DNA from: Parafilimonas terrae
GTDB lineage: Bacteria; Bacteroidota; Bacteroidia; Chitinophagales; Chitinophagaceae
Reading direction: 5' to 3'
NCBI RefSeq assembly: GCF_900115755.1
Contig: NZ_FOXQ01000001.1
Location: 620,001 to 684,000, forward strand
DNA length: 64,000 bases
The position numbers and the translations under genes were made by a program. Of the stretch, positions 1 through 64,000 are shown one piece after another; positions within the stretch are counted from its first letter, which is position 1; every line of letters begins with the position of its first letter. The notes under the pieces are model-generated. The model was not told the origin of the DNA. It saw only the letters and a list, made by a program, of their open reading frames with translations, and searched no databases.

Positions 1-374
1 GTTTTTCCCTCTTTCAATTTAATCTTTTCCCAGTTCCTTTTCACATCATCATCATCATTCACTTTCACATCGCCATAAATATGCGGGTGCCGCACAATCA
101 GCTTATTGCAAATTGTTTCCAGCACATCGTTCAATGTAAACTGGTTTTGCTCTTTTGCAATGCGCGTATAAAACAATACATGCAATAATATATCGCCAAG
201 TTCTTCTTTAATGCCGTTCCAATCTTCTTCTGTAATCGCATCGGCCAGTTCATACGTTTCTTCAATCGTCATTTGCCGCAGCGTTTGAATAGTCTGCTTT
301 TTATCCCAGGGGCATTTTTCACGCAAGTCATCCATTATGTTCACCAGTCTTTCAAAATTCTCTTTATATTCCAT
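1..374 (-). CDS. mazG: MazG nucleoside triphosphate pyrophosphohydrolase, 3' end beyond window
   Basis: This is the first ~124 codons of a MazG-type house-cleaning NTP pyrophosphohydrolase, which hydrolyses (d)NTPs to the monophosphate and pyrophosphate in the cytoplasm. The reverse-strand translation starts MEYKENFERLVNIMDDLREK and continues CPWDKKQT, the hallmark N-terminal motif of the family. The metal-binding helices IEETYE and EELGD follow, and then RHPHIYGDV. The start is the ATG at 374-372. The gene runs off the left edge; full-length relatives are about 260 residues, so roughly half is visible. No operon partner can be seen upstream: the next gene lies on the other strand and starts about 180 bases away. 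Confidence 0.93.
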   Translation of the reverse strand, partial: MEYKENFERLVNIMDDLREKCPWDKKQTIQTLRQMTIEETYELADAITEEDWNGIKEELGDILLHVLFYTRIAKEQNQFTLNDVLETICNKLIVRHPHIYGDVKVNDDDDVKRNWEKIKLKEGK

Positions 375-552
375 TTAAATATTTATTAGAAATCGTTATC
401 AATATTAATCCAATATAAAAGTTATCCGAGCCCACGTATTGTATTATCAGGCAGGAGGCTTTTAATTTTCACTAAAATTACACAAGGCATTTTAAGCAGC
501 AATATATACCTTGCCGCACATTTTTTCGTTAATGATGAATCAAAGTATAATT

Positions 553-1380
553 ATGAAGAAAAGCGTGCTGCTGTTAACTTTTATTTTGGTTTTCCGTTTT
601 GCGAATGCCCAGTTTTATTATAATGATGTGGTTGATTTAAAAGCATCGAATGAAATGTACGCTAACCTTGTAAAGAATAATGTGCAGGAAATTACCGCTG
701 CCAGCATGGAAAGCGATAATACACCGGCAGCAGGATTTGCCTATTCCAAAATACTGAAGAATAATGGCGCTGTTGCCATAACGCATACAGCACTTGAAAC
801 CGGTAGCATTTCCGATGATTACGATACTTATACAAACGGGCTTATTTCAAAATCGCAGGATGTAGCAGACAGTGTTTCCACAATAGTTGAATATACTTAT
901 GATAATGCGGGAAAGATATTAACCGTAAAAACTCAAACCGACGACACAACCATGGACACGCACAGCACAGAGCTGCACCAATGGTTTTATACCGGTTCTG
1001 TTCCGGATTCAATGCTGCGCATAAAAAATAGCGGAGATACAACCGTTGTTCATTTTAAAAAAGATGAAAACCAAAATATAGTTGAAGAATTATGGCTTAA
1101 GAGGGGACGGTTATTGGAACATTACTTTTATTATTACAACGATAAAAATTTGCTTAGCGATATTGTTCGTTTTAATACAAAAGCGCAGCAAATGCTGCCG
1201 GATTATATGTTTGAATATAATGACAATGGAACCATTTCGCAGCTAACACAAATTCCGCAAGGCTCATCAGATTATGTTATATGGCAATATATTTATGATG
1301 AGCGCGGGCTTAAAACAAAAGATGTTTTGTTTGACAAGCATAAACAATTGCTGGGCACGATTAACTATACATATCGCTGA
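553..1380 (+). CDS. Secreted protein with YD/RHS-like repeats, function unknown
   Basis: An exported protein of about 275 residues. I choose the ATG at 553 because it opens a clean type I signal peptide (MKKSVLLLTFILVFRFANAQ); the longer frame from 511 adds 14 residues in front of it. The C-terminal half has several tyrosine-rich strands of the pattern Y-x-Y-D-x-x-G (YTYDNAGKI, FEYNDNGTI, YIYDERGLK), which resemble the YD repeats of RHS-type beta-barrels. No toxin tip or protease motif is visible, so it is probably a short structural envelope or periplasmic protein rather than a polymorphic toxin. It is a single gene, convergent with the lipoprotein gene downstream. Confidence 0.75.
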   Translation: MKKSVLLLTFILVFRFANAQFYYNDVVDLKASNEMYANLVKNNVQEITAASMESDNTPAAGFAYSKILKNNGAVAITHTALETGSISDDYDTYTNGLISKSQDVADSVSTIVEYTYDNAGKILTVKTQTDDTTMDTHSTELHQWFYTGSVPDSMLRIKNSGDTTVVHFKKDENQNIVEELWLKRGRLLEHYFYYYNDKNLLSDIVRFNTKAQQMLPDYMFEYNDNGTISQLTQIPQGSSDYVIWQYIYDERGLKTKDVLFDKHKQLLGTINYTYR

Positions 1381-1411
1381 GCTGTTGCATTAACGCTCAA
1401 AGCCTTCACCA

Positions 1412-2191
1412 CTAAGGTTTCATTGCCAGGTATTGCTCTGCATCCGGGTATGGAAGCGTTATTATAGTTGCACCAACATAGTACGGCGCAATTTCATAAG
1501 CGTTATAATACAATTGCAAACCACTGTCTGTAAAAAAGATATTTTTTGGCAATACAAATTTGTTATCATCAAATGTATAAATGGTTGAATTCACAGGCGT
1601 GCCTGCAGGTATTTTAAGCTGCTCCCTGAATTTCTTTTCAGCCAAAGCGGTTAAAGCCGGTATATCTTTAATCACATCTCCCTGCGCAAGTTTCTTCCCT
1701 GTCTCAGCATTAAACAGCAAAGAATAAGTGTTAGAATTTGGATGCGCCCCGCCGGTAAATGTAAAAGCCTCCAGTTTTATATTCACAAGTCTATCGGTTT
1801 GCTTTACCACGCTGCCATTTAATTTTCCATCCCAGCTAATTGCCGGGCCGTCCGGGAACTTCGTCTTCATCTTCTTATACGCATCAACAAAGCCTGCAAC
1901 CAATGAATCATAACCTGTATATGATTTGCCTTCTTCACCAAGTGCTTTTTGTGCAACAATAAAAACATAATCATTAATGTTTTTGGCAGCAATTGTATCA
2001 CCCCGGGCAATGGGAATATTGATTGTGGCTTTTGTGCACGAATCGCAATCCGGCGTTAATTCGGACTTAAAGCTTTTGTTGATAAAAGATAGTGTTGAAG
2101 ATTCATTCTCCTGCGTGTTGTTTACCGGCGAATTGCAGGCAAATAATGTAAACGGCAAAACAATAGCTTCTATATATGATAATGTTTTCAT
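1412..2191 (-). CDS. Lipoprotein with DUF4163 and DUF3298 (RsiV-like) domains
   Basis: A predicted lipoprotein of about 259 residues. The start at 2191 is chosen because it gives a signal sequence with a lipobox (LFAC, Cys19); a longer open frame to 2281 would bury it. The middle region, with paired cysteines in CDSCTKATINIP, and the C-terminal region (FTGGAHPNS, YNAYEIAPYYVG) match the arrangement of DUF4163 followed by DUF3298. That pair also occurs in the lysozyme-sensing anti-sigma factor RsiV and in many Bacteroidota periplasmic proteins. The GGAHPN motif is the most diagnostic part. There is no adjacent sigma factor, so an anti-sigma role is not supported here. It is divergent from tetR and shares the intergenic palindrome region. 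Confidence 0.82.
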   Translation of the reverse strand: MKTLSYIEAIVLPFTLFACNSPVNNTQENESSTLSFINKSFKSELTPDCDSCTKATINIPIARGDTIAAKNINDYVFIVAQKALGEEGKSYTGYDSLVAGFVDAYKKMKTKFPDGPAISWDGKLNGSVVKQTDRLVNIKLEAFTFTGGAHPNSNTYSLLFNAETGKKLAQGDVIKDIPALTALAEKKFREQLKIPAGTPVNSTIYTFDDNKFVLPKNIFFTDSGLQLYYNAYEIAPYYVGATIITLPYPDAEQYLAMKP

Positions 2192-2312
2192 TGATGTTTT
2201 TAAGGCTTTAAAAAAAATCTTATTGCGTATTACCTTTGCACCTCGCAAATTACAATTCCCTCCTGTAAAATAACCACCCATAAAAATTCTGAGAAAAGAA
2301 ATAAAAAAAGTT

Positions 2313-2349
2313 AATTAAACGTTTGTTTAATTTAAACAAGCGTTTAATT
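2313..2349. promoter_or_regulatory. Palindromic operator, likely for the adjacent TetR regulator
   Basis: Two 18-base arms (2313-2330 and 2332-2349) form an inverted repeat matching at 17 of 18 positions. Each arm carries the AAACGTTTGTTT / AAACAAGCGTTT core typical of AcrR/TetR operators. It lies about 100 bases before tetR and 120 bases before the divergent lipoprotein gene. Autoregulation of the efflux operon by TetR is the obvious reading, but binding is inferred. Confidence 0.75.
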
Positions 2350-2372
2350 TCGCACTTTAAATTTTATACATC

Positions 2373-2452
2373 ATGAAACTGTGCATGAAATTTTTTAAAC
2401 AGCAGAACGCACATAACGAGGTTTCATGAGATAATTGAAAAAATTTGTACGA
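2373..2452 (+). promoter_or_regulatory. Leader element copy 1 (ATGAAAC stem, mini-ORF, TACGA-start)
   Basis: Copy 1 of a repeated leader found four times in this window. ATGAAAC (2373-2379) pairs perfectly with GTTTCAT (2421-2427) across a 41-base loop. A 25-base A-rich spacer containing ATTGAAAAAA and ending TACGA then leads directly to the tetR ATG. The first arm opens an 18-codon mini-ORF (MKLCMKFFKQQNAHNEVS) whose TGA overlaps the second arm. The stretch GCACATAACGAGGTTTCATGA is nearly identical to copies 2 and 3. Function is unknown; RNA-level control of initiation is inferred. Confidence 0.6.
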
Positions 2453-3070
2453 ATGAAAGACAAGCGGCAACTGATTATGGAAGCAACTCTTTTTCTTTTT
2501 GCAGAAAAAGGATATGAAGGCACTTCTATAAGAGATATTGCAGAAAAGGCGAATGTGAATGTTGCCATGGTGAATTACTATTTTGGAAGCAAGGAAAAAC
2601 TGTTTGAGAATATCGTAAAGCTCAAATCGTCCACCACGCGGCTGCAGCTTGATGAAATAGCCAGTAATAAATCGCTCACCTCCATTGAAAAAGTGGAAAT
2701 GGTTATTGATTCGTTTATTGAAAGGCTGTTTACGCACAGGGTATTTCACCGCCTTATTCACCAGGAGCTTATTTTAAACCAGCGCGAAGCATTGCAATGT
2801 TCTATTGTTGATAATCTTTTGCCTAATGCTTCCATCATAAAACAGGTTATAGAAACAGGTATTAAAAAAGGTGAATTTAAAAAAGTTGATGTGGAGTCAA
2901 CCATCGCAACATTAATAGGAACAATCAACCAGATTTTACTCTCAAAAAAAATGTGTAACAGGCTCATGGGTAAGCCCGACGATTACGTGCCTTATGAAGA
3001 TGCGAAATTTAAAAAACGTGTGTCGGTGCATTTAAAGCAACTGATGCATGCCCATCTTTCAAACAAATAA
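2453..3070 (+). CDS. TetR/AcrR family transcriptional regulator of efflux operon
   Basis: A one-component repressor of about 205 residues. The N-terminal helix-turn-helix is clear: FAEKGYEGTSIRDIAEKANV, then NVAMVNYYFGSKEKLFENIV, the canonical TetR recognition helix with the YYFGSK signature. The C-terminal ligand and dimer domain is divergent, as usual, so no inducer can be named. I prefer the ATG at 2453, which follows the TACGA of the leader element; an in-frame TTG at 2435 would add six residues. It is followed after 15 bases by the HlyD-type gene and precedes the DHA2 and TolC genes, so it most likely represses this efflux system through the palindrome at 2313-2349. Confidence 0.92.
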   Translation: MKDKRQLIMEATLFLFAEKGYEGTSIRDIAEKANVNVAMVNYYFGSKEKLFENIVKLKSSTTRLQLDEIASNKSLTSIEKVEMVIDSFIERLFTHRVFHRLIHQELILNQREALQCSIVDNLLPNASIIKQVIETGIKKGEFKKVDVESTIATLIGTINQILLSKKMCNRLMGKPDDYVPYEDAKFKKRVSVHLKQLMHAHLSNK

Positions 3071-3085
3071 AAAAATCAGGAATTT

Positions 3086-4132
3086 ATGGAGCAGGAACAA
3101 CAGCAACCGAAAAAGAAATCACCAGTCCGCTACGTAATAATAGCAATCATTGCAATAGCAGCAGGCATATTTGGATGGACAAAAATCTCTTACGCCATTA
3201 CGCATGAAAGCACCGATGACGCCCAGGTGGAAACACAAATTTCTCCTGTGCTGCCAAGAGTTAGCGGTTATGTAAAAATGATCGAAGTAAAAGATTACGA
3301 TTCAGTAAAAGCAGGACAGTTATTAATTGAAATAGATGATGCCGATCTTCAAACACAACTGTTGCAGATGAAGGCAGATTATGAAGCAGCGCAGGCGGAT
3401 ATTTTAAATGCGCAGGCTGCCTTAAAGAATGCACAGATTAGTTTAAGCACCAATCATGGAGATATAAAGCTTTCATCTATTAAAATACAGCAGGCAGAAG
3501 AAGATTACGAGCGCAATCAAAAATTGTATGCCGACCAGGCTATTACAAAAAAGCAATTGGATGACAGCCGCTTTAACCTTGAACAGGCAAAGCAGCAAAC
3601 AGCAAATAATAAAAGCGAGCTCTCCACTGCACAAAGCCGCATTGCTATTTTGCAGGCCGGCCTTGAAAAAGCAAAAGCCGGCCTGGCTATAAAAGCAGCC
3701 GCCATTCAGCAACAACAGTTAAAAATTTCCTATACAAAAGTGTATGCGCCGCAATCGGGTAAGCTTGGGAAACTAAATATTGTGGCGGGACAGTTTGTAC
3801 AGGCAGGCTCTCCTTTATTTCAAATTGTAAACGATACCACTTATTGGGTGGTGGCTAACTTTAAAGAAACGCAGATAAGAAAATTTTATCCGGGCATGCC
3901 GGTTGAAATTGCACTCGATGCCTATCCTGATTCCACGCTGCATGGTAATGTTGCCAGCTTAAGCGAAGCAACAGGTGCAAGGTTTTCCGTATTGCCTCCC
4001 GATAATGCAAGCGGCAATTTTGTTAAAGTTACCCAGCGCATCCCCGTTAAGGTAAACATAGATCACGTGAGCGATTACAGCAATATTTTGCGGGCAGGCC
4101 TAAGCGCCGATGTTAGCATTAAAGTAAATTAA
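3086..4132 (+). CDS. HlyD/EmrA-type membrane fusion protein (efflux adaptor)
   Basis: The periplasmic adaptor of a tripartite drug efflux pump, 348 residues. It has one N-terminal transmembrane anchor (about residues 16-35), then STDDAQVE, the EmrA/HlyD entry motif. A split lipoyl half follows, then a long coiled-coil hairpin rich in Q, A and K (about 95-215), the second lipoyl half (YAPQSGKLGKLNIVAGQFV), and the C-terminal beta domain with GARFSVLPPDNASGNFVKV, highly diagnostic of EmrA-like adaptors. It should link the DHA2 transporter encoded next with the TolC-type channel. It sits 15 bases after tetR, so the two are probably co-transcribed. Confidence 0.94.
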   Translation: MEQEQQQPKKKSPVRYVIIAIIAIAAGIFGWTKISYAITHESTDDAQVETQISPVLPRVSGYVKMIEVKDYDSVKAGQLLIEIDDADLQTQLLQMKADYEAAQADILNAQAALKNAQISLSTNHGDIKLSSIKIQQAEEDYERNQKLYADQAITKKQLDDSRFNLEQAKQQTANNKSELSTAQSRIAILQAGLEKAKAGLAIKAAAIQQQQLKISYTKVYAPQSGKLGKLNIVAGQFVQAGSPLFQIVNDTTYWVVANFKETQIRKFYPGMPVEIALDAYPDSTLHGNVASLSEATGARFSVLPPDNASGNFVKVTQRIPVKVNIDHVSDYSNILRAGLSADVSIKVN

Positions 4133-4136
4133 TATC

Positions 4137-4301
4137 GTGAAGCGTAAATAGTGAAGCGTGAATGTAAATGCGCGAAAATTTTAAATGTAAGATTGGATGA
4201 AGACATCTTAAAAGAAGAACAGTAAACGCGTCAAGCAATAATTATCAAATCCCAAAGTCTTCATGATTCACGTTTGACAATTGACGTTTACAATTCACGT
4301 T
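4137..4301. repeat. Degenerate 'stutter' repeats flanking a short spacer
   Basis: The 194-base gap between adaptor and transporter genes begins (4137-4170) and ends (4261-4301) with near-repeats of short words such as GTGAAGCGT, TTCACG, TTGACG and TTTACAATTCACG. The two ends are partly complementary. The same kind of text recurs at about 32.58 kb and 38.71 kb. Nothing coding is seen. Confidence 0.5.
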
Positions 4302-4326
4302 ACCGTCTCACGGCAAAATAAACCTC

Positions 4327-5901
4327 ATGAAAAAGCTCGCTAAATATATAATTGTAATCACAACAGTGTCTGCCGCAGTAATGGAACTGGTAGACACATC
4401 TATTGTGAACGTTGCTATCACCGATATGGCGGGAAGCCTCGGTGTAAGCATTGAAGACATGAGCTGGGTAATTACTTCTTATGCCATTGCCAACGTTATC
4501 ATTATTCCGCTTACCAGTTTTTTGGCAGAATATTTTGGCAGAAAGAATTATTATCTCGCATCAATGATGATTTTTACACTGGCTTCCTATATGTGCGGCC
4601 AGTCAACGGGATTGGTTGAAATAATCATCTGGCGTTTTATACAAGGCGTTGGTGGCGGTGCACTGCTTTCCACATCGCAGGCAATTTTATTTGATGCATT
4701 CTCAGAAGAGGAAAGGCCTATTGCATCCGGTTTATTTGGTATGGGCATGGTGCTCGGGCCAACGTTTGGACCCACAATCGGGGGACTGATTATAGAACAT
4801 TTTAGCTGGCCTTTAATATTTATGATTAATGTTCCCATCGGCATTATTGCCACACTTCTTGCCTACACATTTATTGATAAAAAAGACAAGGAAGGCGAGC
4901 ACAAAAAAGGAATGTACATAGATTATAAAGGCATTCTTTTTCTCGCAGCAGGAATAGGTTGTTTGCAATATGTGCTGGAGAGAGGGGAAACAGAAGACTG
5001 GTTTAGCAGCAATTCTATCCGCATTTGCGCCGCTTTAGCATTTGCTGGTTTAACCAGCTTTATCATTCGCGAATTAAGAATTGAAAAGCCCGCAGTAAAC
5101 CTGAGAGTATTAAACAACCGCAATCTTATTTTTACTACCATCTTTACTTTTATTGTTGGTTTTGGGTTATACACTTCTGTATTTGTTTATCCCGTGCTTG
5201 CGCAGCGTGTAATGGGTTTTACAGCTTATGAAACAGGCCTTGCACTGTTAGCGCCTTCTTTAATCTCTGTAATATTAATGCCTGTTATAGGTAAATTAAT
5301 GAGTAAAGGCGTATCATCCATTCCGTTTGTGGTAACAGGGTTTATATTGTTCTCCGCCTTTACATTCATCACTTCCAGGATAAGCCCTGATGCAGGCCGG
5401 TGGGATTTCTTTTTCCCGTTCCTTATACGGTCAGCAGGCCTTTCCATGGTGATGCTGCCGCTCATAAACCAGGCAGTGGTTGGGTTGCAACCAAAAGATT
5501 ATTCCGCAGGTATAGCATTGAATAATATGGTGCGGCAATTGGGCGGTGCATTTGGTATTGCCATCGCCAACAATTATGTGGCGCATCATTATGCATTGCA
5601 CCGTACAAGTTTGGTGGGCAATCTTACACCGGGTTCGCCTGAATACACGCAACGCATTACGGCTATCACGCAGGGATTATCTGCACATATAAATATTGAC
5701 AGTTCATCTGCAGCGCATGGCGCCCTGGCCATTTTAAATAACCAGGTTGACAGGCAGGCTTATTATTTAGCCTATCTCGATACATTCAATCTCATTGCAA
5801 TATTTTTTGCCCTGGCATTACCGCTGGTAGTGTTTTTAAGAACAAAGAAAAAAACAAGCAATGATGGCGCCGCGTCAAAGGCAATGCTTGAAGCGCATTA
5901 G
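4327..5901 (+). CDS. DHA2 family (EmrB/QacA-type) MFS drug transporter
   Basis: A 524-residue inner-membrane drug:proton antiporter with the length and hydrophobic periodicity of the 14-helix DHA2 family. Visible motifs are MELVDTSIVNVAITDMAGSL (motif D1, LDxTIVNVALP-like), the loop FLAEYFGRKNYY (motif A) and GVGGGALLSTSQAILFDAF. Motif C-like sequence is GPTFGPTIGGLI, and a late MVRQLGGAFGIAIANN matches the family's last third. With the adaptor upstream and TolC downstream it should form an EmrAB-TolC-like pump across both membranes. The substrate cannot be deduced. A hairpin follows the stop, so part of the transcript may end before tolC. Confidence 0.95.
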   Translation: MKKLAKYIIVITTVSAAVMELVDTSIVNVAITDMAGSLGVSIEDMSWVITSYAIANVIIIPLTSFLAEYFGRKNYYLASMMIFTLASYMCGQSTGLVEIIIWRFIQGVGGGALLSTSQAILFDAFSEEERPIASGLFGMGMVLGPTFGPTIGGLIIEHFSWPLIFMINVPIGIIATLLAYTFIDKKDKEGEHKKGMYIDYKGILFLAAGIGCLQYVLERGETEDWFSSNSIRICAALAFAGLTSFIIRELRIEKPAVNLRVLNNRNLIFTTIFTFIVGFGLYTSVFVYPVLAQRVMGFTAYETGLALLAPSLISVILMPVIGKLMSKGVSSIPFVVTGFILFSAFTFITSRISPDAGRWDFFFPFLIRSAGLSMVMLPLINQAVVGLQPKDYSAGIALNNMVRQLGGAFGIAIANNYVAHHYALHRTSLVGNLTPGSPEYTQRITAITQGLSAHINIDSSSAAHGALAILNNQVDRQAYYLAYLDTFNLIAIFFALALPLVVFLRTKKKTSNDGAASKAMLEAH

Positions 5902-5978
5902 AGAATTTTGTTTATGTGCCTGACACTTTGAAGTGTTTGACATATAATTAAAACATGAAAAAAATAAGCAGCAATAAA

Positions 5979-6010
5979 AAAGGCCCGGCATGCACAAAGT
6001 GCCGGCCTTT
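5979..6010 (+). terminator. Hairpin after the DHA2 gene, possible attenuating terminator
   Basis: A GC-rich stem (AAAGGCCCGGCA / TGCCGGCCTTT, one bulged C) with a 9-base loop is followed only by a short T/A stretch. Placed between the transporter and tolC, it could terminate or reduce read-through, leaving tolC dependent on sequences in the downstream leader element. Confidence 0.6.
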
Positions 6011-6038
6011 ATAAAATTTAAACTGAAAAAATATACGA

Positions 6039-6126
6039 ATGAAACCGAGCATGATAATTTTTCTCATATAAGGGGAATGCACATAGCGAGGTTCCATGAA
6101 ACCATTAAAAAATAAAACTAGTACGA
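6039..6126 (+). promoter_or_regulatory. Leader element copy 2, before tolC
   Basis: ATGAAACC (6039-6046) can pair with GGTTCCAT (6090-6097) with one A-C mismatch. A 29-base A-rich spacer ending AGTACGA then abuts the tolC ATG. The first arm starts a 10-codon mini-ORF (MKPSMIIFLI). Over more than 100 bases this copy is very similar to copy 3 at 49.4 kb, including GGGGAATGCACATAGCGAGG. The first arm is itself preceded by GAAAAAATATACGA, a second version of the spacer/start module. Confidence 0.6.
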
Positions 6127-7413
6127 ATGAAAAAGCATTTAATAACATTCACATTGTTGTATGCTTCTGTAATAGCCAATGCACAAACACCTGTAAATAG
6201 TGAATTGAAAAATATTATCAACCAGTCATTCACTTATTATCCAAAAGTGCAGGAAGCCCAAAATCAAATTGACATTGCACAAAAACGCATTGATGCAGCT
6301 AAAACAAACCTGCCAACAGTTGATTTGAACGGCAGTTATGAATATCTGCAGCCTAAAATTACTTTACCGCTTGAAGTTAACGGGCAAAAACAAAATTTCC
6401 AGTTTGCGCCTGTACACAATTTCAATGCAAATGTGGGCGCTCAATATATGCTGCTTGATTTTGGAAGATTAAAAGCCAACGTTGATAAATCGAAAGCCGA
6501 TCTTAAATATGCTGCAGATAATGTAAGCAATGTACAAACACAACTAGCAAGCCAGGTAGCCAATATTTATTACAACATTATTTATTTCAGGAAAGCTATT
6601 GCGGTTGAAGACAGCGTTTTAAATTATCTTAATGCCAATAAAAGCATTGCAGAAAACAAATTAAAAAACGGCGATGCTATTAAGCTTGATGTATTGAACC
6701 TTCAGTCGCAGGTGGATAATGAAATCAATTTAAGAGAAGACCTTTTAAACAACCTGCAAAAGCAAATTACATTGCTGCAATACACAACAGGTAACACCAA
6801 TATTGCCAGCAATGGTTTCAATTTCGATTTGCCCGTTCAAACACCGCAGGATGCTTTTGCAACGGCATCTGCATCCGCGCCTGATTTTTTACTGGCACAG
6901 GATAAAATTGAACAAGCCAAAGCTGATTTAAAAGTAGTGAGGCAAACAGATAAACCCAGTATTACATTAAATGGTTCAGCAGGCGTAAAGAATGGTTATG
7001 TACCTAATGTAAATGAAGGCCGTTTTAATTATGCCGGCGGTGTGAGTTTAAAAGTGCCGCTGTTTGATGCCAAAACAAAAAAGCAAATTGCTGTTGCAGA
7101 AGCACAGGTAAAACAAAACCAGTTGGCACAGGAAAGCCTGAACAATGAATACCAGCAAAACATTCAGCAGGCGTTAACGGATATTCAAACCAATGCAGAA
7201 AAATTAAAGAATATGAAAAGCCAGATTGAAAATGCTGAAGCCGCTGTGCAGATTGCATCCAGCCGTTATTTGAATGGTATTGGTTTGAACACAGACATTA
7301 CAGATGCTGCCGTGAATTTGCAACGCGCTTTATTAACCGGGCTGCGTTATGAATACCAACTGGCTTTGGCAAAAGTGGAATATGCAAGGGTTACAGGATA
7401 CAAGTATTGGTAG
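6127..7413 (+). CDS. TolC family outer-membrane efflux channel
   Basis: A 428-residue outer-membrane factor for the pump encoded upstream. It has a signal peptide (MKKHLITFTLLYASVIANAQ) and the two OEP halves. The first contains YYPKVQEAQNQIDIAQKRIDAAKTNLP and a YMLLDFGR strand; the second contains APDFLLAQDKIEQAKADLKVVRQTDKP and VPLFDAKTKKQIAVAEAQVKQ. The long alanine- and glutamine-rich helices are those of the TolC periplasmic barrel. Length is normal. It is separated from the transporter gene by a hairpin and a leader element and is followed by a strong terminator, so it closes the efflux locus. Confidence 0.94.
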   Translation: MKKHLITFTLLYASVIANAQTPVNSELKNIINQSFTYYPKVQEAQNQIDIAQKRIDAAKTNLPTVDLNGSYEYLQPKITLPLEVNGQKQNFQFAPVHNFNANVGAQYMLLDFGRLKANVDKSKADLKYAADNVSNVQTQLASQVANIYYNIIYFRKAIAVEDSVLNYLNANKSIAENKLKNGDAIKLDVLNLQSQVDNEINLREDLLNNLQKQITLLQYTTGNTNIASNGFNFDLPVQTPQDAFATASASAPDFLLAQDKIEQAKADLKVVRQTDKPSITLNGSAGVKNGYVPNVNEGRFNYAGGVSLKVPLFDAKTKKQIAVAEAQVKQNQLAQESLNNEYQQNIQQALTDIQTNAEKLKNMKSQIENAEAAVQIASSRYLNGIGLNTDITDAAVNLQRALLTGLRYEYQLALAKVEYARVTGYKYW

Positions 7414-7442
7414 CAAGTTGAAAGAAAAAATGTAAAGATGTT

Positions 7443-7477
7443 AAGGAGGTTCCTGTTAAAGAGAACCTCCTTTTTTT
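7443..7477 (+). terminator. Rho-independent terminator of the efflux locus
   Basis: A perfect 10-bp stem (AAGGAGGTTC / GAACCTCCTT) with a 10-base loop is followed by a run of seven T. It lies 30 bases after the tolC stop. Confidence 0.92.
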
Positions 7478-7867
7478 GTATGATGTTTTCTGCAAACATG
7501 AACAATGTTTATGCATTGAATTTTAAGAATCCCATATTTTGAACTGTTGTATTTATAAACGGCAATAAATACTTTAAATAATCGTAGGCATGCTATGGCA
7601 AAGAAATGAACATAGACATTCGTTATTTCGAAAGAGGATTTTAAAATCATCTTGTTTACCTGGGTCATCCATGCAACTAAGAGATCGCCTGCGTTCATGT
7701 GCGCACAAAAAATGTCCGCTATCGTACATTACATGTAGCGTCTCTCTCTTAAACATTTCAAAAACAATTATTTAGGCATTGGCATTGACATTGTGATTTT
7801 TTACCTGTGCAGGCATGCATAAATTAATCCATGTAATCCATTAATCATATAAATCCAGGTTCAAACA
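7478..7867 (+). promoter_or_regulatory. Upstream region of FtsX permease: palindrome plus sigma-54-like promoter
   Basis: A 390-base non-coding stretch. At 7713-7728 lies the palindrome TGTCCGctatCGTACA. At 7780-7795 lies TGGCATTGACATTGTG, which fits the sigma-54 -24/-12 layout (TGGCA, six bases, TTG). The spacing between the two is 51 bases. The same pair occurs before the permease at 32.6-35.0 kb. The last 60 bases carry stutter words (AATCCATGTAATCCATTAATC). No gene is seen here. Confidence 0.55.
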
Positions 7868-10330
7868 ATGCTTCGTAATTATTTTAAAACTGCATTCAGA
7901 AGTTTAACCCGCAACAGGAATTATACTATTATCAACATTGCCGGCCTGGCTGTTGGCATTGCTGTTTGTATGATGATCTTTATGATCATTCAATATCAAA
8001 CAAGTTTCGATGAGTTTCACTCAAAGAAAGATCGCATCTATCGTGTATTAACGGAAGCACATCATGCGGATGCGGCAACTGTTTCCTACACGAAAAACGT
8101 TCCGTTTCCAATGCCTGAAGGATTGAAAACAACGTTTCCCCAAATAGAGCAAATTGCCCCGGTTTATGCAAGCCACAACGATGAACTGCAGCCGCTTGAT
8201 GACAATGGAACGCCTGTAAAAAACTTCAAGGAGCAGAGTGGTGTATTTTATACAGCGCCGTCATTCTTTAAAATGTTTGATTTCCCGTTGCTCGCAGGTT
8301 CGTATGAATCATTAAAAGACCCAAACAATGTATTGCTTACAAAAGAAGTTGCAGAAACATATTTTGGCGATTGGAAAACAGCAATTGGCAAAACCATTAA
8401 ATTAACCGGAACATACAGCATTGGTGCAGGATTATTTCAGTCTCCGCCGGTAGCCCTGAAAGTTTCGGGCATTCTTGCAACCATACCAGCCAATACAGAC
8501 TTTCAGCTTAAGCTGGTTATTGCCTGGGGAACCGATTTTACAGGTGATAAACAATATGGATTTGCACAACCTGACTGGAATGGAACATCCGCTGATTTTG
8601 GTTGTTATGTTTTGTTACCGCCCCATATTTCTGTTGACAATTTTAATCAGCAATTACGGGCATATTCAAGAAAGACACTGCCGCCGGATAATAAGAATAG
8701 CAATATTATACAACCATTAAGTGCGATACACTATGATGCACAAGCAGGCAATTACAGCAACCAAACAATCAGTCATGAACTGTTGAATGTATTGTGGCTG
8801 ATTGCAGCATTTATTCTTTTGATAGCCTGCGTAAATTTCATCAATCTCTCCACTGCACAGGCCATTAACCGTGCAAAAGAAGTTGGTGTAAGAAAAGTGC
8901 TGGGCAGTAATAAATCGCAACTGCAAATTCAATTCATTATTGAAACATTCCTGATAGTTACAAGTGCTGTAATACTGGCAGCGGTTATTACAGTACTTGC
9001 ATTGCCATATCTGAATCAATTGTTAGAACTTTCGCTTTCATTCAACATATTCAGCAACCCTGCAATTATTTTATTTCTTTTAATTGTAACAATTGCTGTA
9101 ACCGCACTTGCCGGTTTTTATCCTTCTATTGTGTTATCACGTTTCAATCCGGTTAATGCTTTAAAGAGTAAACTCACAGCAAATACTGTTAAAGGCATTT
9201 CATTAAGAAGAGGATTAGTAGTGTTTCAATTCATCATTGCACAGGCGCTTATTATCGGCACACTCATTATTGTAAAGCAGATGGATTATTTTATGAACCA
9301 GCCGTTGGGTTTCGATAAAGATGCGATTGTAAATGTTCCTTTCCGTCCTGATAGTACCGGCAGCAAGCTCACGGATTATTTGAGGCAACAGCTATTACAG
9401 GAAAACGGCGTGCAGGCAGTAAGCTTTAGTTCCAACACACCTGTTGAAGATGATAATAACAGGTTTACCACACTCAAATTTGACCATGCAATAAAAGATG
9501 AAGATTTCCAGGCTATTACCAAATTTGCCGATAACGAATATGTACCCGTTTATAAACTGCAGCTGGCAGCCGGAAGAAATTTGCAACCTTCCGATATGAC
9601 AAGAGAATTTTTGGTGAATGAATCATTCGTTAAAAGCCTGGGAATTAAAAACCCGGAAGATATATTAAACAAAGAAGTAAGTATATGGGGTGATGTGATA
9701 AAATGCCCGGTTGTTGGTGTTGTGAAAGATTTTAATGACAGGTCTTTACGCCAGAGTGTTGCTCCATTGCTTATTACCACAAACAGTACAATGTACCGAC
9801 AGGCTTCAATAAAATTGACCGCTGCAAACATTTCTTCAACCATGCAATCCATTAAAAAAATATGGCAGCAAACTTTTCCTGATTATGTTTATGAATACAA
9901 GTTCCTGGACGATAAGATTGCAGGTTTCTACAAACAGGAAAACCAGTTGTCGCAGTTGTATAAAATTTTTGCTGCCATCGCTATATTCCTTAGCTGTCTT
10001 GGATTGTATGGCTTAGCTTCCTTTATGGCGGCGCAAAGAATTAAAGAAGTTGGCATCCGCAAAGTGCTGGGTGCAACTTCAGCAAACATTGTTTATCTCT
10101 TCTCAAAAGAATTCATCATACTTATTGCGATTGCATTTGCCATTGCCACACCAATTGCCTGGTATTATATGCACCAATGGTTGCAGGATTATGCTTATCG
10201 CATTGATGTGAGCTGGGTAATATTTTTTGCAAGCGGAATGGCTGCAATAATCATTGCCCTGGCAACAATAAGTTTCCAGGCAATAAAAGCAGCCGTTGCT
10301 AATCCTGTTAAATCCCTGCGAACGGAATAA
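7868..10330 (+). CDS. FtsX/MacB-type ABC transporter permease (copy A)
   Basis: An 820-residue permease of the Bacteroidota FtsX-like family, thought to act as the membrane part of mechanotransmission-type ABC systems. It starts LRNYFKTAFRSLTRNRNYTIINI, followed by the first transmembrane segment, and has a large periplasmic MacB-PCD domain (about 50-270). A three-helix block follows (LIAAFILLIACVNFINLSTA with the family motif RAKEVGVRKVLGS), then a second permease half beginning GLVVFQFIIAQALIIGT. A last block, FLSCLGLYGLASFMAAQ and RIKEVGIRKVLGA, ends QAIKAAVANPVKSLRTE. No ATPase gene lies nearby, so its nucleotide-binding partner must be encoded elsewhere. Its upstream region has a sigma-54-like promoter. 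Confidence 0.95.
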   Translation: MLRNYFKTAFRSLTRNRNYTIINIAGLAVGIAVCMMIFMIIQYQTSFDEFHSKKDRIYRVLTEAHHADAATVSYTKNVPFPMPEGLKTTFPQIEQIAPVYASHNDELQPLDDNGTPVKNFKEQSGVFYTAPSFFKMFDFPLLAGSYESLKDPNNVLLTKEVAETYFGDWKTAIGKTIKLTGTYSIGAGLFQSPPVALKVSGILATIPANTDFQLKLVIAWGTDFTGDKQYGFAQPDWNGTSADFGCYVLLPPHISVDNFNQQLRAYSRKTLPPDNKNSNIIQPLSAIHYDAQAGNYSNQTISHELLNVLWLIAAFILLIACVNFINLSTAQAINRAKEVGVRKVLGSNKSQLQIQFIIETFLIVTSAVILAAVITVLALPYLNQLLELSLSFNIFSNPAIILFLLIVTIAVTALAGFYPSIVLSRFNPVNALKSKLTANTVKGISLRRGLVVFQFIIAQALIIGTLIIVKQMDYFMNQPLGFDKDAIVNVPFRPDSTGSKLTDYLRQQLLQENGVQAVSFSSNTPVEDDNNRFTTLKFDHAIKDEDFQAITKFADNEYVPVYKLQLAAGRNLQPSDMTREFLVNESFVKSLGIKNPEDILNKEVSIWGDVIKCPVVGVVKDFNDRSLRQSVAPLLITTNSTMYRQASIKLTAANISSTMQSIKKIWQQTFPDYVYEYKFLDDKIAGFYKQENQLSQLYKIFAAIAIFLSCLGLYGLASFMAAQRIKEVGIRKVLGATSANIVYLFSKEFIILIAIAFAIATPIAWYYMHQWLQDYAYRIDVSWVIFFASGMAAIIIALATISFQAIKAAVANPVKSLRTE

Positions 10331-10402
10331 TGCAGTGCAGGCAATAAGCAGAAGCTGGAAAAGTTGAACAATGCCTACATTCGTGCAACGCAGCTTTTCA
10401 AC

Positions 10403-11356
10403 ATGAATAATATTAAAATATCAACAGCGCAATTTGAGAACAGGAGTAATGATAAGGACTATAATCTTTCAATCATTGAATCCCTTTCAAAAAAAGCGGC
10501 CATACAAGGTTCACAGGTTATATGCTTTCATGAATGTTGTATTACCGGCTATACGTTTGCAAGCCATTTTTCAAAAGAGCAAATGCTTCATGTGGCAGAG
10601 TTTATTCCGGCCGGCGAAAGCATTTTAAAGCTTACGGAAATAGCGAAACATAACAACATTACTATCCTGGCAGGATTGTTTGAGAAAGATGCACATGAAA
10701 ATTTATTCAACACCTATGTTTGTGTAGATAAGAATGGTTTGGTGGCCAAATACAGGAAACTCCACCCGTTTATAAATCCATATTTAATAGCGGGCGACAG
10801 CTACTGCATATTTGAAATTAACGGGTGGAGATGCGGCATATTGATTTGCTATGATAATAACATTATTGAAAACGTTCGTGCTACAAAACTTTTGGGAGCA
10901 GACATTATTTTCATGCCGCACGTAACCATGTGCACGCCATCAACAAGGCCGGGCGCAGGTTTTGTTGATCCTGAGCTTTGGAAAAACCGGGACAATGATC
11001 CTACATCATTACGATTGGAATTTGATGGAATGAAAGGCAGGGCCTGGCTTATGAAGTGGCTGCCCGCACGGGCTTACGATAATGCAGTATATGCCGTATT
11101 TTCAAACCCGGTTGGAATGGATGATGACCAGCTAAAGAATGGCTGCTCCATGATTATTGATCCTTTTGGCGACGTGATTGCAGAATGCCGTTCATTTGAA
11201 GACAGCTTTGTAACGGCAACTATTTCTGCGGAAAAAATCACCCGGGCCGGCGGCTACAGGTATATAAAAGCAAGAAGGCCTGAACTGTATAAAGATATCA
11301 TTGGCAAAGATCATAAGCCGGAGCAAAAAGTAGTTTGGCTTAATGGTGATAAGTAA
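10403..11356 (+). CDS. Carbon-nitrogen hydrolase (nitrilase superfamily amidase)
   Basis: A cytoplasmic amidase or carbamoylase-like enzyme of 317 residues using a Glu-Lys-Cys triad. The triad can be placed as Glu in CFHECCITGY, Lys in KYRKLHPF and Cys in GILICYDNN. The start is the ATG at 10403 (MNNIKISTAQFEN, the typical first strand); an in-frame TTG at 10364 would add 13 residues without domain support. The C-terminal part (GCSMIIDPFGDVIAECRS) is also typical. The substrate is not deducible; N-carbamoylputrescine amidase and aliphatic amidases are the nearest types by look. The gene stands alone between the permease and the convergent kinase gene. Confidence 0.9.
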   Translation: MNNIKISTAQFENRSNDKDYNLSIIESLSKKAAIQGSQVICFHECCITGYTFASHFSKEQMLHVAEFIPAGESILKLTEIAKHNNITILAGLFEKDAHENLFNTYVCVDKNGLVAKYRKLHPFINPYLIAGDSYCIFEINGWRCGILICYDNNIIENVRATKLLGADIIFMPHVTMCTPSTRPGAGFVDPELWKNRDNDPTSLRLEFDGMKGRAWLMKWLPARAYDNAVYAVFSNPVGMDDDQLKNGCSMIIDPFGDVIAECRSFEDSFVTATISAEKITRAGGYRYIKARRPELYKDIIGKDHKPEQKVVWLNGDK

Positions 11357-11400
11357 TAAATGCATGAAAAATGACTCCGGAATATTTACGACATTAAAAT

Positions 11401-14400
11401 TTATGCAGGCAAATAAATATCAAACCTTGCGCCTTTATTTGGTTTGCCTGTGGCGGTAATAACACCCTCATGGTTTTCCACTATTTTTTTTACAAGTGCC
11501 AAGCCAATGCCTGTGCCTGAATAATCCTGCCTGCCATGCAGCCGTTGAAAAATAGCAAAAATTTGTTCAGCATATTCTTCTTCAAAGCCAATACCGTTAT
11601 CTTTAAAAACAATGTGATGATATTTTTTTTGCGGATCAAGCTGTAAATGCTGCCTTATTTCTGCATCAGCGGCTTTGGAAGAACTAATTTGTATAACAGG
11701 ATTTTTACTGGAAAATTTTAATGCATTGCTGATAAGGTTTGAAAAAAGTTGAGAGAATAACAGCGGAATTCCTTTAACGGTTGGCAAATTTTTATATTTA
11801 ATTACTGCATGCTTCTCTTCGATTAATAATTCAAAATCGTGTTTAGCATCTTCAATGATGCTATTTAAATCAACCGCTTCGAATTTTTCTTCTAAATGCG
11901 ATGTTCGGGAATAATTCAGCACATCCCTGACTAATGTTTGCATGCGCTCGGCAGAAACACTTATTCTTTCAAGATAGCTTTCTATTGCCTCTTTATTGCC
12001 CACTTTTCCTTTAAGCATATTGCTGAACGTTTGAATTTTCCGCAACGGTTCCTGTAAATCATGGCTGGCTATGCGGGCAAATTGTTCCAGTTCCCTGTTG
12101 GTTTTTTCAAGCGCTTTATTTTTTTCAGCCAGTTCTTTATTGGCTTCGATTATTAAAATTTCGTTCTTCTTTTTTTCTGTAATATCCTGCACAAGGCCGA
12201 TCATAATCTTTTCACCCCGGTCGTTTGTTCCCAGGCTGCCCGAACCGGCAATATCTTTTATTTTTCCATTGGCAATAATGCGGTAATTCACGGGATACAA
12301 TACGCCGGTTTTTATTCCCTCTTCTATATTCCTGCGCACATGTTTCAAATCGTCCGGATGAATCAGTTTTAAAATATTTTCCACAACCGGTTTAAATGTT
12401 TTTGAATCAACTCCATAAACCGCATACATATTTTTACTCCAGGCAACTTTGTTGGTTACGAGGTTCCAGGTATAATTTCCCATCTTGCCAATTACTTCCG
12501 CTTTTTCAAACGAAGTATTGAGAGCGGTGAGTTCAGCAGTTCTTTCTTTTACTTCTTTTTCCAGTTTATCGGCATACGTTTTTTGCTCCGTAATGTCCAG
12601 GGCAGTTCCGTACATTCTCACTGGCGCGTTATTTTCAAATACAATCTTACCTTCCGTTTTAACCCAGTGTAAAGATTTGTCCTGCCATATAACCCTTGCT
12701 TCATAAAATAAATTACCCGTTATAAAAGCTTCTTCATGTGCTTTCGTTCTTACAGGCAAATCGTCAGGGTGAATAGCATCAACAAAACTTTGCCGGGTAA
12801 GGTTTTCTGTGTTATTGTATCCAAAAATGTGCGCAAACCTTTCGGAATAAATAAATTCATCTTCTTCAATATTCCAGTCAAAAGTACCCATAGCGCCTGC
12901 CTCAATAACCAGGCGTAACCGCTTTTCACTTTCTTCAATTTGTTTCCGGACCTTTGTATATTCTGTAATGTCGCGGGCAATTTTTGATGCGCCTATAATT
13001 TTTCCTTCACTGTTTTTAATGGGCGAAATAGTAAGAGAGATATCTACCTGGTTGCCATTTTTGGTAAGCCTTTTTGTTTCAAAATGATCCACCACTTCAC
13101 CGCGGCTGATTTTATTGAGTATCATTGTCTCTTCGCTAATCCGGTCGGCAGGAATTATTTTCGTAATGGGCTGTCCTATCATTTCTTCAGCCGTATAACC
13201 AAATAATTTCTGCGCACTGGGGTTCCAACTGGTAACAATGCCTTTTGTGGTTTTGCTAATAATGGCGTCTTCCGAAAATTGCACAATAGCCGCAAGCTTC
13301 GCATTGGCGATTTCCGCTTTTTTAGATTCTGTAACGTCAATAAGCGTATTAGCAGCCCCTGTTATTTTGCCGTTTGCATCGTAAATAGGTTCTGCAAACG
13401 GAATAAAAGATCTTCTGCTGCCATCCGGCCGTTCTGCAATAAAATAAGTGTAAGCAACCACCTTTCTTTTTTCTTTTAAACAAATGGCCATAGGGCATTT
13501 ATCAAACGGTACCTCCGTAATGCCATCGGCTTCAAACATTTTCCACGAACCGCACCATTTATCTTTCCCTATTTGCGGATGACACGCCCAAAGTTCAGCA
13601 GCCGCCTCATTATATAAAGTAATTACGCCATGCTCATCTGTTGTATAAAAGGCCACGGGCAGGCTGGCAATGATATTCCTATAACGCTCCTTACTTTCAA
13701 GCACCGCCATTTCTGCCTGCTTGATATTGGTTATATCCTGGAAAATATTTATAGCGCCTTTTACTTTTCCATCTTCATCAAACAAAGGGTCAACATTTAC
13801 CGACGCATAAAAATTCTCACCATTTGGCCGCTGTACGATGGATTCTACATTCCTAAATGGCTGTCCTGTTTTTAAAGCCAGCGCCATCGGTGTTTGCTCA
13901 GGAGGAACAAACTTGCCATCTATCGTCCACACTTTATAACAGGCACAAAATTTTAAAGATTCATCCCGGATGTTTGGCCTGTAGCCCCAAAGTTTTACGG
14001 CTATTTCATTAAAAAATAAGATTTTCCCGGAAGCATCGCAGGTGTACACGGCCACGGGAAGCAGGGTTAAAAGTTCGCGGTATTTTTTTTCACTCTCTTC
14101 AATTTTCTTTCTTGCTTCCACCTGCTCCGTTACCTCTACCGCATGAATCATAACAGAAACTACTTCTCCATCCTCATTGCTTATGGGCTTGGCAGCAAAA
14201 TCATAATACCCGGTTTTGGCAATTCCTGCATAGTTAAATGTTGCCGGGAATTCATGCGCAACAAACGCTTTTCCGGAATGATAAACTTCTTCAAGGCGTT
14301 CGAAGATTTTTTGATCTTGTATTTCAGGGAAAGCTTCGCGAATAGTTTTACCCAGCAGTTGCCGCTCTGTGCGGCTAAACATTTTTTGGTACAAAGCATT

Positions 14401-14664
14401 GGCAAGCACATATTTTTGGAGCGGGCCTTCTACTAATGCAATAGCAGCCGGCGCCTGCATAAATACATTGCGTATCTGCACTTCAGCCCTGCTATCCTTT
14501 TTTTTATCTTTCTTTTTTGCATGAACGAACCCGGTTAATGGCTTTGCGGGGTAATCATCGGCAGCCCGCTTTAAATTACCCGTCTTTGAATTTTCTATCG
14601 CTACAAAACCAGCTCGTTTTTTTTCATCAGTTCCTTCACTGCGCTTCGACAAACTTTTCTTCAC
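11401..14664 (-). CDS. Sensor histidine kinase with six PAS domains
   Basis: A 1087-residue cytoplasmic kinase without obvious membrane segments. A charged N-terminus (KKKDKKKDS) precedes six PAS units beginning near QAPAAIALVEG, LLPVAVYTCD, SLPVAFYTTD, QFSEDAIISK, EAGAMGTFDW and KAEVIGKMGNYTW, many ending in the PAC motif (DIT). A coiled coil leads into HisKA with the phospho-acceptor His868 in IASHDLQEPLRKI. HATPase_c follows: N box FSNLISNALKFS, G1 KDNGIGF, F box IFAIFQRLHG, G2 GTGIGLALV. The start is a GTG at 14664, giving a 29-base overlap with the response regulator gene upstream, so translation is probably coupled. The signals sensed by the PAS units are unknown. Confidence 0.93.
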   Translation of the reverse strand: MKKSLSKRSEGTDEKKRAGFVAIENSKTGNLKRAADDYPAKPLTGFVHAKKKDKKKDSRAEVQIRNVFMQAPAAIALVEGPLQKYVLANALYQKMFSRTERQLLGKTIREAFPEIQDQKIFERLEEVYHSGKAFVAHEFPATFNYAGIAKTGYYDFAAKPISNEDGEVVSVMIHAVEVTEQVEARKKIEESEKKYRELLTLLPVAVYTCDASGKILFFNEIAVKLWGYRPNIRDESLKFCACYKVWTIDGKFVPPEQTPMALALKTGQPFRNVESIVQRPNGENFYASVNVDPLFDEDGKVKGAINIFQDITNIKQAEMAVLESKERYRNIIASLPVAFYTTDEHGVITLYNEAAAELWACHPQIGKDKWCGSWKMFEADGITEVPFDKCPMAICLKEKRKVVAYTYFIAERPDGSRRSFIPFAEPIYDANGKITGAANTLIDVTESKKAEIANAKLAAIVQFSEDAIISKTTKGIVTSWNPSAQKLFGYTAEEMIGQPITKIIPADRISEETMILNKISRGEVVDHFETKRLTKNGNQVDISLTISPIKNSEGKIIGASKIARDITEYTKVRKQIEESEKRLRLVIEAGAMGTFDWNIEEDEFIYSERFAHIFGYNNTENLTRQSFVDAIHPDDLPVRTKAHEEAFITGNLFYEARVIWQDKSLHWVKTEGKIVFENNAPVRMYGTALDITEQKTYADKLEKEVKERTAELTALNTSFEKAEVIGKMGNYTWNLVTNKVAWSKNMYAVYGVDSKTFKPVVENILKLIHPDDLKHVRRNIEEGIKTGVLYPVNYRIIANGKIKDIAGSGSLGTNDRGEKIMIGLVQDITEKKKNEILIIEANKELAEKNKALEKTNRELEQFARIASHDLQEPLRKIQTFSNMLKGKVGNKEAIESYLERISVSAERMQTLVRDVLNYSRTSHLEEKFEAVDLNSIIEDAKHDFELLIEEKHAVIKYKNLPTVKGIPLLFSQLFSNLISNALKFSSKNPVIQISSSKAADAEIRQHLQLDPQKKYHHIVFKDNGIGFEEEYAEQIFAIFQRLHGRQDYSGTGIGLALVKKIVENHEGVITATGKPNKGARFDIYLPA

Positions 14665-15049
14665 CTGATAAAATTTTTTTAAGTATTGTAATCAGTTTAT
14701 TTATATCTGTTGGCTTGGTAAGAAAATAATTTGCGCCAAGCTTTTTTGTTTCTTCCTTATCGCGCTGCCCGCTGCTGGTAGTGTAAATAATAACCGGTAT
14801 GTGTTTAAGGCGTTTTTGCTTTTTTATTTCTGCAAGACATTGGCTGCCACTCATACCAGGCATATTTAAATCAAGAAAAATAAAATCAGGTTTAAACATT
14901 TTATCTTTTGTAAGCTTTTCCAGTGCCTCTTTGCAATTATCTGAAATAACAAACCTGATTAAGGTGCTTATATTCTGAAGGGCGATTGAAAATATTTCCT
15001 GGTCATCAGCATCATCATCAATAAGAAGCAAGGTAGGAGCTTGTACCAT
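14636..15049 (-). CDS. Single-domain response regulator (REC only)
   Basis: A 137-residue receiver with no output domain, of the kind that relays phosphate or acts by protein contact. The acidic pocket is DDDADD (residues 11-16), the phospho-acceptor is Asp60 in PDFIFLDLNMPG, the Thr is in IIYTTSS (about 90) and the conserved Lys is in FLTKPTD (112). The histidine kinase gene starts inside its 3' end, so the pair is an operon and a probable cognate two-component unit. It lies 77 bases downstream of eboF on the same strand, so read-through from the ebo operon is possible. Confidence 0.93.
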   Translation of the reverse strand: MVQAPTLLLIDDDADDQEIFSIALQNISTLIRFVISDNCKEALEKLTKDKMFKPDFIFLDLNMPGMSGSQCLAEIKKQKRLKHIPVIIYTTSSGQRDKEETKKLGANYFLTKPTDINKLITILKKILSGEEKFVEAQ

Positions 15050-15126
15050 AGAATCATTAATAGGTAAACGAATTTAAATAAATTCGGTTTAAATCTTTAA
15101 TGTATGATTTATTGTCTATGATAAAA

Positions 15127-16485
15127 CTATTGATCTTTCGCCAGGCAGTTCCAGATATATTGATATACTTCCGCAGCATCAAGTGGCGCTTCAGCTTTAT
15201 CATGATTACTGGAAAAAACAGCATGATATTTTTGATCTGCAAATATGCTTCCATGCGAGCCTTTTACCAGTGTTGCATCTAAAGGAATAACATCCATCAC
15301 ATAGCGGAACCCAAGCTTTTTACGCAGCAATTTATATCCTGCTCTTGCTTTCGAAGTCATAAACAACTCCACCGGGTCATAGCCCGGTTTTTTATGTATA
15401 TCAACCACCCTTGCATAATCCGGGGCCACAGCATCATCCAACCAGAAATAATAAGTGAACCAGCTATTGGTATCAGCAACCAGCACAAGATCGCCGGAAC
15501 GCTCATGATTGATATGATATTCCTGCTGCTGTTCTTTATCAAGCACCAATGCAATACCGGGAATATTTGATACAAGCGAACGGACCTTTGATAACACAGA
15601 AACATCATTGATATAAATATGCGCTACCTGGTGATCGGCCACTGCAAAAGCTTTTGAAGCGCCTGCATCCAATAATTCCAGGCCGCGTTCAATCCGAATA
15701 CCTAATAACCCTTCCTTACGCAAAACCCTGTTGATATGAATTGGATTATTAACCGGCATTATGCCATATTCCGAAAGCAAAATAATGCTTGCGCCTGCTG
15801 TTTCATAATGTTCAACCAATTGCTTTACTACATCATCAACTTCTTTTAAATGAGTGTTGATCTGCGAAAGATTATCGCCATATTTCTGCAGGCAATAATC
15901 AAGATGGGGTAAATAAATTAAGGTAAGAGTAGGATCATATTTTTTGTCTGTAAACAAAGATGCATCTGCTATCCATTGCGTGGAAGTAATGTCTGCACCC
16001 GGCCCCCAGAATTTGAATAAAGGAAATTGTCCTAATGTTTGCTGCAACTCATCCCGCAGTTCTGCAGGATGTGAATAACAGTCAGGCATTTTCCTTCCAT
16101 CAGCAAGATAGTTGGGGCGGGGCGTTACAGCATAATCTGCACTGCTGTACATGTTATACCACCAAAACATTTTGGAAATGGTGAACAAAGGATCAATCTT
16201 CTTTGCACGTTCCCATATCTTTTCTCCCTGCACCAGCTTGTTGGATTGCTTCCAGAATTTTATTTCGCAATCCGTTTTATCATACCATCCGTTACCAACA
16301 ATACCGTTTTCTGAAGGCCATTTACCGGTAACATAAACAGATTGAACTGAAGTGGTAACGGCAGGCAATACAGGCTTCACGGTTTGTAAACCATGCAGCG
16401 CTGTAAATTTCTCTATGAAAGGTGTATACTCTCCAATAAGATTGGATGATAAGCCCACAATATCAATAACAACAGTTTTATGCAT
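15127..16485 (-). CDS. eboF: EboF: alkaline phosphatase/nucleotide pyrophosphatase family protein
   Basis: The last gene of the ebo operon, 452 residues. The N-terminus carries the metal-site Asp (VVIDIVGLS) and the nucleophile region VLPAVTTSVQSVYVTGKWPS, with Thr in the place of the phosphodiesterase nucleophile, followed by GIVGNGWYD. Further metal-site regions are LPHLDYCLQKYG and GSHGS. In the spot where nucleotide pyrophosphatases usually have Ser-Asp-His-Gly there is SEYG, so the metal ligand set may differ; I cannot tell whether this is normal for EboF. There is no signal peptide. Relatives in cyanobacteria are in the cluster needed to move the scytonemin monomer to the periplasm; the substrate here is unknown. 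Confidence 0.85.
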   Translation of the reverse strand: MHKTVVIDIVGLSSNLIGEYTPFIEKFTALHGLQTVKPVLPAVTTSVQSVYVTGKWPSENGIVGNGWYDKTDCEIKFWKQSNKLVQGEKIWERAKKIDPLFTISKMFWWYNMYSSADYAVTPRPNYLADGRKMPDCYSHPAELRDELQQTLGQFPLFKFWGPGADITSTQWIADASLFTDKKYDPTLTLIYLPHLDYCLQKYGDNLSQINTHLKEVDDVVKQLVEHYETAGASIILLSEYGIMPVNNPIHINRVLRKEGLLGIRIERGLELLDAGASKAFAVADHQVAHIYINDVSVLSKVRSLVSNIPGIALVLDKEQQQEYHINHERSGDLVLVADTNSWFTYYFWLDDAVAPDYARVVDIHKKPGYDPVELFMTSKARAGYKLLRKKLGFRYVMDVIPLDATLVKGSHGSIFADQKYHAVFSSNHDKAEAPLDAAEVYQYIWNCLAKDQ

Positions 16486-16495
16486 CTTAAATTCA

Positions 16496-17701
16496 TTAAT
16501 GATTATTCAGTAAATCTTTCACCCATTTTAGTTCCCTGCTGATAGATTGATCAATGGGTAAACGCATTGCCGTTGGCAACACTTCCCATGTGTAAGTTTC
16601 CACTTCCAGATATTTTGTAAACGGTTTTTTTTTATGAATATCAAGCACGGTTTTAATATCTGCCTGCGTTGATTGCAGTATATCATAATGTTCAATAAAC
16701 AGCGGAACATGGTAATGCGCCCGCCATTCTTCAACATCTGCACGATTACTATCTGCAAGCGCATCCGGCATATCCCGGTAATGCAAAAGCATACCGTCTT
16801 TTTTTCTTGCTACCACCTGGTGCAGGTAAACAGGTTCATTAAAATTTTTAAAAGCATTAATCACCTTTTCTTTTTCAACAGTTGAACCATCAAGACGGCC
16901 TTTTAATGCTGCGCTGATTTGTATTTTACCTGTTTTTATTCCATGTTCTTCAAATTTTTTAATCATCGCTGCATGGTCTTCATAACCCACTGCAAAATGG
17001 CATACATCATAGCAAAGCTGAATATGTGTTTTAATAGCTTCTTCCGCAGCATTTTTATTCAAGCCTTTACTTTGCAAATGTTCAATACCCAATGGCAATA
17101 AACATTGCAGGTACCATTCTAAAAATTCAGTTCCGTTATCTAACAGTCCATCAGGCTCCGGCTCAATATCTATATGTATTGTTTTGCCGGTTTGTTGTTT
17201 AATATCAATCAGCCTGTCAACAACCAATAAAAGATTAGCTGTGGCTTTTTTTATAACCGTATTCCATTCATCTTCTTTATGCCAGAATCGATAGGTTAAT
17301 GGCGATGTAGAAATGCTTCCTTCCATTTCATCCGGCAATAGTTCTGCTAATATTTCCGCAAGCCTTATGGTATAAGCAACGCGATCGTTTGTCAACCAGT
17401 CAGGCGCATGCACTTTATCTTTTACTGCAGTATGATGAAAGTTTCCATAAGGGAAACCGTTCATAGTAAAAACATACACATCATTATCGCTTAACCATTC
17501 TTTAAATTCCTGCAATGATTGTTGTTGCAATGTTTTGCTGGCAGCATCAGCAAGGCGGAGGCCTAAACCAAATGCTTCATTGGGCGCCAGTTCTTTTTTT
17601 ATTGCCGGTACATTTTCTTTCAGCTTTGCAAAATGATCTTTCCAGCTTTCGCCCGCATGTATATTGCTGCAATATGTTAAGTGGCAATAAGAGGTCTTCA
17701 T
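16496..17701 (-). CDS. eboE: EboE: xylose-isomerase-like TIM barrel protein
   Basis: A 401-residue protein of the EboE family (metabolite traffic protein). It begins MKTSYCHLTYCSNIHAGESW, the characteristic EboE N-terminus. Barrel strands and putative metal ligands are in HIDIEPEPDGLLDN, LCYDVCHFAVGYED and GKIQISAAL, as expected for a sugar-isomerase-like TIM barrel. It overlaps the eboD stop by four bases and ends 10 bases before eboF, so it is tightly coupled in the operon. The chemistry of EboE is not established; the family has been annotated both as an AP-endonuclease-like and as an isomerase-like barrel. Confidence 0.9.
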   Translation of the reverse strand: MKTSYCHLTYCSNIHAGESWKDHFAKLKENVPAIKKELAPNEAFGLGLRLADAASKTLQQQSLQEFKEWLSDNDVYVFTMNGFPYGNFHHTAVKDKVHAPDWLTNDRVAYTIRLAEILAELLPDEMEGSISTSPLTYRFWHKEDEWNTVIKKATANLLLVVDRLIDIKQQTGKTIHIDIEPEPDGLLDNGTEFLEWYLQCLLPLGIEHLQSKGLNKNAAEEAIKTHIQLCYDVCHFAVGYEDHAAMIKKFEEHGIKTGKIQISAALKGRLDGSTVEKEKVINAFKNFNEPVYLHQVVARKKDGMLLHYRDMPDALADSNRADVEEWRAHYHVPLFIEHYDILQSTQADIKTVLDIHKKKPFTKYLEVETYTWEVLPTAMRLPIDQSISRELKWVKDLLNNH

Positions 17702-18858
17702 TGTTGTTCAATTTGATGGTATTGCTTCAGCCATTCTGAAGCTTTTTGTAATAATGAAATATCCAGGTGATGCACTTCTTCACCTTTGCCTATTTCGTTT
17801 AACAGCATGATTGTAAGCCTACCTCCGAGATGCTCCTGGAATTCGTGCAGGCCTTGTATCACAGGACTGTTATCATCTGAAACCTCCATCAACGGATGCG
17901 TAATATCAAACCCAAGGTCAATCAATAACTGAATGACTAATCTTGCATCTTCTTCATTAAGCCAGCCGCATAAATGCGAGTAAGCCGTATCGAGCGCAAT
18001 GCCCATTGCAACTGCTTCGCCGTGACGTATTTCAAAGTTGGAAAGCTGTTCCACTTTATGAGCGCTCCAATGCCCGAAATCCAATGGGCGCGACGATCCT
18101 TTTTCAAACGGATCGCCACCTGCAATATGATCAATGTGTAATTGTGCACATCGTTTTATCTGGTATTGCATCGGTTCCATTTCACGCCTGTTTAATGCCA
18201 GTGCATTTTTGCAAAGCCATGCATAAAATTGCTTGTCTTTTATAAGCGCTACTTTAACCGCTTCCGCAATGCCTGCACGCCATTCCCTGTCAGCAAGTGT
18301 AGTAAGAAAATGATCATCATTAAAAACAGCCACAGGTGGCGCGAATGTGCCGATGAAGTTTTTCTTGCCATTATAATTGATGCCATTTTTTACACCAACA
18401 CCTGAATCGTTTTGCGACAGTACAGTAGTAGGCATCCTGATATGGCGAATACCACGGTGCGAAATGGCAGCAGCATAACCAACCATATCCAGCACAGCGC
18501 CGCCGCCAATGGCTGCGATATAAGAATGCCTGTCAATGCCATGTTCATCAACGGCTGCAATAATTTCATGCACATAAACATCTGTGTTTTTGCAAGCCTC
18601 ACCGCCGGGTACAATAAGCATATCATCAATTAATATTACTTCACTGTTGGCCGCAAAATACTGCCGTATATCATCCATAAGTGTTGGGTGACATGCTGCA
18701 ACTTCTGAATCAATTACAAAAAATATTTTTTTGATATTGTCTGAAACATCAGCCTGCAAAAATTGCCTTAACACAGGGTTCTGTTGCTGAAACAAATGAC
18801 TGGTGAAATAAACGCGATATTCAAATGGAACGCTAAAACGTTGTTGTATATAATCCAT
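17698..18858 (-). CDS. eboD: EboD: 3-dehydroquinate synthase-like sugar phosphate cyclase
   Basis: A 386-residue member of the dehydroquinate synthase/sugar phosphate cyclase superfamily. The NAD-binding glycine loop is AAIGGGAVLDMVGYAA. The substrate region PTTVLSQNDSGVGVKNGINY and the Zn and base residues in RPLDFGHWSAHKVEQLSNF and EIRHGEAVAMGIA are all in place, so it is likely an active cyclase. I use the ATG at 18858; an upstream in-frame TTG adds three residues. Being part of the ebo cluster and not near shikimate genes argues against it being the housekeeping AroB. The product may be a cyclitol-type precursor, but that is inference. Confidence 0.9.
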   Translation of the reverse strand: MDYIQQRFSVPFEYRVYFTSHLFQQQNPVLRQFLQADVSDNIKKIFFVIDSEVAACHPTLMDDIRQYFAANSEVILIDDMLIVPGGEACKNTDVYVHEIIAAVDEHGIDRHSYIAAIGGGAVLDMVGYAAAISHRGIRHIRMPTTVLSQNDSGVGVKNGINYNGKKNFIGTFAPPVAVFNDDHFLTTLADREWRAGIAEAVKVALIKDKQFYAWLCKNALALNRREMEPMQYQIKRCAQLHIDHIAGGDPFEKGSSRPLDFGHWSAHKVEQLSNFEIRHGEAVAMGIALDTAYSHLCGWLNEEDARLVIQLLIDLGFDITHPLMEVSDDNSPVIQGLHEFQEHLGGRLTIMLLNEIGKGEEVHHLDISLLQKASEWLKQYHQIEQQ

Positions 18859-18917
18859 CTCAAACAAAAATTAAACAATACAATTTTAAAATAACATGAT
18901 TGCTGTCATCAACTATA

Positions 18918-19811
18918 CTATGTTACTGCAAAAAGCCGCGCCAGCAAAATAGAAAGCGGCAGTAACAAAACAATAATACAGGCAAGATAAAATTGTCCGA
19001 ATGCAGCGGCCCATGCTGCATTCATTAATATCAATGCGAGCACACCGGCTTTTACAGCTTTGCCAATCAACGGGCCGGAAGGCTGTTTAATAGCTTTCAT
19101 AAGCGGTGGCATAATCATACCGCAAAAACCTGCAATAAGAAAAACAGCGGTCCGCCAGTATTGTTGTATTATACTGAATGTAAGCAATGTTGCTATTACC
19201 AATGCATATAAACAAACAGCAAGGTATAAGTTGGCTTTGTTGCCGCCATGCACTTCTCCCCTGCTCACCGTGGTTATTGCGGCTATATAAACAACAGGCA
19301 CCAAACACAGAGGCCAGAAACTGTGTACGGCTGCCGGCATAATACTTATACCAAGTAATAAATTCAAGCCCCTGCACAAGCCCATTGTAAACGGGCCTGC
19401 AATAAAATGATGCTTGCACCATTTATCATAAACCAATGCACAAACAGCAATAGCAACAGATAAAACAACAGAAACTGTATAACCTTCATGAACATTTGCG
19501 GCCGCTATAATTCCAATCACCAATAACAATAAGCCCCAAACTGTTGCTGCAGTTTTACTTACAACACCTGAAGGAATAGGGCGTTCCGGGCGTTCAATTG
19601 CATCGAGTTTTGCATCAAATACATCATTGAATACAACACCGCCTGCATATAAACCCATTGTTGAAATGACCAGTAAAATCACCGGTTTCCATGAGTATTC
19701 ATTCGCATTCAAAAAATACCCGGATATAGTGATACCTGCAAGTATATCGGAAACCGCAGTAATAACATTAGCCGGCCTTGTTAACCGGAGCAACCCCGTT
19801 ATCCTTCTCAC
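18918..19811 (-). CDS. eboC: EboC: UbiA superfamily prenyltransferase
   Basis: A 297-residue integral membrane prenyltransferase with eight to nine hydrophobic segments. The first Asp-rich motif is NDVFDAKLDAIERPERPIPSG, a textbook UbiA signature binding Mg-diphosphate; the second, shorter motif is around VYDKWCKHHF. The start is a GTG at 19811, six bases after the eboB stop, and gives the usual N-terminus RITGLLRLTRPANV. In the ebo setting it is expected to prenylate a small molecule at the inner membrane, perhaps to prepare it for export. The acceptor is unknown. Confidence 0.92.
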   Translation of the reverse strand: MRRITGLLRLTRPANVITAVSDILAGITISGYFLNANEYSWKPVILLVISTMGLYAGGVVFNDVFDAKLDAIERPERPIPSGVVSKTAATVWGLLLLVIGIIAAANVHEGYTVSVVLSVAIAVCALVYDKWCKHHFIAGPFTMGLCRGLNLLLGISIMPAAVHSFWPLCLVPVVYIAAITTVSRGEVHGGNKANLYLAVCLYALVIATLLTFSIIQQYWRTAVFLIAGFCGMIMPPLMKAIKQPSGPLIGKAVKAGVLALILMNAAWAAAFGQFYLACIIVLLLPLSILLARLFAVT

Positions 19812-19817
19812 AAAACC

Positions 19818-20804
19818 TTATTTAATAATGATAGCGTTTTTATCTATGCGTGGTTGCTGGCCGCCGCGCAAAATAGTATTGCCATTAAATTTCTGGCTTT
19901 GGTCTATTTCTTTATCGCTATTAAAATCAGCTTCATCAATTTGCCCGCTTTGTGCAAAAGCGGTGATGGCATTTTTATATGTTGCCAGGAATATATCTTC
20001 ATCCTTGATGCCGCGCTGTTTCATTAATGCAGCCGTTTTGGGCACCGCCAGCGGATCACTGATGCCCCAGTCTGCTGCTGAATTCACCATGATGCGTTCA
20101 CTGCCATATTGTTTAATAACTTCTACCATGCGCTCATTACCCATTTTGGTAAACGGGTAGATAGTGAATGCTGCCCAGAAACCGCGGTCTAAGACTTCTC
20201 TAACGGTCTCCTCATTATTATGATCTACAATTACCATGTATGGATCAAGCCCATGCTCCAACGCAATATCCATGCTCCTTGTCGTTCCTTTTTTCTTATC
20301 GCGGTGCGGCGTATGAATTTGTACAGGGAGATTAGCTTCTTTCGCCAGTTCCAGTTGCAGGCGATAATACTTTTCTTCTGCCGCTGTTTGATCATCAAAA
20401 CCAATTTCACCCACGCCAACCACGCCTTCTTTATAAATAAATAAAGGCAATATTTCCATCACCTGCTCAGCAAGCGCTTCATTATTGGCTTCCCTTGAAT
20501 TTAGGCCGATGGTGCAATAATGTTTAATGCCAAACTGCGATGACCTGAACCGTTCCCAGCCTATCAAACTGCTGTAATAATCCCTGAACGTACCAACAGC
20601 AGTGCGTGGTTGGCCTAACCAGAAAGCCGGTTCAATCAATGCTACCACGCCGGCATCGGCCATGGCCTGGTAATCATCCGTAGTGCGTGAAGTCATGTGT
20701 ACATGCGGATCAAAAAAACGCATGCCTTTAATTGTATCAAGATAACTGGTATCATTACTGTTTGGTTGCAGCTCTTTTTCTGTCAGGTTTCCATTACAAC
20801 ACAT
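19818..20804 (-). CDS. eboB: EboB: TatD family metal-dependent hydrolase
   Basis: A 328-residue amidohydrolase-fold protein related to TatD. Metal-site motifs are present in order: FFDPHVHMTSR (HxH), GVGEIGFDD (Glu), VQIHTPH (His), MVIVDHNNEETV (His) and VNSAADWGISDP (Asp). There is no signal peptide. It lies between eboA and eboC with short gaps of 30 and 6 bases. TatD proteins are nucleases or hydrolases, but a role in small-molecule processing is assumed for EboB because of the cluster. Confidence 0.9.
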   Translation of the reverse strand: MCCNGNLTEKELQPNSNDTSYLDTIKGMRFFDPHVHMTSRTTDDYQAMADAGVVALIEPAFWLGQPRTAVGTFRDYYSSLIGWERFRSSQFGIKHYCTIGLNSREANNEALAEQVMEILPLFIYKEGVVGVGEIGFDDQTAAEEKYYRLQLELAKEANLPVQIHTPHRDKKKGTTRSMDIALEHGLDPYMVIVDHNNEETVREVLDRGFWAAFTIYPFTKMGNERMVEVIKQYGSERIMVNSAADWGISDPLAVPKTAALMKQRGIKDEDIFLATYKNAITAFAQSGQIDEADFNSDKEIDQSQKFNGNTILRGGQQPRIDKNAIIIK

Positions 20805-20834
20805 AATTGCTTAATTAAAATTTGAAAGAATATT

Positions 20835-21719
20835 TTATACAGCAGCCGCTGCTTCTTTTGCAAGCGAATGCCAATTTAATTCACCCGATTCAATCGTATT
20901 CTCTATTTCAGAATATTCATGCAGCAACGTTTTGGCCGGTTCGTAGTTGCTGTTATAACAGGCAAGCAAAGCAGCTTTTTGCTCAACCGGGTTTTTGCTT
21001 TCCAACACTTTTTGTATATCGCTGAAATTTCCTGCATCAATAAATGGTGCAACGCAACGCCACAATTGCGGGTGCACCGTTCTTGATGCTGCCCAACGTT
21101 CATGCGCATAATCACATAAAGTATCAGCCAATGCTTTGTTAGCTCTTTTATCAAGGCCGATGATGCAATCAATATTTTTTTCCGTAAAAAAAGCTTTCAA
21201 TACCAACTGGTTCCATGCCGCTTCACTTAGATATTCTGAAGGATAAGGATTATTGCAGATAATCGTTTCCAGCACCGCCCCTATATTACTTCTTATGCCT
21301 TCTGCACAACGGGCTGCCCATTTTTGCGGGTAAGCAAGAACAGGTAATGCGCCATATAATGTTACCAGTTCATTTACTTCTGCCGCAAGAAACAGGTTCT
21401 CTATTATTTTTATATAAGCATCCTCGTTTGTATTATCCAATTGCAGCAGGAGCCATACCCTGCATAAGCGGTCAATGCTATATCCTTCTATTGAAAACCC
21501 GGGGCGTATTTGCTGCAGGGAATTTAATTGTTCCACTGAAACCTGTATATATTCCTTACCCGTTTTACGTGGAATTAAAACAAAGGTTTTATTAAACTGT
21601 CCAATATCACCGGATGAAGGTTGCTGCTGCAGCCACTGCCAGGCTGCCGGCGTAAGTTGCTGCTCAATAATCCCTGTAAGAAAGGCATTCAATCGTTCTG
21701 CTTGAAAAACATGCATCAT
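20835..21719 (-). CDS. eboA: EboA: first gene of the ebo operon, function unknown
   Basis: A 294-residue mainly helical soluble protein. It fits the EboA family by position (immediately before eboB), by length and by helical-repeat texture (for example LVTLYGALPVLAYPQKWAARCAEGIRSNIGAVLETI, a family-like core). No catalytic motif is visible. As the first gene of a six-gene set on the minus strand, its upstream region (21720-21976) should hold the operon promoter; I could not identify a convincing one. Identification rests partly on synteny. Confidence 0.8.
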   Translation of the reverse strand: MMHVFQAERLNAFLTGIIEQQLTPAAWQWLQQQPSSGDIGQFNKTFVLIPRKTGKEYIQVSVEQLNSLQQIRPGFSIEGYSIDRLCRVWLLLQLDNTNEDAYIKIIENLFLAAEVNELVTLYGALPVLAYPQKWAARCAEGIRSNIGAVLETIICNNPYPSEYLSEAAWNQLVLKAFFTEKNIDCIIGLDKRANKALADTLCDYAHERWAASRTVHPQLWRCVAPFIDAGNFSDIQKVLESKNPVEQKAALLACYNSNYEPAKTLLHEYSEIENTIESGELNWHSLAKEAAAAV

Positions 21720-21976
21720 TAATCATTTAAAAAATCGGCGGGATAAAACTAATTCAATTTTAATTTTAACTATCCTGCCCCATGCGGGCAAATAAAAGAA
21801 GAAACAGTAAACCCGCTGTTATTTACTGCCTGTAAAAAAAGTTTAACATACTTATACAATAGTTTTAATATTTGCGCGGAAAGGCCCGCGGTTTAGTGGA
21901 AACAGGTTCAGGCGATAATCCTCATACGTCAGTCCTATGGGAAAAGCGCTGGTAAAAAAGGTTTTCAACCCCGGCT

Positions 21977-22882
21977 TTAATCACCCGGCCGCGCCTCACC
22001 CTGGTTCGTTTTTATTCTTGATAAAAGCAAACCAATAACCACGAACAAAACCCCGGTAACTGTATAGATACTGATAACATCTTTTACCACCCATGCCGCG
22101 ATGATGAAACCAAATAACGGGCAAAGGAATAACCACAAGCCTGCGCGAACAGCATTCAATTGCAATAAACGCAACCATAACTGCACGGCAAAAATAGAAA
22201 CGGGTATGGCCAGCCAGCTTACAGACAGCCAGAATTTACCATTGAAATGATTACCGGAACTCCTATAAAAGAAAAGTGTTACAGGCAGTAAAAATAATCC
22301 GCCAAGCAAAGTTTGCCAGCCATTAATGGTAAGCAGAGAAAGACCGTTCCATTGCCTGGATGAGAAATAAATAGCCCCAATGGAATAAGATAACATGCTT
22401 AGAAATATTGTTATCAAACCTGCAACACTTACAGTGGCGTCGCCCATTAAAGGCCATGAAGCACATACAACACCAAGTGTGCAAACAATGATAGAAATAA
22501 TGATGGAGTAATGCAGTTTCTTTTTTAAAAAGAACACCGAAAGAAAGCCGATGAACACAGGATTGGAAGCAATAGCCAAAGCGCCTATACCTGCTGTAAC
22601 GTTTTGCATGGCGATAACATACAAACCCAGGTATACACTGATGTTTAAAAAGCCGTAAACCATCAATTGCTTCCATTCTTTTTTTTCAGGCAAACGTTGT
22701 TTTAAAATAAAATGTGCAATAAACAACATGAGCGTAGAAGCCAGTGCAAAACGCATTTCTGCAATTACCAAAGGCTGCGCGGCCATAAGACCGATCTTAG
22801 TGGCAGTTGAAGCCGATGCCCATAAAACTGCAAACAATATTCCCGTAATAAACCAACTAAAATTTTTATTAATATGCATCAT
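21977..22882 (-). CDS. EamA family (DMT) inner-membrane exporter
   Basis: A 301-residue transporter with ten predicted transmembrane helices in two EamA repeats. The first repeat begins WFITGILFAVLWASASTATKIG and contains ALASTLMLFIAHFILKQ; the second begins around SVAGLITIFLSMLSYSIGAIYFSSRQW. The family exports amino acids, nucleotides or other metabolites. It ends 258 bases upstream of eboA on the same strand and begins just after a decayed epimerase gene. A role in either sialic acid use or ebo product export is possible, but neither is supported by sequence. Confidence 0.9.
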   Translation of the reverse strand: MMHINKNFSWFITGILFAVLWASASTATKIGLMAAQPLVIAEMRFALASTLMLFIAHFILKQRLPEKKEWKQLMVYGFLNISVYLGLYVIAMQNVTAGIGALAIASNPVFIGFLSVFFLKKKLHYSIIISIIVCTLGVVCASWPLMGDATVSVAGLITIFLSMLSYSIGAIYFSSRQWNGLSLLTINGWQTLLGGLFLLPVTLFFYRSSGNHFNGKFWLSVSWLAIPVSIFAVQLWLRLLQLNAVRAGLWLFLCPLFGFIIAAWVVKDVISIYTVTGVLFVVIGLLLSRIKTNQGEARPGD

Positions 22883-22897
22883 TATAATTGAAAAGCA

Positions 22898-23128
22898 TCA
22901 CTTCATCAGATGTGCTGCAAGCCCTGCATGCAATACCATTCCAGCCCCTTTAAATAAATTTCCTTTCGCCGTTTGTGCTACAGTTCCATCGCGGTGAAGA
23001 TAGCCATACCACTTCCCATTTTCTCTGGCTGGCAAATGAAAAAAGCCAGAATACAAAACAGCAGCGGTAATAAAATCCTTTTGTAATTCATTCATGCACA
23101 TTTGTAAACCTGCTTTGTATAATTTTTA
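22898..23128 (-). pseudogene. Remnant 3' end of an N-acylglucosamine 2-epimerase (AGE) gene
   Basis: An open frame of only 67 codons reads LPARENGKWYGYLHRDGTVA and then QTAKGNLFKG, the C-terminal signature of AGE/RENBP-type epimerases, which normally continues PFHxPR and an aromatic helix. Here the PFHxPR block is missing. The next bases in another frame read LEWYCMQGLQHI followed by stop, which resembles the expected tail, so a small deletion with frameshift is likely. The N-terminal ~85% of the gene is absent because the sialidase gene ends directly upstream. It is probably a leftover of a sialic acid or ManNAc catabolic gene. Confidence 0.7.
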
Positions 23129-24289
23129 CTTCCATTTTACTGCCGTAAAAACAATTTCTTTGTAGCCATCCCTTTCATACAATACACCAATTGTTTTTTT
23201 ATTAAGTTTTACCAGATCGGAATAAGCCGTAAAATCCTTTTTACGGTTGTCAGCGCTTTTATCAACTGCAATGGCTTTACTCCATGTTTTGCCATCATTA
23301 TAACTGATGCGCAGTGTAAGGTTATCTCTTTGTTTTATATCAGCAGCGTTGCAAAAGGCAATAATGTTTTTACCCTTTTTTGTGCCGATATTTAAAATAC
23401 TTCCCTGGTTTACGGGATCGATGAGTGTTTGATCAACGTATGTTGTATCCCATGTTGCACCGCCATCGCTGCTGATAGAAACAATCCTTGCTTTCATATC
23501 CCCGCTTTGGTTGCGGCTGTTCATCATTAATTGATCACTGCTTAATTCTGCAGCCATAGATTCATTGCTTCCGGGATAATTTACTGATGCTCCCAAATGA
23601 AATGTTTTACCATGATCATCGGTATAAAACCCATGCGCAGCATAGTCTGCAAAATGTTGTTGTGGTGCACCTGCAGAATGATTGGCCGCCACAAAAATCC
23701 TTCCTTTATATTTTCCGTTTTGAAACTGCATGGCATGGCCGGGTATATTCGCATAACTTCTCCAGTCTTCCGTAAAATTGTAAGCCGGATTTACCTCTGG
23801 TTGTTTGGGACGATGCACCTGCGTTGTAATATTTACAGCATCGCTCCAGGTGTTACCGTTATCAGTTGAAGTTTTATACCAAACTTCCCGCAGGCCATTA
23901 CCTTTTCTTACTTCGCCTTCGTGATTATTGCCTGTATTATAAAACAGAAAAATGCGGCCACCGGGATAAGCCGGATCGGTTAAATCAATAACGGGTGCGG
24001 GATTGCCTGCCTGTAATGAATTAACATCTACAATGGTTTGCAACGGCGACCATGTTTTACCGCCATCATGGCTTTGCTTCATTACAATATTAATGTCGCC
24101 AAAATCGCCGGCGCCGTTTATCCGGCCTTCGCAAAAAGCCAGCAGTTTTCCATCCGGCAAACCAATGATCGCCGGAATGCGATAACTTTTATGCCCTTCT
24201 GTTCCCGACACAAAAACAGGAACCTTTTGCTGCGCAAAACCTTGTATGCATGAACAAAAGAAAAACAGGCAGACAAATAAATGTTTCAT
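23126..24289 (-). CDS. Secreted exo-alpha-sialidase (GH33, BNR repeats)
   Basis: A 387-residue exported sialidase that would release terminal sialic acids from host or environmental glycans. It has the signal peptide MKHLFVCLFFFCSCIQGFAQ. The arginine-triad motif YRIPAII is near residue 35, with LLAFCEGR. Four Asp boxes follow: SHDGGKTWSP, STDNGNTWSD, SSDGGATWDT and SYNDGKTWSK. Catalytic Glu/Tyr candidates sit in SNESMAAELS and GVLYERDGY. Length is that of compact bacterial sialidases without carbohydrate-binding modules. The only nearby catabolic gene, an AGE, is broken. Confidence 0.94.
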   Translation of the reverse strand: MKHLFVCLFFFCSCIQGFAQQKVPVFVSGTEGHKSYRIPAIIGLPDGKLLAFCEGRINGAGDFGDINIVMKQSHDGGKTWSPLQTIVDVNSLQAGNPAPVIDLTDPAYPGGRIFLFYNTGNNHEGEVRKGNGLREVWYKTSTDNGNTWSDAVNITTQVHRPKQPEVNPAYNFTEDWRSYANIPGHAMQFQNGKYKGRIFVAANHSAGAPQQHFADYAAHGFYTDDHGKTFHLGASVNYPGSNESMAAELSSDQLMMNSRNQSGDMKARIVSISSDGGATWDTTYVDQTLIDPVNQGSILNIGTKKGKNIIAFCNAADIKQRDNLTLRISYNDGKTWSKAIAVDKSADNRKKDFTAYSDLVKLNKKTIGVLYERDGYKEIVFTAVKWK

Positions 24290-24344
24290 TAGATAATTAA
24301 TTTGAATAGTAACCCGATTACTGCTTTTTTATACACGATCTGCA

Positions 24345-25508
24345 TTAATTTCCTTTTGCCTGTTCTACGAGATTCTCCAGCCATAAGGTTTTATAATAAG
24401 CGGGGCAATAGAAATAATAATTAATATAACTCCAATGCAGGAATATTTGCTTGAATGGCGTGGGATAAGAAAACGCCGCTCTTGCCTGGAAAAAAATAAA
24501 TTGCTGTTGGTTGCTTTTTTCAAATGCTTCAATATCCGTGAATGGCGGTTTATAATATTCATCTTTCACACCAAGCCGCATTAAAGATGTGCTTAAAATA
24601 ATTTTATCCATCACATTATTACAGGCATCAAATTCTTTTTTAGCATCATCAATTAATTGTTGTTTATACACTTCCAGTTCGGGAATATGGAAAGCGTGCA
24701 TTAAGCGAACAACATGGTAAATTAAAATAGAAGAACGCACATAGTAAGGCGACAAATAGATTGGCGCACGCATATATTCGCGGTTGCGAACCATTTCTGT
24801 AATTAGTTGCAAAGTGGCACTGTCCTGCTTTACAAAAGGTAGCTTTTTATCCAGTACAAAATATAAAATATTACAGTGAACACCAAAGTCAAAGTCAGGC
24901 ACAGTGCGGCTTCCAAGGTATGTGCTGTAAGCGGGGATGTCTCGATATTTTTTATAAGCAGCAATTATTTTTTGTTTGGAAAGATTGGCAACATCAATCA
25001 ACCGTTGCTTTAAGTCTGTAACATCTTTATTGCTGCTGCTGTCAGTCATTAATATCATCACCGTATCATCTGCATCTTCGCCCTGGCCAAAAACCTGTTT
25101 CAAATATTTAAAGTAATAAGTGCCCGGCATTATCGGGTCTTTTGTTGCCCAGAAACCATAATAAGGATAACCATGTTTATTGCGATATAACGGATAAGAA
25201 ATCCTGGCTTCATGAATAATATTTTCAGCAATAGCTTTATCTGCTGCATTCAAATGAGGCAGCATATTGCGCAGGGCAAAGGCCGTGATGGCCGTATAAA
25301 AAACAGTATTGTCCGGCTGAAGATTATGCGGCGCTCCGCCGCATTCGCGATACGTTGGAAAACCGCCCCTGTAAAAGAAACTATCTTTTTTAACCTGCAT
25401 TGATTGAATATCCAAAAGCAAGGCATGAATAAGTGAATCTTTGTTTTGTGCAAAAGCCGCTTCAAAAAGGCATAGAAAAACAAGTATGGTAAAAATTTGC
25501 TTAAACAT
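24345..25508 (-). CDS. Exported alpha-barrel protein with DxDD motif, function unknown
   Basis: A 387-residue helical protein with a signal peptide (MFKQIFTILVFLCLFEAAFA). Two features recall the prenyltransferase/squalene-cyclase alpha-toroid: QPDNTVFYTAITAFALRNML and, near residues 145-149, DADDTVMILM, which fits the DxDD acid motif of class II terpene cyclases. Against that reading, it is shorter than known class II enzymes (usually above 500 residues for two domains), has no QW repeats that I can see, and would be exported. The gene starts three bases after the stop of a class I isoprenoid-synthase-like gene, so the two are co-translated. It could also be a toroid glycan-active or structural protein. 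Confidence 0.7.
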   Translation of the reverse strand: MFKQIFTILVFLCLFEAAFAQNKDSLIHALLLDIQSMQVKKDSFFYRGGFPTYRECGGAPHNLQPDNTVFYTAITAFALRNMLPHLNAADKAIAENIIHEARISYPLYRNKHGYPYYGFWATKDPIMPGTYYFKYLKQVFGQGEDADDTVMILMTDSSSNKDVTDLKQRLIDVANLSKQKIIAAYKKYRDIPAYSTYLGSRTVPDFDFGVHCNILYFVLDKKLPFVKQDSATLQLITEMVRNREYMRAPIYLSPYYVRSSILIYHVVRLMHAFHIPELEVYKQQLIDDAKKEFDACNNVMDKIILSTSLMRLGVKDEYYKPPFTDIEAFEKSNQQQFIFFQARAAFSYPTPFKQIFLHWSYINYYFYCPAYYKTLWLENLVEQAKGN

Positions 25509-25511
25509 GTT

Positions 25512-26513
25512 TTACGCACCTTTAGGAGATGGGGTGATTTTATAAATGTATTTCAGCCATTTTAAAATATTGCCAGGCTTTTCCATATCAACTATCATAT
25601 CCTTCCTTTCCAGTTTCCACCAGTCAACTTTACCTTTATGCTTTTCCTGCGTTTCAATAAACTGGTCAATAGCTACAAGGCTTCTTGCATTGATGGTATT
25701 CATAACAATGCAAAAGTCTTCCTTATCTTTTTTTGTATAAGGCAAAGCATAAATTTTTTTGTTCTGCAACTGTATGCGTTCAATAAATTCTTTTTTAAAC
25801 TGAACGTAATCATCACAGGTATTTATCAATGTATAAATATTATCACGCACATCTTTATACAAATCAAAAATATCATTGCCAAGCTGGTATAAGCTGCCAA
25901 TTAAAAACAACACTTCCAGCATTTGCTCACTGGCCGCCTCGTCAAGGCATTGATGATAGATAATTACACTAACAGCGCCTTTTGTATAAGTAATGCGCTG
26001 CATTTCTTCTTTTGAAATACCGGGATTCGTTTGTGCAATTGTTTCAACCTGTATATCCAAAACATCTTTTGATGCTTTAATATATTCTTCCTTATGCGGA
26101 ACGGTTTTTAATAAATATGTTTGAATCTCTTTTGCCACATGCGCTGAAAACGTAGTAGCAGCAAAGGTTTCAGGATGAAATGTTATTTGGCGTATGCTAT
26201 CATTATCAAGCTTATCTATATCAAACAAATCATCGCCAACGGGCGTAAGAATGCCGAATAATGTGGCGCGTTTACGTTCTTCATTACTTAAGATTTCACC
26301 ATATAATCTTTTATAACTGCTGCATAAAAAAGATGTAATAAAAAGGCCGTAATATTTTAAGATCTTGCCACGCTGCTCTGTTTCAAACTTCCCGTTATAT
26401 TTATTTTCAAGTTCATCCAGATAAGGAATAAGGAATGTTTTATTGAATTGCTTTTGAACTTTTATTTCACTGTAAACTTTCCTGGCGATATGAATGTAAC
26501 GGAAAAAATTCAT
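25512..26513 (-). CDS. Class I isoprenoid-synthase-fold enzyme
   Basis: A 333-residue all-helical protein. The start at 26513 (MNFFRYIHIARKVYSEIK) is chosen because the longer frame to 26564 runs through low-complexity intergenic repeats. It carries an aspartate-rich motif DDLFD (about residues 94-98) preceded by ATLFGILTPVG. A second metal-site-like motif, NDIFDLYKDVRDN, is at about 213-225, following a kinked YTKGAVSVIIYHQ helix and the GSLYQLGND turn. This layout is that of class I terpene synthases and prenyl synthases, which ionise an allylic diphosphate with three Mg ions. Substrate and product are unknown. It is in an operon with the DxDD protein. Confidence 0.78.
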   Translation of the reverse strand: MNFFRYIHIARKVYSEIKVQKQFNKTFLIPYLDELENKYNGKFETEQRGKILKYYGLFITSFLCSSYKRLYGEILSNEERKRATLFGILTPVGDDLFDIDKLDNDSIRQITFHPETFAATTFSAHVAKEIQTYLLKTVPHKEEYIKASKDVLDIQVETIAQTNPGISKEEMQRITYTKGAVSVIIYHQCLDEAASEQMLEVLFLIGSLYQLGNDIFDLYKDVRDNIYTLINTCDDYVQFKKEFIERIQLQNKKIYALPYTKKDKEDFCIVMNTINARSLVAIDQFIETQEKHKGKVDWWKLERKDMIVDMEKPGNILKWLKYIYKITPSPKGA

Positions 26514-26518
26514 GTATA

Positions 26519-26593
26519 ATTCAAAAGTAAAAAGTAAAAACCCAAAATAAGCAAGCGTTTCCACTTATAACTTAAAACTTATTACTTACAACT
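26519..26593. repeat. Low-complexity stutter repeat between exbD and the isoprenoid gene
   Basis: Short words repeat with small changes: AAAGTAAAAAGTAAAAA, then ACTTATAACTTAAAACTTATTACTTACAACTTTAC. A second block of the same kind (AACTATAAACTCAAAACTTTAAACTACAAACTAACG) fills 26991-27026 between exbD and exbB. No gene or terminator is seen in either. Confidence 0.5.
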
Positions 26594-26992
26594 TTACTTC
26601 ACATTCGCCACCACTTTTGCCCCCGCCCTTTTTGCAGATTGCATCACGCGAAAAACTTCGCCGTAATAAGAAGAGGTATCGGCATTGATGACAACAGAAG
26701 GTGTATCTACGGTACTGCGGTTTTTATCAACTTCAAACTTTATAAGACTGTCGAGGCTACCGGGCTCAATCTGGCGGTGACCGATATAAATATGCTGGTC
26801 TTTATCAATGGAAACAACTATATTTTGTTTGGCCTTGGTATCTTTTGTGCCTTTAGGATTGTTTACCCGCACAACATTTGGGTTTGCCAGTGTTGATATA
26901 ATCAAAAAGAAAAACAACAGGATGAACAAAATATCATTCAATGTTCCCGAATGCACTTCTGCCTGTGTTTTAAACCTTCTTCTAATATTCAT
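26594..26992 (-). CDS. exbD: ExbD/TolR family energy-coupling protein
   Basis: A 132-residue inner-membrane protein with a single N-terminal transmembrane helix (ILFILLFFFLIISTLANPN) and a periplasmic domain, as in ExbD/TolR, which uses the proton motive force to drive TonB or Tol-Pal. The expected acidic residue ahead of or within the helix is Asp in TLNDILF, matching the essential ExbD Asp. The C-terminal domain contains VVSIDKDQHIYIGHRQI. It follows the exbB gene by 30 bases. No tonB is visible in the next genes. Confidence 0.9.
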   Translation of the reverse strand: MNIRRRFKTQAEVHSGTLNDILFILLFFFLIISTLANPNVVRVNNPKGTKDTKAKQNIVVSIDKDQHIYIGHRQIEPGSLDSLIKFEVDKNRSTVDTPSVVINADTSSYYGEVFRVMQSAKRAGAKVVANVK

Positions 26993-27022
26993 AACTATAA
27001 ACTCAAAACTTTAAACTACAAA

Positions 27023-27703
27023 CTAACGTGTTGGTTCCTGCAGCACATCAATAAATTCTGCGCTGGCTATTTCCATCCTGTTGGCTGTTTTGTCCACCTG
27101 TGTATTTAAAAAATTATAGGCAACGTAAGCCAGCAAACCAATTATAAGCCCCGCAGCCGATGTAATCATCTTTGTATAAATACCACCGGCAATTTCACCC
27201 AGTTCCAGTTCGCCGGTTGATGCAATGGCAGAAAACAATTGCAGCATACCCACAATGGTCCCCAAAAATCCAAACATAGGCGCAATGCCTGCAATTAAAG
27301 AAAGAATATTCAGGTTACGTTCCATTTTATACATTTCAATACGGCCCACATTTTCCATGCTTTTTTCAATGGCATCAATGGGTTTGCCAATGCGTTGAAC
27401 GCCTTTGTCAATAATGCGGGCAACCGGGTTATCGGTATTGCGGGCAAGGTTTCTTGCGCCATTTATATTGCCTGTAATAATGTTATCGCGAATGATATGC
27501 ATGAAGTTGGCATCAATTCTCGAAGCCTTGCGAATAGCAATCAATCTTTCAAAAAAAACAAAAATAGCCACGGCCAGCAACACATAAAGCGGGTACATAA
27601 TCCAGCCGCCCTTATTCAGCAAAGTCCATAAATTCATGGTTTGCGGCTGTTGTGCAATAGTGTTTACAAGCTTTGAACTATCAACCTGTAATAAAAATAG
27701 CAT
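27023..27703 (-). CDS. exbB: MotA/TolQ/ExbB family proton channel protein
   Basis: About 226 residues with three transmembrane segments: WIMYPLYVLLAVAIFVFFERLI near the start, then SLIAGIAPMFGFLGTIVGMLQLF and ITSAAGLIIGLLAYVAYNFL after the cytoplasmic helical domain. APMFGFLGTIVGM is the hallmark of the MotA/TolQ/ExbB pore helix. I use the ATG at 27703; a GTG at 27742 would add 13 residues. With exbD downstream it forms the motor for TonB- or Tol-type envelope energisation. Confidence 0.92.
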   Translation of the reverse strand: MLFLLQVDSSKLVNTIAQQPQTMNLWTLLNKGGWIMYPLYVLLAVAIFVFFERLIAIRKASRIDANFMHIIRDNIITGNINGARNLARNTDNPVARIIDKGVQRIGKPIDAIEKSMENVGRIEMYKMERNLNILSLIAGIAPMFGFLGTIVGMLQLFSAIASTGELELGEIAGGIYTKMITSAAGLIIGLLAYVAYNFLNTQVDKTANRMEIASAEFIDVLQEPTR

Positions 27704-27742
27704 GCTTATACTTTTTGATGTATGCAAAATACGTTCAACCAC

Positions 27743-28060
27743 AAAACAACGGTTGCCCTGTTGATAAATTACGTTTTGATGTTATTTTAAGAAAGATTTT
27801 GCAGCAAAGCTCCGCTTTGATGAATGTTTTTTGGTTGCCAGCCAATAAACAGGTGGCATCACGGTTGTGTCACTCCCTTGTACTATATATTTTCATGGCA
27901 GCAAAATCTCACCCTCATTTCCTCTCCGGGAATGGAGAGGGATACCCATACTCAAACACTTATAATATTATGGTACAACGGCAGCTTGAATATCTAATGT
28001 ATCCGCATTTATTCAAACGGTTGCAGCAATCCACTTACCAGATAATTGTATCTTTGATAC
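27743..28060. other. Non-coding gap between exbB and Uma2 genes
   Basis: This 318-base region between divergent genes holds no gene. It contains a hairpin CCTCTCC/GGAGAGG (27921-27940) of the type scattered through Bacteroidota intergenic DNA. Just before the Uma2 start is TATCTTTG (28049-28056), matching the Bacteroidota -7 box TAnnTTTG. A properly spaced TTTG -33 box was not found, so the promoter is tentative and would give an almost leaderless mRNA. Confidence 0.45.
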
Positions 28061-28639
28061 ATGCAGCAAACCGCAGCAAAATATGTAACACAGCAGGATT
28101 ACCTCGCCTTTGAACGCAGTGCTTTGGATAAGCATGAATATTATAAAGGCGAAATATTTGCCATGAGTGGTGCATCATTCAAGCATAACCTTATTGAAAG
28201 TAATTTAAGAGGAACGTTGCATGATTTTTTAAAAGACAAAGGCTGCAACGAATTTGGCAGTAACCTGCGCATTCACATTCCATCCAATACATTATATACT
28301 TATCCTGATATTATTATTCTTTGTGATGACCCTGCATTTGTGGATGATGAATTTGACACCATCACAAACCCATCTGTTATCATTGAAATCCTTTCTCCAT
28401 CTACCGCCAATTACGACAGAGGCGCTAAATTCGATTTATACAGGGAGATAACATCTTTACACGAATATCTTCTTATTGATTCAACAGCTATTCATGCAGT
28501 GCTATATGTGAAAAATGATGATAACACATGGACTTTGTCAGAAACAAAAGATTTAGGCCAATCGTTAACAATCCCTTCCATCAATTTCACCGTTGGCATT
28601 GCAGAGATATACAACGGCGTTGATAAAGTAAAGCGTTAA
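28061..28639 (+). CDS. Uma2 family (DUF820) PD-(D/E)XK nuclease-fold protein
   Basis: A 192-residue Uma2 family protein with a restriction-endonuclease-like fold. The family pattern is visible: EYYKGEIFAMSGAS (Glu), FKHNLIESNL, YPDIIILCDDP (Asp), NPSVIIEILSPSTANYDRGAKF (Glu and the ExK-like core) and EYLLID. Its biological role is unclear; members are often multicopy, and nuclease activity is predicted from the fold rather than shown. It lies 15 bases upstream of recF but is not known to be linked to it functionally. Confidence 0.92.
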   Translation: MQQTAAKYVTQQDYLAFERSALDKHEYYKGEIFAMSGASFKHNLIESNLRGTLHDFLKDKGCNEFGSNLRIHIPSNTLYTYPDIIILCDDPAFVDDEFDTITNPSVIIEILSPSTANYDRGAKFDLYREITSLHEYLLIDSTAIHAVLYVKNDDNTWTLSETKDLGQSLTIPSINFTVGIAEIYNGVDKVKR

Positions 28640-28654
28640 TACTATCTTGCCCGC

Positions 28655-29737
28655 ATGTTTGCATGCAGGCATATTGCACTTACACAATTCCGCAACTACC
28701 GTTTTGAATCTTTCAACTTCAACGAAAATATTATTGGCATTTATGGTCAAAACGGAAGCGGTAAAACTAATTTGCTTGATGCAATCTATTATTTATGCTT
28801 TACCAAAAGCAGCTTTAACCGCCCCGATGCCCAAAGCGTAAAAGATGGCTTTGCCGGTTTTCGCATTGACGGAAGGTTTGAAAAAAATAAGGAAGAGCAT
28901 AAACTCGTTTGCATACTGCGTGAAAACAACCGCAAAGAATTTTTGGCTGATGAGGAGAGTTACACAAGGTTTTCGGAACACATCGGCAAATATCCCTGCG
29001 TGATGATAGCGCCGGATGATGTGTCTTTAATTACCGAAGGCAGCGAAGAGCGCAGGAAATTTATTGATACATTGTTATCGCAATTGCAACACGATTATCT
29101 TGAACAACTGATTGCCTATAATAAAATATTACAGCAACGCAACAGCTTTTTAAAATTCGCTGCCGAACGCAATAATTATGATGAACAATTGCTTGAAATA
29201 TTAAACAGCCAGTTGCTTGAAAAAGGCAATTTTATTTATGAGCGAAGGCAACAGTTTTTAAACGAATTTCTGCCGCAGGTTTTAGCCCAATATATTTCCA
29301 TTGCTGATAAAGATGATAAGCTTTCCCTTGAATATGAAAGCCAGTTGAACAATAACACATTTGAAGAATTGTTGCAGCAAAACCTGCAGCGCGATTTATA
29401 CCTGCAACGCACCGGCACCGGCATTCATAAAGATGATATGGTGATTGAATTGAAGCAAACTACTTTTAAAAACATTGCATCGCAGGGACAGCGGAAAAGT
29501 TTATTGTTTGCTTTTAAACTGGCTGCTTTTGAAACGCTGAAAACTATAAAAGGTTTTGCGCCCATTCTTTTATTGGACGATGTATTTGAAAAACTTGATG
29601 AAAAGCGTATGGAAAACCTGTTACAATATGTTTGCGTGCAAAGCGGCGCACAGGTTTTTATAACAGATACGCATAAAGACAGGTTACAGCAATCTTTCAT
29701 AAAGATTGGTAAAGGATATAATTTGATCGGGTTATAA
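28655..29737 (+). CDS. recF: RecF DNA replication/repair ATPase
   Basis: A 360-residue SMC-like ATPase that loads RecA at gaps as part of RecFOR. The N-terminus is IALTQFRNYRFESFNF, then Walker A GQNGSGKTNLLDAIYYLCFT. The family motif SEERRKFIDTLLSQL follows, then the signature SQGQRKSLLFAFKLAAFE and Walker B APILLLDDVFEKLDEKR with the D-loop. Length is standard. dnaA, dnaN and gyrB, often near recF elsewhere, are absent, as is usual in Bacteroidota. Confidence 0.97.
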   Translation: MFACRHIALTQFRNYRFESFNFNENIIGIYGQNGSGKTNLLDAIYYLCFTKSSFNRPDAQSVKDGFAGFRIDGRFEKNKEEHKLVCILRENNRKEFLADEESYTRFSEHIGKYPCVMIAPDDVSLITEGSEERRKFIDTLLSQLQHDYLEQLIAYNKILQQRNSFLKFAAERNNYDEQLLEILNSQLLEKGNFIYERRQQFLNEFLPQVLAQYISIADKDDKLSLEYESQLNNNTFEELLQQNLQRDLYLQRTGTGIHKDDMVIELKQTTFKNIASQGQRKSLLFAFKLAAFETLKTIKGFAPILLLDDVFEKLDEKRMENLLQYVCVQSGAQVFITDTHKDRLQQSFIKIGKGYNLIGL

Positions 29738-29744
29738 ATTTGTA

Positions 29745-29820
29745 GTTTCACGCAAAGCAAAAAAGAAGCGCAAAGACTTAGCTTATTCTCTTTGTGGACC
29801 TCTGCGCCTTTGCGCGAAAC
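29745..29820. repeat. Long imperfect inverted repeat after recF
   Basis: GTTTCACGCAAAG (29745-29757) is complementary, with one mismatch, to CTTTGCGCGAAAC (29808-29820). Inner arms rich in GCGCAAAGAC / CTCTGCGCCTTTGCG continue the pairing. This is the 'CGCAAAG...CTTTGCG' type of intergenic palindrome frequent in Bacteroidota. It sits directly ahead of the M1 peptidase gene and could end recF transcription, although there is no T run. Confidence 0.7.
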
Positions 29821-29839
29821 GTTTCAAGAATACTATACA

Positions 29840-31543
29840 ATGAAAAAATTATTGTTTTTGCTCATAGCTAATTGCTCGTTGGTCACAGCCTCATTAAATG
29901 CACAGCAAACGAAAACATTCACACATGCTGATACATTGCGTGGCAGCATTACTCCTGAGCGGGCATGGTGGGATGTGTTGAGGTATGATATAACGGTGAA
30001 ACCGGATTATGAGAATAAGACGATTGAGGGAACAGTAAAGATCATTTATAAAATAAACGGAAAAAGCTTAAATAAGCTGGATATGGATAAACCAATGGCG
30101 CTTATGCAAATCGATTTGCAATCTCCGCTGGTTATAGATAAAGTACAGAGTACAGAAAACAATAACTTTTCTATTATACATAAACAAGGTGAAAATGTTT
30201 GGTATATTAATAAAGGCCTCACAAATTATATTCAAAAGAAACAACTGATTGATTCAATAATCATCACTTATCACGGCAAACCCCGCGAAGCCGTTCGCCC
30301 GCCCTGGGATGGCGGCTGGATATGGAAGAAAGATAAACAGGGAAGACCCTGGATGAGCGTTGCCTGCCAGGGTTTGGGCGCCAGCGTTTGGTATCCCTGC
30401 AAAGACCATCAAAGCGATGAGCCTGATAATGGCGCTTCACTCACTATTATTGCACCCGATACTTTAGCAGCGGTTGGCAATGGCAGGCTTTCATCAACTA
30501 TAAAAAATAATGATGGCACAGCTACGTGGAAATGGGAAGTAAAAAATCCTATCAACAACTATAACATCATTCCATACATTGGCAAATATGTAAACTGGAC
30601 TGATACTTTGCATGGCGAAAAAGGTGTACTTGACATGAGTTTCTGGGTGCTTGATTATAACCTTGACTCAGCCAAAGTGCAATTTCAGCAAGCCAAATCT
30701 GTAATACATGCGCTGGAATATTGGTGGGGCCCTTATCCTTTTTATGAAGACAGTTATAAGCTGGTTGAATCGCCGCACCTGGGTATGGAACACCAAAGCG
30801 CTGTTGGCTATGGCAACAGGTTTCGCAACGGTTATCTCGGTTCTGATTTAAGCGGCAGCGGCTGGGGCCTGAAATGGGATTTTATTATTGAGCATGAGAG
30901 CAGCCATGAATGGTTTGGGAACAACATTACTTCAAAAGACCTGGCAGATATGTGGATACACGAAAGTTTTGCCAACTACAGTGAAACTTTATATACAGAA
31001 TATTTGTTTGGCAGGGAAGCCGGTAATGATTACAATTATGGCACCCGCAAAAAGATAAGAAATGATGAGCCTATTATTGCTCACTATAACGTAAATGAAG
31101 AAGGCAGCGGCGATATGTATTATAAAGGTGGCAATATGCTGCAAACCATTCGTTATTCCATAAACAATGATGCAAAATGGCGCAGCATTTTACGCGGCCT
31201 TGGCAAAACATTTTATCATCAAACTGTTACCGCACAGCAAATAGAAAATTACATCAGTAAGAATGCAGGTATAGATTTCAGTAAAGTATTTGATCAATAT
31301 TTAAGCAACATACAAATACCGCAGTTGAGTTATTATTATTCGCCTGATAAAAAGAAAGTCTATTACCGCTGGGATAGCTGCATAAATGGTTTTAACCTTC
31401 AGCTTGTTTTATTGCATGATGGTAAAGCCATCCGCATAAAGCCAACCCAACAATGGAAAAGTTTAAATGACACTGCCTTTTTTAATACAGCATGGATTGA
31501 TAAGCATTATTATATAAAGCTGAAAGAAGTGAAGGCGGAGTAA
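29840..31543 (+). CDS. Secreted M1 family zinc aminopeptidase
   Basis: A 567-residue exported metallopeptidase. The ATG at 29840 starts a signal peptide (MKKLLFLLIANCSLVTASLNAQQ). The zinc site is HESSHEWFGN followed 18 residues later by the third ligand in WIHESFANYSE, the HExxH-x18-E pattern of M1. The exopeptidase (GAMEN-like) motif is LGMEHQSAVGYGN. The N-terminal beta domain (WWDVLRYDITVKPDYENKTIEGTVKI) matches leukotriene A4 hydrolase/aminopeptidase N-like saddles. It lacks the C-terminal helical domain of long M1 enzymes. Likely periplasmic peptide degradation. Confidence 0.95.
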   Translation: MKKLLFLLIANCSLVTASLNAQQTKTFTHADTLRGSITPERAWWDVLRYDITVKPDYENKTIEGTVKIIYKINGKSLNKLDMDKPMALMQIDLQSPLVIDKVQSTENNNFSIIHKQGENVWYINKGLTNYIQKKQLIDSIIITYHGKPREAVRPPWDGGWIWKKDKQGRPWMSVACQGLGASVWYPCKDHQSDEPDNGASLTIIAPDTLAAVGNGRLSSTIKNNDGTATWKWEVKNPINNYNIIPYIGKYVNWTDTLHGEKGVLDMSFWVLDYNLDSAKVQFQQAKSVIHALEYWWGPYPFYEDSYKLVESPHLGMEHQSAVGYGNRFRNGYLGSDLSGSGWGLKWDFIIEHESSHEWFGNNITSKDLADMWIHESFANYSETLYTEYLFGREAGNDYNYGTRKKIRNDEPIIAHYNVNEEGSGDMYYKGGNMLQTIRYSINNDAKWRSILRGLGKTFYHQTVTAQQIENYISKNAGIDFSKVFDQYLSNIQIPQLSYYYSPDKKKVYYRWDSCINGFNLQLVLLHDGKAIRIKPTQQWKSLNDTAFFNTAWIDKHYYIKLKEVKAE

Positions 31544-31549
31544 AGTTAT

Positions 31550-32290
31550 CTAATCCATTTTATCAACTACCAGGTCGCCGAAATGCAGGCCTTTATCAAT
31601 ATTTGGATTTCCCTTATAATGAACCTGTGCGCTGCCAAAAGCAGTAATCTTAATCCTGTCTGAAACATTCAGTTTAAAATCAGCTTCGCCATAAGCAATT
31701 ACACGGCTTGTGCTGCCATTAGTGGCAAGGCTGTTTACTTTGCCTTCGCCGTAACAGGTGTATTTCTGATTGTTGATAGTGCCGGATTTTATATGCAGCG
31801 AACCATCACCATACATAATGCTTGAAAGTTCGTTTGCATTCATTTCTTTAAATGTAACATCGGGCTCTCCATACATTCTCAACACAAACAAATCGCTTTC
31901 AACCGGCCCTGCACAAAGTATTGTTTCTTCGCCGCGAACAGAAAGTGCTTCCAGCGTTTTATAGGTTATAGTTACCGTTACAGATGTTTTAGGATACAGG
32001 GAATAAGTTTCCGTATAACCATCTCTATATTCTTTTTCATTCTTCGGAAAATCTTTGGCGCCATCCAGGTAAATACGAAGCGTATTATTATTTACTTCAA
32101 TATGCAGCTTGCTTTCATCCACCTGTATGTCATCAATTTTTACACTTTCTTCATTACCCTGCACCAATGAAACCTGTATGTATGGACTAACAATAACTTT
32201 ACTGAAATGGCTGATTTTTTTTGTTTGCGCAATAACCGTACTGGTTATAAGCAATAACAATGTTGATAGAAAAGCTTTAAATAAGTTCAT
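31550..32290 (-). CDS. DUF2807 (head GIN) domain secreted protein
   Basis: A 246-residue exported protein with signal peptide MNLFKAFLSTLLLLITSTVIAQ and a right-handed beta-helix typical of DUF2807. Regular strands such as KTLEALSVRGEETILC, SDLFVLRMYGEPDVTF and LSSIMYGDGSLHI are spaced about 20 residues apart, with a final FGSAQVHYKGNP. These proteins are common in Bacteroidota and are described as putative auto-transporter adhesin heads, but the function is not established. It converges on the M1 peptidase gene with only six bases between stops. Confidence 0.9.
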   Translation of the reverse strand: MNLFKAFLSTLLLLITSTVIAQTKKISHFSKVIVSPYIQVSLVQGNEESVKIDDIQVDESKLHIEVNNNTLRIYLDGAKDFPKNEKEYRDGYTETYSLYPKTSVTVTITYKTLEALSVRGEETILCAGPVESDLFVLRMYGEPDVTFKEMNANELSSIMYGDGSLHIKSGTINNQKYTCYGEGKVNSLATNGSTSRVIAYGEADFKLNVSDRIKITAFGSAQVHYKGNPNIDKGLHFGDLVVDKMD

Positions 32291-32354
32291 GATTATTTTT
32301 TTACAATAATGTAAAACGAATTAGCTGCTTCTTTGTTACAGGCATTGCAAGATT

Positions 32355-32603
32355 TTTAAGGCTGCAAGCTATAAGCTGTGAGCCTTGAGCTACGAGCTTG
32401 TAACATTATGTTATTTAATTTATCATTGTTTACTTTTTAAACATTGCCTGCGGCGGTATTTGTATGATTAAGCGATTATATTTTTTAAACCACAAAGGCA
32501 CGAGGTCACTAAGCTGCACGAAGAAATCATTGTGTTGCTTGTGCACTTTGCGCCTTTGTGGTTCATGTATTATTCACGTTTGACGCTTCACGATTCACGA
32601 CAA
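32355..32603. repeat. Repeat-rich gap: stutter words and a 12-bp inverted repeat
   Basis: Within a 313-base gene-free gap, 32355-32403 holds degenerate copies of a (GC)AAGCT-TGAGCT word. At 32488-32563 AACCACAAAGGC pairs perfectly with GCCTTTGTGGTT around an inner GCAC/GTGC pair. At 32570-32603 is TTCACGTTTGACGCTTCACG-type text, shared with 4.26 and 38.70 kb. The inverted repeat could form a long cruciform or serve as a weak terminator. No gene is seen. Confidence 0.6.
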
Positions 32604-34991
32604 TCACTCCGTTCTTAAACTCTTTACAGGATTGGCGATTGCTGCTTTTATTGCCTGGAAGCTTACGGTTATTAATGTTACCATCAGCGCACCAACACAG
32701 GACACGACAAATATCCACCAGCTTATATCCGTTTTATAATTATAATGTTTTAACCAGCCGTTTAAATAATACCACGCCAGCGGAATGGCAACCAAACACG
32801 AAATGCCCACCAGCAATGCAAATTCTTTTGATAACATCTGCCATAAATTGAATACCGAAGCGCCCAATACTTTACGCACGCCAATTTCTTTCTTGCGTTG
32901 CTCTGCCACAAAAGATGCCAGCCCAAATAATCCTAAACATGAAATAAATATGGCAAGAATAGTGAAGAACGTAGCCAGCCTGCCTACGCGCTGCTCATCG
33001 GCAAACTTCTTTGCATATTCTTCATCATTGAACGAATAATCAAAAGGAGATGAGGGATTATATTTTTTAAACACCGCTTCAATTTTACCAAGCGCATCTT
33101 TTACGCCAACACCGGGTTTCATTTTTATGGAGATCACATTGGCCCAGTTGGGATCATACGTAAACACAGTAGGCGTTACCGGCTGGTAGGGCGACTCCAT
33201 TACCATATCTTTTATTACACCAACAACGGTATAATTCCTGTCGTTAAACTGAATGGTTTGCCCAACAATATCCCGCTTCATATTAATTTGTTTAACCGCT
33301 GCTTCATTCAATATCATCCCAAGGCTGTCTGTTGCAAAATCTTTAGAGAAATCGCGGCCTTCTTTTATTTGCCAGCCAATGGTTTTGCCAAAATCAACTG
33401 TTACCCCAATTGTTCCGAATGAGGGCAGTGTGTTAGGGTCTTTCCCCTGCCAGTTAAACCCTATCTGGTTAGCATATACAGCCGTTGTGGGGCTTGACGA
33501 TTCTGCCATATTTTCAACAGCGCCTGTTGCAATTAAATCGCTGCGCAAAGCATCATAATGGCCGTATAAATCGGGCGTTGTCATAGGTATGGTTATCAAT
33601 CCTGCCTTATCATAATTCACCGGCCTGTTTTGTGCAAACAGAATTTGTTTATACACGATAATTGTTCCTATAATTAATGCAATGGAAAAGGTAAACTGCA
33701 CCACCACCAATACCTTGCGTGGCAGCGATGCATATTTGCCCACGCGGAATGTGCCTTTTAAAACTTTTATCGGTTCAAACTTGGATAAATACAATGCCGG
33801 ATAGCTGCCCGCAATCAATCCTGTAAGCAAGGTAAATGCAGTGGCAAGCAGCCAGAATGCGCCATTGCTCCAGGGTATGCTGATGCTCTTATCTGCCAGT
33901 TTATTAAACATGGGCAATAAAACAATAACCAGTAATATGGCAAGTGCAAAAGAAAGAAAAGCAACAAGCACAGATTCGCTTAAGAACTGGCTTATCAACT
34001 GGCTTTTTACAGAGCCTACTGTTTTACGTATGCCTACTTCTTTTGCCCGCTTCTCGCTGCGCGCCGTAGATAAATTCATGAAGTTGATGCAGGCCAGCAG
34101 CAATACAAAAACACCAATCACAGCAAACAGCCAAACAAATTGTATGCGGCCCGATGTTGCTTCTCCGTTTTTAAAATCGCTGTACAAATGCCATTTATCC
34201 ATGGGATGAATAAACGCTTCTTCCACACCATCAGTAGCTGCATTTTTATGCACCATTACCACGTTCTTGATTTTAGCAGTAAGTTTTGCCACATCCACAT
34301 TATCGTTCAACTGCACAAAGCATTGCCAGGAGTGATTATTCCATTGTGTTGCTGCCCGCTTCAGCCAGTCTTCGGTGGTAATATATTTTTTCCAGGGCAG
34401 GAAAAGTTTGGCATCGTATAAAGTGGTGTTATGCGGAAGGTCTTCAAACACACCAGCCACTTTAAAGTCATTCTTATTATCAAAACGTATGGTTTTATTA
34501 ATGGCATCGGCATCACCAAACAAAGATTTTGCAATAGAAGCGCTGATTAACACAGAAGAAGGATCATTCAATGCATTAATATTCCCTTTTATCATTTTTA
34601 AAGAAAGCATGGAAGGGAAATTATGTTCCACCCACATACCTTGTCCGGTTATTTTTTTATTCCCAACCCCCAATACATGTCCAAAGTTCCAGGAAGCCAT
34701 GGATATATTCTTAAAATCGCTGCCGTATTTGCTACGCAGTTCCTCACCTGCAGGCATAGCTACCGCAGCACTTGCTGATCTGGTTCCGTCGTTATCAACA
34801 AAAACAGTCATCAGCTGGGCAAGTTCTTTATGATTGGTATGATAATTATCATACGTAACCTCATCTGATATCCATAAGCCGATTAACATGGCTACGGCCA
34901 TGCCTGCGGCAAGCCCAACAATATTAATGGCAGAATACACTTTGTTTTTAACAAGGTTGCGCCAGGCGATTTTGAAGTAATTTTTAAGCAT
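32604..34991 (-). CDS. FtsX/MacB-type ABC transporter permease (copy B)
   Basis: A 795-residue paralogue of copies A and C. It starts MLKNYFKIAWRNLVKNKVYS, with one transmembrane helix, then the periplasmic MacB-PCD domain. The first permease block is LFAVIGVFVLLLACINFMNLSTARSEK with RAKEVGIRKTVGS. The second half begins VLVVVQFTFSIALIIGTIIV, and the final block is CLGLFGLASFVAEQRKKEIGVRKVLGA. The tail is QAIKAAIANPVKSLRTE. No ATPase gene is adjacent. About 100-175 bases upstream lies the same palindrome plus sigma-54-like box as at copy A, pointing to shared control by a sigma-54-dependent activator encoded elsewhere. Confidence 0.95.
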   Translation of the reverse strand: MLKNYFKIAWRNLVKNKVYSAINIVGLAAGMAVAMLIGLWISDEVTYDNYHTNHKELAQLMTVFVDNDGTRSASAAVAMPAGEELRSKYGSDFKNISMASWNFGHVLGVGNKKITGQGMWVEHNFPSMLSLKMIKGNINALNDPSSVLISASIAKSLFGDADAINKTIRFDNKNDFKVAGVFEDLPHNTTLYDAKLFLPWKKYITTEDWLKRAATQWNNHSWQCFVQLNDNVDVAKLTAKIKNVVMVHKNAATDGVEEAFIHPMDKWHLYSDFKNGEATSGRIQFVWLFAVIGVFVLLLACINFMNLSTARSEKRAKEVGIRKTVGSVKSQLISQFLSESVLVAFLSFALAILLVIVLLPMFNKLADKSISIPWSNGAFWLLATAFTLLTGLIAGSYPALYLSKFEPIKVLKGTFRVGKYASLPRKVLVVVQFTFSIALIIGTIIVYKQILFAQNRPVNYDKAGLITIPMTTPDLYGHYDALRSDLIATGAVENMAESSSPTTAVYANQIGFNWQGKDPNTLPSFGTIGVTVDFGKTIGWQIKEGRDFSKDFATDSLGMILNEAAVKQINMKRDIVGQTIQFNDRNYTVVGVIKDMVMESPYQPVTPTVFTYDPNWANVISIKMKPGVGVKDALGKIEAVFKKYNPSSPFDYSFNDEEYAKKFADEQRVGRLATFFTILAIFISCLGLFGLASFVAEQRKKEIGVRKVLGASVFNLWQMLSKEFALLVGISCLVAIPLAWYYLNGWLKHYNYKTDISWWIFVVSCVGALMVTLITVSFQAIKAAIANPVKSLRTE

Positions 34992-35082
34992 TGTTTAAAC
35001 CGGGATTTATATAATTTAAATGATTTTTACAGGCCGGCATTTTATAAAACCACACAGTACTTTAGCAACGGCATTAAAATGA

Positions 35083-35166
35083 AACAAGTGCAATGCCACG
35101 GAAAAAGAAGTTTATTTTCAGCTTGTTATAAAAATGGCAGTCGTAAAAACTGTACGAAATCGTACA
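35083..35166 (-). promoter_or_regulatory. Sigma-54-like promoter with upstream palindrome for permease copy B
   Basis: Reading on the minus strand, a perfect 6-bp palindrome TGTACGatttCGTACA (35166-35151) is followed 52 bases on by TGGCATTGCACTTGTT (35098-35083). This fits a -24/-12 sigma-54 promoter except that the usual GC of the -12 box reads GT. Palindrome, box and spacing match those before permease copy A (51 bases). Start codon 34991 lies 91 bases beyond. Confidence 0.6.
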
Positions 35167-35225
35167 ATGAATTATTTGTTAGCGAACAGTGAGCGGTAAA
35201 TCAACTTATTGCTATATACAATCAA

Positions 35226-35267
35226 TAGCCACAGATGCACAGGTAAAAATCTGTGCATCTGTGGCTA
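35226..35267. repeat. Perfect 17-bp inverted repeat (REP-like)
   Basis: TAGCCACAGATGCACAG and its exact complement CTGTGCATCTGTGGCTA are separated by eight bases. It lies between the SRPBCC gene end and the permease promoter in a 332-base gap that otherwise holds only the sigma-54-like site. There is no T run. It belongs to the 'CACAGATGCACAG' palindromes seen widely in Bacteroidota, and may act as a transcription or insulation barrier. Confidence 0.8.
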
Positions 35268-35323
35268 AAAGAATACCCTCATCCGGGATATTTAATGCCC
35301 GGAACACAAAAAGTATTTACGTA

Positions 35324-35848
35324 TTATTTGCGAAAGTCGGGATAAGGAAAACCTTTTCCTGTTTCGCATAGAAATTTCAGGCTTCTGAAAAAGAGCGCCC
35401 AATCAAAACTGCACGATGCAAATTCAGGCGTGTAGGCAGCCCATCCATCATGATGAAACAGCAGTACAGTTCCTTTGGCATGCGGAAGCAATTCAAATGT
35501 AAGCGTAGTTCCTACCCAGTCTTCAAAGCCCTTAAGGCAGCGCCATTTTACCTTACTGTATGGTTTAAGCTCTTCCACCCTTATTTCTTTAAAATAATCA
35601 GGGCCGAAAGCAAATCGCATAACATTGCCAACTTCCGGTTTTGCTGTCGTTTCGGTTGTCCACCAGCCGGCCAACCCTTCCTGTGTGGTTATTGCCTCAT
35701 ATAATTTTTCTGCAGGGGTTTCAATAAGCAGCCGGTGATAAATACTTTTTGTGGTTGCCTGCTCCGGGGTATCCGGCGTTGCCGCCTTTTCTTCTTCAAC
35801 TTCTTTTGGCGTTGCTTTGCCTTTACCGGTTATAATAAGCGCTTTCAA
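35324..35848 (-). CDS. SRPBCC (START/AHSA1-like) domain protein
   Basis: A 174-residue protein with a charged, low-complexity N-terminal extension (KATPKEVEEEKAATPDTPEQ) before an AHSA1-like hydrophobic-pocket domain. The domain begins IYHRLLIETPAEKLYEAIT and includes EGLAGWWTTETTAKPEVG, VRWR-like KVKWRC and WVGTTLTFELLPH, as in activator-of-Hsp90-like START proteins. The C-terminal LFHHDGWAAYTPEFASC is typical too. It lies six bases after a second SRPBCC gene, so the two form an operon. Ligand unknown. Confidence 0.88.
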   Translation of the reverse strand: MKALIITGKGKATPKEVEEEKAATPDTPEQATTKSIYHRLLIETPAEKLYEAITTQEGLAGWWTTETTAKPEVGNVMRFAFGPDYFKEIRVEELKPYSKVKWRCLKGFEDWVGTTLTFELLPHAKGTVLLFHHDGWAAYTPEFASCSFDWALFFRSLKFLCETGKGFPYPDFRK

Positions 35849-35854
35849 ACTATC

Positions 35855-36244
35855 CTATATATAGTGCGTCCATGCATCGTGGCAAATTTTAAAACATTCA
35901 TACGCAGGTACCAATCCTTTTTGGGTAAATGTTAATTGCGTTTTGTTTTCTTTTTCACTAATCTCAAAAATTATATCCGTGTCTTTCCATTCACTCTTAT
36001 CTTTTGTAAATACAAAGTAATTGTCCAGCACATGCCAAACCACTTTTTTGTTGGGAACAAGTTCAGTGATTTTCATTTTGCAACGATGCACATCCTGGTA
36101 GTGATATAAAAATTCGCTATTCAGTTTGTTGGTATCGCCTTCAATATTTTCAGACCACCAGCCACGTACATTGTTCACCGCATCAAAAACCTGTGCCGGT
36201 GTTGCATCAACCAAAATAGTTGTTGTAAAATCGTTGTTTTTCAT
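35855..36244 (-). CDS. SRPBCC (START/AHSA1-like) domain protein, minimal form
   Basis: A 129-residue single-domain START-like protein. The pattern ILVDATPAQVFDAVNNVRGWWSENIEG, then VVWHVLDNYF, then TDIIFEISEKENKTQLTFTQKGL is classic for the family, in which a curved sheet covers a long helix to form a ligand cavity. It precedes the longer SRPBCC gene by six bases and is divergent from the GlxA-type regulator gene 194 bases away. That regulator may control this pair, as often found for AraC-type regulators and START proteins. Confidence 0.9.
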   Translation of the reverse strand: MKNNDFTTTILVDATPAQVFDAVNNVRGWWSENIEGDTNKLNSEFLYHYQDVHRCKMKITELVPNKKVVWHVLDNYFVFTKDKSEWKDTDIIFEISEKENKTQLTFTQKGLVPAYECFKICHDAWTHYI

Positions 36245-36438
36245 AATCCTGTTTTTTTATTTTAAATAATATCTCCGCATTATTACATCAATGCGCCGGG
36301 TTCAAAAGTATTAACAGTTAACCACCATTAAGGGGTGTAAAACAGACTTTGTGACGGGTTAATTTAGACAAAATAAGTTTTTAACTTTACCACCATTAAA
36401 TCTGCTAAGCAGGCTTTTTAAACCATTAAATTAATTCT

Positions 36439-37431
36439 ATGAAACATCTTACCATATTAATACCAAATGCGCAAACAGGGCCTAATACCTTGTCGTGCAT
36501 TATTGGCACATGGCATGTTTTTACCAGCGCTAATGAATACTGGAAAAAGAATGGGAAACGGCCGGCGTTTAACATAGAAATGGCCGGCATATCCACACAC
36601 ACAGATTTTGTAAACGGGTTGCTAAGCGTTATGCCCCAGGCAAACATTTCATCTATTAAGAAAACCGATCTTATTGTTATTCCCGCCATACAGGGAGATT
36701 TCAAAAAGCTTCACCAGGAAAATTTGCTGCTGGTAAATTGGATAAACGAACAATATAAAAAAGGGTCTGAACTGGCCAGCATGTGCACCGGCGCTTATTT
36801 GCTGGCTTCAACAGGATTGCTGGACAACAAAACCTGCTCCATTCACTGGAATGCAGTAAACAACTTCAGGGGCCTGTTTCCCAAAGTGATTGTAAAAGCA
36901 GAAAAACTAATAACTGATGAGCAAGGCATTTATACCAACGGCGGTGGTTATTCTTTTTTAAACCTCTTAATTTATTTAGTTGAAAAATATTACGACAGGC
37001 AAACGGCTATTTACTGCTCCAAGATTTTCCAGATAGATATAGACAGGCAAACACAATCTGATTTTGCAATATTCACCGGGCAAAAAGCGCATGGGGATGA
37101 AGTGGTAAAAAAAGCACAGGAGTATATTGAAAACAATTTTTATGAAAAGATATCTATGGAAAACCTCTCACAAAAGTTTGCTGTTGGAAGAAGAAATTTT
37201 GACCGGCGGTTTATAAAAGCAACAGGCAATACGCCGGTTGAATATTTGCAAAGAGTGAAAATTGAATCGGCCAAAAAGGCGCTGGAAACCACACGCAAAA
37301 CCATTAGTGAAGTAATGTATGAAGTGGGCTATGCTGATGTAAAAGCATTCAGGGAAGTATTTAGAAAAATAACGGGCGTGTCGCCGCTGGAATATAAAAA
37401 CAAGTACAACAAAGAAATGGCGTTTGGATAA
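36439..37431 (+). CDS. GlxA family AraC-type regulator (DJ-1/PfpI + HTH)
   Basis: A 330-residue transcription regulator. Residues about 1-180 form a DJ-1/PfpI-like domain (TILIPNAQTGPNTLSC, then the nucleophile-elbow region ELASMCTGAYLLASTGLLDN), followed by a C-terminal AraC double helix-turn-helix. The HTH parts are FYEKISMENLSQKFAVGRRNFDRRF and the conserved TPVEYLQRVKIESAKKALETT with ISEVMYEVGYADVKAFREVFRKITGVSPLEYK. Length is standard for GlxA-like proteins. The effector is unknown. Divergent START-domain genes are the natural target candidates. Confidence 0.94.
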   Translation: MKHLTILIPNAQTGPNTLSCIIGTWHVFTSANEYWKKNGKRPAFNIEMAGISTHTDFVNGLLSVMPQANISSIKKTDLIVIPAIQGDFKKLHQENLLLVNWINEQYKKGSELASMCTGAYLLASTGLLDNKTCSIHWNAVNNFRGLFPKVIVKAEKLITDEQGIYTNGGGYSFLNLLIYLVEKYYDRQTAIYCSKIFQIDIDRQTQSDFAIFTGQKAHGDEVVKKAQEYIENNFYEKISMENLSQKFAVGRRNFDRRFIKATGNTPVEYLQRVKIESAKKALETTRKTISEVMYEVGYADVKAFREVFRKITGVSPLEYKNKYNKEMAFG

Positions 37432-37490
37432 GGCACTGCAAGCTGCGGGCTTACGATTCAAGGCAATTAAACTTCCCAAAAGGCAAAGCC

Positions 37491-37660
37491 CTATTCACTT
37501 CGCAATGCTTTAACCGGGTTAGCTACTGCCGCTTTAATTGCCTGAATGCTCACGGTTATTAACGCAATGCATAAGGCTGCTAAACCGGCAACAGGAAAAT
37601 TGACCAGGAAATATGAATGCGGTAAAAAGTTTGCTTTTCCTGATATTCCGCCATGCGGTT
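37491..37660 (-). pseudogene. 3'-end relic of an FtsX permease gene (relic 1)
   Basis: Reverse-strand translation gives FLVNFPVAGLAALCIALITV, then SIQAIKAAVANPVKALRSE and a stop at 37491, matching the last ~45 residues of permease copy C. Upstream of this the reading decays (GGISGKANFLPH), and the remaining ~95% of the gene is missing. Fifty-three bases are identical to the end of copy C, so the loss or conversion is recent or maintained by recombination. Confidence 0.85.
37516..37568. repeat. 53-bp perfect direct repeat, left copy
   Basis: Identical to 38761-38813 at the end of permease copy C. It begins GGGTTAGCTACTGCC and ends ATTAACGCAAT. The two copies bracket the toxin-antitoxin pair and relic 2. 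Confidence 0.9.
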
Positions 37661-37720
37661 TTTACATAATTCTTAAACATAATTATCAGTAAATTTGAGA
37701 TACAATTAAATTTTTTTTAA

Positions 37721-37948
37721 ATGGAACGTATTGTGATTGAAGTGGATGATGCTACGGCTAAAAAATGGCAGGAGGTTTCTCCTAAAATAAAGGAACAACT
37801 TGAAAAGAATATCGAAAGACAAATAGAAATTCTTTACCGTGGCGTGCAGGAAGACGAGTTCTTTACCCTGCTTGATAAAATAAGTGATGAAGCGGTAAAA
37901 AACGGGCTTACAGAAGAAATGCTTGAAAAATTGCTGAATGAAGAATGA
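37721..37948 (+). CDS. Putative antitoxin of a PIN-domain toxin-antitoxin pair
   Basis: A 75-residue acidic, helical protein (MERIVIEVDDATAKKWQEVS at the start and LTEEMLEKLLNEE at the end). The first strand followed by helices is a ribbon-helix-helix-like layout common in VapB/RelB-type antitoxins. Its stop overlaps the PIN toxin start by 11 bases, so translation is coupled. It is named an antitoxin mainly from this position and size; no close family is recognised. Confidence 0.72.
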   Translation: MERIVIEVDDATAKKWQEVSPKIKEQLEKNIERQIEILYRGVQEDEFFTLLDKISDEAVKNGLTEEMLEKLLNEE

Positions 37949-38360
37949 CTTATTTGTTATTGACACCAATACATTAATCAGCGCTTTTTTATTCAGATAT
38001 TCCAACCCGAGAAAAGCGTTTGAATGGGTTGTTAAAACGGGAACAGTTTGTTCAAGCCTTGAAACATATAATGAATTTAGCGAAGTTTTATTGCGTCCAA
38101 AATTTGATAAGTATATTTCTCTTGAAGAAAGGTTATTAGCTTTAAAGGATTTCAAACAGCTTGCCCTATTTAGTGAAATACCGGAAACCATCACTGCCTG
38201 CCGTGATACCAAAGACAATAAGTTTCTTGAGCTGGCCGTAGCTACAAATGCGGCCTGCATCATTACAGGCGATAAAGATCTATTGGAGCTGCACCCTTTT
38301 CGCGGAATACCTATTTTAAGCGCTGCTGATTTTTTAAATATTGTCCGAAAGACTATTTGA
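37938..38360 (+). CDS. PIN-domain ribonuclease toxin (COG1569-like)
   Basis: A 140-residue PIN nuclease expected to cleave RNA with acidic residues and Mg. The first conserved Asp is in FVIDTNTLISAFLF; Glu is in SLETYNEFSEVLLRPKF; Asp is in TACRDTKDNKFLELAVA; and the final TGDKDLLELHPFRGIPIL is the classic C-terminal motif of this subfamily. The antitoxin candidate is encoded immediately upstream. The pair sits inside a recombination-scarred interval between two permease relics. Confidence 0.9.
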   Translation: MKNDLFVIDTNTLISAFLFRYSNPRKAFEWVVKTGTVCSSLETYNEFSEVLLRPKFDKYISLEERLLALKDFKQLALFSEIPETITACRDTKDNKFLELAVATNAACIITGDKDLLELHPFRGIPILSAADFLNIVRKTI

Positions 38361-38455
38361 TTACCAGTACCCGGTTTCGTGTTTCCCGATTACCTGATAT
38401 AAAATATTTTATTTTCCTACCTATCACTTATCACTCACTACACACAATTCCTTTC

Positions 38456-38566
38456 TTATTCCATTCTTAAACTCTTTACCGGGTTTATCAATGCTGCTTT
38501 AATGCTTTGATAAGCTACTGTCAACAATGCTATGGTTATTGCAAATAATCCTATTGTTATTGGTTA
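38456..38566 (-). pseudogene. 3'-end relic of an FtsX permease gene (relic 2)
   Basis: The minus strand reads ITIGLFAITIALLTVAYQSI, then KAALINPVKSLRME and a stop at 38456, the C-terminal helix and tail of the FtsX family. An in-frame stop lies directly before the fragment, and no further homology is visible upstream. It differs from copies A-C and relic 1, so it derives from another paralogue. Confidence 0.8.
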
Positions 38567-38601
38567 AGGAGGGGCAATATTTTCGTTTTGTGAATCGTTA
38601 A

Positions 38602-38735
38602 ACGGGGAACGGGAAAGTTTCAAGTTGTTGCTATGAATTTGTAACAACTTGATAAGTTGAAACGTGAAATATTAATAGCGGCTTTGCGCCATAACGCTTT
38701 TGCATTCACGTTTGACGATTGACGATTCATGCCAT
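38602..38735. repeat. Stutter repeats with an internal AAGTTGTT/AACAACTT palindrome
   Basis: This part of a 375-base gene-free gap holds TCAAGTTGTT and AACAACTTGA as an inverted repeat, then GTTGAAACGTG. Close to the permease stop it ends with TTCACGTTTGACGATTGACG, words shared with the gaps at 4.26 and 32.58 kb. Apart from relic 2 nothing coding is seen. Confidence 0.5.
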
Positions 38736-41153
38736 TCATTCGCTTCGCAATGCCTGCACAGGGTTAGCTACTGCCGCTTTAATTGCCTGAATGCTCACGG
38801 TTATTAACGCAATTAAAATAGCTACAATACCAGCAACAACAAATATCCACCAGCTAAGCGTTGTTCTGTAAGCAAAACTTTGCAGCCAGGTATGCATAAT
38901 CCACCATGCCACAGGAAATGCTATAACAGAAGCTATCAATACAAGCTTTGCAAAATCTTTCGACAACATAGCAACTATGCCGCTTACGCTTGCACCTAAA
39001 ACTTTGCGCACACCAATTTCCCTGGCACGCTGTTCTGCCGCATACGTAACCAATCCAAACAAGCCAAGGCAACCGATGAAGATGGCAAACAAAGCAAATG
39101 TTATAAAGAGTTTACCTGTTTGCTGTTCTGCTGTATATACTTTATTAAAATCATCATCCATAAATGTATAGTTGAAAGGCTGGCCTGCTGTGGCGGCATT
39201 CCACCGCGTTTCAATTGTGTTTATTACCGAAGCAATATTTTTTGTTTTAATACGAACGGCAATACTGCCCCAATTTTCGCCTAACTGAATTATGAGCGGG
39301 CCAACATTATCATGCATAGAACTGAAATTAAAATCTTTTACAACGCCCACTATACGATAAGGAATAGCAGCACTTATAACATCGTTGCTGAAATCCGGCC
39401 GGTATAATGTTTCCTTAAGCGGTTCTTTTAAGCCAAGCACTTTTACAGCCGCTTCATTTAAAATTATACCAGTTGAATCTGAAGGAAAATCCTTTGAAAA
39501 ATTCCTGCCCTTTGCTATGTTCATGCCAAGTGTTGGTATATAGTTTTCATCAATAAAAAAATTCGTTAGCACAACTGCTTTATCTGCATTCATGGTAGCA
39601 TCACGAAACCATCCTTCGGTATCAAAGCTGTTACCGGTTGGCAGGTCGCCCGAAATAGTTGCATTTTCAACCCCTGTAATATTTAACAGCTCATTCCTGA
39701 ATGAATGTATTTGTTTATCAAGATACCAGGCATTATGCAATACCAAAACCTGGTCGCGGTCATAACCAATTTTGCGGCTGCGTATAAAATCAAGCTGGTT
39801 ATAAATTACAATCGTCCCAATAATAAGTATGATGGAAATGCTGAATTGAAAAACCACGAGGCTGCTGCGCAACCAGCTACTTTTAAAGCCCTTTGCTATC
39901 TTTCCTTTTAATACATCTATGGGTTGAAAGGATGATAAATAAAATGCAGGATAACTGCCGGCAATAATGCCCACTACAATAACCAGCGCAAGCATTACCG
40001 GGAATAACCAGGTTGAGAACAAAGTGCCGATGCTCATTTCTTTACCCGAAAGCTGGTTGAACAAAGGCATTAACAGCATAGCTATTACAATAGCAAGCGC
40101 CAGTGAAAACAGGCATATTAAAATTGATTCCGTTAAAAACTGTGTGATAAGATGTGTGCGCAATGAACCTGCTACTTTTCTTATGCCTACTTCTTTGGCG
40201 CGGTTGGCAGAACGTGCCGTGGAAAGGTTCATGAAATTTACGCAGGCAATCAATAAAATAAAAATGGCAATAACAGAAAAAATATAAACATAGTTAATGT
40301 TGCCGTTTGCCTCTATTTCATATTGTTTATCTGAATGCAAATGAATATCGGTTACGGGCATTACATAATAGTTAAAATGCCCGCCGGTTTTTTTAAGATC
40401 ATCTAATGAAGCGTGCAACTGTCCCTGCAGTTCTTTACCCAAATAATTATTAATGGTTGCATCTACATCTTTCTGCAGTTTTTGTTTTGTTACGCCTGGC
40501 TTTACCAACACATAATTATACCGGTTGTTGCTGAGCCAGCTTGGATTGTCTTTGCCGCGTGGCCGGATAAAATGAAAATGAAAATGCGACTGCTTCGGAA
40601 TATCTTTTATTACACCCGTTATTTTACAATAATTGTCGTTATCAACAATTAAAGTTTTACCAAGCACATCTGTTGTATTGAAATATTTTTTGGCGGTAGT
40701 TTCATCAATTACAATTGAATTAGGATCACGCAATGCAGTTAACGGGTTGCCTGCAATCATTGGTAAAGAGAACACTTTAAAAAAAGTGGAGTCTGCAAAG
40801 GCCGCGTGATCATCCTGTACGTTGCGGTTATCTTTTTTCACAAGAATGCCACCCTGGTTGTCAACCCTCGTTATTTCTTCCACTCCGGGAAAATCTCTTT
40901 TCAAAGCGGGGCCCAGCGGGTCGGGCGATACCGCGAAAATGGCTGAAGTATTATTAAAAAATATATCGGCATCTATGCGGTATATACGCTCTGCATTGGG
41001 ATAATATTTATCGTAACTTAATTCATCCACCACATATAGTACGATCAATAAGCAAACGGCCAGCCCCGATGCCAGCCCGATAATATTAATGGCCGAAAAG
41101 CCCTTATTTTTCCATAGGTTGCGCAATGCAACTTTCAAATAATTTTTAAGCAT
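38736..41153 (-). CDS. FtsX/MacB-type ABC transporter permease (copy C)
   Basis: An 805-residue permease of the same family as copies A and B. The N-terminus is MLKNYLKVALRNLWKNKGFS, followed by a transmembrane helix and the MacB-PCD periplasmic domain. Then come the first block VIAIFILLIACVNFMNLSTARSANRAKEVGIRKVAGS, the second-half start SLVVFQFSISIILIIGTIVI and the last block FIGCLGLFGLVTYAAEQRAREIGVRKVLGA. The tail is QAIKAAVANPVQALRSE. Unlike copies A and B, I do not find the TGTnCG palindrome or a well-spaced sigma-54 box upstream, so its control may differ. Its 3' end shares a 53-base perfect repeat with relic 1. Confidence 0.95.
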   Translation of the reverse strand: MLKNYLKVALRNLWKNKGFSAINIIGLASGLAVCLLIVLYVVDELSYDKYYPNAERIYRIDADIFFNNTSAIFAVSPDPLGPALKRDFPGVEEITRVDNQGGILVKKDNRNVQDDHAAFADSTFFKVFSLPMIAGNPLTALRDPNSIVIDETTAKKYFNTTDVLGKTLIVDNDNYCKITGVIKDIPKQSHFHFHFIRPRGKDNPSWLSNNRYNYVLVKPGVTKQKLQKDVDATINNYLGKELQGQLHASLDDLKKTGGHFNYYVMPVTDIHLHSDKQYEIEANGNINYVYIFSVIAIFILLIACVNFMNLSTARSANRAKEVGIRKVAGSLRTHLITQFLTESILICLFSLALAIVIAMLLMPLFNQLSGKEMSIGTLFSTWLFPVMLALVIVVGIIAGSYPAFYLSSFQPIDVLKGKIAKGFKSSWLRSSLVVFQFSISIILIIGTIVIYNQLDFIRSRKIGYDRDQVLVLHNAWYLDKQIHSFRNELLNITGVENATISGDLPTGNSFDTEGWFRDATMNADKAVVLTNFFIDENYIPTLGMNIAKGRNFSKDFPSDSTGIILNEAAVKVLGLKEPLKETLYRPDFSNDVISAAIPYRIVGVVKDFNFSSMHDNVGPLIIQLGENWGSIAVRIKTKNIASVINTIETRWNAATAGQPFNYTFMDDDFNKVYTAEQQTGKLFITFALFAIFIGCLGLFGLVTYAAEQRAREIGVRKVLGASVSGIVAMLSKDFAKLVLIASVIAFPVAWWIMHTWLQSFAYRTTLSWWIFVVAGIVAILIALITVSIQAIKAAVANPVQALRSE
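38761..38813. repeat. 53-bp perfect direct repeat, right copy
   Basis: The right-hand copy of the repeat at 37516-37568, here inside the coding end of permease copy C. Same orientation as the left copy, 1,245 bases apart. Confidence 0.9.
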
Positions 41154-41277
41154 TGATATAAATTAAAAGTTAAGCAGTACGCAGGTATTACGTTTTATTC
41201 CGCAATATGTTACCATTGCTGTTAAATATTTACAGGCTATAATCACAGCAATGCTGTCTTATAAAGAGGTTGCCCAA

Positions 41278-41310
41278 TTTGGTTAATTTACCCTGCAGTT
41301 TGTATCTTCA
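41278..41310 (+). promoter_or_regulatory. Candidate Bacteroidota promoter for the YhcH-like gene
   Basis: TTTG (41278-41281) and TATCTTCA (41303-41310) are 21 bases apart, close to the -33 TTTG / -7 TAnnTTTG consensus. The start codon is 24 bases further on. One base of the -7 box deviates. Confidence 0.45.
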
Positions 41311-41333
41311 ATTTATTTTAAAAGATTCGCCAC

Positions 41334-41939
41334 ATGAAAAAAGCATTTTTAGTAATTATAACAACTGCATTAATGTTTACAAGCTCGCATATAAACGCTC
41401 AGCAAACTGCATTAACCGACAAACAAATAAATGCATGGTTTGCTAAAAAAGACTGGCTTGGCGGCGCCCCGCTTCAACCGCATAAAACAATAAACAAGGC
41501 TGAGCTGGCAAGGCAATATCAGCTCAATCAATCTTATTGGGACAAGGCTTTTGCATTTTTGAAAAATAATGATCTTGAAAAATTAGGCGCCGGCCGGTAT
41601 GCTATTGATGGCGATAATGTTTATGCTATGATAACCGAAGCGCCTACTAAAAATTTAGACGATGCAAAATGGGAGTCGCACCATGATTATATTGATTTGC
41701 AGGCCGTAATAAGTGGTGAAGAAAAGATTGGCATGACGCCTGTTTCAAAACTAACCGTAACCATGCCGTACGATGCTTCAAAAGATTTAGCCAATTATTC
41801 AGGCGATGGAAAGCTCTACGATGCTTTTCCCGGCACATTCTTTCTTTTCTTTCCCGGCGAGGCGCACCGGCCGGGCATTACCACAAACGGAAATAAGCCC
41901 GATAAAAAGCTTGTTATAAAAATCAGGTACACAGAATAA
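41334..41939 (+). CDS. Exported YhcH/YjgK/YiaL family (DUF386) cupin
   Basis: A 201-residue protein with a signal peptide (MKKAFLVIITTALMFTSSHINAQQ) before a YhcH-type beta-barrel. The metal-binding pattern is visible in WESHHDYIDLQAVISGEEKIG and FLFFPGEAHRPG. Cytoplasmic YhcH proteins act around sialic acid and sugar-acid metabolism, possibly as anomerases. This one is exported and carries an extra N-terminal stretch, a variant seen in Bacteroidota. Its sugar substrate is unknown. The sialidase at 23-24 kb is too far away to form an operon. Confidence 0.88.
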   Translation: MKKAFLVIITTALMFTSSHINAQQTALTDKQINAWFAKKDWLGGAPLQPHKTINKAELARQYQLNQSYWDKAFAFLKNNDLEKLGAGRYAIDGDNVYAMITEAPTKNLDDAKWESHHDYIDLQAVISGEEKIGMTPVSKLTVTMPYDASKDLANYSGDGKLYDAFPGTFFLFFPGEAHRPGITTNGNKPDKKLVIKIRYTE

Positions 41940-42039
41940 TCCTTTTTCAGTTTATGTATTTTTAGTTTTAAAAAGATTAATGCAGCATTGCATTTAATCA
42001 CGGCATGGTTTTTAATCTTCTTTCAGTAAGAAGTTAACC

Positions 42040-43347
42040 ATGCAAATAAAATTTATAAAGACACCACTATACATTTTGTTGCTGATGTTACTGGCTTCCT
42101 GTGCTTCAAACAAAAAAACAGCAGGGCCTGTAAACTATACAAAAGACCTGCCTGAACCTTACGCTACCAAATCAAAAATGAATTTCAGTAATGTGATTGG
42201 CTGGAAAGCAAATGAAAAGCCTGTTGCGCCGGAAGGGTTTAAAGTGAATTTATATGCAGAAGGCTTTTACAACCCAAGATGGATGTATGTAACGCCTAAT
42301 GGTGATGTGCTGGTTACCGAAGCTAATACTGAGGTTGGTTTTTTCAAGAAGATTGGCGCTGTTATTATTGGCGCAAATAAAGCAGATAATCTTGGCGAAA
42401 GCGCTAACCGCATTACCATTTTGCGGGATGCCGATGGTGATGGCATTCCTGAATTAAAACAGACTTTTATTGATAATTTAAACAAGCCTTTTGGAATGCT
42501 GATTATTGGCAAATGGCTGTATGTTGCCAATACTGATGCTTTGTTGCGATTTCCCTATACACCCGGCGAAACGCGTATAACAGCAAAACCTGAAAAACTC
42601 ATTGACCTGCCTGGCGAAGGCCGGCACTGGACAAGAAATATTATAACAAATGCTGACAGCACAAGGATTTATATTGCCGTGGGTTCATCAAGCAATGTGG
42701 CAGAAAATGGGATGGATAAAGAAATAAACCGTGCAGACATCCTGGAAATTAATACAGATGGCAGCGGCATGCGGGTGTATGCATCAGGCTTGCGTAACCC
42801 CGTTGGTATGGCATGGGAACCTGCAACAGGTATTTTATGGGCTGCCGTAAATGAGCGGGATGAATTAGGCGACGATCTCGTGCCTGACTATCTTACCAGC
42901 ATAAAAGAAAACGGCTTTTATGGCTGGCCTTATTTTTATTATGGCACACATATAGACCCACGGTTGAAAGATGAAGCAGCCAAAGCTTTAATTAAAGAGG
43001 CTATTGTGCCCGATGTTTCATTGGGCTCGCATACAGCATCGCTGGGTTTGGCATTTGGCAATAAAAGTAACTTCCCTGAAAAATATAAAACCGGTGCATT
43101 TATAGCACAGCATGGTTCGTGGAACCGCTCGCAGTTATCCGGTTATAAGGTATTATATGTTCCTTTTAAGAACGGAAAACCGTCAGGCCCTCCGGAAGAT
43201 TTTCTTACAGGATTTATCGCTGATTTGAATAAAGAAAAAGTGCATGGCAGGCCTGTGGGAATCGTGTTTTTAAAAGATGGTTCAATGCTGCTAACAGATG
43301 ATACAAGCAACCGCATCTGGCATATAACTTATACCGCAGATAAATAA
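42040..43347 (+). CDS. Sorbosone dehydrogenase-like beta-propeller lipoprotein
   Basis: A 435-residue lipoprotein (lipobox in LLMLLASCASN) carrying the PQQ-dependent sugar dehydrogenase/L-sorbosone dehydrogenase beta-propeller. It starts APEGFKVNLYAEGFYNPRWM with TPNGDVLVTEANTE. Other family motifs are RITILRDADGDGIPE, LNKPFGMLIIGKWLYVANTD, YASGLRNPVGMAWEPATGILWAAVNERDELGDDLVPDYL and the terminal GSMLLTDDTSNRIWHI. It probably oxidises an aldose or sorbosone in the periplasm with a quinone cofactor; the cofactor is inferred. It has no cytochrome domain of its own. Confidence 0.92.
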   Translation: MQIKFIKTPLYILLLMLLASCASNKKTAGPVNYTKDLPEPYATKSKMNFSNVIGWKANEKPVAPEGFKVNLYAEGFYNPRWMYVTPNGDVLVTEANTEVGFFKKIGAVIIGANKADNLGESANRITILRDADGDGIPELKQTFIDNLNKPFGMLIIGKWLYVANTDALLRFPYTPGETRITAKPEKLIDLPGEGRHWTRNIITNADSTRIYIAVGSSSNVAENGMDKEINRADILEINTDGSGMRVYASGLRNPVGMAWEPATGILWAAVNERDELGDDLVPDYLTSIKENGFYGWPYFYYGTHIDPRLKDEAAKALIKEAIVPDVSLGSHTASLGLAFGNKSNFPEKYKTGAFIAQHGSWNRSQLSGYKVLYVPFKNGKPSGPPEDFLTGFIADLNKEKVHGRPVGIVFLKDGSMLLTDDTSNRIWHITYTADK

Positions 43348-43374
43348 TATTCTTCAAAAAAAATTTTTTAAATT

Positions 43375-43418
43375 AATTCCTACTAATTTGGTAGGAATTA
43401 AAATTGTTGCTAATCTTG
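43375..43418 (+). promoter_or_regulatory. Promoter overlapped by a 9-bp palindromic operator
   Basis: AATTCCTAC and GTAGGAATT (43375-43383, 43391-43399) form a perfect palindrome around a 7-base centre whose TTTG (43387-43390) can serve as the -33 box. TAATCTTG follows after 20 bases (43411-43418) as a -7 box. A repressor on the palindrome would block the promoter. The motif resembles operators of Rrf2-type regulators, an impression only. Confidence 0.55.
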
Positions 43419-43453
43419 CACTACAAATTATAAAATCAAAAACCTATTTCTTT

Positions 43454-43501
43454 ATGCATACAATGCGATGTTGCCGCCTGCATAAAATGATCAGGCAATA
43501 A
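43454..43501 (+). CDS. Cys-Cys-containing leader peptide (15 codons)
   Basis: A mini-ORF reading MHTMRCCRLHKMIRQ lies between the operator-type promoter and the downstream gene, 66 bases before its start. Arg-Cys-Cys-Arg at codons 5-8 is the sort of composition found in Cys-sensing leader peptides in other bacteria. No strong terminator hairpin is visible between it and the gene, so any control might act through translation or mRNA stability. Existence as a translated peptide is inferred. Confidence 0.4.
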   Translation: MHTMRCCRLHKMIRQ

Positions 43502-43567
43502 TACTTACATAGTTATTACTCAATAATCTTTTTTGAAAAATAATCATTCATTAATAAATATATTACC

Positions 43568-44137
43568 ATGCAAACACAAACAAAGGGCAAGCTGCACATC
43601 CGCATTGCAGTGTATGGGCTTAAAGTAGTTACAAATAATATAGCTGCGCTAATTCGTGATGGTAATCCGCAAACATTAAATTTCATTGTTAACAATAAAG
43701 AAATAGGTGAAGACGGATGGCCGGGCCAAAAGAAATCTATAACGATTATGTACTGTTATGACGATGGCCCGTTGTTCATAGCTGCCGCAAGGGAAAACGA
43801 AGTTTTAACTGTTGGCATTAAAGAGTTTGAAAGATCAAATTCAGCGCCACGGCAAACACCTGTGCATGAGCAAAGGTTGTCTGTTCTTGGCGCCACATAC
43901 GGGCCCGATGATGTAACCTATAAAATTAAAACCCTCATAAGCCCGTTTAATACTTTATCTTTTAAGGCAGACAATTTCACTTTTGGGGATTCATGGTATG
44001 GGGTAGCCAAAACGCTTATTATAATTTTAGGTTTTGGCAAAGATGTGATGCGGGTAGAAATGTTTGTAGAACGCGAACAATGCTATATTGACCTGAAAGA
44101 TTTTTCTCTTTCCAATTATACTGTGATGATTGCATAA
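43568..44137 (+). CDS. Unrecognised protein with a tandemly duplicated domain (DUF3395-like)
   Basis: A 189-residue cytoplasmic protein built from two related halves. Residues about 9-87 read LHIRIAVYGLKVVTNNIAAL and later IGEDGWPGQKKSITIMYCY. Residues about 103-179 read LSVLGATYGPDDVTYKIKTL and later FGDSWYGVAKTLIIILGFG. Both share the pattern A-x-YG, DVT-like, a short strand, then GD/W-x-G-x-K-x-L-x-I. The second half strongly recalls the DUF3395 domain found at the end of some DnaJ proteins. No catalytic residues stand out. It is preceded by a palindromic promoter and a Cys-Cys leader peptide, which hints at sulfur- or redox-linked control. Confidence 0.72.
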   Translation: MQTQTKGKLHIRIAVYGLKVVTNNIAALIRDGNPQTLNFIVNNKEIGEDGWPGQKKSITIMYCYDDGPLFIAAARENEVLTVGIKEFERSNSAPRQTPVHEQRLSVLGATYGPDDVTYKIKTLISPFNTLSFKADNFTFGDSWYGVAKTLIIILGFGKDVMRVEMFVEREQCYIDLKDFSLSNYTVMIA

Positions 44138-44161
44138 TTGAGGCCTTTTTTCCAGGTTTTA

Positions 44162-44194
44162 TTGGCATAGCAAAATGTAACATTGCTATGCCAA
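44162..44194. terminator. Bidirectional-type hairpin between convergent genes
   Basis: TTGGCATAGCAA (44162-44173) pairs perfectly with TTGCTATGCCAA (44183-44194), loop nine bases. It lies between the convergent stops at 44137 and 44215. T/A-rich flanks on both sides fit a shared terminator. Confidence 0.75.
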
Positions 44195-44214
44195 TAAATT
44201 AAAAGCCCCAAGAA

Positions 44215-45462
44215 CTACTCTTTATTCTTAAACATATCTCTCACCGTGATGGTATTCGCCAATTTCTTTAACGCTGTATCATGATCTTTTACATACGGAT
44301 TATCGAGGTCCCAAACATATCCTGCCAGCACTGAACAGATCATGCTTTTAATAAGCGGGTCCTGGTTATCGGCAAAGAAGATGGTATCCAGTGTGCCATC
44401 ATACCAGCGCATTACATAACTGCGGAATGTGTTTACGCCCTGCATCATGGGTTTCGTATAATCTTCTTCCCAGTTCGCATCTTCACCCTTTAGCTTCTTT
44501 ATAACAAGCTTTGCTGCTTTCTGGCTGGAAACTGTGGCCAGCGTAACTCCTGATGAAAAAACAGGGTCTAAAAACTCGGTTACATTACCGGTAAGCACAA
44601 AGCCATCGCCATAAAACTTTTCCGTGGTGCTTGACCATGCTTCCAGAATCCTTGGTTCAAAGATCAGTTCGGCATCTTTAAAACGTTCACTCAGGTATGG
44701 CTGGGATGCAATGTGCGCACGGAACTGTTCTTCATTACTGCCCTTGAATTTCTCAAAAAATTCAGGGCTGCCAACAAAGCCAATAGAAGTATTGCCGTTT
44801 GAAAAAGGTATTACCCAAATCCATACGCCAAACTCATGCACGATAATGGTAATGCGGTTAGGCTCGTCAGCCATTGCACGCTTTTCATCTGTAACGTGTG
44901 CAAACATTGCTTTACGGGGCTCAAGGTTTGATGGCTTATCAAGTTTGAATAAACGCGGGATCACCCTGCCATAACCGCTACCATCCACAATAAACCTGGC
45001 CTTTACCTGCGCCTTTTCGCCATTGGCATATTCAACAGTTGTGGTGGAGTCAGAGCCATCAAAATCTATGGCTGTAACCGTAGTTTCATACGAAACGGGC
45101 ACACCCATTTTTTCAACTTCATCAGCCAGGGTCTTATCAAAATCAGCACGTGGCGCCTGCCAGGTCCACGTCCAGCCTTTGGTATATTGATCATCAAAAG
45201 AGTAATCGCAAATCTTACCGTTTTTCACGAATTTGGCGCCGCCTTTATCCTGGAAACCTTTGGCTTTTACTGCTTCAAGAAAGCCCGCTTCTTCCAACGC
45301 TTCCATGCAGCGCGGCAATAAACTTTCACCAATTACAAAGCGCGGAAATTTCATTTTCTCAACAATCTTTACTTTATAACCTGCTTTGTGTATTATAGAA
45401 GCGGCCACCGTTCCGGCAGGGCCAGCACCAATTATCAATACATCTACCTGTTCTGTGTTCAT
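44215..45462 (-). CDS. Flavin-dependent halogenase/FAD monooxygenase-like oxidoreductase
   Basis: A 415-residue flavoprotein. I start it at the ATG at 45462 (MNTEQVDVLIIGAGPAG), which places the GxGxxG Rossmann motif at the usual spot. Further signs are the FPRFVIGESLLP motif of phenolic-type halogenases and geranylgeranyl reductase relatives, GWTWTWQAPRADFD, a VWIWVIP that fits the WxWxIP halogenase motif, and GFVLTGNVTEFLDPVFSSGV at the flavin end. It could chlorinate or hydroxylate an aromatic polyketide-like substrate. Neighbouring O-methyltransferase and thioesterase genes on the same strand suggest flexirubin/dialkylresorcinol-type tailoring. Confidence 0.87.
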   Translation of the reverse strand: MNTEQVDVLIIGAGPAGTVAASIIHKAGYKVKIVEKMKFPRFVIGESLLPRCMEALEEAGFLEAVKAKGFQDKGGAKFVKNGKICDYSFDDQYTKGWTWTWQAPRADFDKTLADEVEKMGVPVSYETTVTAIDFDGSDSTTTVEYANGEKAQVKARFIVDGSGYGRVIPRLFKLDKPSNLEPRKAMFAHVTDEKRAMADEPNRITIIVHEFGVWIWVIPFSNGNTSIGFVGSPEFFEKFKGSNEEQFRAHIASQPYLSERFKDAELIFEPRILEAWSSTTEKFYGDGFVLTGNVTEFLDPVFSSGVTLATVSSQKAAKLVIKKLKGEDANWEEDYTKPMMQGVNTFRSYVMRWYDGTLDTIFFADNQDPLIKSMICSVLAGYVWDLDNPYVKDHDTALKKLANTITVRDMFKNKE

Positions 45463-45567
45463 AATATTAAACCTCCATCCCATAAGGGAAATAAATGATT
45501 TGTGTAATTAAACTTATTTATAATATCCGAAAATCTTAATAATCCTTAACATCAGTTAAATCCTGGT

Positions 45568-46641
45568 TCAGACAACTTTCCTGCACTTCAATAATGTATG
45601 GCTCAGCCCGATATTATCTGTTTCCTGCGCTATCTCAAACCCTGCTTTATAAATGCAATTTTTAAACACTTCCGAATGATACATCTGGCTGTTGCCATTT
45701 GCAAGGGCCGTAAAATAAACAGATGTTTGCTGCAGGCAGAATGCGGCTGTTTCAAAACGCTGCACATCCCAAAACGCTTCAAGTATATATACAAACCCGT
45801 CCTCATCCAACGCTGCATGGCATCTTTTTAAAATTGATACAATTTCATCTTCAGAAAAACAATCGAGAAACTGGCTCATCCAAATGGCATCAAACCCTTT
45901 TGGAAAAGGCTGGCTTTCATCTAAAATATTTACAGGATGAAATGAAACCCTATGGCTTAAGCCCAATGCTTCTATTTTATTTTTTGCCATGCTCAATTGT
46001 TGCGGCAAATCCATAATTGTAATATGCACATCTTTATTATATGCCGTGCTGGATATAGCCCATTTGCCGGTGTTGCCGCCAATTTCAAGCATGTTTTTTA
46101 TATGATTATTATCATACACATGCGGCAATACTTTTGGAAAAGCTGTATCTGAAAAAAAATGATCGAACCCAAACCAGCTCTTTTGAATATGCGGCGGAAG
46201 CTGGGACAAGCCTTCGTAAATTGTTGGCCAGTCGCCTAATTCTTTAAGCCCTTCGGGCTTGCCGGTTTTAATGCTTTCTTCGAGATGAAAGAGGCCTTTG
46301 TAATTAACATCATGAATAAAATTCATGTTCACATTAGTAAGCGGATCGTGCAAAATAAAATAGCCTGTTTTCGTTATTTTATAGGTGTCATTATTAAAAA
46401 TAACCAATCCTATTCCCAAACCAGACTCAAGTAAAACGCGAACACCATAATGCGGCAACTGCACTTTTTCAACAATAGCTTCGAGTGACAAACCCGCTGC
46501 TCCGCTATCTTCAATTTCTTTTAGTATGCCTGAATCCCGCAACACTTTTGCCACCTGGAAAACCACAGGCCCGAAAGCAATAAATTGTGCTAAATGTTTT
46601 GACTCTAAAGCCGTTTTGGTGTCAGTTGAAAAAAAATGCAT
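45568..46641 (-). CDS. SAM-dependent O-methyltransferase (COMT-like)
   Basis: A 357-residue class I methyltransferase with an N-terminal dimerisation winged helix (FGPVVFQVAKVLRDSGILKEIE, then LPHYGVRVLLESGLGIGLV). The C-terminal Rossmann domain has motif I in NMLEIGGNTGKWAI, a following acidic turn TIMDLPQQL (motif II) and ILDESQPFPKGFDAIWMSQFLDCFSEDE. The general-base region of plant-like O-methyltransferases is near WMSQFLDCF. The small-molecule acceptor is probably aromatic. Between the halogenase and thioesterase genes, it probably methylates the same product. Confidence 0.9.
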   Translation of the reverse strand: MHFFSTDTKTALESKHLAQFIAFGPVVFQVAKVLRDSGILKEIEDSGAAGLSLEAIVEKVQLPHYGVRVLLESGLGIGLVIFNNDTYKITKTGYFILHDPLTNVNMNFIHDVNYKGLFHLEESIKTGKPEGLKELGDWPTIYEGLSQLPPHIQKSWFGFDHFFSDTAFPKVLPHVYDNNHIKNMLEIGGNTGKWAISSTAYNKDVHITIMDLPQQLSMAKNKIEALGLSHRVSFHPVNILDESQPFPKGFDAIWMSQFLDCFSEDEIVSILKRCHAALDEDGFVYILEAFWDVQRFETAAFCLQQTSVYFTALANGNSQMYHSEVFKNCIYKAGFEIAQETDNIGLSHTLLKCRKVV

Positions 46642-46747
46642 TTATAAATTATGTATTTATATCCTGGCAAGTAAGGTGTAAGAATACGTATCTTTTTTAA
46701 TTGAAAAAAGTTTACCGTAAAAAAAATTATATGCAAAAAAAGATGCT

Positions 46748-47170
46748 TTATTGATGCCATTTCTTTTTCCATTCTTCAAAAAAAACCGGGTTGGTTAATT
46801 GCAGTGCATGCTTCTCCCGATCTAAAAATACCTGCACAGAACTGCCCACAGCTACTATATGATTTGTTTCGGCATTATACAAACGATAATGAAATATAAG
46901 CTTGGCTGCTTCGCAAGGCTCATATTCAGTTTCAATGAGCACCTTTTCACCATAGCGCAGTGAGCGCTTATAATCACATTGCACATTCACTACAGGAACA
47001 ATATAGCCATGATTATAAAAATCAAGATAACCTATGCCATACTTACTTCCGAAAGCTTCCCTCCCGTCTTCAAAATAGCGTATATAATGACCATGCCAAA
47101 CCATGCCCAGCGGATCTGCTTCATTAAAACGTACGTTTACCCCTATCTTTTCTAAAAGTAAATTACCCAT
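46748..47170 (-). CDS. Hotdog-fold acyl-CoA/acyl-ACP thioesterase (YbgC/4HBT type)
   Basis: A 140-residue hotdog thioesterase. The family's first motif is in VRFNEADPLGMVWHGHYIRYFEDGREAF, with the catalytic Asp followed by GxVxHxxY. YKRSLRYGEKVLIETEYEP and LIFHYRLYN complete the fold. It would release an acyl or aryl chain from CoA or ACP. Its place on the same strand upstream of the methyltransferase and halogenase supports a shared secondary-metabolite pathway, although ketosynthase genes are not in this window. Confidence 0.92.
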   Translation of the reverse strand: MGNLLLEKIGVNVRFNEADPLGMVWHGHYIRYFEDGREAFGSKYGIGYLDFYNHGYIVPVVNVQCDYKRSLRYGEKVLIETEYEPCEAAKLIFHYRLYNAETNHIVAVGSSVQVFLDREKHALQLTNPVFFEEWKKKWHQ

Positions 47171-47242
47171 GATCTTTTCCCGGTTTTATACTGTGTTGCA
47201 TTTAAGCCGGAGTAACAGTTTTTTAAATATTTTCAGCAAAAA

Positions 47243-47890
47243 CTAATTACCATATTTTGATTTCCATTCGCTGTACTTCTTCTTTTCAATTGCATCAATT
47301 ATATCCTTAAAAGGAGAAGCCCAATAGTTACGGAACCCAAATCCGCCAAACCTTCCAACAGAACCTTCCATGCGTTCTGTCATTAGTACCTTTTTTGTTT
47401 TCATATCAAGCAACGTAACCCACACCGCCGCTGCTTTTTTTGATTTGCTTAAAGCTTCTGTAACAAACAGCAGGCCTATGCCACTCTTATCGCTAAAATC
47501 ATAACTGCTCACAATTTTTGCCACATCATCTTCTTTGAACCTGTGAAAATCTGCGGTATTGGTTGACTTGATGGCTTCAGCATTTGCCTTTTCATTCTTT
47601 TTAGCAACATAGCCTAAATCGTGATCTACCTCGCTTTTATGGAAAGCGCCGGCGAGATCATATTTTTTTGGCTCGGCTACAATTACATCGTTAATAGCAT
47701 CATATTGCCGGTCGCGGATATCTATTTCATTTGCAGTAGCGTCATCTATCAGTTTCGTTTGTGTAAAATCGATACCAAGATAAAAAACAGGTGTTTCACT
47801 GTTTGTAAAAACATCTTTTAATGTTTGCGCAAAAACGCCATTAAGGCAAAGCAGTAAAGCAATAATAAGCGCATTGATTTTGTGTTTCAT
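47243..47890 (-). CDS. Exported protein of unknown function
   Basis: A 215-residue secreted protein with signal peptide MKHKINALIIALLLCLNGVFAQ. The mature part has an alpha/beta texture (VFYLGIDFTQTKLIDD, then GIGLLFVTEALSKSKKAAAVWVTLLDMKTKKVLMTERM, then FRNYWASPFKDIIDAIEKK), resembling a periplasmic lipoprotein-like subdomain that reports on envelope components. I do not recognise the family. It stands alone, with a 166-base gap before the ABC permease gene that holds nothing I can identify. Confidence 0.75.
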   Translation of the reverse strand: MKHKINALIIALLLCLNGVFAQTLKDVFTNSETPVFYLGIDFTQTKLIDDATANEIDIRDRQYDAINDVIVAEPKKYDLAGAFHKSEVDHDLGYVAKKNEKANAEAIKSTNTADFHRFKEDDVAKIVSSYDFSDKSGIGLLFVTEALSKSKKAAAVWVTLLDMKTKKVLMTERMEGSVGRFGGFGFRNYWASPFKDIIDAIEKKKYSEWKSKYGN

Positions 47891-48056
47891 ATTCAGTAGG
47901 TTTATTTACTATGGTTAGTATATTTCAAAAAGGACAGAAATATTATGGCCTGCAAATAAAGGTTATATATCTTTTGTTGCAAATAATTTTATGATCACGA
48001 AAAATCACGCTGCAATATGATAATTGCTTTTTAAGGCAACCATGCACTGCATTGTT

Positions 48057-49370
48057 TTAATATCTTCTGAATGCCCATTTCCACATTTCTTTCCAGGATG
48101 GTTTCTTTCCATACATTAAAATACCTGTGCGGTAAACTTTGCCGGCGAACCAGGTTGTGAAAATAAACCCTACTATAAGCAGGCCCATGCTGGTAAGCAA
48201 TTGCCAGACAGGCACCACATCGCCCACGCCATGCGCTATTCTTGCCATCATTACAATGGGTGAAAACAAAGGGAACAGGCTTCCAAATACAGCAAGGCCG
48301 CTGGTTGGTTCATTCACTGCTTTTGTCATAATAACAATACCAAAAATGATAGGCATGGTGATGGGCAGCATAAGGCTTTGTGCATCTTGCGGGTCTTCGT
48401 TCACTGCGCTGCCCACGCAGGCAAACAGTGATGAATATAACAGGTAGCCACCGATGAAATAAAATATAAAACAGCCCAGTATTAAAGGCATATTAATATT
48501 TACGTTGCCGATCAAACCCGAATTTTTCAATGTATCAGCCGCTTGCATAGCACCGTTTTGCATATTCGAATCATGCATTTGCGCTGCCAGTTGCGGAAAT
48601 ATTAATGGTAAAAGAAAATTGAGGCTCGTCATTAAAATAATCCAGATGATAAACTGCACAAGCCCCACTGCACCGATGCCTAATATTTTACCCATCATTA
48701 ATTGAAAGGGTTTTACGCTGCTTACAATTACTTCTGCAATGCGGCTTACTTTTTCTTCCATTACACCGCGCATAACCATAGCGCCGTAAATAAACAGTAC
48801 TATATAAATAAGGAACCCGGAAACATACCCAATGGCATAGCTCATTCCAATTTCTTCACCGGAATCGTTTTTGCCTTCAACGGTTGAAAACTGTATGTTG
48901 CCTTCCTTTTTAGCACTGTCTAATTGCGCAGGGGAAATGTTCAATGCGAGTAAACGTTGCTGTTCCAATGCAGCATTCAGTTTATCTTCAATTTTTCCAC
49001 GCGACATTAAACCAACGGATTTCTGCGTAACAATTGATATGTTTATTTTGTCAAGAATATTTGCATTGGCCGGAATGATAGCATAACCCTGGTACTTATC
49101 TTTTTCTATATCCTGTTTTAAAGACTGCTCATCTTCGCCCTTTACAAAACTGAAACTGATATTTTCATCGCCTTCCAGTTTATTATTAAAAACATTGGCC
49201 TCATCGGCTACGGCTATGTTATATTTTTCATCGCTGTTTACAGAAAAATAAATAATCATGGCATAAAAGCCGAAAAACAATAAAGGCAGTAAAATAGTGG
49301 TGAGTAAAAATGTTTTCTTTTGAACGCGGGTTAAAAATTCACGGCGTGCAATTAAAGCTATCTTATTCAT
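48057..49370 (-). CDS. ABC-2 type exporter permease (NatB-like)
   Basis: A 437-residue permease with an N-terminal helix (TFLLTTILLPLLFFGFYAMIIYF), a large extracytoplasmic domain of about 150 residues (DEKYNIAVADEANVF to SAKKEGNIQFSTVEG) and five to six C-terminal helices. A family motif is VMRGVMEEKVSRIAEVIVSSVKPFQLMMGKILG, typical of NatB/ABC-2 permeases. The ATPase is encoded directly upstream. The gene is separated from it by leader element copy 3, whose TACGA abuts this ATG, so it may be regulated separately from the ATPase. Exported substrate unknown; relatives are linked to Na+ or antibiotic export. Confidence 0.93.
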   Translation of the reverse strand: MNKIALIARREFLTRVQKKTFLLTTILLPLLFFGFYAMIIYFSVNSDEKYNIAVADEANVFNNKLEGDENISFSFVKGEDEQSLKQDIEKDKYQGYAIIPANANILDKINISIVTQKSVGLMSRGKIEDKLNAALEQQRLLALNISPAQLDSAKKEGNIQFSTVEGKNDSGEEIGMSYAIGYVSGFLIYIVLFIYGAMVMRGVMEEKVSRIAEVIVSSVKPFQLMMGKILGIGAVGLVQFIIWIILMTSLNFLLPLIFPQLAAQMHDSNMQNGAMQAADTLKNSGLIGNVNINMPLILGCFIFYFIGGYLLYSSLFACVGSAVNEDPQDAQSLMLPITMPIIFGIVIMTKAVNEPTSGLAVFGSLFPLFSPIVMMARIAHGVGDVVPVWQLLTSMGLLIVGFIFTTWFAGKVYRTGILMYGKKPSWKEMWKWAFRRY

Positions 49371-49490
49371 TCGTACATATTTGTTTTTTCAATGGCCTCA
49401 TGGAACCTCGCTATGTGCATTCCCCTGCATAGGAAAAATTATCGGGCTCGGTTTCATTCGTACATATTTGTTTTTTCAATGGCCCCGTAC
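49371..49490 (-). promoter_or_regulatory. Leader element copy 3, between ABC ATPase and permease genes
   Basis: On the minus strand the permease ATG is preceded by a 29-base spacer ending ATATGTACGA. The second arm GTTCCAT (49406-49400) and first arm ATGAAAC (49457-49451) pair with one mismatch across 44 bases. The first arm begins a 19-codon mini-ORF (MKPSPIIFPMQGNAHSEVP) and is itself preceded by an exact second copy of ATTGAAAAAACAAATATG plus TACGA. The whole 133-base gap between the genes is this element, nearly the same as copy 2. Confidence 0.65.
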
Positions 49491-49503
49491 AATCAATTCA
49501 GCA

Positions 49504-50445
49504 TTAGTTTGCTTCAATATTTTGAAAAGAACGGGTGGTTGCTTTGGTGTCTTCAACAAGATTTATAAATATATCGTTGAGCGAAGGCAATATTTCATTA
49601 AAGCCGTCCACATTCAAATCTTTCTCTATAAAATATTTCAGAACATCATTGCTTTTATATCCATCATTTATACGCACAATATATTTATTGGCCTTTTCTT
49701 CGGCTACGTGAAAAGCAGGGCTTTCCAATATAATGGAAGGCACGTTGCTTAACTGCACATTAAACTTATGTTCCTTAAACCTGTGTTTGATCTCCTGCAC
49801 CGACCCATCCAGTATTTTCCTGCCGAGATTTACCAGCACAATATGATCACATATCTCTTCCACCTGCTCCATTCTGTGTGTACTGAAAATAATGGTGCTT
49901 CCTTTTTGTGCAAGCCCGTAAATTTCATCTTTAATAAGATTAGCATTTAAGGGATCAAGCCCGCTGAAAGGCTCATCAAGAATAATGAGTTTGGGCTCAT
50001 GCAAAACGGTTGTAACAAATTGCAGTTTCTGGCTCATGCCCTTACTCAGGTCTTCCACTTTTTTATTCCACCAGCTTTGCATTTCAAGTTTCTCAAACCA
50101 GTATTTTATTTTCTGAACAGCATCGCTTTTGCTTAAACCTTTTAACTGGGCGAGATAAAGCGCCTGGTCGCCTATCTTCATTTTTTTATAAAGGCCCCGC
50201 TCTTCAGGCATGTAGCCTATTTTAATAATGTCGGTAAGCGGGTCAAATTTCTTTCCATCTAAAATAACTTCGCCTTCATCGGGATAAAAGATGCCGGTTA
50301 TCATACGCAGTAATGTTGTTTTGCCTGCACCGTTCGGGCCAAGCAAACCAAAAATGCTGCCTTGTTCTATTTCCAGGCTTATATCATCTACAGCCTTTTG
50401 CGTGGCAAAATATTTTTTTAAATGATGGAGTTCAAGAATGTTCAT
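49504..50445 (-). CDS. ABC exporter ATP-binding protein (NatA-like)
   Basis: A 313-residue ABC ATPase. Walker A is LLGPNGAGKTTLLRM, Q-loop IGYMPEERGLY, signature DLSKGMSQKLQFV, Walker B KLIILDEPFSGLDPLNA and H-loop IIFSTHRME. A C-terminal DUF4162-type extension of about 90 residues follows (VQLSNVPSIILESPAFHVAEEKANKY). It pairs with the NatB-like permease downstream to form an inner-membrane exporter. The two genes are 133 bases apart, with a leader element between. Confidence 0.96.
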   Translation of the reverse strand: MNILELHHLKKYFATQKAVDDISLEIEQGSIFGLLGPNGAGKTTLLRMITGIFYPDEGEVILDGKKFDPLTDIIKIGYMPEERGLYKKMKIGDQALYLAQLKGLSKSDAVQKIKYWFEKLEMQSWWNKKVEDLSKGMSQKLQFVTTVLHEPKLIILDEPFSGLDPLNANLIKDEIYGLAQKGSTIIFSTHRMEQVEEICDHIVLVNLGRKILDGSVQEIKHRFKEHKFNVQLSNVPSIILESPAFHVAEEKANKYIVRINDGYKSNDVLKYFIEKDLNVDGFNEILPSLNDIFINLVEDTKATTRSFQNIEAN

Positions 50446-50561
50446 GCAAGATTGAATTTCGTTTCAAATGTAACTGTAAATTAATTGAAGCAGTAAATAG
50501 TACCGTTTCTTTCTTACCTCATTTTAGCGCAAAACAAAACAGGTTTTATGCTTTACAGCAT

Positions 50562-52163
50562 TTATTTGTGTTGAACGGCTGAATTTATTTTTTGAATGAT
50601 AGCCCCGGCCACCCGTTCCCCATCCATTGCAGCACTTACAATGCCGCCCGCATAACCGGCGCCTTCACCGCATAGATATAAATTTTCCAACTGCGGATGA
50701 TTTAATGCTTTTTCATTGCGCGGAATGCGAACAGGCGAAGACGTACGGCTTTCTGTTGCCACAATAACTGCTTCATTAGTAAAATAGCCGCGCATTTTCT
50801 TACCAAAATCTTTAAATGCCTGTTGCAATGATTTATGTATAAACGGCGGCAACACGCTTTTTAGGGAAGCGCTTGCAATGCCCGGCAAATAACTGCACGC
50901 AGGCAAATCCGCAGATATTTTACCATTGGAAAAATCAACCATCCGCTGTGCCGGTGCAACAAAATTTCCACCGCCGGCGGTATATGCTTTTCGCTCAACA
51001 GACTGCTGGAAATACATGGCTTGCAATGATGGCGGAATTATTTTTAAAGGCTGATGATAATCCTTATAATTCAACAAATCTTTTTGTTCTACCTGAACTA
51101 CAATACCGCTGTTGGCATAAGGATTATTACGTTTGCTGGGGCTCCATCCATTCACCACCAGTTCTTCTTTATTGGTAGAGGCTGGAGCAATGATACCACC
51201 GGGACACATGCAAAAACTAAAAACGCCTCTGCCATTTACCTGCTGTATAAGGCTGTAAGACGCAGGCGGTAAATATTCCCCGCGATGTGTGCAATGATAT
51301 TGGATTGAATCAATAATTGTTTGCGGATGCTCTATCCTTACGCCCAACGCAAAAGGTTTTGATTCAATGTGTATATTTTTATGATGAAGCAATAAAAATA
51401 TATCCCTTGCCGAATGGCCTGTTGCCAATATTATATGTTCGGCCTTAAATGCATCGCCATCTGCAGTTATGGCTGAATGAATTTGATTGCCATCAATTTT
51501 AAAATCAATGAGCTTTTTTTCAAATAAAAATTCTCCGCCGCTATCCAGTATTTGCTTTCGCATAGCGGTTATTATATGCGGCAGTTTATTAGTGCCAATA
51601 TGCGGGTGCGACTGGTATAATATTTTTTCTTCTGCGCCAAACTGAACAAAGAGGTTTAATATGCGTTGTATGCTGCCGCGTTTATTACTGCGTGTATATA
51701 ATTTGCCATCGCTGTAGGTTCCTGCTCCACCTTCGCCAAAACAATAATTGCTTTCTTCGTTTATCAATCCTTCTTTATTCAGCAGGGCAAGGTCCCTCCG
51801 CCTTGCCCTCACATCTTTTCCGCGCTCAAGAATAATGGGTTTAACACCATTTTCAATTAATTTAAGCGCTGCAAATAAGCCTGCAGGCCCGGCGCCAATA
51901 ATCAAAACTTTATTTTTCGCTTTTGCAACATCCTGAAAAACTGCGCTGTTTATTTCAAAGCTTGTATAAGGTTCGTCAATAAATACATTAAGCGTGAGAT
52001 TAATCAGGGGTTGTTTGCTCCGGGCATCAATGCTTTGTTTAACTATATTATAACCGGTTACAGATGTATCATTAATTACCAGTGTTTTTGCTATATAACC
52101 CCTTATTATATCCGGCTTGGTGGCTTCCGAAGGCAACAGGTTTAATGAGACTTTTTTTTGCAT
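50562..52163 (-). CDS. COG2509 family FAD-dependent oxidoreductase
   Basis: A 533-residue flavoprotein of the uncharacterised FAD-dependent dehydrogenase family. A small N-terminal RNA-binding-like ferredoxin-fold domain (about 1-85) precedes the Rossmann motif VLIIGAGPAGLFAALKL. Other features are ILERGKDVRARRRD, NYCFGEGGAGTYSDGKLYTRSN, the internal LATGHSARDIF and a C-terminal GEGAGYAGGIVSAAMDGERVAGAI that closes the FAD site. Function has not been established for the family. The gene is monocistronic. Confidence 0.9.
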   Translation of the reverse strand: MQKKVSLNLLPSEATKPDIIRGYIAKTLVINDTSVTGYNIVKQSIDARSKQPLINLTLNVFIDEPYTSFEINSAVFQDVAKAKNKVLIIGAGPAGLFAALKLIENGVKPIILERGKDVRARRRDLALLNKEGLINEESNYCFGEGGAGTYSDGKLYTRSNKRGSIQRILNLFVQFGAEEKILYQSHPHIGTNKLPHIITAMRKQILDSGGEFLFEKKLIDFKIDGNQIHSAITADGDAFKAEHIILATGHSARDIFLLLHHKNIHIESKPFALGVRIEHPQTIIDSIQYHCTHRGEYLPPASYSLIQQVNGRGVFSFCMCPGGIIAPASTNKEELVVNGWSPSKRNNPYANSGIVVQVEQKDLLNYKDYHQPLKIIPPSLQAMYFQQSVERKAYTAGGGNFVAPAQRMVDFSNGKISADLPACSYLPGIASASLKSVLPPFIHKSLQQAFKDFGKKMRGYFTNEAVIVATESRTSSPVRIPRNEKALNHPQLENLYLCGEGAGYAGGIVSAAMDGERVAGAIIQKINSAVQHK

Positions 52164-52212
52164 CCATCTTTAAGTTTTCAGTATCTTAACACTTGTGTTT
52201 CAAATTTATAGC

Positions 52213-52395
52213 GATATTTGTTCTATCAAATTGAAATGACAACGAAGATGCCGCTAAGTAGTTCTTTTAACAATCAGGATAAATTTTTTGGCATTGAGTT
52301 TGAATATATTTACTTATTAAAACGTAAGTAGTCAATTTTCTCATAAGCAGTTAGTTTTGGTTGCGGCCCCTGTTTCTACAGGGGCTTATTTTTTT
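52213..52395 (+). ncRNA. Candidate small RNA ending in a strong terminator
   Basis: The gap between two minus-strand genes contains, on the plus strand, a perfect 8-bp stem with a 4-base loop (GCCCCTGT/ACAGGGGC, 52366-52385) followed by a T-rich run (52386-52395). There is no plus-strand gene upstream for several kilobases, so this terminator needs another transcript. Candidate promoters are GATATTTG (52213-52220), a near TAnnTTTG box, and TGGCATTGAGTTTGAA (about 52289-52304), which is sigma-54-like. The start is therefore uncertain. The 3' end overlaps the VanZ stop codon in antisense. Confidence 0.35.
52366..52395 (+). terminator. Plus-strand rho-independent terminator overlapping the VanZ stop
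   Basis: Stem GCCCCTGT/ACAGGGGC, loop TTCT, tail TTATTTTTTT. On the minus strand no T run follows, so it is directional. Confidence 0.75.
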
Positions 52396-52771
52396 CCGCA
52401 GTTTTTCTTGCCACCCACTTAGAAAATACACTTCCAATAACACATCCCACAGCATCTGCAATCATATCCGTATAATCAAAAGACCTGCCTTCATCAAGAA
52501 ATTTTTGAATAAATTCAACACACACCCCATATAGGATAAACAGAATGCTGATTTTAATCACCAATTTAGCCGTGCATTTCCCCGCTTTTATAAACGGCAA
52601 AGCCGATAAAAAAACCAAGCCTGCAAAAAGGCCTGTATGCACCCATTTATCAAAATATATTAAATCTAAAAAACTCACTTCAGGAATATCTTCCCCTGGA
52701 AGAAAGAATAAAATGCTTGCAATGATAAACCAGGCAATGGCCGGTATAAACAAGATTCGTTTTAGCCTCAT
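52376..52771 (-). CDS. VanZ family membrane protein
   Basis: A 131-residue VanZ-like protein with four hydrophobic segments (ILFIPAIAWFIIASILFFLP, a second around VHTGLFAGLVFLSALPFI, then LVIKISILFILYGVCVEFIQKF and MIADAVGCVIGSVFSKWV). The pattern KWVHTGLF with RSFDYTDMIADAVG is typical of the family. I start it at the ATG at 52771: the longer frame to 52816 would be translated from the gcvH terminator hairpin. VanZ-like proteins relate loosely to teicoplanin resistance, but the role in Bacteroidota is unknown. Confidence 0.88.
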   Translation of the reverse strand: MRLKRILFIPAIAWFIIASILFFLPGEDIPEVSFLDLIYFDKWVHTGLFAGLVFLSALPFIKAGKCTAKLVIKISILFILYGVCVEFIQKFLDEGRSFDYTDMIADAVGCVIGSVFSKWVARKTAEKNKPL

Positions 52772-52790
52772 TTGCGCGCAAAAATATAAT

Positions 52791-52814
52791 AAAAAAGGCC
52801 GCATTACTGCGGCC
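52791..52814 (-). terminator. Rho-independent terminator of gcvH
   Basis: On the minus strand GGCCGCA pairs with TGCGGCC around a 4-base loop and is followed by TTTTTT (52796-52791). It lies 62 bases after the gcvH stop and just before the VanZ start. Confidence 0.88.
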
Positions 52815-52875
52815 ATTTTACATAATCTTACTGACTGTTTTTATTATAGGTTCGTTTTAAAATTCAAAGCAAAAA

Positions 52876-53256
52876 TTAGCTAACCAATTGTTCGTAAGCT
52901 TCGGCGCTTAGTAAATTATCCAGATCCGCAGCGTTATTCATTTCTATTTTAACCATCCAGCCTTCACCGTAAGGATCTGAATTTACCAGCTCGGGGTTAT
53001 TGCCCAGCGCACTGTTTACTTCAAGTATTTTTCCTTCAACAGGAAGGAACAAATCGCTTACAGTTTTCACCGCTTCAACGGTGCCAAAAACATCTTCAGC
53101 ATTAAGTGTTTTACCCACTGTGGGCACATCTACAAAAACAATATCACCCAGTTCGCCCTGTGCATAATTTGTAATGCCTATTAATGCAGTTTTATCATCA
53201 ATTATTTTTATCCATTCGTGGTCTTTGGTATATTTTAATTCTGCCGGAAAATTCAT
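52876..53256 (-). CDS. gcvH: Glycine cleavage system H protein
   Basis: The 126-residue lipoyl carrier of the glycine cleavage complex. It starts [18 protein letters not shown], the diagnostic H-protein opening, with [15 protein letters not shown] and the lipoyl-lysine hairpin [16 protein letters not shown] (Lys64). [19 protein letters not shown] and a C-terminal [14 protein letters not shown] complete it. Length is standard. The P, T and L genes are not nearby. It ends in its own terminator. Confidence 0.97.
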
Positions 53257-53480
53257 AATAGAATATTTTTGACTACAAATATTAATTGAAAAGTTTTAGC
53301 AACCAATTTTAATTAATTCAAATGCTATTTATTAATAGTTTACAGGAAATAAACAATATAAAAAGATATTCGGTATAACGTTGCTGATTACACTGCAAAA
53401 AAGCATTCTCAATAACCAAAAAAATTCTCAGGGCTAAATAATTGTTTAAGCGCTATTTTTAACGCATACAATTTCTTCTA

Positions 53481-53566
53481 ATGAAACGCCCATGCAATAT
53501 GTTTATCACACAGAGATGTGGTTAAAGGTGTTTCATTCGGCCATTGAAAAAATAAAATACTTACGA
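53481..53566 (+). promoter_or_regulatory. Leader element copy 4, before the GH20 gene
   Basis: ATGAAAC (53481-53487) pairs perfectly with GTTTCAT (53530-53536) across 42 bases whose sequence differs from the other copies. A 30-base spacer GGCCATTGAAAAAATAAAAT...CTTACGA then abuts the start codon. The first arm opens a 14-codon mini-ORF (MKRPCNMFITQRCG). The stem is kept although the loop is unrelated, which supports a structural role. Confidence 0.6.
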
Positions 53567-55534
53567 ATGAAAAAAACAGTTTTATTCATCGCCTCCTTTT
53601 TTGCCTGCTTAATTGTTTTTGCCCAAACCGACGCTGATATTGCCATTGTGCCTCAACCGGTAAAAGTTACAAAAACAACAGGTTATTTTATGCTGCCTCA
53701 AAATGTAACCATCAATATTGCAAAAACAACAGCGCTTAAACAGGCGGCTGTGCAACTGCAGCAAAGGCTTTCCGTTCCCACAGGTTATAAAGTTTCGCTT
53801 ACAGAAAATGCAGCAACAGCCGTTATCAAACTTGAACTGAATAAAACAGAAGATAAGCAACTCAGCAGTGAAGGCTATCATCTTTCCGTTACGCCAAAAA
53901 CCATTCTTATTAAAGCCAATCAACCTGCCGGGTTATTTTATGGCGTGCAAACATTGCTGCAATTATTTCCGCCTGAAATTGAAGACAGTGTTTTGGTAAG
54001 CAAAACCGAATGGAAAGCACCCTGCGTTGAAATAACAGATTACCCGCGTTTTGGATGGCGGGGTTTAATGCTCGATGTATCGCGGCACTTTTTTACCAAG
54101 AACGAAGTGAAGGATTATATTGACCAGATGGCAAAATATAAACTCAATCTTTTGCACTGGCATTTAACGGATGATGAAGGCTGGCGCATTGAAATTAAGA
54201 GCCTGCCCAAACTTACAGAAGTAGGCGCCTGGAGCGTGCCCCGTGTTGGCCAGTTTGGCACGTTCGCAGCACCTTCGCCCGATGAGCCAAAAACAAACGG
54301 CGGCTTTTATACACAGGATGATATTAAAGAAGTGGTGCAATATGCAAAAGACAGGTTTGTAAATATTTTACCTGAGGTGGATGTGCCCGGCCACAGCATG
54401 GCAGCCATTGCAGCTTATCCTGAACTTTCCTGTTCCGGCGGTGTAAAGAATATTGGTGTTACATCAGGCGAATCCATAAAAGACTGGGGAACGCACACCG
54501 CTATTTACGATGACAATCTTTGCCCGGCTAATGAAAATGTATATGAATTCCTGGATAAGGTAGTAGGAGAAATTGCGCAGTTGTTTCCATTTGAATACAT
54601 TCACATGGGCGGCGATGAAACCTTTAAAACTTTCTGGGAAAGCAGCGATGCTGTAAAAGCTTTAATGCAAAAAGAGCATTTAAAAACAATGGAAGAAGTG
54701 CAGAGTTACTTCAGCAAAAGGCTTGAAAAAATTGTTGAATCAAAAGGCAAAAAGTTCATGGGCTGGGATGAAATACTGGAAGGCGGCCTTGCACCCAACG
54801 CCGCTGTAATGAGCTGGCGCGGCGCACATGATGGCAATGCCCCCGCAAACGGGCAGCCTATACCAAACGGTGGTGTGGCGGCTGCCAGGCTGGGCCACAA
54901 TGTTGTAATGAGCCCTACTGAATTTGTATATCTTGATTACATGCAAAGCGACCGCATTATGGAGCCGCATGTATATGCATCATTGCGTTTAAATAAAGTG
55001 TATAGTTTTGATCCTATGCCAGCCGGCCTTACTGCCAGCGAACAAAAATATGTGCTTGGTGCGCAGGGCAATTTATGGACGGAACAAATTTATAATTACC
55101 GACAGGTAGAATATATGACATGGCCGCGTGCATTTGCTATTGCTGAAGACACATGGTCGCCAAACGAAAGCAAAAACTGGGATGATTTTGTACGCCGTGT
55201 GGAGGCACAGTTTAAACGCTTTAATGTGGCAGAAGTAAAGTATGCACCCAGCATGTACGATCCGCAGTTTATTATAAACAAAACCAGCGATACTTCATTT
55301 ACGGTTGAGTTAAAGAACGAAGTGAATGGCCTGGATATTTATTACAGTTTTGATAATTCTTATCCCGACAGGTTTTATCCCAAATACACACAGCCATTAA
55401 CTATTCCGAAAGAAGCAACACAATTAAAAGTTATTACGTACAGGGGCATGCAACCTATCGGCAGAATGATCTCCATGCCTGTAAGCGAATTGGTGGAAAG
55501 AGCAAAAGTGAAAAAGCCTTACTGGATAAAGTAA
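53567..55534 (+). CDS. Secreted beta-N-acetylhexosaminidase (GH20)
   Basis: A 655-residue exported exo-hexosaminidase that removes terminal GlcNAc/GalNAc. The ATG at 53567, directly after TACGA of the leader element, starts a signal peptide (MKKTVLFIASFFACLIVFAQ). Domains in order are GH20b (IAIVPQPVKVTKTTGYF to FYGVQTLLQLFP) and the GH20 barrel starting DYPRFGWRGLMLDVSRHFF with LLHWHLTDDEGWRIEI. The catalytic Asp-Glu pair lies in YIHMGGDETFKTFWE, GWDEILEGGLAPNAAVMSWRG and the QGNLWTEQIYNYRQVEYMTWPR end motif. A C-terminal chitobiase-like beta domain (VELKNEVNGLDIYYSFDNSYP) follows. It is first in a plus-strand set of glycan genes. Confidence 0.96.
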   Translation: MKKTVLFIASFFACLIVFAQTDADIAIVPQPVKVTKTTGYFMLPQNVTINIAKTTALKQAAVQLQQRLSVPTGYKVSLTENAATAVIKLELNKTEDKQLSSEGYHLSVTPKTILIKANQPAGLFYGVQTLLQLFPPEIEDSVLVSKTEWKAPCVEITDYPRFGWRGLMLDVSRHFFTKNEVKDYIDQMAKYKLNLLHWHLTDDEGWRIEIKSLPKLTEVGAWSVPRVGQFGTFAAPSPDEPKTNGGFYTQDDIKEVVQYAKDRFVNILPEVDVPGHSMAAIAAYPELSCSGGVKNIGVTSGESIKDWGTHTAIYDDNLCPANENVYEFLDKVVGEIAQLFPFEYIHMGGDETFKTFWESSDAVKALMQKEHLKTMEEVQSYFSKRLEKIVESKGKKFMGWDEILEGGLAPNAAVMSWRGAHDGNAPANGQPIPNGGVAAARLGHNVVMSPTEFVYLDYMQSDRIMEPHVYASLRLNKVYSFDPMPAGLTASEQKYVLGAQGNLWTEQIYNYRQVEYMTWPRAFAIAEDTWSPNESKNWDDFVRRVEAQFKRFNVAEVKYAPSMYDPQFIINKTSDTSFTVELKNEVNGLDIYYSFDNSYPDRFYPKYTQPLTIPKEATQLKVITYRGMQPIGRMISMPVSELVERAKVKKPYWIK

Positions 55535-55580
55535 TAAATATAATGGCCTGGCATAAGCTTTCATAAACCTCACTTTTATA

Positions 55581-55603
55581 AAACCCGGTTAAGGCCGGGG
55601 TTT
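55581..55603 (+). terminator. Hairpin after the GH20 gene
   Basis: AAACCCGG pairs with CCGGGGTTT (one bulged G) around a 6-base loop, followed by ATGATTT. It lies 47 bases after the stop. The T tract is weak, so partial read-through to the DUF1080 gene is likely. Confidence 0.6.
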
Positions 55604-55708
55604 ATGATTTAAAACCGGTATTGCAGTGGCTATGTTTAAAAAGTACAATTCAAAATTCTTTACATTCGTTCATTCCAGGAACACTTCACTTCTTTCAAAT
55701 TGCTTGAT

Positions 55709-56437
55709 ATGAACATTAAAACAATTATCGCAGGCTTAACCGTTATTATTTTTTACATCGCATGCAGCCCAAAGGTTCAGGAGCAAAACACGCTTACGGA
55801 ACAGGAACAAAAAGATGGCTGGAAATTATTATTTAATGGGAAAGATTTAACGGGCTGGCATTCTTACTTGCAAAAACAACCTGGCAAATCGTGGCAGGTG
55901 GAAGATGGCGCTATTTATCTGAATAAAGATTCCAACAGTGTGTATGAAGATTTTGCCGATCTCACATCTGATGAGGAGTTTGAAAACTTCGACCTCAAGC
56001 TTGAATTTAAAACAGACACCTGCGCCAACAGCGGCGTACTGTTTTATGTGCATGAAGCGCCGGAATATCAAAACACATGGGAAACCGGCCCTGAGATGCA
56101 GATTGATGATGTGGTTTGCGGCCCTGATCATTTATCAAAGATGAACAGGATGGGAACATTGTACGATTTATATCCTGTAGATTCGGAATATGTGGGCTCA
56201 TCCGGCAAATGGTATCAATATGAAATAATAGCCAACAATGGCCACCTGCAGCTTTTTGAAGAAGGGCATAAAGTTGTGGATGCAACAATGTGGGATGATC
56301 ACTGGAAAGAATTGATTGCCGCTGTTAAGTTTAAAGATATGCCTGGCTTTGGCACCTTTAAAAAAGGCCATATTGCTTTCCAGGGAACAGAAAACGGAAA
56401 GATATGGTTCCGCAACATTAAGATTAAGCAACTTTAA
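55709..56437 (+). CDS. DUF1080 (3-keto-disaccharide hydrolase) lipoprotein
   Basis: A 242-residue lipoprotein (lipobox in IFYIACS, Cys19); I use the ATG at 55709 rather than the TTG at 55700. The concanavalin-like DUF1080 fold is shown by DGWKLLFNGKDLTGWHSY, WQVEDGAIYL, SDEEFENFDLKLEFKTD, NSGVLFYVHE, the core ETGPEMQIDD and the end GHIAFQGTENGKIWFRNIKIKQL. Members hydrolyse 3-keto-glycosides made by Gfo/Idh-type oxidoreductases. A Gfo/Idh gene lies directly downstream, which fits that two-step route. Start and signal suggest a periplasmic or outer-membrane location. Confidence 0.93.
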   Translation: MNIKTIIAGLTVIIFYIACSPKVQEQNTLTEQEQKDGWKLLFNGKDLTGWHSYLQKQPGKSWQVEDGAIYLNKDSNSVYEDFADLTSDEEFENFDLKLEFKTDTCANSGVLFYVHEAPEYQNTWETGPEMQIDDVVCGPDHLSKMNRMGTLYDLYPVDSEYVGSSGKWYQYEIIANNGHLQLFEEGHKVVDATMWDDHWKELIAAVKFKDMPGFGTFKKGHIAFQGTENGKIWFRNIKIKQL

Positions 56438-56439
56438 TT

Positions 56440-56608
56440 ATTCAACCGTTGTTGATTAGGAATAATCAACAATCAATGTTCAATAAACAATATTCATTTT
56501 TAAGCGACTATCTTGAACATCGCTTATTGCGTATTGATTATTGAATACTTAAAAATTAAACAAATGGTATCTATTCACTATTGACCATTCACCATCAATC
56601 TTGCCATC
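56440..56608. repeat. Stutter repeats between DUF1080 and Gfo/Idh genes
   Basis: A 170-base spacer made of AATCAAC / CAATATT / TATTGATTATTGAATA words and their complements, ending in ATTCACTATTGACCATTCAC. GTTGATT...AATCAAC near 56450-56470 and GTTCAATA...TATTGA pairs could fold back. No gene, promoter or terminator was recognised. Confidence 0.5.
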
Positions 56609-58129
56609 ATGGAAAATAACAGCAATTCATCATCAGAAAAAAAACTCAGCCGCAAAAGTTTTATAAAGAATTCCGCATTAGCCGCAACAAGTTTTTATAT
56701 CGTGCCACGGCATGTGTTGGGTAAAGGATATGTGGCGCCAAGCGATAAATTATACATTGCCGCTGTGGGTTGTGGCGGCGAGGCAGAAAGTGACATCACG
56801 CATTTTGCAACATCACCACATAAGAATGCAGAGATCGCTTTTTTATGTGATGTGGATGACCGGCAGGCGGCGCCGCGGCGTAAGCAATATCCTAAAGCTG
56901 GTTTCTATAAAGACTGGCGCGAAATGTTTCATAAAGAGAGCAAAAATTTCGACGCGGTTACTGTTGCTATTCCCGATCATAATCATGCCATCGTTGGTTT
57001 AAGTGCAATGCAATTGAACAAGCATTTGTATTTGCAAAAACCCTTAACACATGATATTTATGAAGCCCGCATTCTTACACAGGCCGCAGCAAAATATAAA
57101 GTGGTTACACAAATGGGCGACCAGGGTGCAAGCTGCGAAGGCATACGAACTATGCGTGAATGGTTTGAAGCCGGCGTAATCGGCGATATAGAAAAAGTAT
57201 ATAACTGGACGAACCGGCCTGTGTGGCCGCAAGGCATTCCATGGCCAGCTAAAGCCGCTGTAATTCCAAAAGAACTGGATTGGGATTTATGGCTCGGCAC
57301 GGCGCAAACAACCAATTATATTGATAATCTTGTTCCCTTTAACTGGCGTGGCTGGTGGCGTTTCGGTACCGGCGCTTTGGGCGATATGGCCTGTCATATT
57401 ATTGGCCCGGCATTTAAGTTATTGCAGCTCGGTTATCCCACAGAAATTTCGGGCAGCGCCACCACTGTTTATTCGGGCATTTTTAAAGAAGCAGACTTTG
57501 CAGAAAGCATTCCGCCGTCAAGTTCTTTGCGTTATAAATTCACTATGAAAAACGGTAAAGAATTATTGCTGTACTGGATGGATGGCGGCATTGTTCCTGA
57601 CCGCCCTGACGAACTTGATCCCGATGTAAATATGAATGAAGCATTGGCTGATATACCTCAGGAAAACGATTTTGAAGGCGGCAGTTTGTTCATCGGCACA
57701 AAAGGAAAAGTTTCCTGCGGATGGGGCGGCAGCCACCCGAGATTATTGCCTTTATCACTTAATAAAGAAATTAATGTTCCCAAAAAATATCCGCGTGTGG
57801 AAGGTGATATGGATGGGCATTGGTGGCAGTGGGTTGATGCCTGCATTGCAGGTTATGGCAACATGGAAGTTGACTCTCCGTTTGAAGGTTATGCAGGGCC
57901 ATTAACAGAAACTGTGCTGATGGGGAATTTATTATTGAGGAGTTTTAATATGCGCCAGCAAATAAAAAGAAATGATCCTGTGTATGGAGAAGTTACAGAC
58001 TTTATAACACCTGGCCGTTACATCACGTATAAATGGGATGGAGAGAATATGCGCATCACCAATTTTGAAGCAGCCAACCAATTTGTAAAAAGAGAATACA
58101 GGCAGGGTTGGGGCGAACTGAAATTGTAA
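56609..58129 (+). CDS. Exported Gfo/Idh/MocA family oxidoreductase
   Basis: A 506-residue NAD(P)-dependent oxidoreductase with a Tat-like N-terminus (KKLSRKSFIKNSALAATSFYIVPRHVLG; Arg-Lys rather than twin-Arg at the key place). The Rossmann domain is DKLYIAAVGCGGEAESDITH with IAFLCDVDD and a VAIPDHNHAI strand, then LYLQKPLTHDIYEARIL with the conserved Lys-Pro. The C-terminal alpha/beta domain includes DWDLWLGTAQTTNYID and FEGGSLFIGTKGKVSCG. It is in series with DUF1080, as in 3-keto-glycoside pathways, where it would oxidise a sugar C3. Its glycan is unknown; the amino-sugar neighbours suggest GlcNAc units. Confidence 0.92.
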   Translation: MENNSNSSSEKKLSRKSFIKNSALAATSFYIVPRHVLGKGYVAPSDKLYIAAVGCGGEAESDITHFATSPHKNAEIAFLCDVDDRQAAPRRKQYPKAGFYKDWREMFHKESKNFDAVTVAIPDHNHAIVGLSAMQLNKHLYLQKPLTHDIYEARILTQAAAKYKVVTQMGDQGASCEGIRTMREWFEAGVIGDIEKVYNWTNRPVWPQGIPWPAKAAVIPKELDWDLWLGTAQTTNYIDNLVPFNWRGWWRFGTGALGDMACHIIGPAFKLLQLGYPTEISGSATTVYSGIFKEADFAESIPPSSSLRYKFTMKNGKELLLYWMDGGIVPDRPDELDPDVNMNEALADIPQENDFEGGSLFIGTKGKVSCGWGGSHPRLLPLSLNKEINVPKKYPRVEGDMDGHWWQWVDACIAGYGNMEVDSPFEGYAGPLTETVLMGNLLLRSFNMRQQIKRNDPVYGEVTDFITPGRYITYKWDGENMRITNFEAANQFVKREYRQGWGELKL

Positions 58130-58141
58130 ACCTCATCCCAA

Positions 58142-58163
58142 CCCTTCTCCACAAGTGGGAAGG
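58142..58163. repeat. Hairpin CCCTTCTCCAC..GTGGGAAGG
   Basis: CCTTCTCCAC and GTGGGAAGG pair almost perfectly around AA, 13 bases after the Gfo/Idh stop. It has no T run. It is of the CTCATCCCAACCCTTCTCC type seen repeatedly in intergenic DNA of this phylum. Confidence 0.6.
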
Positions 58164-58254
58164 TCAAGAAGGCAACGTTTCATTTATTTGATCAGCTTAA
58201 TTTATCACGCTATTAAAAGTTCCCACAATATATCGGGAGGATTTAGGAGAATCC

Positions 58255-58977
58255 ATGAAAATATTTATTGACGATACTTATGAAGCCATGTCAAAGCGCA
58301 TTGCAGATGATGTGGTTAATATTATGAATAATGCACCAGAACCCTTATTCTGTGCGGCTTCCGGCGATTCGCCAAAAAGTTTGTATAAAGAATTGATACA
58401 AAGAAATAATGCATCAGCAATAGATATTTCCAGTTGGTATTTTTTAGGTTTGGATGAATGGATAGGTCTTGATGCTAGCGATGAAGGCAGTTGCCGTTAT
58501 ATGCTGAATAAAGATTTATTCCATCCATTGCATGCAAAGGAAGAAATGCTCTGTTGTTTTGATGGCAAAACAAATGATGCATTAAAAGAATGTAACCGCA
58601 TCGAAAATTTCATAACAAAACATAACGGCATTGATGTGGCTATTCTCGGCCTTGGTATGAATGGGCATATTGGTTTAAATGAGCCGGGCACTTCGCCTTT
58701 GCTTCGTTCGCATGTTATGGATATTGCCGAAACCACAAAAACAGTCGGGCAAAAATATTTTTCCAAACCACAAATACTTACCAAAGGCATAACACTTGGG
58801 CTTGCTACTTTAACGGAAGCAAAGCATTTGTTTTTAATAGTAAGCGGCGAAAAGAAAGCAGCCATTTTAAAGGAAGCTTTGCAGCACGAGCCAACAGAAA
58901 GCATTCCAGCTACCTTAATAAGAGAACATCCCGGCTTGATGGTGTATGCTGATAAAGCCGCCGCAAAATTATTATAG
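58255..58977 (+). CDS. nagB: Glucosamine-6-phosphate deaminase (NagB/6PGL family)
   Basis: A 240-residue cytoplasmic aldose-ketose isomerase/deaminase. Motifs are CAASGDSPKSLYKEL (phosphate loop, normally GSTP), WYFLGLDEWIGL (catalytic Asp-Glu of NagB), CRYMLNKDLF, VAILGLGMNGHIGLNEPGTS with the His-Asn region that separates NagB from 6-phosphogluconolactonase, and LGLATLTEAKHLFLIVSGEKKA. It would convert GlcN6P to Fru6P and ammonia. It closes a plus-strand row of glycan genes. It is slightly shorter than the 266-residue E. coli enzyme and lacks the C-terminal allosteric helix. Confidence 0.88.
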   Translation: MKIFIDDTYEAMSKRIADDVVNIMNNAPEPLFCAASGDSPKSLYKELIQRNNASAIDISSWYFLGLDEWIGLDASDEGSCRYMLNKDLFHPLHAKEEMLCCFDGKTNDALKECNRIENFITKHNGIDVAILGLGMNGHIGLNEPGTSPLLRSHVMDIAETTKTVGQKYFSKPQILTKGITLGLATLTEAKHLFLIVSGEKKAAILKEALQHEPTESIPATLIREHPGLMVYADKAAAKLL

Positions 58978-59064
58978 GTTTAAAAGAATGAAAGTAATTC
59001 TATCCATATCATTCTTACTCCTAACCCCGATAGAGAAAAGAAAATGGGAAAAGATTGAAGGTGG

Positions 59065-59787
59065 TTATTTTAAGCCGGGACTGCGAATATTTTTCGCTTT
59101 ATTAAAATTTACCAGGCAACTATCCAGCGGTTGGCCTTCGTTATAAATACAATCACAAAATTCTTCGCAGGCCGCGGGGTTTTTGCTGGAAACACATTGA
59201 TTTCTGCACTCTTCTTCAGAGTTGCCCGGCACAATCGCGTATAAATAAAAAGTACCAATAATTATAATAGCTAAGGCCGCAAAACAACCTCCCAAAAATA
59301 TAAAGCGGAGACGTTTACCCAGGGGCTTTTTCAATACAGGAGGCTTTACTTTGGGTTGCTTAAATGGCAAAATGTGTTTTAAACGGTCATAATCCCAAAT
59401 TAATAAAAACAGGCTTGCTAATGCCATCATGGTGTTGATCCGGGTACCGTCAAATCGCGTAGCATAAGTAAGCACACAAATATTAATAATGATGGGGAAA
59501 TACATTAATGCGCCAAGAAGGGAAGTTCGTGGAATGAGTAATAATATAGCTGTTATAACTTGAACAATTCCAATGAATGTATAGTAGTACCCTGTAAGAT
59601 ATAAGGCATCAAAGTAATGCCCTAAAGGATTATTGGATGGTAAGCCGGCCGCAAACCTTTCACCCATGATTTTAACGAAACCGGCAGGAAGAAAACTCGC
59701 TGCCAGCGCGATGCGGCAAAAAACAGCAAATCCCTGAAACCATTTATCAGCTTTTGCTTCATAATATATTTCTTCAACGCTGTTCAT
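59065..59787 (-). CDS. DoxX-like membrane protein with Cys-rich C-terminal tail
   Basis: A 240-residue inner-membrane protein. Residues about 20-150 have four hydrophobic helices and the DoxX-like opening FCRIALAASFLPAGFVKIMG. A basic loop (LPFKQPKVKPPVLKKPLGKR) and a fifth helix (FIFLGGCFAALAIIIIGTFYLY) follow. The periplasmic end holds six cysteines in about 30 residues: ECRNQC, ACEEFCDC, then SC after ten residues. That cluster looks like a small disulfide or metal domain and is not part of ordinary DoxX proteins. Function unknown. Confidence 0.75.
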   Translation of the reverse strand: MNSVEEIYYEAKADKWFQGFAVFCRIALAASFLPAGFVKIMGERFAAGLPSNNPLGHYFDALYLTGYYYTFIGIVQVITAILLLIPRTSLLGALMYFPIIINICVLTYATRFDGTRINTMMALASLFLLIWDYDRLKHILPFKQPKVKPPVLKKPLGKRLRFIFLGGCFAALAIIIIGTFYLYAIVPGNSEEECRNQCVSSKNPAACEEFCDCIYNEGQPLDSCLVNFNKAKNIRSPGLK

Positions 59788-59860
59788 GACTTGTGTAATG
59801 ATATGCCTGAATTTGCTGCAGGTTTACGGAAATAGTTAACCACAAATTACGCTGGTACCG

Positions 59861-60187
59861 TTACGGTTTATGTTTTCTTATGAGCATTTTTATTTTACTG
59901 ATAAGATAATAGAGAACCGATGCTATGACAGTCCAGTATAAGGCACAGGCAAGCGCCCGAATCGGGGGTGGCGGGTCCGGGTCATTAAATATTGGTGCCA
60001 GGGGCCCTACCAAAACAATTTTTACAGGGTATATAATGGTGGCTAAAGTACGCTTCCAGGCTATTGGCGAGTTCATGCCGGGAAACCAATCTCCATTTAC
60101 GGGCACTAAAATTAAATTAGTGATGCCCAAAAAAACAAACCCCGAAATGAGAAAGATAATCACGAATTTTTTTAATGAAATTTTCAT
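59861..60187 (-). CDS. Small membrane protein, unknown function
   Basis: About 108 residues from the ATG at 60187 (MKISLKKFVIIFLISGFVFLG); a longer frame to 60226 adds an unlikely N-terminus. Two to three hydrophobic segments are seen, with a proline-rich DPDPPPP turn before the last helix (ALYWTVIASVLYYLI). No family recognised. It is followed (59065-59787) and preceded (60233-60427) by other small membrane genes on the same strand, probably one transcription unit. Confidence 0.62.
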   Translation of the reverse strand: MKISLKKFVIIFLISGFVFLGITNLILVPVNGDWFPGMNSPIAWKRTLATIIYPVKIVLVGPLAPIFNDPDPPPPIRALACALYWTVIASVLYYLISKIKMLIRKHKP

Positions 60188-60232
60188 ACTGTTAGTTTTA
60201 TAATTTATAAAACAGGCAGGCATCAACCGGGT

Positions 60233-60427
60233 TTACTGTATTTGCCTTTTAGTTTGATATCGATTTATAATCAACCATATTGTTCCGGCAATTATTAAAA
60301 GCAATGGCAAGGCGCCTGGTTCATCTTCAACCTTAATCATATAAATCATCAAAACAATCCCAAGGAATATACTTAAGACCGGAAGAATTTTGCCCCATTT
60401 TATTTTTTTGCTTATTTTCTTTTTCAT
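60233..60427 (-). CDS. Very small membrane protein, unknown function
   Basis: A 64-residue protein with a basic start (MKKKISKKIKWGKILPVLSI) and two hydrophobic stretches (VLSIFLGIVLMIYMI and LPLLLIIAGTIWLII) separated by KVEDEPG. The second member of a row of small membrane genes. I cannot assign a function. Confidence 0.55.
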   Translation of the reverse strand: MKKKISKKIKWGKILPVLSIFLGIVLMIYMIKVEDEPGALPLLLIIAGTIWLIINRYQTKRQIQ

Positions 60428-60514
60428 GACACCCCAATATTAAAAAGCACTTTGAATTACAAAGTAATTGTAAAAATTCCATTCGCCATAATTTTTTTAA
60501 GAAATTTTAAAGTG

Positions 60515-61969
60515 TTATTGCTTAAGCTTATTAAAGTCTGTCATCAAACTATCTTCATAAGACCGGAGCATTGAATCATAATCACTGGTATTTTCTGAAA
60601 TAGCTTTGCCGGTTAACTCATAAGTCTTCAACCTGAGGTTACAATAATGAAGGATTATTTTATTACGTTCATGCAAGGCATCAGGCAACTGAAATTTATC
60701 CAGGTCATTTATGATTTTTATATTTTCATTCCAATAATGAATGCCTCTTGTAACCATTGCTTTCACCGTATCTACTGGTGTGTTTGCATTCGCATTGCTA
60801 TAAAGCATTAAAGCTTTCTTCTCGTTATCTGCAAATATTTTCATGCCTGCATCATACCTGCCAATATTATTTGGGATATTAAAACAAACAACAAAAGAAG
60901 TTGTCAATACAAAAGCAGCAAGCACAATTAATGTTGTGTATTGAAAAACGTTGGAAACAGTTTTTTTCAAGCCCGGGTAATAAGCATACCCGATTAGCAA
61001 TCCGCATATCAGTCCGCCGATATGCGCAGCATTATCAACTCCGCCCTTCATTCCATTTGCAAGGTTATAGAAAACAAATACGCTGATACTTGCCAATAAT
61101 GCTTTGCGTGCTGTTTTCTCAATGAGGTTAGTAGTAAGCATGGCAAGAAATACTCCGTATAACCCGAAAATAGCGCCTGATGCACCGGCACTGATAGTAA
61201 GCTCGTGCCAATATAAACTGTTTACGCTGCCGGCAATGCCTGTGAGCAAATAAGCTGTAAAAAAACGAAGGCTGCCTAACCTCGGTTCTAATAATAAACC
61301 TATGTATAACAACGCATACATATTTAATAAAAGATGCAGAATGCCAATATGTAAAAAGCAGTTTGTTATAACGCGCCACCATTCGCCACTTAATGTTAAG
61401 GGCCGGAAATTAGCGCCCCAGCTAATCAGTGCCTGGTTGTCGGGAAGCAAAATATTTGCGCCGGATATCACCATTAAAATAAAGATCAAGATGTTGATGT
61501 CGATTAAAAGAGGGGTGACAAAGTAGCCCTTCTCCGGTATAAATAAATTGAAAAAACTTCCTTGTGCGGCTTCTGCATTTTGAAATATTTTTTCTTTGTT
61601 TGCTTCAAATGCAGGCTGCAACTCTTCCCATTTCCGGGTTACTTCTTCATCTGTAACGGCAGGCAAAATTTCATTAAAAGATGTAATAAATCTTTCAACA
61701 TTCTTTTTGTTTACATTCCAGTCAAACATCTGGTTGCCAATGCACCGGCTTTCAATATGTGCATTATCATTTTCAACAGTAACAATGATTTCTTCACCTG
61801 AAGACCTGGCTGAAAATTTGCCGTATGCAGTGAAACCCGTTTCACTCACATGGGCAATATTCCAATTCAATTTCTTTGCTGCTTCAAGCGCAACTACCAG
61901 GAAATTCTGGCCGGAAACATTTTCCAATTCAATATTACTGGTGTACTTAGGGTTTAAGCCAAATGACAT
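60515..61969 (-). CDS. Rhomboid intramembrane serine protease with extra N- and C-terminal domains
   Basis: A 484-residue protein. Residues about 1-120 are a soluble alpha/beta domain (ALEAAKKLNWNIAHVSETGFTAYG) that I do not recognise. The rhomboid core runs from about 150 to 360: HIGILHLLLNMYALLYIG (the His/Asn motif, Asn216), GASGAIFGLYGVF with catalytic Ser264, and AHIGGLICGLLIGYAY with catalytic His316. A C-terminal soluble tail of about 120 residues follows. The Ser-His dyad is intact, so it is likely an active protease cutting membrane substrates. The extra domains may choose the substrate. Confidence 0.93.
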   Translation of the reverse strand: MSFGLNPKYTSNIELENVSGQNFLVVALEAAKKLNWNIAHVSETGFTAYGKFSARSSGEEIIVTVENDNAHIESRCIGNQMFDWNVNKKNVERFITSFNEILPAVTDEEVTRKWEELQPAFEANKEKIFQNAEAAQGSFFNLFIPEKGYFVTPLLIDINILIFILMVISGANILLPDNQALISWGANFRPLTLSGEWWRVITNCFLHIGILHLLLNMYALLYIGLLLEPRLGSLRFFTAYLLTGIAGSVNSLYWHELTISAGASGAIFGLYGVFLAMLTTNLIEKTARKALLASISVFVFYNLANGMKGGVDNAAHIGGLICGLLIGYAYYPGLKKTVSNVFQYTTLIVLAAFVLTTSFVVCFNIPNNIGRYDAGMKIFADNEKKALMLYSNANANTPVDTVKAMVTRGIHYWNENIKIINDLDKFQLPDALHERNKIILHYCNLRLKTYELTGKAISENTSDYDSMLRSYEDSLMTDFNKLKQ

Positions 61970-62260
61970 AATATTAGTTTAGGTATATGCTGTTAATAAA
62001 TTTTGGTAGTCAAAAATATAAATAAATACCAAACAATTTTGTTAGGGCTAATAATTATTGCAAGCTGTTATTCAAAACTTTGGTAAAGGAATGACAACCT
62101 TTGAAAAGTGACATCCATCAGTTCCTCATATCAGAACACCAACGGATAGTAGGAAAGTTCCATTGACACGGCAAAGCTGACAGGATGGATGCCAGAAAGG
62201 TTACATTTTTACTCCTCATGCCTCGGTCAGGCCGCTATCGCGGGCCAACCAGGTTGTAAA
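61970..62260. other. Gene-free gap, nothing recognised
   Basis: A 291-base gap between rhomboid and cytochrome genes. It has an AT-rich left part next to the rhomboid start and a right part of mixed composition ending in GGCCGCTATCGCGGGCC, which can form a short GGCC stem. No gene, RNA or convincing promoter is seen. Confidence 0.4.
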
Positions 62261-62983
62261 TCATTTCGAATAAATAACAATCGCATCCTGGCCTTTTAAG
62301 CGCTGTGCCGATTGATTCTCCAATCCATGATCAACATAACTGGCCAGCAAAAGATACGTGCCTTTGGCCGCCGGTATATGAAACGAACCCTGCGTTCCAA
62401 CAAAATAATTAGTGTTGTTATCGTTTGCAATTTTCAGTATCCATTCAACCATATTCAAAGCCTGCGTTTTATTTAGTTCCGGATGTGATGGCATGGCCAC
62501 ATTACCCCAAACACCTGTTGTTCCTTCCAGTATGCGCTTTTGCATTAAGGCAATATTAGCAGCAGTGGTTTTATACTTCTTTCCAATATCATTAAATGAA
62601 GGCCCGATCAGTTTACTGTCGAATGCATGGCAATTAAAGCAATTGGATGTTCTTATTGCTGTAAGCCCGGCAGCATCATTTTGTACAGGCTGGTTAATAA
62701 TAGCGGCGAGCTTTGTTGTATCGCGTATAAACCTTACTTCCAGCAAAACTTCTTTTGCATTTATTTCATCATACTTCGATTCTCCATCTTCTTTATCGGA
62801 AACAGTTATTGCATAATTAACCGGCGCATTACTATTAATGCTGCTATTGTTTTTTGGATTGATAATCTTTACAACGGGACGGTTATTTTGCTGCCGGTGA
62901 TTAGAAGCCCTCGCAGAAATTATTGCGGCGCAAAGAAAAACACCTGAAAATATAATGGAGAAAAATTTTATTGATCTTATCAT
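62261..62983 (-). CDS. Exported single-heme c-type cytochrome with Ig-like N-terminal domain
   Basis: A 240-residue protein with a signal sequence (SIIFSGVFLCAAIISARASN). The first domain (VKIINPKNNSSINSNAPVNY, then AITVSDKEDGESKYDE) is Ig/cadherin-like. The second is a small cytochrome c with heme site CFNCH in NCFNCHAFDSKLIGPSFNDIGKKY and an axial Met candidate in GNVAMPSHPELN. It would carry electrons in the periplasm, for example from a quinoprotein dehydrogenase. The pair with the partial amine oxidase downstream of it is only positional. Confidence 0.88.
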   Translation of the reverse strand: MIRSIKFFSIIFSGVFLCAAIISARASNHRQQNNRPVVKIINPKNNSSINSNAPVNYAITVSDKEDGESKYDEINAKEVLLEVRFIRDTTKLAAIINQPVQNDAAGLTAIRTSNCFNCHAFDSKLIGPSFNDIGKKYKTTAANIALMQKRILEGTTGVWGNVAMPSHPELNKTQALNMVEWILKIANDNNTNYFVGTQGSFHIPAAKGTYLLLASYVDHGLENQSAQRLKGQDAIVIYSK

Positions 62984-63001
62984 AACATATACTTCTTTAT
63001 A

Positions 63002-64000
63002 CTAAGCTTTGTCAATTTCTGTTGCCACGCGCTGTGCAGAACGAATGCATGATTCCATGCCCCGGCTCATATTATCAGCATAGGTTCCTGCAAAATATAA
63101 CCTTCCTTCGGGCAGCATGATCTGCGGCCAGAATTTATGCATTTCGCCCGGCGGGAAAGGCCTCATTTCACATGCAGGCGCATATTTATCTTTTGTCCAG
63201 TCAAAGGTTAAAGCCTGTTCTATTGTATCATGCTTGCCAGGGTACACTTCCCTGAAAGCAGCCAGTACACGCTGCGGCGAAAGGCCGCCCGGCCCAAACG
63301 CTTTCAATATAATTTTTGTTGAATCAACCTGGTTTGTCTCCATCCATACAGAAGAAATATCCGGATGCTCAAACTCCATGTTGATGCTTTTAAAACCATC
63401 ATCCAACCAAAATTTTGTTGCTGCTTCAAACACATAAAAAGGATGAGATGAATATTGCAGGTTATCAATCACGTATTGCTTTTCGGGAGATAAAGCCGGT
63501 GTAACCTGGATGTTTTTAAACACAGGCAGCGTAATGCAGTTAACAAAATAATCAGCAGTTATTTGCTGCTCATCATCGCGGTTATATGCTTTATATGAAA
63601 CAGTAACGTTGCCGGCATTATGCTGAATAGTCGTAACAGCATGGTTTAGTTTTAAACGGTTGCCCAATTTTTTTGCAAACGCAATAGGCAGTTGCTCATT
63701 GCCATCTTTTAAATGAAAAGTTTCTCCTTCAGAAAGCGGGATGCTCCTGGCCTTCATAATATACAACCGCCATACAGCATACAATGCAGAAACATTTTTG
63801 CCGCCCAGGGAATTGAGCGCAGCGGCTGAAGCGCCCTCTCTTTTATAAAGATCATACAACGATATTGCATCGAGGTCATCATACCCAACACCGAAAGGCT
63901 GGTAAGCATCTTTAAAATTCGTTGTGTATTTATCAATATAAAAAGCGCTTAATGCATACCTTGGGTTTTTGGAAAGAAATTGCACTTCCTTATCATTAAA
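63002..64000 (-). CDS. FAD-dependent amine oxidase-family protein, N-terminus beyond window
   Basis: The C-terminal ~330 residues of a flavin monoamine oxidase-type protein. Its frame continues to the right edge, so the FAD-binding GxGxxG start is outside. Visible features are YGDD-like GVGYDDLDAISLYDLYKREG, the substrate-domain run LPIAFAKKLGNRLKLNHAVTTIQHN, DYFVNCITLPVFKNI, and the end motif EGRLYFAGTYADNMSRGMESCIRSAQRVATEI, typical of the FAD-binding C-terminal part. Substrate unknown. It is 18 bases upstream of the cytochrome gene on the same strand and may be co-transcribed. Confidence 0.85.
   Translation of the reverse strand, partial: FNDKEVQFLSKNPRYALSAFYIDKYTTNFKDAYQPFGVGYDDLDAISLYDLYKREGASAAALNSLGGKNVSALYAVWRLYIMKARSIPLSEGETFHLKDGNEQLPIAFAKKLGNRLKLNHAVTTIQHNAGNVTVSYKAYNRDDEQQITADYFVNCITLPVFKNIQVTPALSPEKQYVIDNLQYSSHPFYVFEAATKFWLDDGFKSINMEFEHPDISSVWMETNQVDSTKIILKAFGPGGLSPQRVLAAFREVYPGKHDTIEQALTFDWTKDKYAPACEMRPFPPGEMHKFWPQIMLPEGRLYFAGTYADNMSRGMESCIRSAQRVATEIDKA

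What the first reader, a model, noticed from the sequence alone, without database searches (positions are those of the whole stretch)
2373..2455. A repeated leader element that ends exactly at start codons (four copies)
At 2.4, 6.0, 49.4 and 53.5 kb (on both strands) the same layout precedes four unrelated genes (tetR, tolC, ABC permease, GH20). It runs ATGAAAC(C), 41-45 bases, (G)GTTTCAT or GGTTCCAT, 25-30 A-rich bases with ATTGAAAAAA or ATTAAAAAA, then TACGA directly before ATG. The stem is kept although the loop of copy 4 is unrelated. In every copy the first arm also opens a mini-ORF of 10-19 codons starting MK. The start codon region (ATGAAA in three of four) repeats the first arm, so the second arm could pair with either, hiding or freeing the start. 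I know of no described family that matches this.
Basis: partly seen in the sequence, partly recalled or inferred. Interest (0 to 1): 0.82.

Follow-up and report, generated by a model that had tools for sequence, protein, structure and literature searches.

The report
Mobile leader inserting at start codons
A DNA piece of about 87 letters has spread to dozens of places in some soil and water bacteria, nearly always landing exactly where a gene's protein-coding part begins and remaking the start signal behind it, a habit for which I found no published description.

Summary
The four copies are real and belong to a large family. Covariance model R2 gives 81 matches in this genome and 2-22 in seven same-genus genomes; model R1 reached 12 of 101 genera of the family (both capped, so lower bounds). 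It is a mobile element rather than a regulon leader: orthologues without it have their own 5' leader running straight into the start codon; filled genes have that leader, one unit (median 87 bp), then the start codon again. Cleanest case: one Chitinophaga gene, 2 genomes filled, 15 without a match. In this genome 71 of 76 distinct copies end exactly on the start codon of an ORF of at least 60 aa, although 37 of 58 non-coding ATGAA sites in the window are not called starts. The arm GTTNCATNNG is complementary to the left end (ATGAAAC) and to the gene start (CNNATG); the first pairing covaries strongly, the second moderately. Targets prefer ATGAAA, as pairing predicts. I infer that this arm guides insertion. 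The enzyme is unknown: Y1 transposase was not detected in two genomes carrying copies, and no longer relative was found here. An effect on translation is possible but unshown. My paper searches found no description.

The parts
2373..2452 (+). Copy 1: one unit from left ATGAA to the base before the TetR-family start codon (2453)
   Evidence: (E 2.1e-9)
2420..2430 (+). Copy 1: 3' arm GGTTTCAT (2420-2427), then GAG; faces left arm 2373-2379 and gene start CGAATG 2450-2455
   Evidence: family-wide pairing counts
6016..6038 (+). Remnant right end of a further unit upstream of copy 2
   Evidence: direct repeat; letters
6039..6126 (+). Copy 2: unit before the TolC-like gene (start 6127); 3' arm GGTTCCAT 6090-6097
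   Evidence: (E 1.5e-13)
49371..49457 (-). Copy 3: unit before the ABC-2 transporter gene (start codon 49370-49368); 3' arm GGTTCCAT 49407-49400
   Evidence: (E 5.5e-13)
49458..49490 (-). Remnant right end of a further unit upstream of copy 3
   Evidence: 32-nt perfect direct repeat
53481..53566 (+). Copy 4: second-subfamily unit before the GH20 gene (start 53567); 3' arm GTTTCAT 53530-53536; CATTCG 53534-53539 matches CGAATG 53564-53569
   Evidence: (E 3.2e-7)

Best explanation
This is a short, apparently non-coding mobile element family of Chitinophagaceae and at least one relative outside it (unit median 87 bp). It inserts in one orientation at translation start codons of the form ATGAA(A). 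Shown: the native 5' leader stays upstream, an ATGAA remains as the left end, and the right end remakes ATGAA of the gene, so the encoded protein is unchanged; the gene then starts behind the element's own A-rich right end. Inferred: the site is chosen by base pairing between the internal arm 5'-GTTNCATNNG-3' and ATGAAA. The same arm is complementary to both element ends, and in a joined (circular or tandem) form it could pair with the whole junction CNNATGAAAC apart from one mismatch. IS608 of the IS200/IS605 family chooses targets by such pairing. Unknown: the enzyme, and whether the moving form is single-stranded DNA or RNA. That nearly all copies lie at starts, including starts inside operons, suggests insertion coupled to exposed start codons (mRNA or opened DNA) or strong selection against other sites. 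In place, CAT can pair with the left or right ATG, so an effect on translation is plausible and untested.
For: Empty sites: one Chitinophaga gene found in 17 of 60 genomes; element matched in 2 genomes (3 loci), not in 15; in the close ones (L289, L290, L292) leader and gene run together at the junction. Home genus: ten filled genes against 45 fetched loci of relatives; 44 gave no model match beside the start (L161 has only 21 nt of upstream DNA), and ispD, mqnA, a response regulator and gene 14 line up to the junction. Placement by a strict rule (ATGAA or GTGAA opening at least 60 aa): 71 of 76 in G000, 27 of 27 in other genera, 43 of 52 in same-genus genomes, 21 of 33 in named records; 71 of 74 non-tandem against 21 of 58 non-coding ATGAA gives p about 8e-28. 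Stem: 89.1% of cells paired against 21-36% slid, 52 double changes against 24.4 shuffled, 0 of 500. Gene-start pairing: 79.7% against 10-40% slid, 18 double changes against 10.4, 0 of 500. A copy before a GTG start has GTG at both ends and CAC in the arm (L275:2741). Target base +6 is A in 67 of 73 against 15 of 24 (p 0.0016), elsewhere 78 of 90 against 20 of 41 (p 8e-6). Different genomes carry different dominant subfamilies.
Against: No enzyme is linked: Y1_Tnp was not detected in G087 and G233, which carry 6 and 7 copies, and R2 finds only one weak match (E 0.022) in the 30 of 43 Y1 places fetched. No longer left-end relative appears in G000. ATGAA(A) alone does not explain why other non-coding ATGAA sites are avoided. 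The models contain the final ATGAA, so its presence is partly built in (the ORF behind it is not; the pattern did not require it, and there the rate is lowest, 21 of 33). Two covariation measures are unremarkable: pairs with double changes (294 of 500 shuffles reach it for the stem, 441 of 500 for the gene-start pairing) and pair types (36 and 134 of 500); for the gene-start pairing two slid versions have nearly the same covariation score (0.102, 0.096 against 0.103). The commonest own form CATGAG/CGAATG is not a standard pairing at two positions. CAC arms also occur before ATG starts (L218, L219). Three copies (L029, L223, L283) precede a tiny ORF with the likely gene start 62-81 nt further on. 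The census of starts rests on mechanical ORF calls in one 64-kb window. Six single copies folded alone were not clearly better than shuffles (z -1.87 to 0.01).
Confidence: 0.8

Rival explanations
1. A cis-regulatory RNA leader (translational switch): CAT pairs either with the left ATG (gene start free) or with the gene's ATG (start hidden), and ribosomes on the short upstream ORF tip the balance. Spread would reflect selection for this control.
For: Both pairings have covariation support; the RNA of one copy is predicted to form the inner stem plus a hairpin on the gene's start codon (first sequence); one shared insertion differs less in stems and right end than in the loop (about 3 of 66 against 6 of 25, counted by eye, p 0.012); promoter-like motifs lie upstream.
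Against: Most orthologues tested in the same genus lack it; genes are unrelated and include likely housekeeping enzymes (names recalled from the translations); copies exist with a lost left ATG and with a partly broken stem (L076); base-exact gain at the start is shown, which regulation alone does not explain. It can be true together with mobility.
Confidence: 0.3
2. A passenger of a Y1 (HUH) transposase, IS200/IS605 or REP type, inserting 3' of ATGAA in single-stranded DNA.
For: IS608 keeps its tetranucleotide target at the left end and reads it by base pairing (passages of PMC5934647); Y1 genes exist in 10 of 14 genomes searched, this one included; a stem mismatch is kept as in E. coli REPs (passages of PMC8266576).
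Against: No Y1 match in G087 and G233; no clear copies beside Y1 genes; one hairpin, not one at each end; start codons rather than ATGAA in general.
Confidence: 0.3
3. An RNA-borne mobile unit (circular or spliced into mRNA at exposed start codons, then copied back to DNA).
For: Placement at translation starts even inside operons (L032 with an overlapping upstream gene; mqnA and the response regulator); the arm can pair with a joined junction (inference); head-to-tail arrays.
Against: No reverse transcriptase or ribozyme was searched for or linked; no RNA data; units of about 87 nt are much shorter than known self-splicing introns (recalled).
Confidence: 0.15
4. An artefact: chance A-rich leaders plus frequent ATGAAA starts, aligned by the model.
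For: Short AT-rich motifs and ATGAAA are common in this phylum; single folds are unremarkable.
Against: 17 against 0, 54 against 1 and 28 against 0 in reversed controls; empty sites; covariation.
Confidence: 0.01

Closest known systems
IS200/IS605 elements (IS608) and their non-autonomous forms
   Same: Insertion 3' of a short target that stays at the left end; target read by base pairing with an internal guide; circular junction (passages of PMC5934647)
   Different: No Y1 gene linked or always detected; one hairpin; one arm faces both junctions; nearly all copies at start codons
REP sequences and TnpA_REP
   Same: Short hairpin repeats in many copies, stem mismatches that matter, a tetranucleotide proposed as guide (passages of PMC8266576)
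   Different: No GTAG in front of the palindrome in the alignment (by eye); ATGAA at both ends; sits at starts
MITEs and other short bacterial repeats
   Same: Short, non-coding, multi-copy, mobile (search listing only)
   Different: No matching terminal inverted repeats seen; base-exact placement at starts
TAACTGA direct repeats of Beggiatoaceae and others
   Same: Repeats a few nucleotides upstream of starts of unrelated genes; patchy spread including five Bacteroidetes (abstract of PMC4679880)
   Different: Heptamer arrays; no hairpin unit; no base-exact insertion or covarying arm described in the abstract
HEARO/IscB-associated RNAs, IS110 bridge RNAs, integron attC sites, mobile bypassing elements, Rickettsia palindromic elements (all recalled; no call)
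   Same: Recalled: HEARO favours ATGA; bridge RNA loops pair with donor and target; attC recombines as a folded strand; the last two insert into genes without destroying them
   Different: No Rfam match in window or ten loci; shorter; other core sequences; none recalled as placed at start codons

Membership tests
Mobile (insertional) element | Filled and empty alleles at orthologous sites | tested here: met
   Chitinophaga gene: 2 genomes filled, 15 without match; home genus: 44 of 45 loci without match beside the start
Mobile (insertional) element | An enzyme that moves it | tested here: inconclusive
   Only Y1_Tnp (PF01797) was searched for
IS200/IS605 or REP passenger | Y1 transposase in genomes with copies | tested here: not met
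   No match in G087 (100% complete, 6 copies) and G233 (99%, 7 copies); present in 10 of 14 searched. Later loss is not excluded
IS200/IS605 or REP passenger | Guide complementary to the target | tested here: met
   Arm GTTNCATNNG against ATGAAAC and CNNATG; target preference ATGAAA. Complementarity, not guidance, is what was tested
IS200/IS605 or REP passenger | Hairpins near both ends (IS) or GTAG plus palindrome (REP) | tested here: not met
   One main hairpin; no GTAG before it in A4 (by eye)
MITE | Terminal inverted repeats and target-site duplication | tested here: inconclusive
   No matching inverted ends (by eye); ATGAA at both ends could be a duplication or element sequence
Cis-regulatory RNA leader | Covarying alternative pairings with the start codon | tested here: met
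   weaker for the gene-start pairing
Cis-regulatory RNA leader | Presence at orthologous genes in relatives | tested here: not met
   44 of 45 loci of relatives without match; a few shared insertions exist
Cis-regulatory RNA leader | Effect on expression | not testable with these tools
   Needs reporters or ribosome profiling
A described Rfam family | Match to its covariance model | tested here: not met
   Window 0 at gathering score; ten loci: three sub-threshold matches, best E 0.23, to unrelated families

The most novel reading that the evidence does not exclude
A new kind of mobile element that finds genes by their start codons. An internal guide (GTTNCATNNG) reads ATGAAA by base pairing on single-stranded DNA or mRNA; one unit of about 87 nt is inserted exactly there and remakes the start codon, replacing the gene's translation-initiation region with its own. 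Host proteins stay unchanged, so essential genes can be entered, and arm and target can change together (ATG with CAT, GTG with CAC).
Probability: 0.55. Interest if true: 0.93.

Novelty: categorically new. Interest (0 to 1): 0.87.

Why it matters
Bacterial mobile elements usually avoid harm by landing between genes. This one lands at the most sensitive base of a gene and repairs it as it lands, in dozens of genes per genome, likely housekeeping ones among them. If the arm does guide insertion, it is a natural system that reads start codons by base pairing, which would offer a tool for placing leaders at chosen starts and a natural experiment on translation initiation in a phylum that lacks Shine-Dalgarno sequences (abstract of PMC6847099). 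It also matters for annotation: each copy leaves an extra upstream ATGAAA that may be miscalled as a start. If a Y1 transposase proves to move it, the label should drop to a new variant of a known kind.

Tried and rejected
Rejected: a leader shared by a regulon (unrelated genes; relatives mostly lack it). Rejected as unsupported: Y1 genes flanked by copies and longer relatives with the same left end (the three unexplained hits are in coding sequence).

Led nowhere: two exact patterns in viral contigs, 0 each; one copy against plasmids in distant mode, none. Paper searches: searches returned nothing; some searches returned listings in which I saw no description of such a family; one search was for IS200/IS605. 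Seen of papers: PMC5934647 and PMC8266576 passages; PMC6847099 abstract and section 18; PMC4679880 abstract.

Rows dropped: 11 of 92 copies (palindrome inserted in the arm, or 80 nt and shorter), 15 of 92; the 9 weakest of 101 rows of A3 and repeated rows. Of the 12 genes in the query, gnd and the ilvD-like gene gave no close relatives and were left out; L138 was left out as an odd match. The binomial value used provisional counts (60 of 63); one search replaces it. One search's looser rule gave 44 of 52 and 24 of 33 where the stricter gives 43 of 52 and 21 of 33; the report uses.

Full report
Observation. The four copies stand as described and end on the start codons of TetR-, TolC-, ABC-2- and GH20-type genes. 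Copies 2 and 3 carry a remnant of a further unit just upstream. Copy 4 is a different subfamily, not a stem with an unrelated loop.

Size of the family. In the home genome (4.99 Mb, 44 contigs) a core pattern gives 17 hits against 0 for the reversed pattern, 15 of them this element; a right-end pattern gives 43 distinct sites (54 rows) against 1; a left-end pattern 28 against 0, 3 of them chance hits in coding sequence. Model R1 (15 copies) gives 69 matches at E<=1; R2 (77 copies from many genera) gives 81 at E<=0.05, with G001-G007 giving 12, 3, 3, 7, 22, 21 and 2 (some of these assemblies are only 63-67% complete). Only 150 candidates per genome were scored. In a scan of 244 genomes of the family, with 17 candidates scored per genome, R1 matched 15 genomes in 12 of 101 genera, own genome included. 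An exact pattern for one subfamily met 29 stretches in 84,980 named species genomes: Chitinophaga (seven named strains, C. japonensis most often), Terrimonas pollutisoli, Sediminibacterium magnilacihabitans, MAGs called Puia, Arachidicoccus and Bacteroidetes bacterium, and Agaribacillus aureus, which belongs to Cytophagales. Unit length without the final ATGAA: median 87, range 45-116, 137 of 189 between 80 and 95.

It is an insertion. For ten filled genes of this genome I fetched 45 loci of relatives in the genus. R2 finds no match beside the start in 44; the exception, the fumarylacetoacetase-like gene in G006, carries a decayed unit of another type. One of the 44 (L161) has only 21 nt of upstream DNA and is uninformative. 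In four genes leader and start can be followed across the junction, for example ispD (..ttttctttacccg, unit, ATGAAAAAATATGCGG here..ctttctttacctt ATGAAAAAATATGCGG in G003) and a response regulator (..acagtttatttaaagctgctgta, two units, ATGAAA..acagtttatttaaaattgctgta ATGAAG in G004). The cleanest case is a gene found in 17 of 60 Chitinophaga genomes: two carry the unit (three loci), fifteen give no match, and in the near ones leader and gene simply meet. The three most distant of the fifteen do not align at the start.

Placement. By a strict rule (ATGAA or GTGAA opening at least 60 codons) 71 of 76 distinct copies in G000, 27 of 27 in other genera, 43 of 52 in the sister genomes and 21 of 33 in the named records end on an ORF start. 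The rest include tandem units (next unit follows), units with an extra insertion whose right end still meets a gene (L271, L284), short genes, and one likely false match in a ligA-like frame (L229). In the window 313 ATGAA sites fall as 255 coding, 21 at called starts and 37 other non-coding; 71 of 74 against 21 of 58 has p about 8e-28. The start census is mechanical and rests on 64 kb. Copies at starts within operons (L032; mqnA; the response regulator) show that promoters are not what is recognised.

Structure. Alignment A4 (77 copies) has the left arm ATGAAAC + 5 bases facing GTTNCAT: 89.1% of cells paired, against 21-36% when slid, 52 cells with double changes against 24.4 (0 of 500 shuffles). 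Subfamilies show it by eye: ACCGAGC/GCGAGGT, ACGCCC/GGGCGT, ATGAGCC/GGCGAAT. The arm's CATNNG also faces CNNATG at the gene start: CATCCG/CGGATG, CATCTG/CAGATG, CATTTG/CAAATG, CATGTG/CACATG, CATACG/CGTATG; 79.7% paired against 10-40%, 18 double changes against 10.4 (0 of 500). Against this, counts of doubly changed pairs and of pair types are not exceptional for either pairing, slid versions of the second reach a similar covariation score, and the commonest form here (CATGAG/CGAATG) needs two G-A mismatches. Shuffles do not correct for relatedness. Position 4 (A) is unpaired in most copies yet conserved.

Target reading. Base +6 of the target gene is A in 67 of 73 own copies against 15 of 24 own ATGAA starts without a unit (p 0.0016), and in 78 of 90 others against 20 of 41 in Chitinophaga (p 8e-6; the two sets are not from the same genomes). 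With A5 and A6 facing TT of the arm, this fits pairing; a preference for A-rich starts would look similar. One C. japonensis copy before a GTG start has GTG at both ends and CAC in the arm (L275:2741); G001 L201 has CACCTG facing CAGGTG. Two own copies (L218, L219) have CAC before ATG.

Mechanism. Shown: base-exact gain at start codons, complementarity of one arm to both ends and to the target, bursts of different subfamilies in different genomes. Inferred: the arm guides insertion, as IS608 does. Not shown: enzyme, nucleic acid form, any effect on translation. Y1_Tnp was found in 10 of 14 genomes but not in G087 and G233, which carry copies, and no clear copy lies near the Y1 genes looked at (30 of 43 places).

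After insertion. Upstream ORFs from the left ATG have 4-30-odd codons in various frames, so no peptide is conserved as such. The left ATG is lost in some copies. One shared insertion in two genomes keeps stems and right end better than the loop (by eye), another has a partly broken stem. Promoter-like TAnnTTTG is commoner just upstream of the unit than inside it.

Novelty. No Rfam match; no description in the paper searches made, which cover open-licence papers only. I rate it categorically new because no known kind places itself at start codons; if Y1 chemistry is shown, it becomes a new variant of a known kind.

Noticed in passing
L070:993-1108, L224:474-586, and similar insertions in L061, L067, L071, L230, L232: A second palindrome (GCCCG..CGGGC type, REP-like) sits inside the arm of several units, at about the same place, between GGTTC and CAT. 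A regular-expression check caught 2 of them; the others were read by eye.
   Followed up: partly
window 2313-2349: Near-perfect 18-nt inverted repeat (94% complementary) upstream of the TetR gene, probably its own operator.
   Followed up: no
C32:626039 and L211; C22:33860 and L197; C37:76269 and L252; C27:46566 and L155; C18:95590 and L241: Five genes (TolC-like, a MNYEK/TPSG lipoprotein, a TSFWQRMGFHEW protein, a fumarylacetoacetase-like gene, a DnaN-like gene) have a unit or remnant at the same start in two species, of different subfamilies. Independent hits, or old sites overwritten? (gene names recalled.)
   Followed up: partly
G121, places listed: Ten Y1 transposase matches with the same score (1.1e-32), an apparently active IS200-type element in another genus; no unit found beside the five copies fetched.
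   Followed up: partly
L201:1501-1593 and L253:659-747: Units in two sister genomes precede similar tiny ORFs (..LYYLCNPI..), in L201 with a second unit and an MDH-like gene after it: a possible shared old array.
   Followed up: no
C25:120701-120964: Three units head to tail before one gene, with close sequence between two of them, which could show how arrays grow.
   Followed up: no
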